The translations under genes and the position numbers were made by a program. The notes beneath the pieces are model-generated. The model ran no database searches. It saw only the letters and a list, made by a program, of their open reading frames with translations, and was not told the DNA's origin. From Gammaproteobacteria bacterium (GTDB lineage Bacteria; Pseudomonadota; Gammaproteobacteria; Arenicellales; Arenicellaceae): 39,586 bases of DNA. Shown one piece after another: positions 1 to 39,586 of this stretch (position 1 is the stretch's first letter; every line of letters starts with the position of its first letter). Location of the stretch: assembly GCA_017854775.1 (NCBI GenBank), contig JAFMHC010000017.1:1-39586 (forward strand), in the 5' to 3' direction.

Positions 1-1452
1 AAAGAGGATCGTGGGGCTTTCTTCTTGTTGGTTAATGGCCCTGAAGGTGCTAGCTATAAGTATATTGAAGAATATATGACTGAAATCGAGTCACGTTTAA
101 TGCCATTGGTGGAAAACGGTGAGGTTAATCGTTTGTTGGTACGAGCGCCACGAGCCTTTGGTTCTATTGAGAGCTTTAACTCTGGCATTGCCATCGTTAT
201 TTTGAACGACTGGGCAGAGCGGCGTTCCGCTTGGGACATTATGGACGACGTGCGTGAGCGAGTATCTGACTTGCCTGGCGTGCGTGCCTTTCCAATCATG
301 CGTAGTGGTTTTGGTGGCGGCACTCAAAAGCCGGTTCAGTTTGTACTCGGTGGTTCAACTTATGAAGAGCTAGCCGAGTGGAGCCAAATCATTATTGATA
401 AAATCAATCAAGATAACCCAGGCTTTAACGGTTTAGACAGTGACTACAAACAGACTCGTCCGCAAATAGATTTTGTCGTTGACTACGACCGTGCCGCTGA
501 CCTTGGCGTTACTATTGCCGAGATTGGCCGAACGCTGGAAGCCATGATGGGTGGCCGCCGAGTCACTACGTTTCAACAACGTGGTGAAGAGTATGACGTG
601 ATAATTGAAGGCGAGCGCACGCAACAAAGTTCATTTAACCAGATTCAAAATATTCAGGTGCGGTCGCAGCGCACAGGTGAATTAATCCCAATTTCCAACT
701 TCTTAGTAATTAAGGAGTATGCCGCAGCAGAGCAATTATCGCGTTTCAATCGCATACGCTCGATCACACTCGATGCAAATTTAGAAGACGGCTACAGCCT
801 TGGCGAGGCGCTGGCCCATTTGCAGGGTTTGGTTGACGAACATTTACCCGACGAGGCGGTGGTTGATTACAAAGGCGAGAGCCGTGCATTTGTCGACTCA
901 GGCGGCTCAATCGCGTTCGTATTTGCACTTGGTTTGTTGGTGGTCTTTCTAGTGTTAGCGGCCCAGTTTGAAAGCTTTGTGCACCCCTTGATTATTATTA
1001 CCACGGTGCCGCTTACCGTCGGTGGCGGATTGCTGGGTTTATGGTTAACCGGCCAATCACTCAATATCTATTCGCAAATTGGCTTAATCATGCTGATCGG
1101 CTTGGCGGCTAAAAACGGTATTTTAATCGTCGAGTTTGCCAATCAGCTGCGTGACGAGGGTATGCGCTTTAACCGCGCGATAATCTCAGCATCGGTGATT
1201 CGCTTTCGACCCATTTTAATGACCGGTGTCACCACTATCGCAGGTACTATTCCTTTGATTCTTGCTAGTGGTGCCGGCGCCGAAACCCGTTATGTGGTCG
1301 GCACGGTGATTCTATTTGGAGTATTGGCCTCAACCATCTTGACCATACTGGTGGTGCCTGTGGTGTATAGCCTATTGGCCCGAAAAACCAACTCGCCAGA
1401 GCAAGTGGCTAGAAACCTTGAGAGTCAATTGAACGGCAATACCTTGGGCTAG
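1..1452 (+). CDS. RND efflux transporter, HAE1/AcrB family (5'-truncated by window)
   Basis: The open frame runs in from the window edge (KEDRGAFF... just before NGPEGAS), so only the C-terminal 483 residues are present. This is the inner-membrane proton-drug antiporter subunit of a tripartite efflux pump. The EDRG-FF-V-GPEGAS block is the hallmark that starts the second periplasmic loop of AcrB/MexB/MexF proteins. A large hydrophilic porter region follows, then a hydrophobic block from about residue 300 (FVFALGLLVVFLVLAAQFES, then the GLAAKNGILIVEFANQLR and RPILMTGVTTIAGTIPL motifs) that forms the last membrane helices. The C-terminus is normal. The periplasmic adaptor gene should lie upstream outside the window. 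No outer-membrane channel gene follows. Substrate cannot be told from sequence. Family call is very secure. Confidence 0.95.
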   Translation, partial: KEDRGAFFLLVNGPEGASYKYIEEYMTEIESRLMPLVENGEVNRLLVRAPRAFGSIESFNSGIAIVILNDWAERRSAWDIMDDVRERVSDLPGVRAFPIMRSGFGGGTQKPVQFVLGGSTYEELAEWSQIIIDKINQDNPGFNGLDSDYKQTRPQIDFVVDYDRAADLGVTIAEIGRTLEAMMGGRRVTTFQQRGEEYDVIIEGERTQQSSFNQIQNIQVRSQRTGELIPISNFLVIKEYAAAEQLSRFNRIRSITLDANLEDGYSLGEALAHLQGLVDEHLPDEAVVDYKGESRAFVDSGGSIAFVFALGLLVVFLVLAAQFESFVHPLIIITTVPLTVGGGLLGLWLTGQSLNIYSQIGLIMLIGLAAKNGILIVEFANQLRDEGMRFNRAIISASVIRFRPILMTGVTTIAGTIPLILASGAGAETRYVVGTVILFGVLASTILTILVVPVVYSLLARKTNSPEQVARNLESQLNGNTLG

Positions 1453-1515
1453 AGTGTGACGCTTGGCGTATTGAAAAAGCCAACTATTGATTTGCTTATT
1501 GGATGGCGCAAAGTG

Positions 1516-1555
1516 TTAGCAACAGCGGCTATTGGTTTATAGCCGCTGTTGCTAA
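1516..1555. terminator. Perfect 16-bp inverted repeat between convergent genes
   Basis: Arms TTAGCAACAGCGGCTA (1516-1531) and TAGCCGCTGTTGCTAA (1540-1555) are exact reverse complements with an 8-nt loop. It lies between the end of the RND gene and the end of dps, which converge here. The stem is strong on both strands. Neither side has a U-tract, so it is not a textbook intrinsic terminator; a bidirectional transcript-end hairpin or 3'-end stabiliser is the likely role. Confidence 0.6.
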
Positions 1556-1598
1556 ATACGCCAATTTAATTCAACTAAAAATTAATTCAGCCAATTTT

Positions 1599-2069
1599 CT
1601 AAGCCGATAAGGCACGTAACATCCATGCGGTTTTTTCATGCACTCGCATGCGGTCAGAAATCAGTGCTGATGATGACTCGTCGTCAGCTTCTTGTGCCAC
1701 CGCAAGGGCCGCGCGGCAGGTTTTTACCACCTGCTCATGCCCCTTAGTGAGTAGTAGCGTCATGTCTTCTGCACTAGGGACGCCATCGACTTCTTTAATT
1801 GAGCTTAATTCAGAAAAGGCTTTATACGTTGCCGGTGCTGCAACATCTAAACTACGGATGCGCTCAGCGATATCATCAACCGCAATCGCTAGCTCGGTGT
1901 AGTGTCCTTCGAACATTAAATGCAGTTGGTTGAACATCGGGCCGGTCACATTCCAATGAAAGTTATGGGTTTGTAGGTATAGCGTGTACGAGTCGGCTAA
2001 TAAGTGTTTGAGATGTAACGCGATGTTAAGTCTATCTTGTTCTTTAATGCCAATATCGATGGTGCTCAT
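1599..2069 (-). CDS. dps: Dps-family DNA-binding ferritin-like protein
   Basis: Encodes a 157-residue Dps, the dodecameric miniferritin that oxidises iron with peroxide and protects DNA in starvation and oxidative stress. The ferroxidase-centre signature [11 protein letters not shown]...[23 protein letters not shown] is intact and lies near the N-terminus as in other Dps proteins; length is normal. I chose the ATG at 2069 (MSTIDIG) because GGGAGA sits about six bases upstream; a longer frame starts at 2108 but lacks such a site. It is a single gene, convergent with the RND gene. Its regulation is not visible; OxyR or Fur control would be typical of the family. Confidence 0.95.
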
Positions 2070-2241
2070 GGTGAGGTCTCCCTGATAGTTTATTGCAGTT
2101 GTAATCAATTAGGCTGAATAATAACGTGAGCCTATCGATCAGTATATTGAAATCATGTGATGGTTATGTTCTAAAAAATGAATCATGTGTCATGAGTGTT
2201 TTTAGTGCTTGGTCGAGTTATGCCCAGATCTGAATCAAAAA

Positions 2242-3519
2242 CTAATCATCTGGTTCAATAATTGTGTCGCCAATAGGCGCTGCGAGACCGTCGGCAACCA
2301 GTGTTCTCACCTCGCTACCGGTAAGTGTCTTTAAAAAACCAACAATTTGACCTTGCTCCAATTTGCTTAAATTTAATCGCCGTATTAGCGGGCTTAGTAA
2401 CTGGTGCTCGACACCGCCATCGCTGTAGAACGCTAACACATCGTATAAGCTTTTAAAGCTACCGTCATGCATATACGGTGCGGTTAGCTCGACATTTCTT
2501 AGTGAGGGTGTCTTGAATTTCCAGCGATCACTTGGTTTGCTGGTTACTTCGTAGCGCCCGAGATCATTCTCTTTTATGCCGCCGACAGACTGAATAACAC
2601 TTTGCTTCATTTGAGTAGTAACGCCGGGTGCCAGCTGAACGGTTACCGTGTCCGAGATTTTAGTCATTGAGTTTGAATATCCGAGCCCGGTGTTGTGTAA
2701 GTTTTGATCAGTAAACAGAGCGTCGTTACGATTGATCGTGTGGCATGACGAACACCCTGCTTTGCCAATGAATAATCGGTAGCCAGCTATCTCTTGTTTG
2801 CTTAACGCGTCGCCAATGTTGCCGTAAAGCCATTGGTCGAAACGTGAGTTAGCGGCAATTAAGCTGCGTTCATACTGAGCGATTGCTTGGCCGATATTTA
2901 GCATGTCAGGGGCCTGGCGAAATGCTTTGTCAAAAAGAGACCGGTACTCTGGGTCATCATTAATAACCTCGATCACCGCTCCGATTGAAACGTTATTCAT
3001 CTCATTGGCTGCTAATAAGGGGGACCAGGCTTGTTGAGCTAGTTGGTTTTCACGAGCATCCCAAAATAATCGCTTGGCAAAAGCAATGTTAAGAAGTGTT
3101 GGTGCATTGCGTTTTATCGCACGGCCTTCAAAGCCGATTGGCCGAGAGACTTCATTGCTGCTGAAACCTTGCTCCGGGATATGACACATGGCGCATGACA
3201 TGGTTTTGTTATGTGATAGGCGTCGATCAAAAAAAAGTTTGCGACCGAGTTCAATTTTGTTGCGATCAACCTGCTCTATTATATTTCTAGGCAATGCCGG
3301 AAGCCCGAGCTGAGGCGTTTTTGCTATCTCGTGTAGCTTAGCGACTTTGCCACGACGCATAGGCAAGCTTAGTGAGTTAGTTTTATAGGACGATTGTTGG
3401 TAACGTGTTTTATCGTCACCGGGAGCGAGGCGGATGTGGTCTAGAGAGGTGTTTGCCTGTTCCGCGTTGCCGATCGAGCTGGCCATCATTAGACAAACAA
3501 ATATCCGCCAAAATCTCAT
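2242..3519 (-). CDS. MauG/CcpA-like di-haem cytochrome c peroxidase family protein
   Basis: A 425-residue exported di-haem protein. A signal peptide covers about the first 19 residues. Two c-type haem sites are visible, CAMCH at 109-113 and CSSCH at 256-260, with the family's RNAPTLLNIAF and APYMHDGSFKSLYDVLAFYSDGG blocks. The family contains bacterial cytochrome c peroxidases and MauG, which makes amino-acid-derived cofactors in a partner protein. It is the third gene of an operon with methanethiol oxidase and a SCO protein; its ATG immediately follows the stop of the SCO gene, so translation is probably coupled. MauG-like genes are known companions of mtoX in methanethiol-degrading bacteria, which suggests a role in maturing the oxidase rather than peroxide removal; that role is inference. 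Confidence 0.9.
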   Translation of the reverse strand: MRFWRIFVCLMMASSIGNAEQANTSLDHIRLAPGDDKTRYQQSSYKTNSLSLPMRRGKVAKLHEIAKTPQLGLPALPRNIIEQVDRNKIELGRKLFFDRRLSHNKTMSCAMCHIPEQGFSSNEVSRPIGFEGRAIKRNAPTLLNIAFAKRLFWDARENQLAQQAWSPLLAANEMNNVSIGAVIEVINDDPEYRSLFDKAFRQAPDMLNIGQAIAQYERSLIAANSRFDQWLYGNIGDALSKQEIAGYRLFIGKAGCSSCHTINRNDALFTDQNLHNTGLGYSNSMTKISDTVTVQLAPGVTTQMKQSVIQSVGGIKENDLGRYEVTSKPSDRWKFKTPSLRNVELTAPYMHDGSFKSLYDVLAFYSDGGVEHQLLSPLIRRLNLSKLEQGQIVGFLKTLTGSEVRTLVADGLAAPIGDTIIEPDD

Positions 3520-4263
3520 CTATTTTTTGTTGTTTGGCGCTTCAGCAATGGCATCTTCAAGCAGCAATGTTTTAACGTCATTAATCAAAATATCCGGGTG
3601 TAAGAAAGACATACTGTAGATGTTGCGAATCTGCTTTTTTCGATCAATCAGGTAGACGCGTAAAATATGTGAGAACTTATTGCGCCCTTCTCCCTGGTTA
3701 GTGGCATCAGGCACCACCGACTGCTGATACGACTCGAGAATCGGCTTGATCGCTTGATCTGATTGGCTGGTTAAAAAATGCCAATCGATGGTTTTGCCGG
3801 CATTGATCGATTGGCTAAATTCTTTCATAACCTTAGGCGTATCAAACTCCGGGTCGAAGCTAAGAGTGAGTATTCTAAGTTTGCCTTTAAGGCCTTGTTG
3901 CTCAGCTATTTTATTACCCGTGGTGTACAGCACCATGGTCGATAGTGGGCAGCCGTTAACATCATCGCAGGTGCGATAAATAAAGCTTAACAGCGTGACC
4001 TTGTCGTCCATTAACTCAGCAAGCTGTTGTGACTCACCGTCGCTACTCAACACTATGCCATCAGCCGCTTGACTGATTACCGGCAAGGAGTATGTGCCTA
4101 CAGCGGGTGCTTCAAACGAGAGCTTACCCCAGCCTGGTGCTAGGTATACGCCTTGGCGGTCGGCTTTGAGATCAGACGCAAAAGCGCTGACGCTAAGGCC
4201 GCAGAGACTAATCCCACAGATAACGGCGCACATCAGCTTTGTAACTACGACAGCCTTGAGCAT
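3520..4263 (-). CDS. SCO1/SenC-family copper chaperone of the mtoX operon
   Basis: A 247-residue protein with an N-terminal signal sequence (about residues 1-30) and a thioredoxin-like fold. SCO proteins bind copper through two cysteines and a distal histidine and deliver it to cuproenzymes in the periplasm. Here the cysteines are C99 and C105 in YRTCDDVNGCP, a Cx5C spacing rather than the usual Cx3C, and H199 in FSHILRVYLID fits the distal ligand. It sits between mtoX and a MauG-like gene, with 69 bases to mtoX and none to the MauG gene. Methanethiol oxidase needs copper, so delivery to MtoX is the likely job. The start region is duplicated just upstream (4278-4293). Confidence 0.88.
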   Translation of the reverse strand: MLKAVVVTKLMCAVICGISLCGLSVSAFASDLKADRQGVYLAPGWGKLSFEAPAVGTYSLPVISQAADGIVLSSDGESQQLAELMDDKVTLLSFIYRTCDDVNGCPLSTMVLYTTGNKIAEQQGLKGKLRILTLSFDPEFDTPKVMKEFSQSINAGKTIDWHFLTSQSDQAIKPILESYQQSVVPDATNQGEGRNKFSHILRVYLIDRKKQIRNIYSMSFLHPDILINDVKTLLLEDAIAEAPNNKK

Positions 4264-4293
4264 GGTTAATAATTAATCTTGAGCATGGTTAAT
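4255..4293. repeat. 16-bp direct repeat duplicating the SCO start-codon region
   Basis: CTTGAGCATGGTTAAT occurs at 4255-4270 and again at 4278-4293, a 23-bp period. Read on the minus strand each copy contains ATGCTCAAG. The downstream copy is the SCO start (MLK...). The upstream copy opens a six-codon frame MLKINY that ends at TAA just before the real start. Confidence 0.75.
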
Positions 4294-4332
4294 TAGCCCC
4301 TTGAGTGTAGATAGTTAGCCGGTAAGGTGTTG

Positions 4333-5709
4333 TTACTGTGAAGCAAGCTCACTACCGGCGCTTGGGCTGGCTGACTGCGTAGTAGCGCTAGGCCGCTGCA
4401 TTCCATACAGCCCGTAAGCACCAAATCTCATTTGGTGGGCACTACCAAGTTTCTCAGCCTTAAAGTCGATCTCGAATTCCAGCTTTAAGTCTTTTCCGTT
4501 CCAGGTGTATGACTTGAAAAATTGTTCATCGGCAGCGCCTTTCTTGTCCCAGTTTTTTAACAGAGATGAGGTGAAGTAAGCGCGTTTGCCATCCCAGCTT
4601 TGAGAAATCATATTTAGCTGTGAGCCAATAACTTTCTCGTACACCTGCTTCGGTGCAAAAGGATCTGAGATATCAAAGTATCGAGTCTTTCCGTCCATAA
4701 AAGTTTGTACCCAAAGGCCTTTGTCATCCGAGGTAATCGAAATGTCGACGGGTAACGGTATTTTTGATGGGTCACCGATATCGGCGACTGCTTTTGAATG
4801 CCACTCGCCCTTGTCATCTTCGTAGATCAGCCAAATTTTCGAGGTCAACGCGGTGGTAGTGAAGCAGTAGTTGTGATCTGGTTGCCATGCGCAGCGTATT
4901 TCAAGTGGTGCACCTGGCACGTCGAGGACTTTTTCGGGTTTGCGAGAATGCAGGTTCCACTTCACCATGGTATTGCCAAAGCGTTTCATCGCCTCGCCGT
5001 CTTGTAGCATGGTGCCAAAGTCCATCATATAGTTCGACCAACCGGTAAACGACGAAGTGAACATCGCATTGCGGCGAGGCAACACTCTGACATCGTAGCC
5101 ATAGCCGTCGGCATAGTCGCCTGATTTTACCGCTCCGCGAAGGTCTTGGTCGGTCGGGTTCCAATGAGTGGCGATGTATTCACCTTGGTTCGAATATTCT
5201 ACCAAGGCAGTACGGCCGCCGTGATCTACATTGTTAGATAAGGCGGTAATCATCATTCGCCCAGCAAGTGCATAAAAGGTGTGCGGGCCAACTACGCCGC
5301 CACTTTTAGCAACAAAGTTATTAATGGTTTTATGCAGCGTAGGTTTGGCTGGGTCGGTATGCACGTCAAAGATAAAGATCTTATTGCTATCGAGGCCGCC
5401 AGCCCAAAGATATTTTCTATCGTCGGTGAAACCAGAGTGATGAGCTTCGTTGCGGCCGCCAACTGAGACAGAGTTAATGACTTTGCCATATTGAGTCGAA
5501 ATAGGGTTGACGTCAATGGTGACCATCTTGTCTTGCTCGTCACCTAAACCCTCACGACCCAGTGTCCAGACATAAACGAAATCTTCTTGGCCTACGATTT
5601 TTGCCATATATGGCGACATACACGTTTCATCAGCGCTTGATGTAGCGCTGGTGCCAATGGCTAGAACCGCTAAAAAAGAGACAACTATACTGCGACTAAT
5701 ACAATTCAT
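4333..5709 (-). CDS. mtoX: Methanethiol oxidase, SBP56 (selenium-binding protein) family
   Basis: A 458-residue protein of the SBP56 family. In bacteria this family is the copper-dependent methanethiol oxidase, turning methanethiol into formaldehyde, hydrogen sulfide and hydrogen peroxide. A cleavable signal peptide (about 1-26, ending TSSADE) marks a periplasmic enzyme. Family blocks visible include DFVYVWTLGREG near residue 45, GGRNEAHHSGFTDDRKYLWAGGLDSNKIFIFDV (about 85-115), VGPHTFYALAGRMMITALSN and the C-terminal SAHQMRFGAYGLY. The start is supported by GGAGG a few bases upstream. Genes for a SCO copper chaperone and a MauG-like protein follow in the same direction, matching the known mtoX cluster. 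The C-terminal 20 residues are a low-complexity Ser/Ala/Gln tail. Enzymatic call rests on family and context. Confidence 0.92.
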   Translation of the reverse strand: MNCISRSIVVSFLAVLAIGTSATSSADETCMSPYMAKIVGQEDFVYVWTLGREGLGDEQDKMVTIDVNPISTQYGKVINSVSVGGRNEAHHSGFTDDRKYLWAGGLDSNKIFIFDVHTDPAKPTLHKTINNFVAKSGGVVGPHTFYALAGRMMITALSNNVDHGGRTALVEYSNQGEYIATHWNPTDQDLRGAVKSGDYADGYGYDVRVLPRRNAMFTSSFTGWSNYMMDFGTMLQDGEAMKRFGNTMVKWNLHSRKPEKVLDVPGAPLEIRCAWQPDHNYCFTTTALTSKIWLIYEDDKGEWHSKAVADIGDPSKIPLPVDISITSDDKGLWVQTFMDGKTRYFDISDPFAPKQVYEKVIGSQLNMISQSWDGKRAYFTSSLLKNWDKKGAADEQFFKSYTWNGKDLKLEFEIDFKAEKLGSAHQMRFGAYGLYGMQRPSATTQSASPSAGSELASQ

Positions 5710-5727
5710 TAAATCCTCCGAATACTA

Positions 5728-5781
5728 CTATTTTTTATTACCTGCTTATAACTCACAGGCTGCACTCTTAATAAAAAATAG
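5728..5781. promoter_or_regulatory. Long inverted repeat directly upstream of mtoX
   Basis: CTATTTTTTATTA (5728-5740) and TAATAAAAAATAG (5769-5781) are perfect 13-bp complements. Inside them CCTG (5741-5744) and CAGG (5756-5759) extend the pairing. The structure ends about 19 bases before the mtoX start, next to its GGAGG site. It may be a DNA operator, or a leader-RNA hairpin affecting the ribosome site. No protein binding can be assigned. Confidence 0.5.
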
Positions 5782-5880
5782 TCAAGTGTCTGTTATGGGA
5801 TTGGAGTATTGTATATGCGGTTAACGTATGCCTTTAATAATAGCGGTTTTACATCACGATGCGCGGGCCTTTGATGGCCT

Positions 5881-6357
5881 CTAATCAAGCGTTTTAGCTC
5901 TTGATGTTGCCGCCATTGCGACCGCGTATGCCGCGACCTGAGAGCGGATTTTTTGATCGCTGATTGCCAACATTCTAATTGCCAGTAGAGCCGCGTTGGT
6001 GGCATTATTTATCGCCACTGTAGCGACCGGAATCCCTTTCGGCATCTGCACAATCGATAGCAGTGAATCCATCCCGTCCAGTTTTTGCTTGCTACCGGCT
6101 ATTGGTACGCCAATCACCGGCAAAGTAGTGCACGAGGCAACCATGCCCGGCAGGTGGGCAGCGCCGCCAGCACCTGCGATGATGACGCTAAAGCCTTCGC
6201 TTTCAGCCGACTTTGCAAACGCCACCATATCATCAGGTGTGCGATGCGCTGAGACCACTTTAGCTTGATGCTCGACCTCGAATTCGCTTAAGATCTCGGC
6301 CGCTGCTTTCATTATTGGCCAGTCTGAATCTGACCCCATTATTATCGCAATTTTCAT
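5881..6357 (-). CDS. purE: N5-carboxyaminoimidazole ribonucleotide mutase
   Basis: A 158-residue class I PurE, which moves the carboxyl group of N5-CAIR to carbon to make CAIR in purine synthesis. The N-terminal phosphate-binding [13 protein letters not shown], the SAHRTP motif and [13 protein letters not shown] are intact, followed by PVIGVP and [19 protein letters not shown]. Length is normal. It is the last gene of a four-gene minus-strand set and begins only 7 bases after purK, the usual enzyme partner. Very secure. Confidence 0.97.
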
Positions 6358-6364
6358 TTTTATT

Positions 6365-7504
6365 TTAGATTACTAAATTTTCGATTAAGTGATCGGCTCG
6401 TCGTTTTTGTTCGGCACCCCACAAATTAACATGCCCCATTTTACGCTTAACTCGAGATTCCTGCTTGTTGTAAAAGGTGAATGACAAGTTTTCGTCTGTG
6501 ATCTGAGCCATTATTTGATCTTCATTAAATGAACCATTACGTGTGCCCAAAAGGTTCGCCATCAGCATTGACTGGTATTTGGCTATAGGCTGTATTAGTG
6601 GCAGGTCAGCAACCGCGCGCATGTGATTTTCAAATTGTGAGCAGTCCATTAAATCGAGCGTAATGTGGCCTGAGTTATGAGGTCTTGGGGCAGACTCATT
6701 TAGCACCAATTTATCATCTTGGTCTAGAAAAAATTCGAATGCGAATAGCCCACGAGTATTCAGGGCTTGCATTATTTTTTTGACTTGGTTTTGTGCCGAA
6801 CGCTCTACTTCAGCCGAGACCCCTGACGGATAACTCACGTAACGGCAAGTGCCATCTTCCTGATGAGTCTCGAACAGAGGGTAGAAAATAATGTCGTTGG
6901 AGTTAGCGACCGCAATCAGAGATAGCTCCTTCTTGAAATCGACTGCATATTCAAACAAAACAGTGCCACTGTTCTTTATCTTCTCAAATACTTTAGTAGC
7001 CTGTTTGATATTGCGGACCTTATAGGTGCCTATACCGTCGTAGCCGCCCTTGGCAAGCTTTAGGTAACCTGATTTGTCAACTAGGTCACGAGCATTACTA
7101 ACTTCGAAAAAGTCTGCAATATTAATATCAAGGCTTTCAAAAAAGAGGTTTTCAGAAAGTTTATCTTCAATTAATTGATAGCGTGCAGGGTGGGGAGCAA
7201 CCTGCGTATCACTTTGTGTCGAGGCATCAATTAATAGCTGACTGTCGATAAACTCGTTCTCTAATGTGACAATGTCTGCCTGCTTGAAGAATTCGGTTAA
7301 ATCTTCGATGCTATTACTGCTGCCTATAATCAATTGGTCGGCAACCTTACTTGCAGGCCCGCCAGCACGCTCGGCAAAGACAATCGTTTTACCTCCCATA
7401 GCTTGATAGGCTTGAGTCATCATCATGGCCAGCTGACCATCACCTAAAATGCCTATCAAGGGTAATGGCTTGGCATTGAGGTTGTTAATTTTTGGTGTTG
7501 GCAT
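6365..7504 (-). CDS. purK: N5-carboxyaminoimidazole ribonucleotide synthase
   Basis: A 379-residue ATP-grasp enzyme that joins bicarbonate to AIR using ATP, giving N5-CAIR for PurE. Visible are the N-terminal [22 protein letters not shown] nucleotide-type fold, TLENEFID, the ATP-grasp lysine/glycine loop [16 protein letters not shown] (about 146-161), [18 protein letters not shown] and [16 protein letters not shown]. The segment [10 protein letters not shown] replaces the more usual QDRL-EK-FL sequence, a mild divergence. The stop is 7 bases from purE and the start 26 bases after an SbtB-like gene. The enzyme uses bicarbonate, which makes the upstream bicarbonate transporter gene significant. 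Confidence 0.95.
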
Positions 7505-7530
7505 ATTGCGGTTCTGGGGGGTGATTGAAT

Positions 7531-7839
7531 CTAGTCGCTAAATTTAGTAGGTCTAAGCACTTCAACGTCACTAGTGAAGGTAACCATTGCATAGTTGTCG
7601 TAGTATTTTCGTTGTAGATGTTCGGCTAGTTGGTTGACAAGCTCTGGGCCGCAAATAACTTCTATTCGAATGTTTGCGTTTGCTTCCCAAGACCCGCTAC
7701 GCAAGCCTCGACTGCCTTTTCCTCGAGCATTGGTGATAGTGTAACCGAGTCCGCCGAGTTGTTCTATATCATTGATTAAGCGAGATTCCAAAGCCGCTTC
7801 AGTAATAACGGTGAGCAATTTGGTTTTGTGATTATTCAT
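7531..7839 (-). CDS. sbtB: SbtB-like PII-family signalling protein
   Basis: A 102-residue PII-like protein. The pattern KLLTVITEAAL, GGLGYTITNARGKGSRGLRSG, ANIRIEVICGPELVNQLAEHLQRKYYDNYAMVTFTSDVEVLR matches cyanobacterial SbtB, a trimeric sensor of adenine nucleotides (cAMP, AMP, ADP, ATP) that binds and controls the bicarbonate transporter SbtA. The flexible T-loop region GKGSRGLRSGSWEANAN is shorter than in classical GlnB. The C-terminal CGPxGC redox hairpin found in some SbtB proteins is missing; the chain ends PTKFSD. It lies 37 bases after sbtA and 26 before purK. Function by homology and neighbour. Confidence 0.85.
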   Translation of the reverse strand: MNNHKTKLLTVITEAALESRLINDIEQLGGLGYTITNARGKGSRGLRSGSWEANANIRIEVICGPELVNQLAEHLQRKYYDNYAMVTFTSDVEVLRPTKFSD

Positions 7840-7876
7840 AGCGACTTAATGACCTATATTTTTTTATACGATTTTG

Positions 7877-8824
7877 TTATGCGAGTATATTTTGTGCACT
7901 GCTGGCAAGCCAATGATAGAGCGGTATACCGAGTAATATATTAAATGGAAAGGTGATGCCTAACGAGGCGGTAAGTGACAGTGTCGGGTTTGCTTCGGGC
8001 ACTGAGATCCGCATGGCCGCTGGCACGGCGATATAAGAAGCACTCGCGAATAGGGTTGCTAAGATGGCAGTTCCGCCGATAGATAGGCCTAAGGCCAAAC
8101 CGGTAGCTGTACCGATGACGGAAAAAATTAGCGGTGTGACAATGCCAAATATTACTAAAAACAAACCATAGCGTTTCAAGCTACCAAGCTGGCTTGCCGT
8201 GATTAATCCCATCTCTAAGAGGAAAAGAGCGAGAATGCCTTTGAATAAATCGAAGAACAGCGGTGATATTGATTCAACCCCTGACGGCCCGCTTAACCAG
8301 CCAATGAACAGCCCGCCCAATAGGAACATCACGCCTTTACCGAGTAAAACTTCATGCCCGACAGTCGACCATTGGGTATCTTTTGACAAGCCTTTAGCCA
8401 AAACGATGCCGACCAAAATGGCGGGTATCTCTAATAACACTACAAATAATGCCATGTGCTCTTCGAACTCGATATTACGAGTGTTCATATAGGCGACAGC
8501 GACTGCGAACGTACCCACACTGACCGAGCCGTAATGAGCCGCTATTGAGGCAGAATCGGCTTTATTGAATTTGCCCACGTGTTTTAAAATTGGGAAGACT
8601 AGTAGCGGCAATAAAAAACCCATTCCAACGACTAACGCCATTTGCGGTAACAAAGTTGCGAACGGTTGATTTGCCAGCTCGATGCCGCCTTTTAAGCCGA
8701 TCGTGAGCAGCAACAGCATTGATACGAAGTCGTATATCTGGCTAGGGAGGCGCAGCTCAGATTTCATCGCTCCTGCGAATAAGCCGAAGAGAAAGAACCA
8801 AATTATGGGATCGATAGAGTTCAT
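7877..8824 (-). CDS. sbtA: SbtA-type sodium-dependent bicarbonate transporter
   Basis: A 315-residue membrane protein with about ten hydrophobic segments in two repeats. Family sequences include LPSQIYDFVSMLLLLTIGLKGG near residue 27-48, AAHYGSVSVGTFAVA (about 91-105) and the matching second-repeat stretch SASYIAVPAAMRISVPEANPTLSLTASLGITFPFNI. In cyanobacteria SbtA imports bicarbonate with sodium. The central cytoplasmic loop (GLSKDTQWSTVGHEVLLGKG) is short, making this protein smaller than the roughly 370-residue cyanobacterial ones. It is first in the minus-strand set sbtA-sbtB-purK-purE. No clear ribosome site precedes the ATG at 8824. Confidence 0.88.
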   Translation of the reverse strand: MNSIDPIIWFFLFGLFAGAMKSELRLPSQIYDFVSMLLLLTIGLKGGIELANQPFATLLPQMALVVGMGFLLPLLVFPILKHVGKFNKADSASIAAHYGSVSVGTFAVAVAYMNTRNIEFEEHMALFVVLLEIPAILVGIVLAKGLSKDTQWSTVGHEVLLGKGVMFLLGGLFIGWLSGPSGVESISPLFFDLFKGILALFLLEMGLITASQLGSLKRYGLFLVIFGIVTPLIFSVIGTATGLALGLSIGGTAILATLFASASYIAVPAAMRISVPEANPTLSLTASLGITFPFNILLGIPLYHWLASSAQNILA

Positions 8825-8866
8825 TAGGCGTAAAGTTTAGTTAGGCTGAGGCCTCTGTTAATAAGA

Positions 8867-8896
8867 AAAAGGCTCGGATACATCCGAGCCTTTTTA
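8867..8896. terminator. Bidirectional intrinsic terminator
   Basis: AAAAAGGCTCGGAT and ATCCGAGCCTTTTT are perfect complements around a 2-nt loop (AC). The A-run and T-run on either side make it work on both strands. On the minus strand it closes the YebE/DUF533 transcript before sbtA, so sbtA should have its own promoter in 8825-8866. Confidence 0.92.
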
Positions 8897-8909
8897 GTGC
8901 AGCTATAAT

Positions 8910-8939
8910 AGCTAATTGATAGTATAGCTAATTGATAGA
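8910..8939. repeat. 14-bp tandem direct repeat
   Basis: TAGCTAATTGATAG occurs at 8910-8923 and 8926-8939 (period 16) in the 3' untranslated stretch between the DUF533 gene and its terminator. It looks like a small local duplication with no assigned role. Confidence 0.7.
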
Positions 8940-8962
8940 ATTTAAGCAGTGACTTGATTGTC

Positions 8963-9685
8963 CTAGGCAGCGATGCCTTGATCGGCTTGTTGTTCTAGGT
9001 AGGCAGAAAGACCTCTGGGCAGATCTAAGGCGATCGCTAGATTGTTTAGAAATGTTCGTTCTGCTTGATCATCGACTTCAATCGCGAGATAACCAGCGAG
9101 ATAAACTTCGGCTTTATGATGATCTTGGGTGATGCCCGCGGTGATTTCTTGGATCGGTATATCGCGTGCCATCAAATCAAATACACCGCCTTTATCACTG
9201 GCGCTTAATTGAGCGCCCTCGATAGCGTCAAACAAGCGCTTATGCTCGACGGCATCGATATTACCATCCGCTTTTGATGCGGCAATCATCGTTTTGATCA
9301 AGGTCATGGTTAGTGGATTTTGAGTGGCCTCAATCAATCCATCGTTAAGTTGCGGCTGAGTTTGCGCGGCCGATTGAATGTCTTGATCGGTTACCGGCTG
9401 AGTTTGTCCCAAGGCTTTATTTTGTTGCCAATTGCCATAAGCCTTATATGCCAAGCCGCCTAAAACAGCGGTGCCGCCGAGAGTGGCAACTTTTTTAGCC
9501 ATTTTGCGAGTCGACTTGCTGCCAAGCAGTAAAGCCATAACGCCACCTGCTGCGGCGCCTCCCATTAAACCACCCGGTATAAAGGAGGACAGCCCCCCAG
9601 GTTGCTGCGCCGACACCTGATCGTTTTGCGGTGGGGTTTGATTGGTGTTTTGCGTGAGGCTATTTAAAATATTTTGTAAGTTCAT
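8963..9685 (-). CDS. YebE-like DUF533 / TerB-fold protein
   Basis: A 240-residue protein of the YebE/DUF533 family. The N-terminal 35 residues are Gln/Asn/Pro rich. A Gly/Ala-rich segment (about 35-55, GGLMGGAAAGGVMALLLGSK) and VATLGGTAVLGGLAYKAYGNW (about 67-87) look membrane-associated. The C-terminal half (about 125-225) is the helical TerB-like domain with KTMIAASKADGNIDAVEHKRLFDAI and LAGYLAIEVDDQAERTFLNNLAIALDLP. The biochemical role of the family is not known; E. coli yebE is linked to envelope stress. Possibly co-transcribed with the HPF-like gene 50 bases upstream. Confidence 0.85.
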   Translation of the reverse strand: MNLQNILNSLTQNTNQTPPQNDQVSAQQPGGLSSFIPGGLMGGAAAGGVMALLLGSKSTRKMAKKVATLGGTAVLGGLAYKAYGNWQQNKALGQTQPVTDQDIQSAAQTQPQLNDGLIEATQNPLTMTLIKTMIAASKADGNIDAVEHKRLFDAIEGAQLSASDKGGVFDLMARDIPIQEITAGITQDHHKAEVYLAGYLAIEVDDQAERTFLNNLAIALDLPRGLSAYLEQQADQGIAA

Positions 9686-9735
9686 TGTTTTGTTCCTGTA
9701 TAAATAAATTCGAAGAGTCTGGTAGTGGGGCTTTG

Positions 9736-10110
9736 CTATTCTGTAGTCTCAGTGATTTCAGTCTGTAGTTGCTGTTCCACCTGAAGAGACTGTGCAGAAG
9801 CCTTGTAGGCGCGGCGTTTACCGAGTTTGCGTAGGGTTATTCTCGATGCGCGGCCAAGCGCTTGGCGAATGCTTGCATAAGCATCCGAGCTGCGCTTGCG
9901 GACTACGATTGGTGCATGTCTTGCTAATTTGACTTCTACAGAGCACTCCTTGTCTACACCACCTTTGGGTCCGTTGACGTCTTTTAAGCGTATAACCAAG
10001 CGCTCTACTCGGTCTGTGCAGACACGCATGGATTTATTCGCGTGGTCCTTTATAAAAGAATCTAAGGCGCTGGTGATAGCGAAGTCATTCGAGTGAATTA
10101 CAGTTTGCAT
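9736..10110 (-). CDS. HPF/RaiA-like ribosome-associated factor
   Basis: A 124-residue protein of the sigma-54 modulation/S30EA family (hibernation-promoting factor, RaiA). The first 100 residues show the family pattern: SALDSFIKDHANKSM, VERLVIRLKDVNGPKGGVDKECSVEVKLARHAPIVVRKRSSDAYASIRQALGRASRITLRKLGKRR. The very basic face fits binding in the decoding channel of the small ribosomal subunit. It is a short type without the C-terminal dimerisation domain; a 20-residue Gln/Glu/Thr tail ends the chain. AGGAGG lies close before the ATG, predicting strong translation. It is not beside rpoN, where the classical hpf gene sits, so it is likely a stress-specific paralogue. Confidence 0.85.
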   Translation of the reverse strand: MQTVIHSNDFAITSALDSFIKDHANKSMRVCTDRVERLVIRLKDVNGPKGGVDKECSVEVKLARHAPIVVRKRSSDAYASIRQALGRASRITLRKLGKRRAYKASAQSLQVEQQLQTEITETTE

Positions 10111-10328
10111 TTTATTACCTCCTAGTTTCAGTGAGATAATAATAGCTAAATCAGAGATTTATAAAATTCGAATATTATTTAAAAAACATTCGGAAAATAC
10201 TTATAATTAAAAATCAGTGTGGTTTGCTTACTCTTAATGAAACTCGAAAGAGGTGTAGGCGATTAAGATGAGCCAGTTTTCTTAATGAGCTCTTAGCTTC
10301 GCAAATAGTTTCTTTTCTAGGGATGTCG

Positions 10329-11228
10329 CTACTTAGAAAGTAAGCGCTCGGACGTTTTTAATACGGTATCGACGGCCGGATGTTTTATTTTGCGTTCTGG
10401 CGAAATTCCATAGTAGCGGTCTGAAACAGACTCAATTCTACCAATGATAGCGACCTCGAACTGCGCCAATACATCGCGTTCAACCGCAGTAGCTACGCAA
10501 AAAATACCTCGGCCTGTTTGGCCAAAGAATTTCAGCAGCGCGCTATCATCAAACTCAGCGACTATTTTTGGTGCGATTTTTGTCTGAACGAACCACGATT
10601 CTAAATTCTGATGTAGCGCGGAATTGCGCCCAGGCATCAGAAACGGGGCCTGATGCAATGACTCTGGAAAGTTCGATTGATATTTCGCACAGTCTTCTTT
10701 GCGAGCGAAGAAGGTAATTCCAGATTGGCCGAGGTAGTGATTGATTGCTCTCACACTGACCCCTATCGGCAGAGGTTGGTCAGAAATTATCAAATCGAGT
10801 TTATTCATTGATAAATCGGCTAGCAAGCTTGGTAAGTCGCCCTCGTGGCACTCTAGAATGAAGCGACTGTCGATATCAAAACAATCGTTCAACATCTCGA
10901 AAACCATCACTTTTGGGATAGCGTCGACAATGCCGACATTGAAATTGGCAACCTGGCCGACGTCATGCGACGCTAGGGTTCTTGATAGCTCGTTGCCCAA
11001 GTTAAAAATATCCTCTGCATAGCGCAGGGTAATTTGACCTAAGCTATTAACTTCCAAGCGTTTGCCGTGCCTCTGAAACAAAGGCGCACCAATATAACTT
11101 TCAAACGTGGCTATCTGTCCGCTGACGGTTTGCGGGGTCACGTGCAAGGCTTCTGCCGCCCGAGTAACGCTGCCCTCTTTAGCAACTGCGTAGAAATACT
11201 GAAGGTGGTTAAAATTAAGTTGCTTCAT
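10329..11228 (-). CDS. nhaR: LysR-family regulator, NhaR type
   Basis: A 299-residue LysR regulator. The winged helix lies at residues 1-60 (LNFNHLQYFYAVAKEGSVTRAAEALHVTPQTVSGQIATFESYIGAPLF), which is NhaR-like. The remainder is the co-inducer domain. It is divergent from nhaA, 108 bases away, the classical arrangement in which NhaR activates nhaA in response to sodium. I chose the ATG at 11228 (MKQLNFNH) because GGAAG lies about seven bases upstream; a longer frame starts at 11243. NhaR identity rests on both sequence and neighbour. Confidence 0.9.
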   Translation of the reverse strand: MKQLNFNHLQYFYAVAKEGSVTRAAEALHVTPQTVSGQIATFESYIGAPLFQRHGKRLEVNSLGQITLRYAEDIFNLGNELSRTLASHDVGQVANFNVGIVDAIPKVMVFEMLNDCFDIDSRFILECHEGDLPSLLADLSMNKLDLIISDQPLPIGVSVRAINHYLGQSGITFFARKEDCAKYQSNFPESLHQAPFLMPGRNSALHQNLESWFVQTKIAPKIVAEFDDSALLKFFGQTGRGIFCVATAVERDVLAQFEVAIIGRIESVSDRYYGISPERKIKHPAVDTVLKTSERLLSK

Positions 11229-11336
11229 GTTGGTTGCTTCCAATGTTCGATAAAACCTGATTATAGTTAAATATAGTTCGAATATAATTAAATTCCCTTA
11301 ATCGTATACTTGGCCTCCCTATTTTACGAGGTTGTT
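11229..11336. promoter_or_regulatory. nhaR-nhaA divergent control region
   Basis: This 108-base region separates two divergent genes and must hold both promoters. Its centre is very A/T-rich with a TTCGAA core at 11277-11282 flanked by ATATAG and TATAAT. TATAAT at 11283-11288 is a possible -10 element for nhaA. A GAGG ribosome site precedes the nhaA ATG at 11337. A LysR-type site is expected here; its exact position is not clear. Confidence 0.5.
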
Positions 11337-12515
11337 ATGAATTTAACTAAGTTGATTCACCATGAGTCTTTTGGTGGTGCTCTACTGGTAGCTGCTGCTT
11401 TGGTAGCGATGGTGCTAGCCAACTCGCCGGCTAGTGTCTTTTACGTTGGCTTTTTAGATGTGCCGGTTGAAGTTGCTTTTGGGTCGCTTGAAATAGCCAA
11501 GCCGTTGTTGCTCTGGGTTAACGACGGTTTAATGGCGCTGTTTTTCTTACTTATCGGCTTGGAGATAAAACGAGAAGTTTTAGATGGCAATTTGTCATCC
11601 AAAGAACAAATCATATTGCCGGCAATCGGGGCGGTTGCCGGTATTGTATTTCCGGCCCTTATCTATGTGTTTTTTACCATTGATGATCCGATTGGAATAC
11701 GCGGCTGGGCAATCCCATCAGCCACGGATATTGCCTTTGCGATTGGTGTGTTTACCTTATTTGGAACGCGCTTGCCGTTATCTTTAAAGCTATTTCTATT
11801 AAGTGTCGCAATCTTTGACGATATCGGAGCGATCGTTATTATTGCCTTATTCTACTCGGCTGAGCTTTCAACGGCCTCGCTAATGGTTGGCATAGCTGGC
11901 TTAGTGATTTTGTTTTTACTTAATCGCTTTAAGGTTAATACATTGTCTCCCTATGCGGTTGTCGGAATGATCGTTTGGGTCGCCGTTCTGAAATCTGGAG
12001 TGCATGCAACATTGGCTGGTTTTGCCATCGCATGGTTCATTCCACTGAAGCTCAAAAACCAAAATGGTAAACCGATGTTGCCCGAGCTCGAGCATGCGTT
12101 GCATCCTTGGATCGCCTTCTTCGTGCTTCCTTTGTTTGCATTCGCCAATGCTGGCATCGATCTCGGCAATATTGGTGTCGGCGATTTATTTAGCCCGATT
12201 ACCCTTGGCATTGCCTTGGGTCTATTCGTCGGCAAACAAATAGGCATATTTGGTATGTGTTACTTGGCTATCAAGTTGAATTTGGCAAAACTACCTGAAG
12301 GCGCATCGTGGCCTCAGTTCTACGGTGTTTGCTTACTGTGTGGTATTGGCTTCACGATGAGTTTGTTCATTGGAACGCTCGCCTTTGAAGACCAAGAGTT
12401 GGCCTATCAAACGACCGTGAAGCTTGGCGTTATGATTGGTTCAATAGCGTCTGCATTACTCGCGGTTACTGTATTAAATGCGTCAAAAAACAAGCCGTTA
12501 GTTGTAACTGACTAA
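11337..12515 (+). CDS. nhaA: NhaA-type Na+/H+ antiporter
   Basis: A 392-residue inner-membrane antiporter that expels sodium in exchange for protons. Family motifs are clear: HHESFGGALLVAAALVAMVLANSP at the N-terminus, WVNDGLMALFFLLIGLEIKREVL, IPSATDIAFAIGVF, the ion-binding aspartate pair in LSVAIFDDIGAIVIIALFY, and a C-terminal GIGFTMSLFIGTLAF. The start at 11337 is preferred because GAGG lies five bases upstream; the frame can be extended to a TTG at 11310 but nothing supports it. It is divergent from nhaR. A small secreted protein gene follows 43 bases later. Confidence 0.97.
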   Translation: MNLTKLIHHESFGGALLVAAALVAMVLANSPASVFYVGFLDVPVEVAFGSLEIAKPLLLWVNDGLMALFFLLIGLEIKREVLDGNLSSKEQIILPAIGAVAGIVFPALIYVFFTIDDPIGIRGWAIPSATDIAFAIGVFTLFGTRLPLSLKLFLLSVAIFDDIGAIVIIALFYSAELSTASLMVGIAGLVILFLLNRFKVNTLSPYAVVGMIVWVAVLKSGVHATLAGFAIAWFIPLKLKNQNGKPMLPELEHALHPWIAFFVLPLFAFANAGIDLGNIGVGDLFSPITLGIALGLFVGKQIGIFGMCYLAIKLNLAKLPEGASWPQFYGVCLLCGIGFTMSLFIGTLAFEDQELAYQTTVKLGVMIGSIASALLAVTVLNASKNKPLVVTD

Positions 12516-12558
12516 CCTGAAATTAATCTAAACCAATTTGAAACTTAAGAGGATACTC

Positions 12559-13020
12559 ATGAAATATACTATTGCTCTACTGTCGTTGCTTACTCTAACA
12601 CTGTTTAACGCCAGCGCCGCGCACGCTCAAAGCGAGCCAATTGCTAAACCAAAAGGGGCGGCTATGACTGAGGTAACCGTGATCGTGGATAAGCTGCGTT
12701 GCTCGGATGACACGGATGCGATGGATGATTGCTTGTCTTTCATTAAAGGTTTTTTGCAAGGGGCCATACTAACCGATACGGCAATCATTAAATCGATTGA
12801 TGAATCTGAGCCAACCCTTGCGGAGCGAGCATTTAAAACACGCCTCGGCACAAGGGCCTCATCGCCGACCGCCTTGGCTGGCTTTTGTTTGCCAGAGCAA
12901 AGAACAGTTTTGGATATTGCTGAAGAAACTTTAGATCACGTAAAAGACTCAGAGCGAAATTCAGTCCAACTAGCAAGCAACGTCTATCGTTCCTTAAAGA
13001 CAGACTACCCTTGTGAGTAG
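12559..13020 (+). CDS. Small exported Rap1a/Tai-like protein
   Basis: A 153-residue protein with a clean signal peptide (about 1-24, ending AHAQ). Four cysteines remain in the mature part (LRCSDD, DDCLSF, GFCLPE, YPCE), enough for two disulfides. The DDCLSFIKGFLQGA, FCLPEQ and terminal ...L-TDYPCE pattern resembles the Rap1a/Tai family of periplasmic proteins, some of which are type VI secretion immunity proteins. No type VI effector is near, so immunity is not supported here. AGAGGA stands just before the ATG at 12559. It may be cotranscribed with nhaA. Family call is moderate. Confidence 0.65.
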   Translation: MKYTIALLSLLTLTLFNASAAHAQSEPIAKPKGAAMTEVTVIVDKLRCSDDTDAMDDCLSFIKGFLQGAILTDTAIIKSIDESEPTLAERAFKTRLGTRASSPTALAGFCLPEQRTVLDIAEETLDHVKDSERNSVQLASNVYRSLKTDYPCE

Positions 13021-13203
13021 CTTTGCTGATATTTCCTTGTCGAAGGGGTTCAATTGTCTATTTGGCTGTTGATACATGGGTGATTGAACTTTTATTTTGG
13101 CAAAAATAAAGGTTATTCTCTGAATAAGTGAAAATACAAGGAAAAATGATGGGCATTGTTGAGCTAGACTTTTACCAGACAATTATCAAACGCTTATTCG
13201 GCT

Positions 13204-16200
13204 ATGACAAACTTAGAGCAATTACGCGACGCGATTCGACGGCTACATACAGCTAACGAAGAGACGGTACTGAACAACTTAATAGATCGCGCGCAATTAT
13301 CCGCAAGCTTGCTGGCGGATGCATCAAGTGCCGGCGCCGATTTGGTTAGAGCCGTACGGGGCGACGACAAGCCTGGTTTAATGGAAGTGTTTTTAGCCGA
13401 ATACGGTTTATCGACTGATGAAGGCGTGGCGTTAATGTGTTTAGCCGAAGCGCTATTGAGGGTGCCAGATAGCGAAACGATTGATGACTTGATTGAAGAT
13501 AAAATTGCACCTTCAAGTTGGGGAGAGCATTTAGGTAAGTCATCGTCGTCATTGGTGAACGCCGCGACTTGGGGCCTTATGCTGACTGGTAAAGTGTTGG
13601 ATGAGACTTCAAGTAATGCTATTTCATCGACTCTGCGGGGCGCTGTTAAACGCATTGGCGAACCGGTGATTCGGGTCGCGGTTAAACGTGCGATGAAAGA
13701 AATGGGCAACCAGTTTGTATTAGGCGAGACGATTCAATCGGCGGTTAAGCGTGGAGTCAAACGCGTGGCCCAAGGCTACACTTATTCTTACGATATGTTG
13801 GGAGAGGCGGCGCTGACAGCTGATGATGCTTCGAGCTTTTTTAAAAGTTATCAAGCGGCCGTTGAAGCCTTATCGAAAGATGCAACTAATGATGATATCC
13901 GTGGCAATCCTGGTATCTCAATTAAGTTGTCGGCCTTACACCCGCGCTATGAAACTTCGCAACGAGAACGTGTGCTGAGTGAGCTTGTGCCGCGCACCTT
14001 AGAACTAGCGTTGCAGGCTAAGAGCGCCAATATGGGCATGAATATCGATGCCGAAGAAGCCGATAGGCTAGACCTGTCGCTTGATGTTATCGAGGCGGTG
14101 TTACGAGACCCTAGACTGGCTGGCTGGGACGGCTTTGGGGTTGTGGTTCAAGCTTATGGTAAACGTGCCAGCGCGGTGATCGAATGGCTTTACGCGCTGG
14201 CCGAGCGCTATGACCGAAAAATCATGGTGCGTTTGGTTAAGGGTGCTTATTGGGATTACGAGATTAAACGGGCGCAGGTCGAGGGTTTAAGTAGCTTTCC
14301 GGTATTCACCAGAAAGTCGGCTACCGATGTTGCTTATATTTGTTGTGCTAAACAGCTGTTAGCCGCAACCGATCGAATCTACCCTCAATTTGCCACGCAT
14401 AATGCGCATTCCGTTGCGGCAGTTCAGGCACTTAATGCCGCGGCTGAATCCGACTTGGACGGTGCCTACGAGTTTCAATGCTTGCATGGCATGGGCGAAT
14501 CACTTTACAAGCACATCACCGCAAACAGCGATTCACGTTGTCGTATCTACGCACCAGTCGGTGAGCATCGAGACCTGCTTGCTTACTTGGTTCGGCGCTT
14601 GCTGGAGAACGGCGCCAACTCTTCCTTTGTAAATCAAGTGATTGACGAAGATGTCAGCCCAGAAGAAATTGCCGCTGACCCACTGACAACATGGCGTACC
14701 GAGATCAGTACTAATCTCAGTAACAAGGCATCGCCGATAGACATGCCAAAAGATTTATACCAACCTGAGCGCGCGAATTCAGCCGGCTGGGACTTAAGCG
14801 ACTTTGATGACATCGATAAGTTTGATCGAGCGCGTGACCCATTCAAACACACAAAGTGGCATGCCAGCCCGTTACTTGCCCACGCTCCGATTGGTCAAGC
14901 ACCTATAGAGGTTCGCAATCCTTATAATCCAGAAGAGCTAGTCGGCAGCGTCGTCGAAGCCAGCCTCAGTGATGTTGAAGGTGCTATTGTTGCCGCCGAG
15001 ACTTGGTCATTTGTGTCCGGCGCTGAGCGCGCGCGCGTGCTAAATAAAGCGGCCGATTTATATGAGAAAAATCATGGTGAACTGTTTGCCGTATTAACTC
15101 GAGAAGCGGGTAAGTCGCCTAATGATGCGGTTGCTGAACTGCGTGAAGCTGTCGATTTTCTGAGATACTATGCATCACAGATTGAACAATTAGACAGCCG
15201 CAAAGCGCGTGGTATTTTTGCTTGTATCTCTCCATGGAACTTTCCGTTGGCAATCTTTACCGGACAAGTCGTAGCCGCGTTAGCCGCTGGCAATGGTGTC
15301 TTGGCTAAGCCTGCCGATCCAACACCAATAGTAGCTTACTTAGCCGTTCAGCTATTGCATAAGGCGGGTGTGCCTAGGTCGGTATTGCAGTTATTACCAG
15401 GTAGCGGGCAGCTGGTTGGAGCCGCCTTGGCGGGAGACTCTAGGTTGCAAGGTATTTGTTTTACCGGTTCAACTAACACAGCACAGACGATTAATAAAGC
15501 GCAAGCTAATAATGCCTCGGCAAGCGCGCCCTTAATCGCCGAAACGGGTGGCCTTAACGCCATGATTGTTGACTCAACAGCACTGCCTGAGCGGGCCATT
15601 AGCGACATTGTCGTCTCAGCGTTTCAATCTGCTGGGCAGCGCTGCTCGGCATTACGTTTGTTATATCTTCAAGAAGACATTGCCGATAATTTCTTAACCA
15701 TGCTTTATGGTGCAATGGATGAGTTGACGCTGGGTGACCCTTGGCAACTAGATACTGACGTAGGGCCGCTAATCAGTGAGGACGCGCGGCGTGACATTCA
15801 AGCTTATGTCGACAACGCAGAACAGCAATCGCGCTTACTGAAGAAACTCGCAATACCGAGTGTTGGTCACTTCGTTGCACCAACGGTTATCAAGGTCGAT
15901 GGTATTGCTGATATGGCGAAAGAAATCTTTGGGCCAGTACTTCATGTGGCCACCTTTAAAGCCAATAAAATCGGTCAGTTGGTGAAAGACATCAACGCTA
16001 GCGGCTACGGACTTACCTTTGGCTTGCATACGCGGATTGACGACCGTGTAGAGAGAATTACTACCGGTCTACAGGTTGGTAATATGTACGTTAACAGAAA
16101 CCAGATTGGTGCGGTGGTGGGTACACAGCCTTTCGGCGGTGAAAACCTTTCTGGCACTGGCCCCAAAGCGGGTGGTCCACACTATTTAAAACGCTTCGTC

Positions 16201-16725
16201 AGCAATAGTGATGATCATCAATCTATTAATGTGGTCGCTGGGCCAGAAGTGACTATTGATGTGGCGCAGAATGCGCTCAATGCATTGAGCGACCAACGCC
16301 AGCAAGTTTCGAGTCGTTACCTTCCTGGGCCAACCGGTGAGTCGAACAAATTATCTGTGTTCCCGATTGGACGGGTGCTTTGCTTGGGGCCAACACCTGA
16401 ACTAGCCAAGGCCCAGGCAGAAGCAGCTCAAAGTGTTGGTTGTCAAACTCTAATTATTTGCCCAAGTGCAACCGACGAGCATTCGATCAACGGCTTATTG
16501 TCAAGAGAACTGTTAACCGACCTTAATGGTTTCGCTGCGGTAGTCTGTAGCAGCGATGCCGCTGACTTGAGCGAAATTCGTAAGGCATTAGCGGCGCGCA
16601 AGGGTGCTTTAGTGCCGCTAGTGACTGAAAATAATATCGCCGAGCGCTGTGTTATTGAACGTCACCTTTGTATTGATACCACCGCCGCTGGCGGTAATGT
16701 CGCTTTGCTAGCAAGTATGGGCTAA
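13204..16725 (+). CDS. putA: Bifunctional proline dehydrogenase / P5C dehydrogenase PutA
   Basis: A 1173-residue PutA that oxidises proline to glutamate in two steps. The FAD proline dehydrogenase barrel covers about residues 180-480 (GNPGISIKLSALHPRYE, MVRLVKGAYWDYEIKRAQ, LVRRLLENGANSSFVNQV). The aldehyde dehydrogenase domain covers about 550-1010 with ISPWNFPLAIFTGQV, E780 in ETGGLNAM and catalytic C814 in QSAGQRCSALR, the same 34-residue spacing as in E. coli PutA. About 160 C-terminal residues match the extra domain of long PutAs. The N-terminal ribbon-helix-helix DNA-binding domain of E. coli PutA is absent, so this enzyme should not repress its own gene. No good ribosome site is seen before the ATG. 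Confidence 0.97.
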   Translation: MTNLEQLRDAIRRLHTANEETVLNNLIDRAQLSASLLADASSAGADLVRAVRGDDKPGLMEVFLAEYGLSTDEGVALMCLAEALLRVPDSETIDDLIEDKIAPSSWGEHLGKSSSSLVNAATWGLMLTGKVLDETSSNAISSTLRGAVKRIGEPVIRVAVKRAMKEMGNQFVLGETIQSAVKRGVKRVAQGYTYSYDMLGEAALTADDASSFFKSYQAAVEALSKDATNDDIRGNPGISIKLSALHPRYETSQRERVLSELVPRTLELALQAKSANMGMNIDAEEADRLDLSLDVIEAVLRDPRLAGWDGFGVVVQAYGKRASAVIEWLYALAERYDRKIMVRLVKGAYWDYEIKRAQVEGLSSFPVFTRKSATDVAYICCAKQLLAATDRIYPQFATHNAHSVAAVQALNAAAESDLDGAYEFQCLHGMGESLYKHITANSDSRCRIYAPVGEHRDLLAYLVRRLLENGANSSFVNQVIDEDVSPEEIAADPLTTWRTEISTNLSNKASPIDMPKDLYQPERANSAGWDLSDFDDIDKFDRARDPFKHTKWHASPLLAHAPIGQAPIEVRNPYNPEELVGSVVEASLSDVEGAIVAAETWSFVSGAERARVLNKAADLYEKNHGELFAVLTREAGKSPNDAVAELREAVDFLRYYASQIEQLDSRKARGIFACISPWNFPLAIFTGQVVAALAAGNGVLAKPADPTPIVAYLAVQLLHKAGVPRSVLQLLPGSGQLVGAALAGDSRLQGICFTGSTNTAQTINKAQANNASASAPLIAETGGLNAMIVDSTALPERAISDIVVSAFQSAGQRCSALRLLYLQEDIADNFLTMLYGAMDELTLGDPWQLDTDVGPLISEDARRDIQAYVDNAEQQSRLLKKLAIPSVGHFVAPTVIKVDGIADMAKEIFGPVLHVATFKANKIGQLVKDINASGYGLTFGLHTRIDDRVERITTGLQVGNMYVNRNQIGAVVGTQPFGGENLSGTGPKAGGPHYLKRFVSNSDDHQSINVVAGPEVTIDVAQNALNALSDQRQQVSSRYLPGPTGESNKLSVFPIGRVLCLGPTPELAKAQAEAAQSVGCQTLIICPSATDEHSINGLLSRELLTDLNGFAAVVCSSDAADLSEIRKALAARKGALVPLVTENNIAERCVIERHLCIDTTAAGGNVALLASMG

Positions 16726-16991
16726 GGTCAAGAGCACAAAGGTTGGTAGCGGCTGTCTTCGCCTCAATGGCATGTGCAGCCCTACTAGTTTAGGCCGATA
16801 TGAGTTTGTTTAAGAAAGGTCATTAAAATGTACAAATAAGTTGCTTGTCATGCAAATGTAAACTAAATTCTTAACGCTTAGTCAATTCACTAGGGTTGCT
16901 GAAAACATTGCTCGACGAAAAATGGAGGAGTTTCAAACTATTTTTATCTTGTCCCTGAGTTATATTGAGGCTCAATAGGGATGTTTAGTTG

Positions 16992-17648
16992 ATGTCGCCA
17001 ATCAGTAAAAGTAAATCAAATGGAGTAGTCACCACGATGGAATCACCAATATTATTTTATTCGCCTTCGTCGCCGTATGCGAGAAAGGTTCTAGTACACA
17101 TGCACGAGCTAGGAATAGTTGACCAATATCAAGTTGAAGCTGTTAACCCACTAAAAGATTCGCAACGCATTAGAGCGCATAACCCATTAGGTAAAATACC
17201 CGCCTTAGTTACTCAAGAAGGTGAGTTAATTGCCGACAGCCGCACTATATGTCATTTCCTGGTGGAGTCTGAGCTAGGGCGTGAAGCCGCCTATGCGAAC
17301 AGTACAAGTCGTACTTTTGAAGCGATATGCGATGGAGTGATGGACTCAGCATTTTTGTATGTAATGGAAGCACTGCGTCAAGATGCTGAACAATCAGCAT
17401 TCTGGAAACAGCGCTGGATTGACTCGATTGAAAGCGCATTAGATTATGTAGAAAACAATATGCAGCATTTTACAAATCAAACTGATTGTAACTTTAGAGA
17501 AGTTGCATTGGGCTGCGCGCTGGGATACTTGGATTTTAGACTGATTGATCTTCCATGGCGAGACTCTCGTAAAAAGCTTGCCAATTGGTTTGTTGAGTTT
17601 TCTCAGCGGCCATCAATGAAAGCTACAAAGCCAGAAAATTTAGCTTAA
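16992..17648 (+). CDS. Glutathione S-transferase family protein
   Basis: A soluble protein of about 218 residues with the glutathione transferase fold. The N-terminal thioredoxin-like domain starts at ILFYSPSSPYARKVLVHMHELG, and HNPLGKIPALVTQEGELIADSRTICHFL contains the conserved cis-proline and the glutathione-contacting acidic-Ser pair. The C-terminal half is the helical domain. Two starts are possible: ATG at 16992, or ATG at 17037 (MESPILFY), which begins directly at the first strand as many GSTs do and has a distant GGAG. Substrate unknown. It stands alone between putA and an MFS gene. Confidence 0.88.
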   Translation: MSPISKSKSNGVVTTMESPILFYSPSSPYARKVLVHMHELGIVDQYQVEAVNPLKDSQRIRAHNPLGKIPALVTQEGELIADSRTICHFLVESELGREAAYANSTSRTFEAICDGVMDSAFLYVMEALRQDAEQSAFWKQRWIDSIESALDYVENNMQHFTNQTDCNFREVALGCALGYLDFRLIDLPWRDSRKKLANWFVEFSQRPSMKATKPENLA

Positions 17649-17901
17649 CAAGGTTTCAGCATAGCTTAGGAACGAAAAGTGGTTTAAATGACTCTAGCTG
17701 GATACTTGTAAGTTTTTCAACCAGCATAAAACAGTTTCAGACATTGTTATTCGTTCGTCGACTTATGCTGAAGACTGATAATGCCGCTCAAGGTAATTTT
17801 ACCGAGCCAGTACAAGATGCCTGCCTTTCTTGTGCGTGCCTCTTGTATAAAGTTGCCTGCTGAGGAATCAATCACATCAATGCGCATTGTAAAATAACAA
17901 T

Positions 17902-19125
17902 ATGATCAATCAGCTAGGCCCAATTAGGCGCAACAAACCTACGTTTTATGCTTTGCTTTTGGGCATCTGTTGCACTTTTTGTGGCGTTGGTTTAGCTCGT
18001 TTTTCATATTCGGCTATTCTGCCAACTCAAGTTTTAGATGGTTGGTTCAGTGAGCTGCAATCGGCTTACTTGGGTGCTGCAATCTTGTCAGGATATGCTA
18101 TCGGAGCCATATTTTCAGGCAAAATTAGTTTGCGCTTTGATGTCTTTCAAACGCTGTTCTATGCCGTGACGCTGATCATAATTGCATTTCTTCTATCCGC
18201 ATTTAACGGTGTTTTTGCTATCCACTTTGTATTACGTTTTATTACTGGTGTTGGAGGTGGCGTGCTCATGGCCGTGGCCCCGCCAGCGATGCTCACTTTT
18301 ATTCCGCAGGAATTAAAACGTTGGGCAGGAGCGGTGATCTTTACAGGTATTGGCCTAGGGATATTGGCATCATCATTAATAGCGGTTGTTGCAAACAAAT
18401 TTAGTTTGACTGTGGCTTGGTTGGTGCTAGCTGTGCTGGCAACATTACCATTGTTGTTGACGCGCAAACTGGCGGTGGTTTCTGGCAGGCAAAAGCAGAA
18501 TGAACTGACTAAGTTGAAAACAGATGAATCAAAATCACCGTTTAAAATTAACACTATTATTCTGTTGATTTTGCTAGCCTATTCGTTGGATGCATTTGGC
18601 TATATTCCGCACACTGTTTTTTGGGTGGATTATCTGCAACGTGAACTGAGCTTTTCTACTGATTTTGTCGCGTTCCAATGGGGCTTGTTTGCGTTTGGTG
18701 CGATAATTTCCCCCTTTTTCATCGGCTTTCTTGGCGCAAGAATTGGCTATCAAACTACATTGTTATTAGCCTTCATGTGTAAAGCATTCGCAATTTCGTT
18801 GCCACTAATGTCGAGCCATATACTAGTTCTGTCACTTAGCTCTATTTTGGTAGGTGCTATGGTTCCGGGTGTGGTTGCCTCGGTTGCTGGGCGCGTCAAC
18901 GAACTGGTGCCAGCAGAAATGCAAGTGTCCATCTGGGGGCTCGCAACCTCAACGTTTGCCATTGTTCAAGGTGTCTCCGCCTATGTAGTGGGTTACCTAT
19001 ATGTTGAAGGAGCTGGCCCACACTTTGTGTTTTTCTTGGGGGCGTTAGCCTTATTTATAGGTGGCTTAGTAATTGCGTTATCTACGTTTTTGAATGCACG
19101 ACAGCGCGCCGCCAGTTGGCAATGA
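17902..19125 (+). CDS. YbfB/YjiJ-family MFS transporter
   Basis: A 407-residue membrane protein with about twelve hydrophobic helices in two halves and a charged central loop (about 190-212). The opening stretch LLLGICCTFCGVGLARFSYSAILP followed by YLGAAILSGYAIGAIFSG is typical of the YbfB/YjiJ branch of the major facilitator superfamily. Substrate is unknown for the branch. No ribosome site is obvious before the ATG. The 250 bases upstream hold no gene. Confidence 0.85.
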   Translation: MINQLGPIRRNKPTFYALLLGICCTFCGVGLARFSYSAILPTQVLDGWFSELQSAYLGAAILSGYAIGAIFSGKISLRFDVFQTLFYAVTLIIIAFLLSAFNGVFAIHFVLRFITGVGGGVLMAVAPPAMLTFIPQELKRWAGAVIFTGIGLGILASSLIAVVANKFSLTVAWLVLAVLATLPLLLTRKLAVVSGRQKQNELTKLKTDESKSPFKINTIILLILLAYSLDAFGYIPHTVFWVDYLQRELSFSTDFVAFQWGLFAFGAIISPFFIGFLGARIGYQTTLLLAFMCKAFAISLPLMSSHILVLSLSSILVGAMVPGVVASVAGRVNELVPAEMQVSIWGLATSTFAIVQGVSAYVVGYLYVEGAGPHFVFFLGALALFIGGLVIALSTFLNARQRAASWQ

Positions 19126-19301
19126 GAAGTTAAGGTTTTGACACCTGATCTTAAGTGAAAAACGAGAGTTAAAACTGAGAGTCAAAATCGAGGTAAAACA
19201 ATCGTATAAGTCATAACCCAAACCAACTCTGTTCAGTGTGATGATTGACGATACAGGGGTGGTAATATAAATTTTTGTCTCGTCGCTTAGATGGCTTGCC
19301 A

Positions 19302-19323
19302 AACAAACTTAAATAGGTTTGTT
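19302..19323. promoter_or_regulatory. Operator-like inverted repeat before the GMC gene
   Basis: AACAAAC (19302-19308) and GTTTGTT (19317-19323) are exact complements eight bases apart, 25 bases before the GMC oxidoreductase start. The A/T-rich symmetric form and position suggest a repressor site. No regulator gene is adjacent. Confidence 0.4.
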
Positions 19324-19347
19324 CGACACTAATTTTGGGAGTAACAA

Positions 19348-20949
19348 ATGAATTTTGACTATGTGATTATCGGTGGCGGTTCTGCTGGTTGCGCCTTAGC
19401 GTATCGTTTGGGTGAGGACCCGTCGCTTAGTATTTGTGTATTGGAAGCTGGCGGTAGTCATAAGAATCCGTTGGTCTGGATCCCCTCCATGGTCATTGGC
19501 CTGATGCCTGGCAAGATTAAGAACTGGGCATTTGAAACAACACCACAAGCCAAGCTTAATAATCGCACTGGCTATCAACCTCGGGGCAAGGCACTAGGCG
19601 GCTCATCATCTATCAATGCGATGATTTATATCCGCGGTGTTAAGCAAGACTACGATGCTTGGCGAGAGCAAGGTTGTGAAGGCTGGGGTTTTGATGATGT
19701 GCTGCCCTATTTCAAGAAATCTGAACATCGTGAGGCCGGTGCGACTGAGTTGCGAGGGCAAGGAGGGCCGTTAAACGTAGCGCCTGTTACCGACCCTAGC
19801 CCTATCAACCAAACCTTTTTAAATGCAGCAGATGAGTTAGGCTTGCCTCGCAATGATGACTTTAATGGCCCGTCACAAGAAGGTGTTGGCTATTTTGAGG
19901 TGACACAAAAGAACGGTGAGAGATGGTCGGCGGCGCGCGCCTATTTGGAGCCGGCGGTGGCTCGCGGTAATGTAACTGTTTTTAGCAAAGCCCATGTTCA
20001 AAAAATCAACCTCGATGACACTGACGGCGTCAAGCGAGCGAGTAGCGTCGAGGTTGATATTAAGGGAAGTAAACACACCATCAGTGCTAATAAAGAAATC
20101 ATTTTATCGGCCGGCGCATTTGGTTCACCGCAACAACTTCTGTTGTCCGGAATTGGCGCTAAAGATAAGCTCACCGAGCATGGGATTGAGCAAACTCATG
20201 ATTTGCCGGGCGTTGGAGAGAATCTTCAAGATCATGCCGACTACTTACTAGGTTTTAGATCAAAGTCGTTAGATACGGTTGGGTTCTCGATCCTAGGGGG
20301 CCTAAAGTTTGCCTGGGAAACGCTGAGGTACTTCGTCAAACGGCGCGGAACGCTGGCCACAAATTATGCCGAGTCGGGCGCGTTTTTAAAAGTCGAGAAC
20401 GATGCGGTATCTCCTGACATTCAAATACACTTTGTACGCGCGTTGGTCGACGATCATGGGCGAAACTTACACTGGGGGCATGGATATAGTACGCATGTTT
20501 GTATTTTAAGGCCAAAAAGTAGAGGCTCAGTGGCGCTAACTAGTGCTGATTACAAGGATGACCCCGCGATTGATATAGCCTTTTTGCAAGATGACAGAGA
20601 CATGGAGCTGCTCTATAAAGGCAGCCGATTAGCACAGAAAATTTTACGCGCGTCGAGTTTTGATAAGGTTCGTGGCGCGCCGATGTATGAAAGTGATAAC
20701 GATGATGAGGCGGCCTTTCGAGAAGACATCCGCCAGCGCTGCGATACCGTTTACCACCCAGTCGGAACTTGCAAGATGGGTCATGACCCAATGGCGGTAG
20801 TGGATACCCGGCTGCGAGTTCATGGGATTAAAGGCCTGCGAGTTGTTGATGCCTCAATCATGCCGACGCTAATCAGTGGCAACACTAACGCGCCAGCTAT
20901 GATGATCGCCGAAAAAGCAGCGGACATGATTAAGCAAGATAACAATTAG
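19348..20949 (+). CDS. GMC-family FAD oxidoreductase (AlkJ/choline dehydrogenase-like)
   Basis: A 533-residue flavoprotein of the glucose-methanol-choline family. The FAD-binding [22 protein letters not shown]...VLEAGG is at residues 5-36. [18 protein letters not shown] (about 85-102) and the PROSITE-like [17 protein letters not shown] (about 253-269) follow. The catalytic histidine lies in [10 protein letters not shown], with [18 protein letters not shown] near the end. The closest named types are alcohol dehydrogenase AlkJ and choline dehydrogenase BetA; no betaine genes are nearby, so an alcohol substrate is more likely. GGGAG lies six bases before the ATG. No signal peptide. Confidence 0.93.
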
Positions 20950-20992
20950 ATTAGCGCGGTGTTTCGACGCTAAGCTGTATAGGCCCTTTAGA

Positions 20993-21032
20993 GTTAGCCA
21001 CTGCTAATGTCACATTCTAGGTAGTGGCTGAC
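20993..21032. terminator. Hairpin between convergent GMC and pit genes
   Basis: GTTAGCCACTGC (20993-21004) pairs with GTAGTGGCTGAC (21021-21032), with mismatches allowing G-U pairs, and AATGT-C-ACATT forms a second stem inside. It lies between two converging genes. There is no long U-tract, so termination is only inferred. Confidence 0.45.
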
Positions 21033-21058
21033 TATTGCAGCTCTCGGCCTAGTTTTAA

Positions 21059-22342
21059 CTAGGTGAATATTGCTTTCAGTGTAAAGAAGAAAATAATCGC
21101 GAAGCCGGCGCCTGCCGGTAACGTGACTATCCATGACATAAAAATATTGCCGACTACTTTTAAGTTTAATGCGCCAATGCCGCGCGCTAAGCCGACACCT
21201 AAAACAGCACCGACTAAGGTGTGAGTGGTTGATATCGGCAAGCCCCAGGTAGAGGCAAAAACAACGGTTGATGCTGCGCCGAGTTCGGCAGCGAAGCCTC
21301 GGCTAGGCGTCAGTTCAGTGATTTTTTTGCCGATGGTTGCCATCACTTTGAAACCGTATGTCGCAAGACCGAAAACAATGCCTATGCCGCCAAGAATTAG
21401 AATCCAAGAGGGCAGCATAGATTGTGTAGCAACTTGACCGCCGGATTTAATTACGCTGGCAATTGCCGCGAGTGGACCGACCGCATTAGCAACATCATTT
21501 GAACCATGTGCGAATGCCATTGCCGCGGCGGTGAATATCATCAAAATAGCAAACAGGTTTTCGACATTGGCAAAGCGATTTCCATTGCTCGGGACTTCTG
21601 CCTCTTTGACTCGTGACAGCATTATGCCGCCAATAGTGGCAACTATTAGGCCAGCAACCATCGCCAATGGCATAGCATTTAAAAACTTACTACTAAAGCC
21701 AAAGTCAAAATCTAAACCGGTGTTCTTTAGTCCCTTAAGAATGGTGACCATGGCGATCATAAAGCCAACAAAAAACATGTACATCGGCACATATTTTTTG
21801 GCGTTTTTAAATGGATCACTGGTATCCAAGATTAACCGTTGAACGCTTTGGAACAGCGCGTATGAAATGGTGCCAGCCAATAATGGAGAAACGACCCAGC
21901 TGGCAACAATAGTACCAACCTTACTCCAGTTGACTGCATCCACCGAGATGCCAACCGCAGCGAAGCCAACTAAGGCTCCAACAATGGAGTGCGTGGTAGA
22001 AACTGGCCAGCCTTTCATACTGGCAATCAACAGCCAACAACCTGCGGCTAATAGCGACGCCATCATGCCAAATACCAGTAGCTGAGGCTGGTTATTTATT
22101 AATGCAGGGTCAAGAATGCCTTTGCGAATTGTCGAAGTAACTTCGCCGCCGGCTAAATAGGCGCCGGCGAATTCAAAGATTATGGCGATGAAAATAGCTT
22201 GTTTTACCGTTAATGCGCCAGAGCCGACTGAGGTCCCCATGGCGTTAGCAACGTCGTTAGCGCCAATTCCCCAAGCCATAAAAAATGCAAAGATACAGCC
22301 AAGAATAAGCAGTATATGCCCGTGTTCAGCGATGATTTCCAT
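21059..22342 (-). CDS. pit: Inorganic phosphate transporter, Pit family
   Basis: A 427-residue membrane protein with two related halves. The signature GIGANDVANAMGTSVGSGALTVKQA (about 25-49) and its repeat AHGSNDVANAVGPLAAIASV (about 280-299) are the Pit phosphate-site motifs. GWPVSTTHSIVGALVGFA and TWGLPISTTHTLVGAVLGVG are the second paired motif. Pit proteins carry metal-phosphate complexes in symport with protons or sodium. The DUF47 gene upstream in the same direction, 95 bases away, is the standard companion. Confidence 0.95.
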   Translation of the reverse strand: MEIIAEHGHILLILGCIFAFFMAWGIGANDVANAMGTSVGSGALTVKQAIFIAIIFEFAGAYLAGGEVTSTIRKGILDPALINNQPQLLVFGMMASLLAAGCWLLIASMKGWPVSTTHSIVGALVGFAAVGISVDAVNWSKVGTIVASWVVSPLLAGTISYALFQSVQRLILDTSDPFKNAKKYVPMYMFFVGFMIAMVTILKGLKNTGLDFDFGFSSKFLNAMPLAMVAGLIVATIGGIMLSRVKEAEVPSNGNRFANVENLFAILMIFTAAAMAFAHGSNDVANAVGPLAAIASVIKSGGQVATQSMLPSWILILGGIGIVFGLATYGFKVMATIGKKITELTPSRGFAAELGAASTVVFASTWGLPISTTHTLVGAVLGVGLARGIGALNLKVVGNIFMSWIVTLPAGAGFAIIFFFTLKAIFT

Positions 22343-22437
22343 AGAGTGTTATCCGATGAAATGAGTGTTGTTTTAGTTTGAAATGTTGCAGCTCTGAGGG
22401 CCGCTTGAATGGAACCGGGTCTTTAGCTGTAAGACCG

Positions 22438-23115
22438 TTAGCGAGCAATTAAAAGTTGTAGTTTTCCACCTGCGTTTTGTGCGGCATCGGCCAGTGCGCC
22501 AACCCACTCAATCACCTTATATAGGAAAATCACGTTAACTGGTGGTAGATTGCTTTCGATTTTGAAAAGTGCGGCTCGCACGTCAATTTGCAGCTCGTCA
22601 TTCTTATGCTCTAATCGATTCAACTCTTCAATTAGCTCTTCGACCACGTTTAGCACGCGGCCTTTAAAGCCCATTTCTAGCAGCTCATCCATTTCATTGA
22701 CGGCTTTAAGAGCTTGCGCCGATGTCTCTACCGCTTCGTTAACGAACTCTTTCATTAGCTCGGCGATTTCTGTCGGGATTTGCATTTTTCGACCAAGCAT
22801 AATGCCGGCGATGTCTTTGGTGCAATTTGCAATTTCATCTTGCCGAGAAATCATCACCAGTAGGTCGCCGCGATTAACCGGCATCATCAAGCTATTCGGT
22901 AGGTTGGTTCGCAGCTTTGTTTTCACGTCATCGGCGGCATTCTCAAGATCGCAAATCAAGTCATAAATTGATTCAACTTTGGGCCAGTCGTTTGCTAGTG
23001 CGGCGTCGATTAATAAGGGTAGTTGTTGGGCACATTGATGTGCCAGCCCAATGTGTTCCTGAATTGGGCGAATTGGCGATTGCCCGAACAAGTTGCTAAA
23101 TGGATTTCCCGGCAT
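22438..23115 (-). CDS. DUF47 / TIGR00153 phosphate-transport regulator (PhoU-like)
   Basis: A 225-residue all-helical protein of the DUF47 family, related to PhoU. It has the family opening MPGNPFSNLFGQSPIRPIQEHI, the acidic DLICDLENAADDVKTKLR segment (about 48-65), and SRQDEIANCTKDIAGIMLGRKM. Such genes almost always precede pit, as here, and are thought to tune its activity. The protein is normal in length. Confidence 0.92.
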   Translation of the reverse strand: MPGNPFSNLFGQSPIRPIQEHIGLAHQCAQQLPLLIDAALANDWPKVESIYDLICDLENAADDVKTKLRTNLPNSLMMPVNRGDLLVMISRQDEIANCTKDIAGIMLGRKMQIPTEIAELMKEFVNEAVETSAQALKAVNEMDELLEMGFKGRVLNVVEELIEELNRLEHKNDELQIDVRAALFKIESNLPPVNVIFLYKVIEWVGALADAAQNAGGKLQLLIAR

Positions 23116-23332
23116 AGTAAGTCTCCTACATCACAGTCTATTTTTGTTATTTCTAACAGTATATAACAGAGCTATAGTTTAAATGGTTTTTCTCTGTAGG
23201 AGCTTAATTAGAGTCTCCATAAAATACGGATCTAGTCTAAATAGGGCCTATCGGATAATGAATTTTACTCCTACGAAAGCGCGACTTTGGTCTATTTTTC
23301 CGTTTATTTTCGAGCAATGGAACAACCATTAC
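23116..23332. other. Gene-free stretch with a degenerate copy of the cassette repeat
   Basis: The promoter of the DUF47-pit operon should lie here. From 23248 to 23314 the sequence reads CTATCGGATAATGA, then about 33 unrelated bases, then TTTTTCCGTTTATTTTCGAG. That order of motifs matches the ends of the 23333-23437 and 25192-25278 repeats, so it may be an older decayed third copy in opposite orientation to its neighbour. No coding frame here is convincing. Confidence 0.4.
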
Positions 23333-23437
23333 GTCTCAAATAAACGAAAAACTAGCCTCCCCGAAGGGCGAGCTAGCGAGTTGTACCGCTTTCTACCCCG
23401 AGGGCACCTAGTCCTGACGCAAATCATTATCCGGCAG
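23333..23437 (-). repeat. Left arm of inverted repeat flanking the TAXI-carbonic anhydrase cassette
   Basis: This 105-bp arm begins GTCTCAAATAAACGAAAAAC and ends inside the carbonic anhydrase gene, covering its last codons (LPDNDLRQD) and stop. The other arm at 25192-25278 is its reverse complement with a few substitutions and an 18-bp gap that removes the stop codon region. Confidence 0.85.
23346..23376 (-). terminator. Intrinsic terminator of the carbonic anhydrase transcript
   Basis: On the minus strand CTAGCTCGCCC-TTC-GGGGAGGCTAG forms a G/C-rich stem with small bulges and is followed by TTTTTCG. It lies about 30 bases after the carbonic anhydrase stop and inside the repeat arm. Confidence 0.75.
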
Positions 23438-24049
23438 GTCCAAGTAAAAATCGACAACACCTGTTTCAATCGAGTATTCGGCGCCAACTATCTTAATCTG
23501 ACCACTATCGACTAGCTCTCGTAAAAAGCGAGAGCGCATCTGTAACCCATTTACCGACTGCTCAACATTGGCGCGCATGGCTTGATGGATAAGGTCTTCT
23601 CTGTCTTTGAATTGATTGCTCTTCACGATTGGATGAACGGCAGGTGTTACTCGGTCTACAATTGACGCAACATTCGGTGACAGCTTATCGGGGTCGTCCA
23701 TTAGTGAGTCGACAGTCGCGTTAATTGCACCACAGTGAGAATGGCCTAATACCACTACAAGTTGGGTGCCAAAGTGCTGGCAGGCAAATTCGACGCTACC
23801 AATTTGAGAAGGTGCGACAATATTGCCGGCTACTCGAATTACGAATAAATCGCCAAGTCCACGGTTAAATACCAGTTCAGCGGGCACTCGCGAATCCGAA
23901 CAGCCTAGAATTACGGCAAACGGGTTTTGTCCATCTTTGATACCTTGTCGGCGAGTAGAAATGGTTAGCTCAGCACCGTCGGCAGTCCCTTCGATATATC
24001 GTTCATTGCCTTCAATTAGCATTTGAAGGGCCTTGTCTGCATTCATCAT
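23408..24049 (-). CDS. Beta-class carbonic anhydrase
   Basis: A 213-residue beta carbonic anhydrase, interconverting carbon dioxide and bicarbonate. Zinc ligands are visible: C50 with D52 and R54 in LGCSDSRVPAE, then H103 and C106 in GHSHCGAI. RVAGNIVAP and SVEFACQHFGTQLVVVLGH are family blocks. It starts ATG-ATG; either may be used. It follows the TAXI gene by eight bases, so the two are cotranscribed. The final codons lie within an inverted repeat copied upstream of the TAXI gene. No signal peptide, so cytoplasmic. Confidence 0.95.
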   Translation of the reverse strand: MMNADKALQMLIEGNERYIEGTADGAELTISTRRQGIKDGQNPFAVILGCSDSRVPAELVFNRGLGDLFVIRVAGNIVAPSQIGSVEFACQHFGTQLVVVLGHSHCGAINATVDSLMDDPDKLSPNVASIVDRVTPAVHPIVKSNQFKDREDLIHQAMRANVEQSVNGLQMRSRFLRELVDSGQIKIVGAEYSIETGVVDFYLDLPDNDLRQD

Positions 24050-24057
24050 GTTTATTT

Positions 24058-25152
24058 TTATTCTTGTTTGTTCAACAATCTAGCTTCTTTATAGTAGCGA
24101 ATCGCGCCAGGGTGTAACGGGATAGAAATGCCAGCATATGATAGCTCTTCTTTATCTAAACCCTCTAGCGAAGGGTGTAAAGACTTGAAGTCTCGAAAAT
24201 TTTCTACTACTTCTTTAACGACATGATATATCGCTTTAGGCGATGTCGATTCAGAAGCGACAAAGGTTGCGCCTAAGCCAAACGACATAATATCTTGATC
24301 GCCGGAATACATATTTTTGGTGATTAGACCCGTTCGATAATAAGGCTTGGCTTTAATAGCGGTTGACACTTCTGGGCCATCGACTGCGACTAAGCGAATC
24401 AGACAGTCGTCAGCCACACTGCGCAAGTTATCGTTGAGGCTGCTAGTAAGCAAAGTGATTGCCTCTATTTCACCGTTACATAGTTGTGCAACTTGTTTTA
24501 TATCGCTCATTGGCCGCACTTCTTTGAAGTTATTGTTGTTCCAGCCCTTGGCTTCGAGTAAGTCGTCGACAATGCGATGTTGTAGTGAGCGAGTGTAGCC
24601 AAAACTAACGCGCCGATCGGCGAGGTCATCAAAGTTATTGATGTCGCTATTGTCACGCACAATGATGGCCAGAGGGTCGGCCTCGAGTGCAAAAACAGCA
24701 CGCAAATTTTTATTCGCGCCTTGTTTTTCGAAGGCACTAGTGCCGTGATAAGCGTGAAACTGCCAATCAGATTGTGCAAACACTAGATCAAAGTTTCCGT
24801 CGCGCAGTTCTTTTAAGTTATAGATTGAACCGCCGGTACTTTCGAGTGAGCAGCGAATCTTGTGCAAATCTTTGTGTCGGTTTAGTAGTCGGCAGATTAC
24901 CCCGCCGATCGGAAAGTAGACGCCTTGTACGCTACCCGTGCCGAGCAATAGATGCGACATGCTATTTAGTGAGTTTGGTGTAACCGAAGCTTGGTTCGCG
25001 TTTGCTTCAGCTTCACTCTGATTGTTAGGAAGGTCGCACGAGGTCAATAAGGCTAACAATGAAAAGGCAATGAGAGTTTGTGTAACTCTGCGCTGCGCTG
25101 CACTTAACTTGGGCATGATTATGGCGATCTTCAATATGTTTAGAGGCATCAC
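24058..25152 (-). CDS. TAXI-type TRAP solute-binding lipoprotein (orphan)
   Basis: A protein of about 364 residues of the TAXI family, the periplasmic binding subunits of TRAP transporters. A lipobox is present (LLALLTSC, C39), so it should be a lipoprotein. The domain starts LLLGTGSVQGVYFPIGGVICRLLN, with the family's CSLESTGGSIYNLKELRDGNFDLVFAQSDWQFHAYHG and FDDLADRRVSFGYTRSLQHRI. The start is uncertain: GTG/ATG at 25152/25149 or ATG at 25116, which gives a shorter, more typical signal. No TRAP membrane subunit (fused 4TM-12TM) lies in the window. It is paired with carbonic anhydrase eight bases downstream. Ligand unknown. Confidence 0.88.
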   Translation of the reverse strand: MMPLNILKIAIIMPKLSAAQRRVTQTLIAFSLLALLTSCDLPNNQSEAEANANQASVTPNSLNSMSHLLLGTGSVQGVYFPIGGVICRLLNRHKDLHKIRCSLESTGGSIYNLKELRDGNFDLVFAQSDWQFHAYHGTSAFEKQGANKNLRAVFALEADPLAIIVRDNSDINNFDDLADRRVSFGYTRSLQHRIVDDLLEAKGWNNNNFKEVRPMSDIKQVAQLCNGEIEAITLLTSSLNDNLRSVADDCLIRLVAVDGPEVSTAIKAKPYYRTGLITKNMYSGDQDIMSFGLGATFVASESTSPKAIYHVVKEVVENFRDFKSLHPSLEGLDKEELSYAGISIPLHPGAIRYYKEARLLNKQE

Positions 25153-25191
25153 ACACTATAAACAATCTAGGCATTTATCTCCACATTGGCG

Positions 25192-25278
25192 CTGTCGGAT
25201 AATGATTTGCGTCAGGAGAAAGTGATACAACTCGCCAGCTCGCCCTTCGGGGAGGATAGTTTTTCGTTTATTTGAGAC
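25192..25278 (+). repeat. Right arm of inverted repeat flanking the TAXI-carbonic anhydrase cassette
   Basis: This 87-bp arm repeats, in opposite orientation, the carbonic anhydrase 3' end: CTGTCGGATAATGATTTGCG, then the terminator stem GCTCGCCCTTCGGGGAGG and GTTTTTCGTTTATTTGAGAC. Compared with the left arm it lacks 18 bases (including the stop codon) and has about five substitutions. The terminator copy now points toward lpxD, 57 bases away. Confidence 0.85.
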
Positions 25279-25334
25279 CTGTCAAAGACACTAGAAGATA
25301 GACTCAGGCAAGCGGCCTAGCGTATTATGATTAT

Positions 25335-26369
25335 ATGACTACTTCCTCTAAAGAACTGGTGTCAAAGTTCAATGACATCGTGCTAACAACGTATGGCCAA
25401 CACCAAACGTTCAAACAAACTTCCTGCCCGTTGTCTTGCGAGGCCGATGATTTAGTCTTTGTCTTCGAGTTGAGCTCGGCACCGGCAGCGGCTGCGGTGA
25501 TCGTTACTAGTCTAGAAGTAGCTGATCAAATAAAAGATTGGTCTAGTGCCTATATCGTGGTGGTAAGCGATGTGCGTTTGGCGCAGGCGAAAATCAAGCA
25601 ACACGTTGACGATTATCAAGCACATGATCTTGAGTGGGATGCGATACACCCAAGTGCAGTGGTACACCACACTGTTCGGCTTGGCGAGGGGTGTCGAGTT
25701 GGGCCTAATGCCGTGGTCGGTGCTAATTGTGACTTTGCTGATAATGTTACCGTGAGAGCTGGTGCGATAATTGAGCACGGAGTAGTGATTGGCGCTGATT
25801 CAATTATTAATGCCAATGTTAATATCGGCTATGGTAGTCAACTGGGGCAGCGAGTAGTGGTTCAGGCTGGAGCGGTTATTGGCAGTGAAGGCTATGGTTT
25901 CGCGCCTGACAAACAAAACCATTATCACCGCGTGCCGCACACCGGTCGAGTGGTGCTTGGAAACGACGTACACGTCGGTGCCAATAGTTGCATTGATCGG
26001 GGCACTTATGGTGACACGACGATCGCTGCCGGGGTTAAGATCGACAATTTGGTGCATATCGCCCACAACGTAGAGGTTGGCGAAGACACCATGTTGACCG
26101 CACAGACGGTGATCGCCGGCTCGACTAAAATTGGTAAGCGTGTGATCGCCTCTGGTCAGACTGGAGTTTTGGACCACTTGAGCATTGCTGACGATGCTAT
26201 TTTAGTTCACCGCTGTGGCGTTTCAGAAAACATTACTACTGGCGGCATGTGGGCGGGCTCGCCAGCCAAACCTTTTAAAGAGTTCGTGCGTGGCTTAGCA
26301 TTACATAAAAAAGTGGCTAAACTCGAACTGCAAATTAAACAATTGAGTAAGCAGTTTTTAGTTAAGTAG
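25335..26369 (+). CDS. lpxD: UDP-3-O-acylglucosamine N-acyltransferase
   Basis: A 344-residue LpxD, which adds the N-linked hydroxyacyl chain in lipid A synthesis. An N-terminal uridine-binding-type domain (1-100) is followed by a left-handed beta-helix of hexapeptide repeats from about 105 ([27 protein letters not shown]). The GSEGYGFA motif (183-190) and the catalytic histidine H244 in [12 protein letters not shown] are present. A C-terminal coiled region ([20 protein letters not shown]) matches the family. It lies away from the usual bamA-lpxD-fabZ-lpxA cluster, so it could be a second copy; the rest of the genome would decide. Acyltransferase DUF374 follows. Confidence 0.93.
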
Positions 26370-26453
26370 CGCTTCGATTGTGCTGTTTTTTGCTTAGCTT
26401 TTTATTTACACCTTTGTTTACCTTATAGAAACACTTACCGTTGAATTCGTAAC

Positions 26454-27104
26454 ATGCGTACTCCATTAAAATTTATTATTGTTCCATTGCTGCTTAAATG
26501 GACAATGACTCTAGTTACCATGACCTGCCGCGTGCGCTGGCACGACAGAGAGATTGCTGAGCAGTTCGAGCAAACTGGCTCGCCAGTGGTCTTTGCTATG
26601 TGGCACAACTGCTCAACGTTTTCTCCGTGGGCGATGAAGGGCCGGAATTTGACCTGCATGGTGAGTGCCAGCCGCGATGGTGAATACATTGCTCGATTAG
26701 CCGCATTATTTGGCAACCGAACCATCCGTGGTTCGAGTTCTAAAGGATCGTCGGCGGCGACCCGAGCGGTGCTTAAACTACTTCGCAGTGGCGAATCAGT
26801 AGCATTGACACCTGATGGCCCTCGAGGGCCCAAGTATGCAGTGCAGCCAGGGATTGTCTGGTTGGCGGCTGCGGCACACGCGCCGATTGTGCCGTTTCAC
26901 ATCGAAGCCAGCCGACAATGGGTGCTCAATAGTTGGGATAATCACCGTTTTCCGAAACCTTTTTCAACTATTCATATTGGCTTTGGTAAGCCGATCACGA
27001 TTGATCGGGTCTTATTTAAACAAGATCCTGAGCAAGCGGCAAAGCGTGTTCAGCAAACCATGATGGACAACGTTAACAAGCTCAAAGCGGCGGCACGCGG
27101 CTAA
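26454..27104 (+). CDS. DUF374 lysophospholipid acyltransferase-family protein
   Basis: A 216-residue protein of the DUF374 branch of the acyltransferase superfamily. A hydrophobic N-terminus (about 7-25) suggests membrane attachment. The HX4D-like active site is replaced by the family's WHNCSTFSPW and ASRDGEYIARLAALFG. RGSSSKGSSAATRAVLKLLRSGESVALTPDGPRGPKYAVQPGIVWLA is the strongest signature. Some DUF374 proteins act on lipid A or outer-membrane lipids. It lies 84 bases after lpxD and 10 before an arsenate reductase gene. Substrate is not known; a lipid A role is inference from the neighbour. Confidence 0.87.
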   Translation: MRTPLKFIIVPLLLKWTMTLVTMTCRVRWHDREIAEQFEQTGSPVVFAMWHNCSTFSPWAMKGRNLTCMVSASRDGEYIARLAALFGNRTIRGSSSKGSSAATRAVLKLLRSGESVALTPDGPRGPKYAVQPGIVWLAAAAHAPIVPFHIEASRQWVLNSWDNHRFPKPFSTIHIGFGKPITIDRVLFKQDPEQAAKRVQQTMMDNVNKLKAAARG

Positions 27105-27114
27105 ACCAAAACAC

Positions 27115-27591
27115 ATGAAATTATTATTTATCTGCACACATAATCGGTGTCGCAGTATTTTAGCCGAAGCCATAGTCAGGCATATTTCTGATGCAACAAT
27201 TGTAGCCAAAAGCGCGGGTAGCTCGCCGCAAGGAGAAGTACACCCTTTAACGCTAAAGTACTTAAACGAACATAAGATATCGACTCACGGCCTGTGCAGC
27301 CAGTCTTGGAATCAATTCGAAGATTACAATCCTGATGCAATTCTGACTCTCTGCGATAGCGCAGCGCAAGAAAGCTGCCCTGTTTGGTTTGAGCAGTCAG
27401 TGCAAGTACATTGGGGGCTTAGTGATCCCTCGAAAGAAGTTGTTGATGAAGACCGTCAGCGTGCCCTGTTTGATTCCACTATTAGTATATTAGAGCGTCG
27501 CATTCGGGCGTTACTTGAGATCGATCAATCGTCATTGGCTGGCGATGGATTGCGGTCAAAGCTCAATCAAATTGCGGCTCAGATTGTTTAA
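27115..27591 (+). CDS. arsC: Thioredoxin-type arsenate reductase (LMW phosphatase family)
   Basis: A 158-residue protein with the phosphatase P-loop CTHNRCRS (C7, N10, C12, R13, S14). Two further cysteines, C80 and C88 in TLCDSAAQESCPVW, have the spacing of the redox relay in thioredoxin-coupled ArsC, so all three catalytic cysteines are present. HWGLSDPSK matches the family's substrate-loop region. No arsR, arsB or acr3 is nearby, so this is not a standard ars operon. It follows the DUF374 gene by 10 bases. Confidence 0.88.
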   Translation: MKLLFICTHNRCRSILAEAIVRHISDATIVAKSAGSSPQGEVHPLTLKYLNEHKISTHGLCSQSWNQFEDYNPDAILTLCDSAAQESCPVWFEQSVQVHWGLSDPSKEVVDEDRQRALFDSTISILERRIRALLEIDQSSLAGDGLRSKLNQIAAQIV

Positions 27592-27683
27592 GCTATACTA
27601 ATGTCCACAGATGTTTATAGCACCCTACACAATAGACTTTTTTCACTCAAAAAATTCTTAGCGAAACTATCAAAGGTATCAAA

Positions 27684-28610
27684 ATGAAAGCGAATAATAT
27701 TCTCGACACCATCGGTAACACTCCTCATATACGCATTAATAAATTATTTGGCTCGGATGCAAACGTTTGGATTAAATCTGAAAAAGGTAATCCAGGCGGC
27801 TCTATTAAAGATCGAATCGCACTGGCGATGATCGAAGAGGCTGAGAAATCTGGCGCGCTAAAGCCAGGCGACACTATTATCGAACCAACCTCAGGCAACA
27901 CAGGTGTCGGTTTGGCAATGGTGGCCGCGATCAAAGGCTATAAGCTGATATTGGTAATGCCAGAAAGTATGTCGGTCGAACGTCGACGTTTAATGTTAGC
28001 TTATGGCGCGTCGCTGGAACTCACGCCTAAGGAAAAAGGGATGGGCGGAGCGATTGCCAAGGCGCAGGAAATGATCGACCAAACGACTAGTTCATGGATG
28101 CCGCAGCAGTTTGAAAATCCAGCTAATGTTGATGTGCATGTGCAGACAACGGCGAAAGAAATCATCGCTGATTTTCCTGAAGGCGTTGACGTGTTGATTA
28201 CCGGCGTTGGTACCGGCGGCCATATTACCGGCTGTGCTCAGGCGCTGAAGAAAGTGTGGCCGAACCTCAAAGTGTTTGCCGTGGAGCCAACCTTATCTCC
28301 GGTCATTAGTGGCGGCAAGCCTGGGCCGCATCCTATTCAGGGTATTGGTGCTGGCTTTATCCCGGCTAATTTACACACAGACCTATTAGATGGGGCTATT
28401 GGCGTAGATGCCGACGATGCACGGGAAATGGGTCGCCGATCCGCGACTGAAGAAGGCATGTTAGTCGGCATTTCGTCGGGCGCAACCTTAGCTGCAATTG
28501 CTCAGCATTTACAAGAGTCAGATGCTAAAGACGCGACTATTCTTGGTTTTAATTATGACACTGGTGAGCGATACTTGTCGGTTGCTGAATACTTGCCGCA
28601 AGAGAGCTAG
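27684..28610 (+). CDS. cysK: Cysteine synthase (O-acetylserine sulfhydrylase)
   Basis: A 308-residue PLP enzyme making cysteine from O-acetylserine and sulfide. PLP lysine K42 lies in [34 protein letters not shown] is the substrate loop, [10 protein letters not shown] the phosphate-binding loop and [11 protein letters not shown] the C-terminal motif. AAAGG lies nine bases before the ATG. It converges on the radical SAM gene with only 16 bases between stops. Confidence 0.95.
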
Positions 28611-28626
28611 TTTTCTCGCCAGCCTA

Positions 28627-29565
28627 TTAGCTAGGTGTTGTCAAATTTTTGAGTTGGTTGTCAGTCGAACCACCGAGTCCTCGAACCGTCGAGTCGTCGA
28701 ACCGCTCAATATATTGGCAGCGCTGACAAAGGTTTTCTACCAGCTGGCGCTGCTTAAAACCTTTGATGATATCTTGTGCTCGGCGTGAGCCGAGTATCTC
28801 AAGCACGGGTGTGTCGGCTATGTTGCCTAATGGAATTGCGGCTTCTTTATCTAAGCAGCAAGGCACCACGGTACCGTCGGCCAAGATGCCAAAGTGTGAA
28901 GACAAACCATGGCACCTGCCGCTTGTTCCAAGCACCGGTAGATCTAAGCTGGGCCAAATGAATTCGGTATCAAAGTGTAGGTAAAGTCGCCCTTTGATAT
29001 TAATACTTTTACGTTTGCGAACGTCTATCTCGCTGGGCGCTTGGAAATCAAAACGCTGGCAGATACGTTCTAGCATTTGAGTGTTCGGCGTTTGGCTGCC
29101 GAGCGGGTCATTCAAATTCCATAGTCTGAAATTCAAATACAGTTCTGGCCGCTCAATTAGAGCGCGCTCAGTGAAGCCGAATATGCGTTCTAGATAGTTA
29201 CTCGGGTCTTTATTCGGGAAATTGTCAAAAAAGCTGTGTAATGAAAAATTGATTTGGTGAAATCGACGGTGCAGCATTAAGTCGTATTTTTCGGGCCTGA
29301 GAAGTACGCCATTGGTGACTAGAAAGATATTCGCGCTGTGTTGGTCGCAAATCTCAATCATCTGTTCCAGCTCTGGGTGAACCAAGGGGTCGCCCATCAG
29401 GTGAAAGCAGATCAGCTCAGCGATGGGGGCAACTTGCTCTACGGCTTGACGGAACAGGTCGATGTCCATCATCTTATTGTCACGAATCACCGCAGGGCAA
29501 AAACTGCATTGTAAATTACAGATATTGCTTATTTCAATATGAACTTTATGAAAGCGCTTTTTCAC
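28627..29565 (-). CDS. Radical SAM/SPASM-domain protein of unknown substrate
   Basis: A protein of about 312 residues. The radical SAM cluster motif CNLQCSFC (C16, C20, C23) follows VHIEISNI, and FHLMGDPLVHPEL and FLVTNGVLL belong to the barrel. C-terminal cysteines (GRCHGL, DGTVVPCCLD, ENLCQRCQY) form a SPASM-type domain for extra iron-sulfur clusters. I chose GTG at 29565, giving MKKRFHKVHIEISNICNL, the usual family beginning and lying five bases after the SPOR gene stop; an ATG at 29661 would overlap that gene by 92 bases. Many SPASM proteins modify peptides, but no precursor peptide is adjacent. The last 20 residues are encoded by a 16-bp repeat. Confidence 0.82.
   Translation of the reverse strand: MKKRFHKVHIEISNICNLQCSFCPAVIRDNKMMDIDLFRQAVEQVAPIAELICFHLMGDPLVHPELEQMIEICDQHSANIFLVTNGVLLRPEKYDLMLHRRFHQINFSLHSFFDNFPNKDPSNYLERIFGFTERALIERPELYLNFRLWNLNDPLGSQTPNTQMLERICQRFDFQAPSEIDVRKRKSINIKGRLYLHFDTEFIWPSLDLPVLGTSGRCHGLSSHFGILADGTVVPCCLDKEAAIPLGNIADTPVLEILGSRRAQDIIKGFKQRQLVENLCQRCQYIERFDDSTVRGLGGSTDNQLKNLTTPS
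28665..28711. repeat. 16-bp tandem repeat in the 3' end of the radical SAM gene
   Basis: The units TCGAACCACCGAGTCC (28665-28680) and TCGAACCGTCGAGTCG (28681-28696) are followed by a partial TCGAACCG. The period is not a multiple of three, so each unit is read in a different frame and the tail is not a peptide repeat. Confidence 0.65.
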
Positions 29566-29569
29566 TTTG

Positions 29570-30160
29570 CTATAGGTTTTTTTTGACGGTAAACACAAAT
29601 GGGCGAACGCCAAGTTTTTGCAACTTATTTTTCGCCGTTTTGGCTTTGCGTTTGTCGGCATAGGGGCCTAAGCGAACCCGGTATAGAGTGCCTTTAGCCT
29701 CGGATGAACGAGCTTGGGTAATTGATTTAAAACCCTTGAGTGCCAGACGGGCACGCAGTCTTTCGGCATCTGCATGAGATCTGAACGAGGCTGCTTGAAG
29801 ATAATAGTCGAGATCGTTTCGTGCTTTAGTCGGTGTTGCATTGGGCAAATCGTCAGGCATGATTTGCTCAATATCGGGTAGCAAGGTGTAGAAGTCGAAT
29901 TCCTTTTCCGTACTTTTGTTCTTGATTAGCTCATCGATCGCCTTATCTTCGGCGTTGGTCACCGACTCAGTGGATTCAAATAGTGCTTTCAGGCCAGCAC
30001 CAAACTGTGAGTCGCCATTCTGCGCCCCGTTCAATAATGCACCTAACACCATACCTGAAATCAAGATAACCAGCATCAGCCCCCAAGGGATATTGCGGTT
30101 TTGTTTAGCCTTTTTAGGTTTGCTTTTAGGCTTTGGTTTAATACGTCTTGCTTGTGGCAT
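29570..30160 (-). CDS. ftsN: SPOR-domain cell-division protein, FtsN-like
   Basis: A 196-residue bitopic membrane protein. A very basic cytoplasmic N-terminus (RRIKPKPKSKPKKAKQNR) precedes one membrane helix (about 25-44, WGLMLVILISGMVLGALLNG). A linker of about 80 residues leads to a C-terminal SPOR domain (about 116-194, YYLQAASFRSHADAERLRARLALKGF...YRVRLGPYADKRKAKTAKNKLQKLGVRPFVF) that binds denuded peptidoglycan at the septum. It follows argS by 22 bases, the same order as in many gammaproteobacteria, which supports FtsN. It is shorter than E. coli FtsN (319 residues). Confidence 0.85.
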   Translation of the reverse strand: MPQARRIKPKPKSKPKKAKQNRNIPWGLMLVILISGMVLGALLNGAQNGDSQFGAGLKALFESTESVTNAEDKAIDELIKNKSTEKEFDFYTLLPDIEQIMPDDLPNATPTKARNDLDYYLQAASFRSHADAERLRARLALKGFKSITQARSSEAKGTLYRVRLGPYADKRKAKTAKNKLQKLGVRPFVFTVKKNL

Positions 30161-30182
30161 AGTTTTCTATAAATAGACTGTG

Positions 30183-32060
30183 TTACATAGACTCAGGAGC
30201 GCCAACACCCAAGATGCCAAGGCCGTTCTTCAAGGTTTGTCTGGTTGCTGAACACAGAGCTAGCATTGCGTTACGTTGGGCGGTGTCCGCATCGAGAATC
30301 TTTGTTGCAGCATAATACGACTGTAGCGCGGTAGCTAAATCACGCAAATAGTAGGTGATTTGATGAGGCTCAAAGTTAGTAGCCGCTGTTTGCACTAACT
30401 CTGGGAACCGTTGTAACAAAGTCAGCAAGCTGTTCTCTTGGTCGCTCATTAGTAGGCCGAAATCGGCGTGGTTTATCGAGCTAGTATCGATGCCTCGCTC
30501 GTCTGCGGTTTTAAAAATACGACAAATCCGCGCATGCGCGTATTGCACGTAGTACATCGGATTGTCTTTACTCTGCGACTTGGCGAGATCAAGGTCGAAG
30601 TCCATGTGCTGTTCAGATTTACGTTGTACGTAGAAGAATCGAGCCGCATCAGAGCCGACTTCTTCGCGTAATTCTCGTAGCGTGACAAAGTTGCCGCTGC
30701 GGGTCGACATGCCGATTTTTTCGCCACCTCGATAAAGCACTGCGAACTGCACTAGTACTACCTTTAGCTTGTCTTTGTCTAGGCCAAGAGCCTCTAAGGA
30801 GGCTTTAACGCGAGGGATATAGCCATGATGGTCTGAGCCCCAAACATTGATGGCGAGATCAAAGCCGCGCTCAAGTTTGTCGGCGTGATAGGCAATGTCA
30901 GAGGCAAAGTAGGTTGGTTGGCCGTTGTCGCGAATTACTACACGATCTTTCTCGTCGCCGTAGTCGGTGGTCTTAAACCACCAAGCGCCGCCTTTTTCAT
31001 AGACGTCGCCAGAGGCCTTAAGTTTGTCGATAGCTTTATCTATTTTACCTTGGTCAAACAGCGAGCGCTCAGAAAACCAAGTGTCGTAATCAACACCAAA
31101 TTCGCCTAAATCTTGGCGAATATCTTCAAGGATTGAATCTAGCGCTCGTTTAAAGAAAAGCTCGAAGCCTTTATCACCTAACTGTGTTTTGGCAAATTCA
31201 ATTCGTGCATCCAGCGATTCTTCCAAAAAGCGCTTTTCAAATTTTTCGGTAAACTCATCAACTGATAAATTTAGCGCTTTTCTTTGTTTTTCAAAAACAT
31301 CTTCAGGCATGGCATTGAGTTCAATTAATGCTGAGGATTGGTCGCGGTTTAGGCTGGCACTATTATAAGCCTCAAGAGAGATTGCGTGTGCTTGACCATG
31401 TGTTTCGGCCATGTCTTGGCCATAGCTGTTTACATAGTCACCCTTGTAGCAATTACTTGGCAGATCAACCGACAACCCATTGGCTTGCAAGTATCGAATC
31501 CAAACGCTGACTGCCAGAATATCCATCTGACGACCGGCATCATTAACATAGTATTCTCGCTCGACGGTATTGCCAGCCGCCGCGAGCACGCGAGCTAGGG
31601 CATCGCCATAAGCCGCGCCACGACCGTGGCCAACGTGCAGCGGTCCGGTAGGATTTGCCGAGACAAACTCGACCATGATTCTTTGTTTTGAATTAGGCTC
31701 ACCTAATCCGTAGTGATCGCCTTGCTCGAACACGCTATTGAGCACCGAGTAGCGTGCGTCTTGTGCCAAAAACACGTTGATAAAACCGGGCCCGGCAATA
31801 TCGACTTTAGTAATTAATCCATCACTTGGAAGTGCCGCGACGATCAGGTCGGCCAATTCACGTGGGTTGCGGCGAGCCGGTTTGGCAAGAGTCATCGCTA
31901 AATTGGTTGCAAAGTCTCCGTGCTCCTTCTGTCGAGTGCGTTCGAATTGAACGCTTACCTCGTGTTCAGCAGGGATTACTTGGTCAGCCTTAAGCTGCTT
32001 TATCGCCTGATTAAACAGGGCTTGTAACTGGTCTTTCAAGTTGCTTTCTCTTTTCGCCAA
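30183..32060 (-). CDS. argS: Arginyl-tRNA synthetase
   Basis: A 625-residue class I synthetase. The N-terminal Arg-tRNA-specific domain (about 1-115) is followed by FVSANPTGPLHVGHGRGAAYGDAL, where HVGH is the HIGH motif. KIGMSTRSGNFVTL is the KMSKS-like region, and NPMYYVQYAHARICRIF begins the anticodon-binding helical domain. It is somewhat longer than E. coli ArgS (577), mainly in insertions around residues 180-260. It starts the minus-strand group argS-ftsN-radical SAM. priA, often upstream, is not present. Confidence 0.97.
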   Translation of the reverse strand: MAKRESNLKDQLQALFNQAIKQLKADQVIPAEHEVSVQFERTRQKEHGDFATNLAMTLAKPARRNPRELADLIVAALPSDGLITKVDIAGPGFINVFLAQDARYSVLNSVFEQGDHYGLGEPNSKQRIMVEFVSANPTGPLHVGHGRGAAYGDALARVLAAAGNTVEREYYVNDAGRQMDILAVSVWIRYLQANGLSVDLPSNCYKGDYVNSYGQDMAETHGQAHAISLEAYNSASLNRDQSSALIELNAMPEDVFEKQRKALNLSVDEFTEKFEKRFLEESLDARIEFAKTQLGDKGFELFFKRALDSILEDIRQDLGEFGVDYDTWFSERSLFDQGKIDKAIDKLKASGDVYEKGGAWWFKTTDYGDEKDRVVIRDNGQPTYFASDIAYHADKLERGFDLAINVWGSDHHGYIPRVKASLEALGLDKDKLKVVLVQFAVLYRGGEKIGMSTRSGNFVTLRELREEVGSDAARFFYVQRKSEQHMDFDLDLAKSQSKDNPMYYVQYAHARICRIFKTADERGIDTSSINHADFGLLMSDQENSLLTLLQRFPELVQTAATNFEPHQITYYLRDLATALQSYYAATKILDADTAQRNAMLALCSATRQTLKNGLGILGVGAPESM

Positions 32061-32337
32061 TGTCTGGCTAACCGGGGGCTATTAATAGACCGAGATTTTA
32101 ACGTGTTATGGATTCGGAAAATAGGCTTGGATTGGGGTTATTAACTGATCAATTACTTGCATTGCTCAGCATTTTAGGCGAAACCCGCGTTACTCGCCCA
32201 TTTGCTTACCCTAAAGGTGGCAAGTTTTGGCATAGCAAAGTTCCGCCATCATTGTCTACGTACTTGGTTGTGCAATGCCTTGGCGACTAATCAACCTTGC
32301 CTATAAATAGCTCTCATGTATTTTTCAAATCAGTCGA

Positions 32338-33285
32338 TTAAGCGGCCCGTTTGTGTTGCCACCAAAACACCAATCCCTGGGCATTCAAATCGGCATCGAG
32401 TTTTATCCAATGACGCGCGGTTGCTTCATCTATGTTACTAATCTCATTCAGACAGCGGCGGACTAAATATTGGTTTAAATCTTGCGCTAAAACGGTTTCA
32501 AATTGATCGCCAGAATCGGCGGCTTTTTGGGTCAGCATGACGTAGTCGTCGATTTGCTCATGCAGGCCAGCGATGATTCTTGCGCTTGGTGTTACCGAGC
32601 TATAGTGGGTTAGGTATAAGGTGTCCGGCTTATAGCTCATAACTCGGTCAATTGAGGCATGCAGTGCTTCGGGATTAAACTGCACTGGCGTAGTTGTCGG
32701 CGCAATAAAGGCGTGGTTTTCGTCACGAAGCGCGCGGTAGCCAACGCCAAGGGTATCACCGGTGAATATGCTATTGGTTTGCTCATCAATAATACAATGG
32801 TGATGATTGGCGTGTCCGGGGGTATCGATAAACGTTAGTGGTCGGCCAGAAAAATCGATCGTTTCACCATCCGCAGGTTGATAAATGCGGCTGGCATCTA
32901 TTGGGCTGATTTCACCATAGAGGCGATTAAATTCTTGCGCGCCATAAACGGCACTAGCGCCGGCAACCAACTTGCTTGGGTCAGCCATGTGTCGAGCGCC
33001 TTTGGGGTGCACGATTAGCTGGGCTTGAGGACAAAGCTGCATTAACGCGCTGGCGCCACCAGCATGATCCAAATGAATGTGGGTAAGAATTATGTAATCG
33101 ACATCGTCATAACTAAGGCCGAGTTCGGTAAGCGCAGCAAGTACCTGAGGCACAGAATATTGAGTGCCGGTGTCGACAATAGCAATGCGCTTATTTGAGC
33201 GCACTAAGTGTATAGAGGCTAGCTGAGGTTGGTGATACAACGCATCGACAGTATAGATATCAGTATTTGGCAGGGTTTGTAGCAT
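32338..33285 (-). CDS. MBL-fold metallo-hydrolase
   Basis: A 315-residue metallo-beta-lactamase-fold protein. The metal-binding signature is THIHLDHAGG (about 68-77); further ligands are the His of TPGHANHH (about 152-159), the Asp of FTGDTLGVG, and the His of YLTHYS. Proteins of this branch act as hydrolases of thioesters, lactones or similar. It has no signal peptide. It is divergent from the bufferin precursor with 153 bases between them; a functional link is possible but not shown. Confidence 0.88.
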   Translation of the reverse strand: MLQTLPNTDIYTVDALYHQPQLASIHLVRSNKRIAIVDTGTQYSVPQVLAALTELGLSYDDVDYIILTHIHLDHAGGASALMQLCPQAQLIVHPKGARHMADPSKLVAGASAVYGAQEFNRLYGEISPIDASRIYQPADGETIDFSGRPLTFIDTPGHANHHHCIIDEQTNSIFTGDTLGVGYRALRDENHAFIAPTTTPVQFNPEALHASIDRVMSYKPDTLYLTHYSSVTPSARIIAGLHEQIDDYVMLTQKAADSGDQFETVLAQDLNQYLVRRCLNEISNIDEATARHWIKLDADLNAQGLVFWWQHKRAA

Positions 33286-33438
33286 TGAGTGGTCCGCTAG
33301 TAATGAAAAACCTTAATTAAGTGCAACATTAATGTTAAATATATTTAAACGTTTAATATAGTTGTAAGCTATCAGTTAATTGATAGTTCTTTAGAAGTGT
33401 AACATTCAAAACATTCATTTATTGAGGTCATACACACC
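33286..33438. promoter_or_regulatory. Divergent control region of MBL hydrolase and bufferin operon
   Basis: A very A/T-rich region. CTATCAGTTAATTGATAG at 33369-33386 is a near-perfect 18-bp palindrome (16 of 18 positions) and AACATTAATGTT around 33325 is a perfect one. The first lies about 50 bases before the first precursor start and may be an operator. TTGAGGTC near 33422 supplies a distant ribosome site. No sigma-factor or anti-sigma gene is adjacent. Confidence 0.4.
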
Positions 33439-33840
33439 ATGAAAAACGAAAAACTAATCAACAATTCAAAGAAAACTTTTGCTTCGGCGATCGCAACGTC
33501 AGTTTTAGCAACCGCACTTCTTAGCGTCTCTGGGGTAGCGTCAGCAGCATCAACCGAGCGTTGTGCCGATGTTGTAAAAGGTGGTAAGAATGGATGTGCG
33601 ATTAAAGCCCTGGGCACTTCTTGTCAAGGTCAAGCAACTGACGATAATACCGTTGGGGCTTGGATTAAAGTACCTACCGGCACCTGTGGCAATATTGTAA
33701 GCATTTGTGCTTCTACTGCTGAAGCGCCAGAGGGCACCTCTGAGAAAAAACTTAAAAAAGCCTGTGAGAAAATTGCAGAGCAAAGCGACTCATCTGTTGC
33801 TGGTGGTCGTTTAGTAGACAAAGTTGGCGAGTCTATTTAA
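33439..33840 (+). CDS. Divergent DUF2282/bufferin-type precursor with C-terminal extension
   Basis: A 133-residue exported protein. The signal peptide is unusually long (about 1-37, ending ASAAS). The mature part starts with [14 protein letters not shown] and contains GTSCQGQA and [10 protein letters not shown], the same four-cysteine frame as the DUF2282 protein encoded next (C42, C53, C62, C83). Two extra cysteines (C90, C109) and about 45 extra C-terminal residues distinguish it. DUF2282 proteins with MNIO genes are copper-binding RiPP precursors (bufferins, GigP) whose cysteines become thiooxazoles. The diverged core suggests a second substrate of the same enzyme. Confidence 0.75.
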
Positions 33841-33940
33841 ACCGCACTATTTATTTTAAGATGTTGGTTAGTACCTGTTAAAGTTCTTACCTAAAGGTGA
33901 GGGCTTTATTTTTTAATGAGTAATGGAACGGAGTATTTAT

Positions 33941-34219
33941 ATGAAATCTAATTTAAAAGCATCGGCCGCAGCGGCCTCAATTTTAGCGTTGGCATTAGTG
34001 GCTAATTCTGGGCTAGCCCACGCAGGCAAAGAAGGCTATGAAAAATGCCAAGGGGTTGCTAAGGCAGGCATGAATGACTGTGGTGCCAATGGACATAGTT
34101 GTGCCGGTCAGGCAGAAGTAGATGGCGACAAAAACGAATGGGTTTATGTGCCTGAAGGAACCTGTGACAAAATAGTTGGTGGTACGGTTAAAGCTGCCAA
34201 AAAGGAAGCTAAGTCATAG
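33941..34219 (+). CDS. bufA: DUF2282 bufferin precursor (BufA/GigP type)
   Basis: A 92-residue precursor with signal peptide (about 1-28, GLAHAG). The mature core shows the full family pattern: [49 protein letters not shown], with cysteines at 36, 47, 54 and 75. In bufferins the signal peptide is also the recognition leader and an MNIO enzyme converts core cysteines into copper-binding heterocycles before export. I use the ATG at 33941, preceded by GGAG; the frame can be extended six codons. The MNIO gene follows 64 bases later. Confidence 0.9.
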
Positions 34220-34283
34220 TTAGGCTAGCTACTTAATTCTGCGTTGTCTTGTCAGGTTTTATTAGAGCTAAATACTCTAACAT

Positions 34284-35966
34284 TTGGTCAATAATATCCT
34301 TCTGGGCAATGCAGTTTTGAATAACGAAAACAATCTTAGCTCTACAGCGTCAGGCCTAGGCATACGGTCTGAATTATTCGATTCAGTTGCGAGCATGAAT
34401 CGTTCAGCGAAACAAAAAATTGGTTTTTTCGAAGCTCATTCCGAAAACTATTTTGGTGAGTCAATTGCCAGAGCCAAATTATTAAAGCTGCGCCAAGATC
34501 ATCCTATATCCCTGCATGGAGTTGGCCTTTCATTGGGTCGCGCAGATGAACTCAGTCAATCGCATTTAGCTGAACTCAAACGACTCGTTGAGCAAGTAGA
34601 ACCTGTCCTGGTTTCCGAGCATCTAGCGTGGAGTGCGTACTCGCATCGCCACCTTCCTGATTTACTGCCCTTATCCCTTACTACTCAAGCGTTAGATATA
34701 ATTTGCCAACACATTGATCAAATGCAGACTGCGCTCGGCCGTCAGATTCTGATCGAAAACCCATCTAATTATTTGCTATTTGATCAGCTACAAATTCCTG
34801 AGCCTGAATTTCTTAATGCGCTTGCTCAGCGAACCGGCTGTGGCCTATTAATGGATATCAATAATATTCATGTAAGCGCGAGCAATATTGGTCGCAATGG
34901 CTCCGACTATATTAATGCGGTAAGCAGCGACGCTATTGGGCAATACCATTTAGCCGGTTATACAGAGGTAAAGCGAGATTATCAGGGAGGTAGCGAATCG
35001 ATACTCATCGACACCCATAATCAAACTGTATACGATCCCGTATGGGAACTATTTGATCACGCCCTATCGGTTCATGGAGCTAGGCCAACACTGTTTGAAT
35101 GGGATTCTGATTTCCCTGAGTTTGAGGTGTTGCTGGGTGAGTGTCAAAAAGCCACGATGTTATTGAATAAATATCCAGTCAAATCAACGGGGAGCACCAA
35201 GCTCGGCGAGCAAAGCCTTATAAGTTCGGTCAATCTGGCTCAGACGCAAGATGACTTTTTGGATCGTGTGCTTAACTTAAGTAAGACTTTAGAAACGGCC
35301 AGCCCTGAACATCAACATCGCATCTGGATTTACCAAAATAACGTGTTTGGCGCAGTGCAAGATTACCTAAAAGAGGTTTATCCAGCCACTAGAGGTGTTG
35401 TTGGGGCTGATTTTTTTAAGCAAATGGCACAAGTATTTATCCAGAGTTCGCCGCCATCCACCGGCAATATACATTTTTACGGCGAGGGCATGTCAACGCT
35501 TTGCGGCTCATTCGAGGGGCTTGATGGTCTGCCGTATTTATTTGATCTGATGCGTTATGAATGGGCGTTACATAAGAGTTACTTTAGCATTGTCAGCGAT
35601 GCGCTTGATCCTAGTGTGATACCACAAGAAGAGCTGTTAACAAGCTCAGTGATGTATAACGACAGTGTATCTATAATTTGCTCCGACTACCCTATTTATG
35701 AAATTCAACGTCAGTCGCTACCTAAATTTCAAGGTCGCGTATCAATTGATTTGAATCAAAGCCAAGATAACTTATTGATTTATAAGCTTGGGCATGAAGT
35801 TCAGTGCATGGTGATAGAGGCGGAACAGGCCGCATTTCTTAGCGCTTTAGACGAGAATCAAAATTTGTTGCAAGCAATTGAAGGTTTGCAGGGGTCTATA
35901 GCAGAAGACACATTATCAAAAACACTGTCATTAGTCTTTGAGACTCAATTGCTGAAGTGCAGTTGA
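34284..35966 (+). CDS. Fused MNIO (DUF692) and DUF2063 protein: BufB-BufC fusion
   Basis: A protein of about 560 residues made of two usually separate proteins. Residues about 24-295 are a DUF692/MNIO TIM barrel: GLGIRSELFD, FFEAHSENYFGES, SLHGVGLSLG, SEHLAWSAYSHRHLPDLLPL, IENPSNYL, CGLLMDINNIHVSASN, GQYHLAGYTE and LIDTHNQTVYDPVWELF, which hold the histidine, glutamate and aspartate iron ligands. From about 310 the chain matches DUF2063 (HRIWIYQNNVFGAVQDYLKEVYPATRGVVGADFF, HFYGEGMSTLCGSF, LPYLFDLMRYEWALHKS), the BufC/GigB partner that helps present the precursor. The start is uncertain: TTG at 34284 or TTG at 34317; neither has a ribosome site. No stop interrupts the join. Confidence 0.9.
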   Translation: MVNNILLGNAVLNNENNLSSTASGLGIRSELFDSVASMNRSAKQKIGFFEAHSENYFGESIARAKLLKLRQDHPISLHGVGLSLGRADELSQSHLAELKRLVEQVEPVLVSEHLAWSAYSHRHLPDLLPLSLTTQALDIICQHIDQMQTALGRQILIENPSNYLLFDQLQIPEPEFLNALAQRTGCGLLMDINNIHVSASNIGRNGSDYINAVSSDAIGQYHLAGYTEVKRDYQGGSESILIDTHNQTVYDPVWELFDHALSVHGARPTLFEWDSDFPEFEVLLGECQKATMLLNKYPVKSTGSTKLGEQSLISSVNLAQTQDDFLDRVLNLSKTLETASPEHQHRIWIYQNNVFGAVQDYLKEVYPATRGVVGADFFKQMAQVFIQSSPPSTGNIHFYGEGMSTLCGSFEGLDGLPYLFDLMRYEWALHKSYFSIVSDALDPSVIPQEELLTSSVMYNDSVSIICSDYPIYEIQRQSLPKFQGRVSIDLNQSQDNLLIYKLGHEVQCMVIEAEQAAFLSALDENQNLLQAIEGLQGSIAEDTLSKTLSLVFETQLLKCS

Positions 35967-36227
35967 GTTTAAATTGACTTGATTAGAGTTGGTGTCTGAA
36001 TTTTACCTAGACTTAAAATATCGCGTTTAGTATCAGGTTAACCAATGGGGTGTTTTGTACGAACTAAATAAGTGATTGAAAACTGCTAGAAACAAACTAC
36101 TTTTTGTTGGGAAAGTAGCGAATAGCCAGCTATTCCGTTTATTTTTCCGCCGCAATTAAGCCGTTTCCACCCGGTTTTCATCTCACCCTAGTTCGCGCAA
36201 AGGCCTCTAATAAAAAATGAGAATAAA
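35967..36227. other. Intergenic region with two consecutive hairpins before doxX
   Basis: CTACTTT/AAAGTAG (36097-36118, 8-nt loop) is followed directly by GAATAGC/GCTATTC (36120-36135, 2-nt loop) and then a T-rich run CGTTTATTTTT. The second hairpin with its tail is a weak intrinsic-terminator shape. This may reduce transcription from the precursor genes into doxX. No coding frame seen. Confidence 0.5.
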
Positions 36228-36674
36228 ATGAAAAACTTATATGAAGCGTTCGGGACATTCTGTGCAACTATGATTTCGCCGCTGGTCAGTGTTTGCGCCC
36301 GCATCTACATAGGCCTAATTTTCTGGAGATCGGGCGTCCTGAAATTTGACGACCTTGAGAGTACAGTCGAGAACTTCGACCCATCAGAAGATGGCGACTT
36401 TATCTTGTCTTTTTTACCTGAATCATTTCCGCCAGAGATACCCGCGTATTTGGCGACTTTTGGTGAGTTAGTATTGCCGATTCTGTTGTTCGTCGGATTA
36501 TTTACTCGGATTGGCGCTCTCGGTTTGTTGATTATGACCATTGTTATCCAATACTTCGTACCGGGCTTTGAGAATCACGAGCATTATTTATGGATGATTA
36601 TCTTAGCGATGCTGCTGGCCAATGGTGGCGGTAAATTGTCTCTCGACAATTGGCTGTTTAAAGAAGGTAAATAG
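36228..36674 (+). CDS. DoxX-family membrane protein of the bufferin/gig operon
   Basis: A 148-residue membrane protein with four hydrophobic segments (about 17-33, 67-85, 88-104, 117-133). ARIYIGLIFWRSGVLKF and the ELVLPILLFVGLFTRIGALGLLIMTIVIQYF stretch are DoxX-family features. DoxX proteins (GigT/BufD) are the regular fourth component of bufferin/gig operons with DUF2282, DUF692 and DUF2063; their exact role is unsettled. It lies 261 bases after the fused MNIO gene, an unusually large gap for this operon, so it may have separate expression. Confidence 0.85.
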   Translation: MKNLYEAFGTFCATMISPLVSVCARIYIGLIFWRSGVLKFDDLESTVENFDPSEDGDFILSFLPESFPPEIPAYLATFGELVLPILLFVGLFTRIGALGLLIMTIVIQYFVPGFENHEHYLWMIILAMLLANGGGKLSLDNWLFKEGK

Positions 36675-36821
36675 TTAGCTCTTATGCAGTAAGGGCTAGT
36701 CGATGATGACTGGCGTTGTGTGCCGCTTACTGACTGTCAGTTAGTGGTCTACGACGCCAGAGCATTTTTGACGTGAGCGACATGAGTAGGCTGAGTCTGA
36801 ATAACTTGGTATTCTCAGTGC

Positions 36822-37718
36822 ATGCCCTATCAACCTCAATTTAAGTCACCCCAGATAGTCGGCCGTTATGCGCCTAGCCCTACAGGAGACTTACACTTCG
36901 GCAATCTCCGAACAGCTTTATTGGCTTGGTTGCATGCAAGGCTTCAGGGGGGACAGTTTATTGTGCGCATGGAGGATCTTGATTTACCAAGAGTGGTCGC
37001 CGGTAGCGCTGATCAAATACTACGTGATCTCGAATGGCTTGGCTTGGACTGGGATGGCCCGATTGTTTATCAGTCTGAGCGCACCGACCTTTACCAACGC
37101 GCGTTACTCGATTTAGACGCCCTAGGATTATGCTACCCCTGTTTTTGCTCACGTAAGGATATTCAAGTGGCTGCCAGCGCGCCTCATGGCAACGCTGGCG
37201 TTTACCCCGGCACTTGTCGTTCATTGTCTGTTAGCGAAGTCGCATTGCGTGCTCGCAATAAGTCTCCTGCCACTCGCTTGAAAGTTCCACCTCAGATGGA
37301 GGCTAGTTGCGGTGATTTTGTCATTCTCCGTTCAGACGCCTTTTTTGCTTACCAACTGGCGGTTACCGTTGATGATCTTGAGCAGGGTGTTACCGAAGTG
37401 GTTCGCGGTGCCGATCTGATCGATAGCACGCCAAAGCAAGTCTATCTGGCGGAATTACTGCAGCCAAAACGCGGTAGGATTAATTATTTGCATGCACCTT
37501 TAATGCTAGACGACAAAGGGCGACGCATGTCGAAGCGCGATGGCTCTATCTCTGCAAAGCAGTGGAGAGAAGATGGCGGAAGTTCTGAGCAGTTACTTGC
37601 ACATTTAGTTACTACTGCTGGAATATTCGAGGAGCCGCTTGACTGTATTGCTCTTGAGGAGCTTATCGAGCGAGTTGATATCAAACGTATTGCTGGCAAA
37701 CTATCGCCAATGGTTTGA
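36822..37718 (+). CDS. gluQ: Glutamyl-Q tRNA(Asp) synthetase
   Basis: A 298-residue paralogue of the GluRS catalytic core, which attaches glutamate to queuosine-34 of tRNA-Asp. GRYAPSPTGDLHFGNLRTALLAWL holds the HIGH-type motif and RRMSKRDGS the KMSKS motif. Cysteines in CYPCFCSRKDI and YPGTCR form the zinc site typical of GluQRS. The anticodon-binding domain of true GluRS is absent, as expected at this length. It stands alone; dksA, a frequent neighbour, is not here. Confidence 0.95.
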   Translation: MPYQPQFKSPQIVGRYAPSPTGDLHFGNLRTALLAWLHARLQGGQFIVRMEDLDLPRVVAGSADQILRDLEWLGLDWDGPIVYQSERTDLYQRALLDLDALGLCYPCFCSRKDIQVAASAPHGNAGVYPGTCRSLSVSEVALRARNKSPATRLKVPPQMEASCGDFVILRSDAFFAYQLAVTVDDLEQGVTEVVRGADLIDSTPKQVYLAELLQPKRGRINYLHAPLMLDDKGRRMSKRDGSISAKQWREDGGSSEQLLAHLVTTAGIFEEPLDCIALEELIERVDIKRIAGKLSPMV

Positions 37719-37804
37719 GTTTACGCAATCTATTTGAAGACTCTCATGATTGCCTTTTAGAGCGTTTTGCGTTGGGGTCAGACAGGACTGCCATAATCTG
37801 AAGA

Positions 37805-37824
37805 TTGATCGGTAGACCGATCAA
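37805..37824. promoter_or_regulatory. Perfect 20-bp palindrome upstream of the small-RNA candidate
   Basis: TTGATCGGT and ACCGATCAA are exact 9-bp complements around AG. It lies 14 bases before a TTGACA hexamer (37839-37844) and 30 bases before TATAGT (37855-37860). No U-tract follows closely, so an operator is more likely than a gluQ terminator. Confidence 0.5.
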
Positions 37825-37838
37825 AGCTTCACTTTTTC

Positions 37839-38003
37839 TTGACATTCGTATGGTTATAGTGGCTTTGTTAGCAGTAGAAAGATTTAAAGTTTCTCGTAGA
37901 AACGACTCCAACCCGAGTTTTTACGAGTCTATTGGGGGGGGTAGAACACCCTTCACTTTTAAGCCGACTAGAGACTCCAACCTCTCTGGTCGGTTTTTTT
38001 TTA
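37839..38003 (+). ncRNA. Candidate small RNA with intrinsic terminator
   Basis: Between gluQ and the next gene (37719-38015) no coding frame is convincing. Promoter-like elements (TTGACA at 37839; TATAGT at 37855) are followed by a series of hairpins: GTTTC-TCGTA-GAAAC near 37890, GACTC...GAGTC around 37904-37929, GGGT-AGAAC-ACCC near 37939-37951, and a strong final terminator. GACTCCAACC occurs twice, near 37904 and in the terminator loop near 37973. This layout is typical of a trans-acting small RNA whose loops show the same C-rich sequence. No known Rfam family is recognised. Promoter spacing is poor, so the 5' end is uncertain. Confidence 0.5.
37963..38003 (+). terminator. Strong intrinsic terminator with CUCCAACC loop
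   Basis: CCGACTAGAGA and TCTCTGGTCGG form an 11-bp stem (one G-U pair) around CTCCAACC and run into nine T residues. It points rightward. gluQ ends 240 bases earlier, so it more likely serves an RNA made in this gap. Confidence 0.9.
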
Positions 38004-38015
38004 GTTTCAGTGAGG

Positions 38016-38408
38016 CTATTTGTGTTGCTGCTCAATAAAATCTGCCCGGCTTCGTAACTTGTCTTTTTCTCTTATCGCGGCAAACGGGTCTTCGAGATCG
38101 TGTTTTGCAGTTTTGTTGGCCTGTTTGGCCTTTTGCGCTAGATCTTGTTTTTTAGGGCGTGAGCTACGCAACGCGTGAAAGCCGAAATAGAGTACGATTC
38201 CTGCGGTATAAGCGGCCCATTTATAAATGAAACTCATGCCACTAGCGGATGTGTCCTTTTGTAGTTGGCTATGCGTTAGGTAGTCGCTGTGCACGCTGCC
38301 AACTAAGAGTAAGTAGGCGATCAATAAAAATGTCGATACGATTAAAGCCTTATATTGCTTCCAAATAAGGGTAACAAAGGCGACTCTGAAAACTTGCTTA
38401 AACACCAT
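38016..38408 (-). CDS. Small two-helix membrane protein, unknown function
   Basis: A 130-residue protein I do not recognise. Two hydrophobic segments are visible (about 20-37, ALIVSTFLLIAYLLLVGS, and about 62-80, YKWAAYTAGIVLYFGFHAL). A strongly charged C-terminal tail (about 82-130, SSRPKKQDLAQKAKQANK...) should be cytoplasmic and helical. The DPFAAIREKDKLRSRADFIE tail looks conserved in composition. It lies 26 bases after another small gene on the same strand, so they likely form an operon. Base composition is like the surroundings. Confidence 0.7.
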   Translation of the reverse strand: MVFKQVFRVAFVTLIWKQYKALIVSTFLLIAYLLLVGSVHSDYLTHSQLQKDTSASGMSFIYKWAAYTAGIVLYFGFHALRSSRPKKQDLAQKAKQANKTAKHDLEDPFAAIREKDKLRSRADFIEQQHK

Positions 38409-38434
38409 TAGACCTCAGCATATTAACGTGTCGT

Positions 38435-38737
38435 TTAAACGAAGAGATTAAGGCCGAGCAGCGCTAATACGGCCATCAAGCCTTTTTCTTTAATCGAGCC
38501 TTTGATTTTGTCTTCTTCTTCGCGCACAACAACTTCTAAATCTTGTTGACTTAGCTTTTGTGGGTCATTGCCAGCAACGATAATACGTGTTCTTGCCCGT
38601 TCTATCGCTTTGTTGCGAATGTAGCGCTTGTATTTTAGCGGAACCGCGCCCACATATGGAATTGGCTTCATAGTATCGTTAGCATTATCATCACTAAGCT
38701 TGGTTTTCGGAAGATGATCTTTAATAGCTTGCTTCAT
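38435..38737 (-). CDS. Small protein with C-terminal hydrophobic end, unknown function
   Basis: A 100-residue protein I do not recognise. It is charged and probably helical (about 33-75, KYKRYIRNKAIERARTRIIV...LSQQDLEVVVREEEDKI) and ends with a short hydrophobic stretch, LMAVLALLGLNLFV, at the very C-terminus. It could be a tail-anchored or peripheral membrane protein. It is the first gene of a probable pair with the two-helix membrane protein. Confidence 0.65.
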   Translation of the reverse strand: MKQAIKDHLPKTKLSDDNANDTMKPIPYVGAVPLKYKRYIRNKAIERARTRIIVAGNDPQKLSQQDLEVVVREEEDKIKGSIKEKGLMAVLALLGLNLFV

Positions 38738-38920
38738 ATTAGCATCTCTTACTCTGAATGCGTTTTATCGGTAGGTGAAAAGCCCAAATTTTGTTAATAT
38801 TCGCGCCCTAATCACAGTCGTAATATTTTATATATGTGTGCCATAAGCTGCAATTTCAAGTTAGCCACATATTAGCGTATTTTCGATTAACCCACTTTCT
38901 ATTGCTCAAGCAACATCATT

Positions 38921-39535
38921 ATGACCAATATTGTCCCTCAAGCTAGCGCACGAGTCGCGCAAGTAACTCGCGATACCAACGAAACGCAAATATCCGTTAA
39001 GTTGAATTTAGACGGCACAGGTAAATGCTCTTTTGACACTGGTGTACCGTTTTTGGAGCATATGATGGACCAAATCGGTCGTCATGGTCTGATCGACTTA
39101 GATATTAAATGCCAAGGCGACCTGCATATCGACGACCATCATACTACAGAAGATATTGGCATTACTCTCGGGCAAGCCTTTGCTCGGGCTTTGGGTGATA
39201 AAACAGGTGTTCGTCGTTATGGGCATGCCTACGTACCACTTGATGAGGCGCTTAGCCGAGTGGTGGTGGATTTCTCCGGTCGGCCGACATTAATGCACCG
39301 GGTCGACTACAAGCGCGCCCGTATTGGTGGCTTCGATGTGGATTTATTCGACGAGTTCTTTCATGGCTTTGTTAATCATGCAGGCATGACGATTCATATC
39401 GATAATATTCGAGGTAAAAACGCACACCATATCGCTGAGACTATTTTCAAAGCGTTCGGTCGTGCGCTGCGAATGGCTCTTGAGTACGACCCGCGCAGTG
39501 TTGGTGTTATTCCGTCAACTAAAGGCAGTTTATAA
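38921..39535 (+). CDS. hisB: Imidazoleglycerol-phosphate dehydratase
   Basis: A 204-residue single-function HisB (no phosphatase domain), catalysing the dehydration step of histidine synthesis. Manganese-binding histidine motifs are intact: [42 protein letters not shown] and [19 protein letters not shown]. Length is normal for the monofunctional form. It is probably the first gene of a his operon continuing beyond the window (hisH, hisA, hisF are typical). The 3' end carries a short duplication of the stop-codon region. Confidence 0.97.
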
Positions 39536-39554
39536 GTAAGGGCAGTTTATAAGT
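39524..39554. repeat. Tandem duplication of the hisB stop-codon region
   Basis: GGCAGTTTATAAGT occurs at 39524-39537 and 39541-39554 (period 17). The first copy contains the final Gly-Ser-Leu codons and TAA of hisB. The second is untranslated. Confidence 0.75.
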
Positions 39555-39586
39555 CGCTGAAACTTGAGGCGACAATTGCTAAACGT

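Follow-up and report, generated by a model that had tools for sequence, protein, structure and literature searches.

A bicarbonate transporter pair ahead of purK and purE

Why should the genes of a bicarbonate transporter and its PII-like partner lie directly ahead of two purine synthesis genes in a gammaproteobacterium? The SbtAB pair has been studied mainly within the cyanobacterial CO2-concentrating mechanism. In the contig analyzed here (39,586 nucleotides, hereafter the window; JAFMHC010000017.1, an Arenicellaceae assembly), four genes follow one another on the minus strand: an sbtA-like gene (7877-8824; 315 aa, Na+-dependent bicarbonate transporter family, Sbt_1), an sbtB-like gene (7531-7839; a PII-like protein of 102 aa with R44xxR47 and without a C-terminal Cys loop), purK (6365-7504; N5-CAIR synthetase, 379 aa, which uses HCO3- and ATP) and purE (5881-6357; N5-CAIR mutase, 158 aa). 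The initial annotation had described this order as running in one direction with intergenic gaps of 37, 26 and 7 bases, and the ORF coordinates agree exactly; its title called the genes fused, whereas they are only adjacent. With moderate confidence, we read sbtA-sbtB-purK-purE as a single regulatory unit in which bicarbonate is both supplied and used for making purines, SbtAB being more generally a portable bicarbonate-supply cassette.

A terminator-like hairpin with eight core pairs and a U5 run (8866-8895, minus strand) was found between sbtA and its upstream neighbor, a DUF533 gene outside the unit (8963-9685, minus strand). Its folding energy is -19.5 kcal/mol (z -4.9), and none of 200 shuffles was as low. 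Given this position, a separate unit probably begins at sbtA, and the hairpin probably isolates the four genes on their upstream side. The U5 run can pair with an A5 run on the opposite side, and the near symmetry of the hairpin would allow it to work on both strands; it was absent from the output of a simple scan. For the gaps between sbtA and sbtB and between sbtB and purK, folding was no stronger than in shuffled sequences. Downstream of purE, no significant hairpin was detected in the folded region 5715-5860, which covers most of that stretch, and read-through into the SBP56 gene is therefore possible. We infer co-transcription of the four genes and a physiological need for the unit.

The promoter scan yielded 9 candidates against 6.9 expected, which is not above chance, the Rfam scan gave no match above gathering score, and the search for a PurR operator returned a single weak match with three mismatches, distant from sbtA. 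Further upstream lie a LysR-type regulator gene (10329-11243, minus strand) and an nhaA Na+/H+ antiporter gene (11310-12515, plus strand). The window also codes for a carbonic-anhydrase-family protein (151 bits, below the cut-off of 221), so bicarbonate may have another source.

Identity of the four proteins

By sequence and predicted fold, the product of 7877-8824 is a member of the SbtA family, and HCO3- transport is predicted for it. It matches Pfam PF05982 (Sbt_1) with 384 bits (cut-off 27) over model positions 1-307 of 308, and the PDB search recovered SbtA Slr1512 at an E-value of 4e-26. In the Foldseek search with its AlphaFold model (pLDDT 89.5), ranks 1 to 5 are all SbtA chains (TMq 0.72-0.84), followed by homologs of bile-acid symporters. 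The equivalents of the bicarbonate/Na+ site, V101, S102, S261, S263 and I265, are invariant in 31 sequences; these are the residues that the available text of PMC12093963 names for SO_3758 and SbtA, and they were located here visually through the GSVS and SAS motifs.

SbtB matches the Pfam P-II family with 76.6 bits and has a PII-like fold whose nearest relatives are SbtB-type proteins. The closest solved chains are TTHA0516 of Thermus (PDB 2cz4), titled there just as a putative PII-like protein, and cyanobacterial SbtB. Its R44xxR47 matches the phosphate motif of SbtB, R43xxR46 (PMC10117731). Of the 27 rows of one alignment (A3), 21 have R44 and 26 have R47; in a second one (A2), of which 8 of 12 rows come from the genus and family, the counts are 5 and 10 of 12, and the first Arg varies within the genus. 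The C-terminal CGPxGC redox loop is absent, and the final 15 residues contain no Cys. This loop is widespread but not universal, as the SbtB chains of Cyanobium (103-104 aa) stop at the same KF.

The genes at 6365-7504 and 5881-6357 are, by their sequences, purK and purE. The former contains the Pfam ATP-grasp and PurK_C domains, and the best 18 of 23 solved relatives of its product in the PDB are PurK, while its scores fall below the cut-offs of TIGR01161 (291.8 vs 318.4 bits) and NF004679 (304.3 vs 326). The latter has the AIRC domain and passes TIGR01162 (205.5 vs 149.6 bits). Profile searches of the 4.86 Mb assembly found each gene in a single copy, the other five matches to the PurK profile scoring at most 41 bits. 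As purK and purE occur once in this genome, the pair in the window is the housekeeping pair.

Arrangement within the genus

Full-length Sbt_1 proteins are encoded by 6 of 18 genomes of the genus, the window genome counted; in a seventh (G012) the gene is broken, and G018, from a sister genus, also has Sbt_1. The sbtA-sbtB-purK-purE order was observed in three of the 18, namely the window genome (G000), G003 and G012. In G012, sbtA is reduced to 196 codons, lacking an inner and a C-terminal part, and sbtB has no N-terminal part; both purK and purE remain intact there, and the surroundings are unlike those of the window; it seems that sbtAB can be lost while purKE stays. Four of the six genomes with full-length sbtA (G004, G005, G007 and G009) carry sbtAB without adjoining purKE, as does G018, and a LysR gene is nearby in all five of these sbtAB-only genomes; counted by locus, it lies near sbtA in five of the seven relative loci examined (L010, L011, L013, L014 and L015). 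A DUF533 gene precedes sbtA also in G004, G007, G009 and G018, and nhaA lies near sbtAB also in G007 and G009. The purKE pair is located elsewhere in G004 (13 kb off), G007 and G009, and it is present without any Sbt_1 match in G001 and G010. This comparison suggests that, in the window, purKE was added to an sbtAB neighborhood that was older.

The same four sbtAB-only genomes, with LysR nearby and nhaA near in two, also fit a plainer explanation: SbtAB could be a general housekeeping importer concerned with inorganic carbon, pH or Na+, placed opportunistically before purKE in one low-CO2-responsive transcript and bringing no special benefit to purine synthesis. Its proximity elsewhere to other carboxylase genes or SulP carriers, and the lack of any purE link in 49 further phylum-sample genomes (see below), point the same way. 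Against it stands the purE link itself, which recurs in several orders beyond chance, when purH shows none. We consider this explanation a serious but less probable one.

Recurrence of the linkage in other genomes

Sbt_1 was detected above cut-off in 54 of 369 genomes of the class sample and in 55 of 398 of the phylum sample. A search for purE covered 59 genomes (the 54 class-sample carriers of Sbt_1 together with five additional relatives) and recovered it in 57. Of 63 sbtA loci, 6 have purE at a distance of 5 kb or less: the three of the genus, and G085, G200 and G265, which belong to three other families and in which the distance is no more than 2.5 kb. As a control, purH, present in 56 of the 59 genomes, did not occur on the contig of sbtA at a distance of 50 kb or less at any of the 63 loci. 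Under the assumption of unbroken genomes and evenly distributed gene positions (many of the assemblies are fragmented), 0.11 linked genomes would be expected in the class sample minus G000, compared to three observed (Poisson P about 0.0002); adding the phylum sample raises the expectation to 0.20 (P about 0.001). Of 49 additional genomes with sbtA in the phylum sample, 46 have purE, and in none of the 49 is it within 5 kb of sbtA by distances read by eye. Thus, the purE-sbtA link is beyond chance yet uncommon.

To these were added named loci, the best 80 contig matches listed. A total of eight of them have purE and purK clustered on the same strand as sbtA, which is no frequency estimate, since the loci are the best matches listed and three of the SbtA sequences in the query alignment came from linked loci elsewhere. 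The order sbtA-sbtB-purE-purK is found in a Chromatiales MAG (L089), in Pseudohongiella (L102) and at L111, and sbtA-purE-purK in Pleionea sediminis (L126) and Alteromonadaceae Bs31 (L135). The remaining orders are purE-purK-sbtA-sbtB-purC (L125), purE-purK-purC-sbtA-sbtB-tsaC (L120; tsaC by similarity) and purE-purK-sbtA-sbtB in a MAG labeled Planctomycetota (L157). Two loci were left out of the eight: L127 (Nitrosospira), with partial purE and purK matches and an opposite-strand gene between, and L147, with purE on the opposite strand. The linked genomes of cultured strains include Pleionea sediminis and Pseudohongiella sp. O18. Among the class-sample genomes, G200 shows purK-purE-sbtA-sbtB and G085 sbtA-purE-purK; in G085, purE in its longest frame starts 31 bases before sbtA ends. 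Frame overlaps occur at L077 (sbtA-purE and purE-purK) and L076 (purK-purE). No sbtB was found in the locus neighborhood at the linked loci L077, L126 and L135.

In G265, the order is SulP-sbtA-sbtB-aldolase-like-purE-purK. L081 and L082, of the same family, continue from SulP-sbtA-sbtB-aldolase-like to no purE; that the G265 link passes through the aldolase-like gene counts against the reading as a supply unit for purine synthesis.

On a tree of 118 SbtA sequences, the linked state changes 10 times, 6 of these changes being forced by starred branches (11 and 7 when L127 is included). This tree, built by a quick method in which the starred branches are less reliable and gains are not distinguishable from losses, covers the retrieved loci only, with 30 of 62 class-sample places represented and six duplicates and the short L016 omitted. 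Together with the differing gene orders, the forced changes suggest several independent formations.

A functionless adjacency, in which purKE reached sbtAB by chance rearrangement in each lineage, is improbable in the light of these results. Although the link is uncommon and in G012 sbtAB decays beside an intact purKE, the three linked genomes stand against an expectation of 0.11 (0.20 once the phylum sample is included), at least six tree changes are forced, and frames overlap at L076 and L077. The initial annotation had named occurrence in this genome only as one outcome that would refute the coupling; the arrangement is found in other families and at the Planctomycetota-labeled locus, in differing orders, so that the coupling is no mere oddity of one genome.

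Other neighbors of sbtAB and carbon fixation

Pyruvate carboxylase and TsaC, like PurK, use bicarbonate and ATP. Five Pseudomonas-type loci (L106, L107, L108, L110 and L113) have the order pycA-pycB-sbtA-sbtB. The pycA and pycB genes of L110 match the models of biotin carboxylase and pyruvate carboxylase subunit B; the pycB product also clears the cut-off for the oxaloacetate decarboxylase alpha subunit, so pyruvate carboxylase is the likelier, not the sole, reading. No biotin carboxylase gene was found within 5 kb of sbtA on the same contig at any of the 63 sbtA loci, and the pycAB link is therefore known here only from these five; a biotin-carboxylase match at L150, which lies on the opposite strand 3 kb away from sbtA, was excluded from the count. 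Weak carbonic-anhydrase matches (28-30% identity) occur within about 1.1 kb after sbtB at L106, L108, L109 and L110. A tsaC gene follows sbtB at L097 and L104, and a carbonic anhydrase gene at L152 and L154 (family scans cover L104 and L152 only), and some sbtAB loci adjoin SulP carriers. The pyc, tsaC and carbonic anhydrase neighbors, taken as a plain listing of loci, favor a bicarbonate cassette of general use over a device for purines only.

The sole RuBisCO-family match in the window genome is a RuBisCO-like protein near mtnA (91.7 bits), and no CO2-fixing RuBisCO was found in this assembly, which is 92.7% complete. Among 14 linked genomes, 10 have no RuBisCO match, G000 has only the RuBisCO-like protein, and three (G265 and the genomes of L089 and L120) contain full-scoring RuBisCO; a CO2-fixing form was thus not found in 11 of 14, several of these assemblies being incomplete. 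The sbtA genomes checked for RuBisCO also include many without the CO2-fixing form. The proposal of the initial annotation that the pair does not feed carbon fixation fits these observations. The occurrence of the same pairing in distantly related bacteria suggests that the importer can serve biosynthesis instead.

Proposed role of the unit

In the reading that we prefer, one unit for supplying and using bicarbonate, SbtA would import HCO3- together with Na+, and SbtB, likely binding adenylates as a PII-like protein, would probably gate SbtA. PurK would then convert HCO3- and ATP to N5-CAIR, and PurE would convert N5-CAIR to CAIR. The SbtAB cassette would have been placed repeatedly beside bicarbonate-consuming biosynthetic enzymes, often in bacteria without a Calvin cycle. 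As for the claim that the pair provides bicarbonate for purines, the recurring purKE pairing supports it in part, but sbtAB without purKE in four of six genus genomes, the decay in G012 and the pyc, tsaC and carbonic anhydrase neighbors speak against exclusivity. Repeated linkage to PurK and to these other genes offers a testable answer to what Sbt-family proteins do in genomes without CO2-fixing RuBisCO, namely active supply of bicarbonate for biosynthetic carboxylation.

A further step, also put forward in the initial annotation, is a product-feedback loop in which the adenylate state resulting from purine synthesis opens or shuts SbtA via SbtB. The PII-like fold and the R..R motif agree with it; the missing redox loop, the variable first Arg and the three linked loci without sbtB nearby (L077, L126 and L135) do not, and the last of these leaves the loop possible but unproven. 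We hold it to be doubtful on present evidence. A purine-specific purpose of sbtAB and, above all, the adenylate feedback are things that we infer. If the feedback is true, a PII-type protein would control the import of a substrate for a single anabolic reaction, in a context other than photosynthesis; the linkage points to a new setting for PII-like signaling.

Comparison with known systems

The CPII protein of Thiomonas comes from a carboxysome operon. Its structure (PDB 5d4p) is PII-like and was solved with bound ADP and bicarbonate. Cyanobacterial SbtA-SbtB shares with the window the transporter family and fold, a PII-like partner encoded directly downstream, and the R..R motif. On the other hand, the window SbtB has at most 39% identity to the SbtB chains listed and no CGPxGC loop, no CO2-fixing RuBisCO was found in its genome, and its sbtAB is linked to purKE.

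MpsAB belongs to a protein family different from SbtAB. In Staphylococcus aureus its proposed role is the concentration of bicarbonate for enzymes that include pyruvate carboxylase, and its authors list phosphoribosylaminoimidazole carboxylase among the bicarbonate consumers (PMC6689103). Proposed bicarbonate concentration by a non-autotroph is thus common to MpsAB and the window SbtAB, while linkage of MpsAB to purKE is not described in the available text of that report (PMC6689103). Of five SbtA-SbtB pairs in E. coli, four showed a block of SbtA uptake by SbtB (PMC4275256).

Shewanella SO_3758 is an Sbt-family protein of a heterotroph with the same binding-site serines as the window SbtA, and in the accessible part of its report it is argued to fit efflux better (PMC12093963). 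A relative in another Shewanella (L139) has no sbtB or purKE match alongside. A carrier in the window for some other small anion (formate, for example) or for bicarbonate export, with a purine link via one-carbon supply, is very improbable: the effect of the Shewanella protein on formate tolerance and its discussion there as a possible exporter (PMC12093963) would favor it, but the neighbors in the window are purK and purE rather than purT, the five site residues are invariant in 31 sequences, and the best fold matches are SbtA.

The initial annotation knew of no described system with this role, and no description of sbtA-purK linkage was found in the literature searched, mostly open papers and no preprints; PMC10880623 and PMC3610870 mention both genes, in unrelated places of the text available. 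Here the familiar SbtAB pair occupies a new operon context, probably with a non-photosynthetic role. The inorganic-carbon toolkits of autotrophs resemble the window in that carbon transporter genes are co-located with genes of carbon-consuming pathways, but the neighbors belong to CO2-fixation pathways, and sbtA-purK adjacency is not described in the available portion of that review (PMC10880623). The same portion also ties PurK to life at low CO2, noting that PurK uses HCO3- and that cyanobacterial purK mutants need high CO2 (PMC10880623).

Neighborhoods of sbtA in other genomes

Among the 17 examined sbtA loci without a neighboring sbtB, three have a small ORF of 74-93 codons directly before sbtA: the purE/purK-linked loci of Pleionea sediminis (L126:5713-5994) and Alteromonadaceae Bs31 (L135:5723-5947), and that of a Shewanella (L139:5771-5995). 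Its product looks like a two-helix membrane protein and had no match in a Pfam search. This ORF might encode a stand-in regulator at these three loci, where sbtB does not adjoin.

SbtA proteins of Arthrobacter and Cryobacterium (L087 and L088, Actinomycetota) share 70% identity with the window SbtA, a sequence similarity that suggests horizontal transfer. In a genome of the window's own genus (G012), purK and purE are intact and the adjoining sbtA and sbtB are truncated (L016:5656-6445).

Other partners were also observed. In Wenzhouxiangella (L104:4930-8229), pyrC, sbtA, sbtB, and tsaC are all codirectional, with a 4-base overlap between sbtB and tsaC; the order sbtB-tsaC recurs in another locus, L097. 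Five loci of Pseudomonas/Stutzerimonas type genomes (L106, L107, L108, L110, and L113) have the order pycA-pycB-sbtA-sbtB, and there a LysR-type gene and pycA point away from each other.

Other gene groups in the window and its genome

Next downstream of purE, codirectional SBP56, SCO1, and CCP_MauG genes (2242-5709) form a set that resembles a methanethiol oxidase operon. At 33439-36674, genes for a DUF2282 protein, a 560-aa protein in which an MbnB/TglH/ChrH-type enzyme is fused to DUF2063, and DoxX follow one another, an arrangement similar to a metal-binding modified-peptide operon. A carbonic-anhydrase-family gene lies directly 3' of an NMT1-like binding-protein gene on the same strand (23408-25152). 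Elsewhere in this genome (L048, G000:C216:14000-24000), mtnA lies near a RuBisCO-like protein gene, separated from it by two ORFs judged by eye to be transketolase-like.
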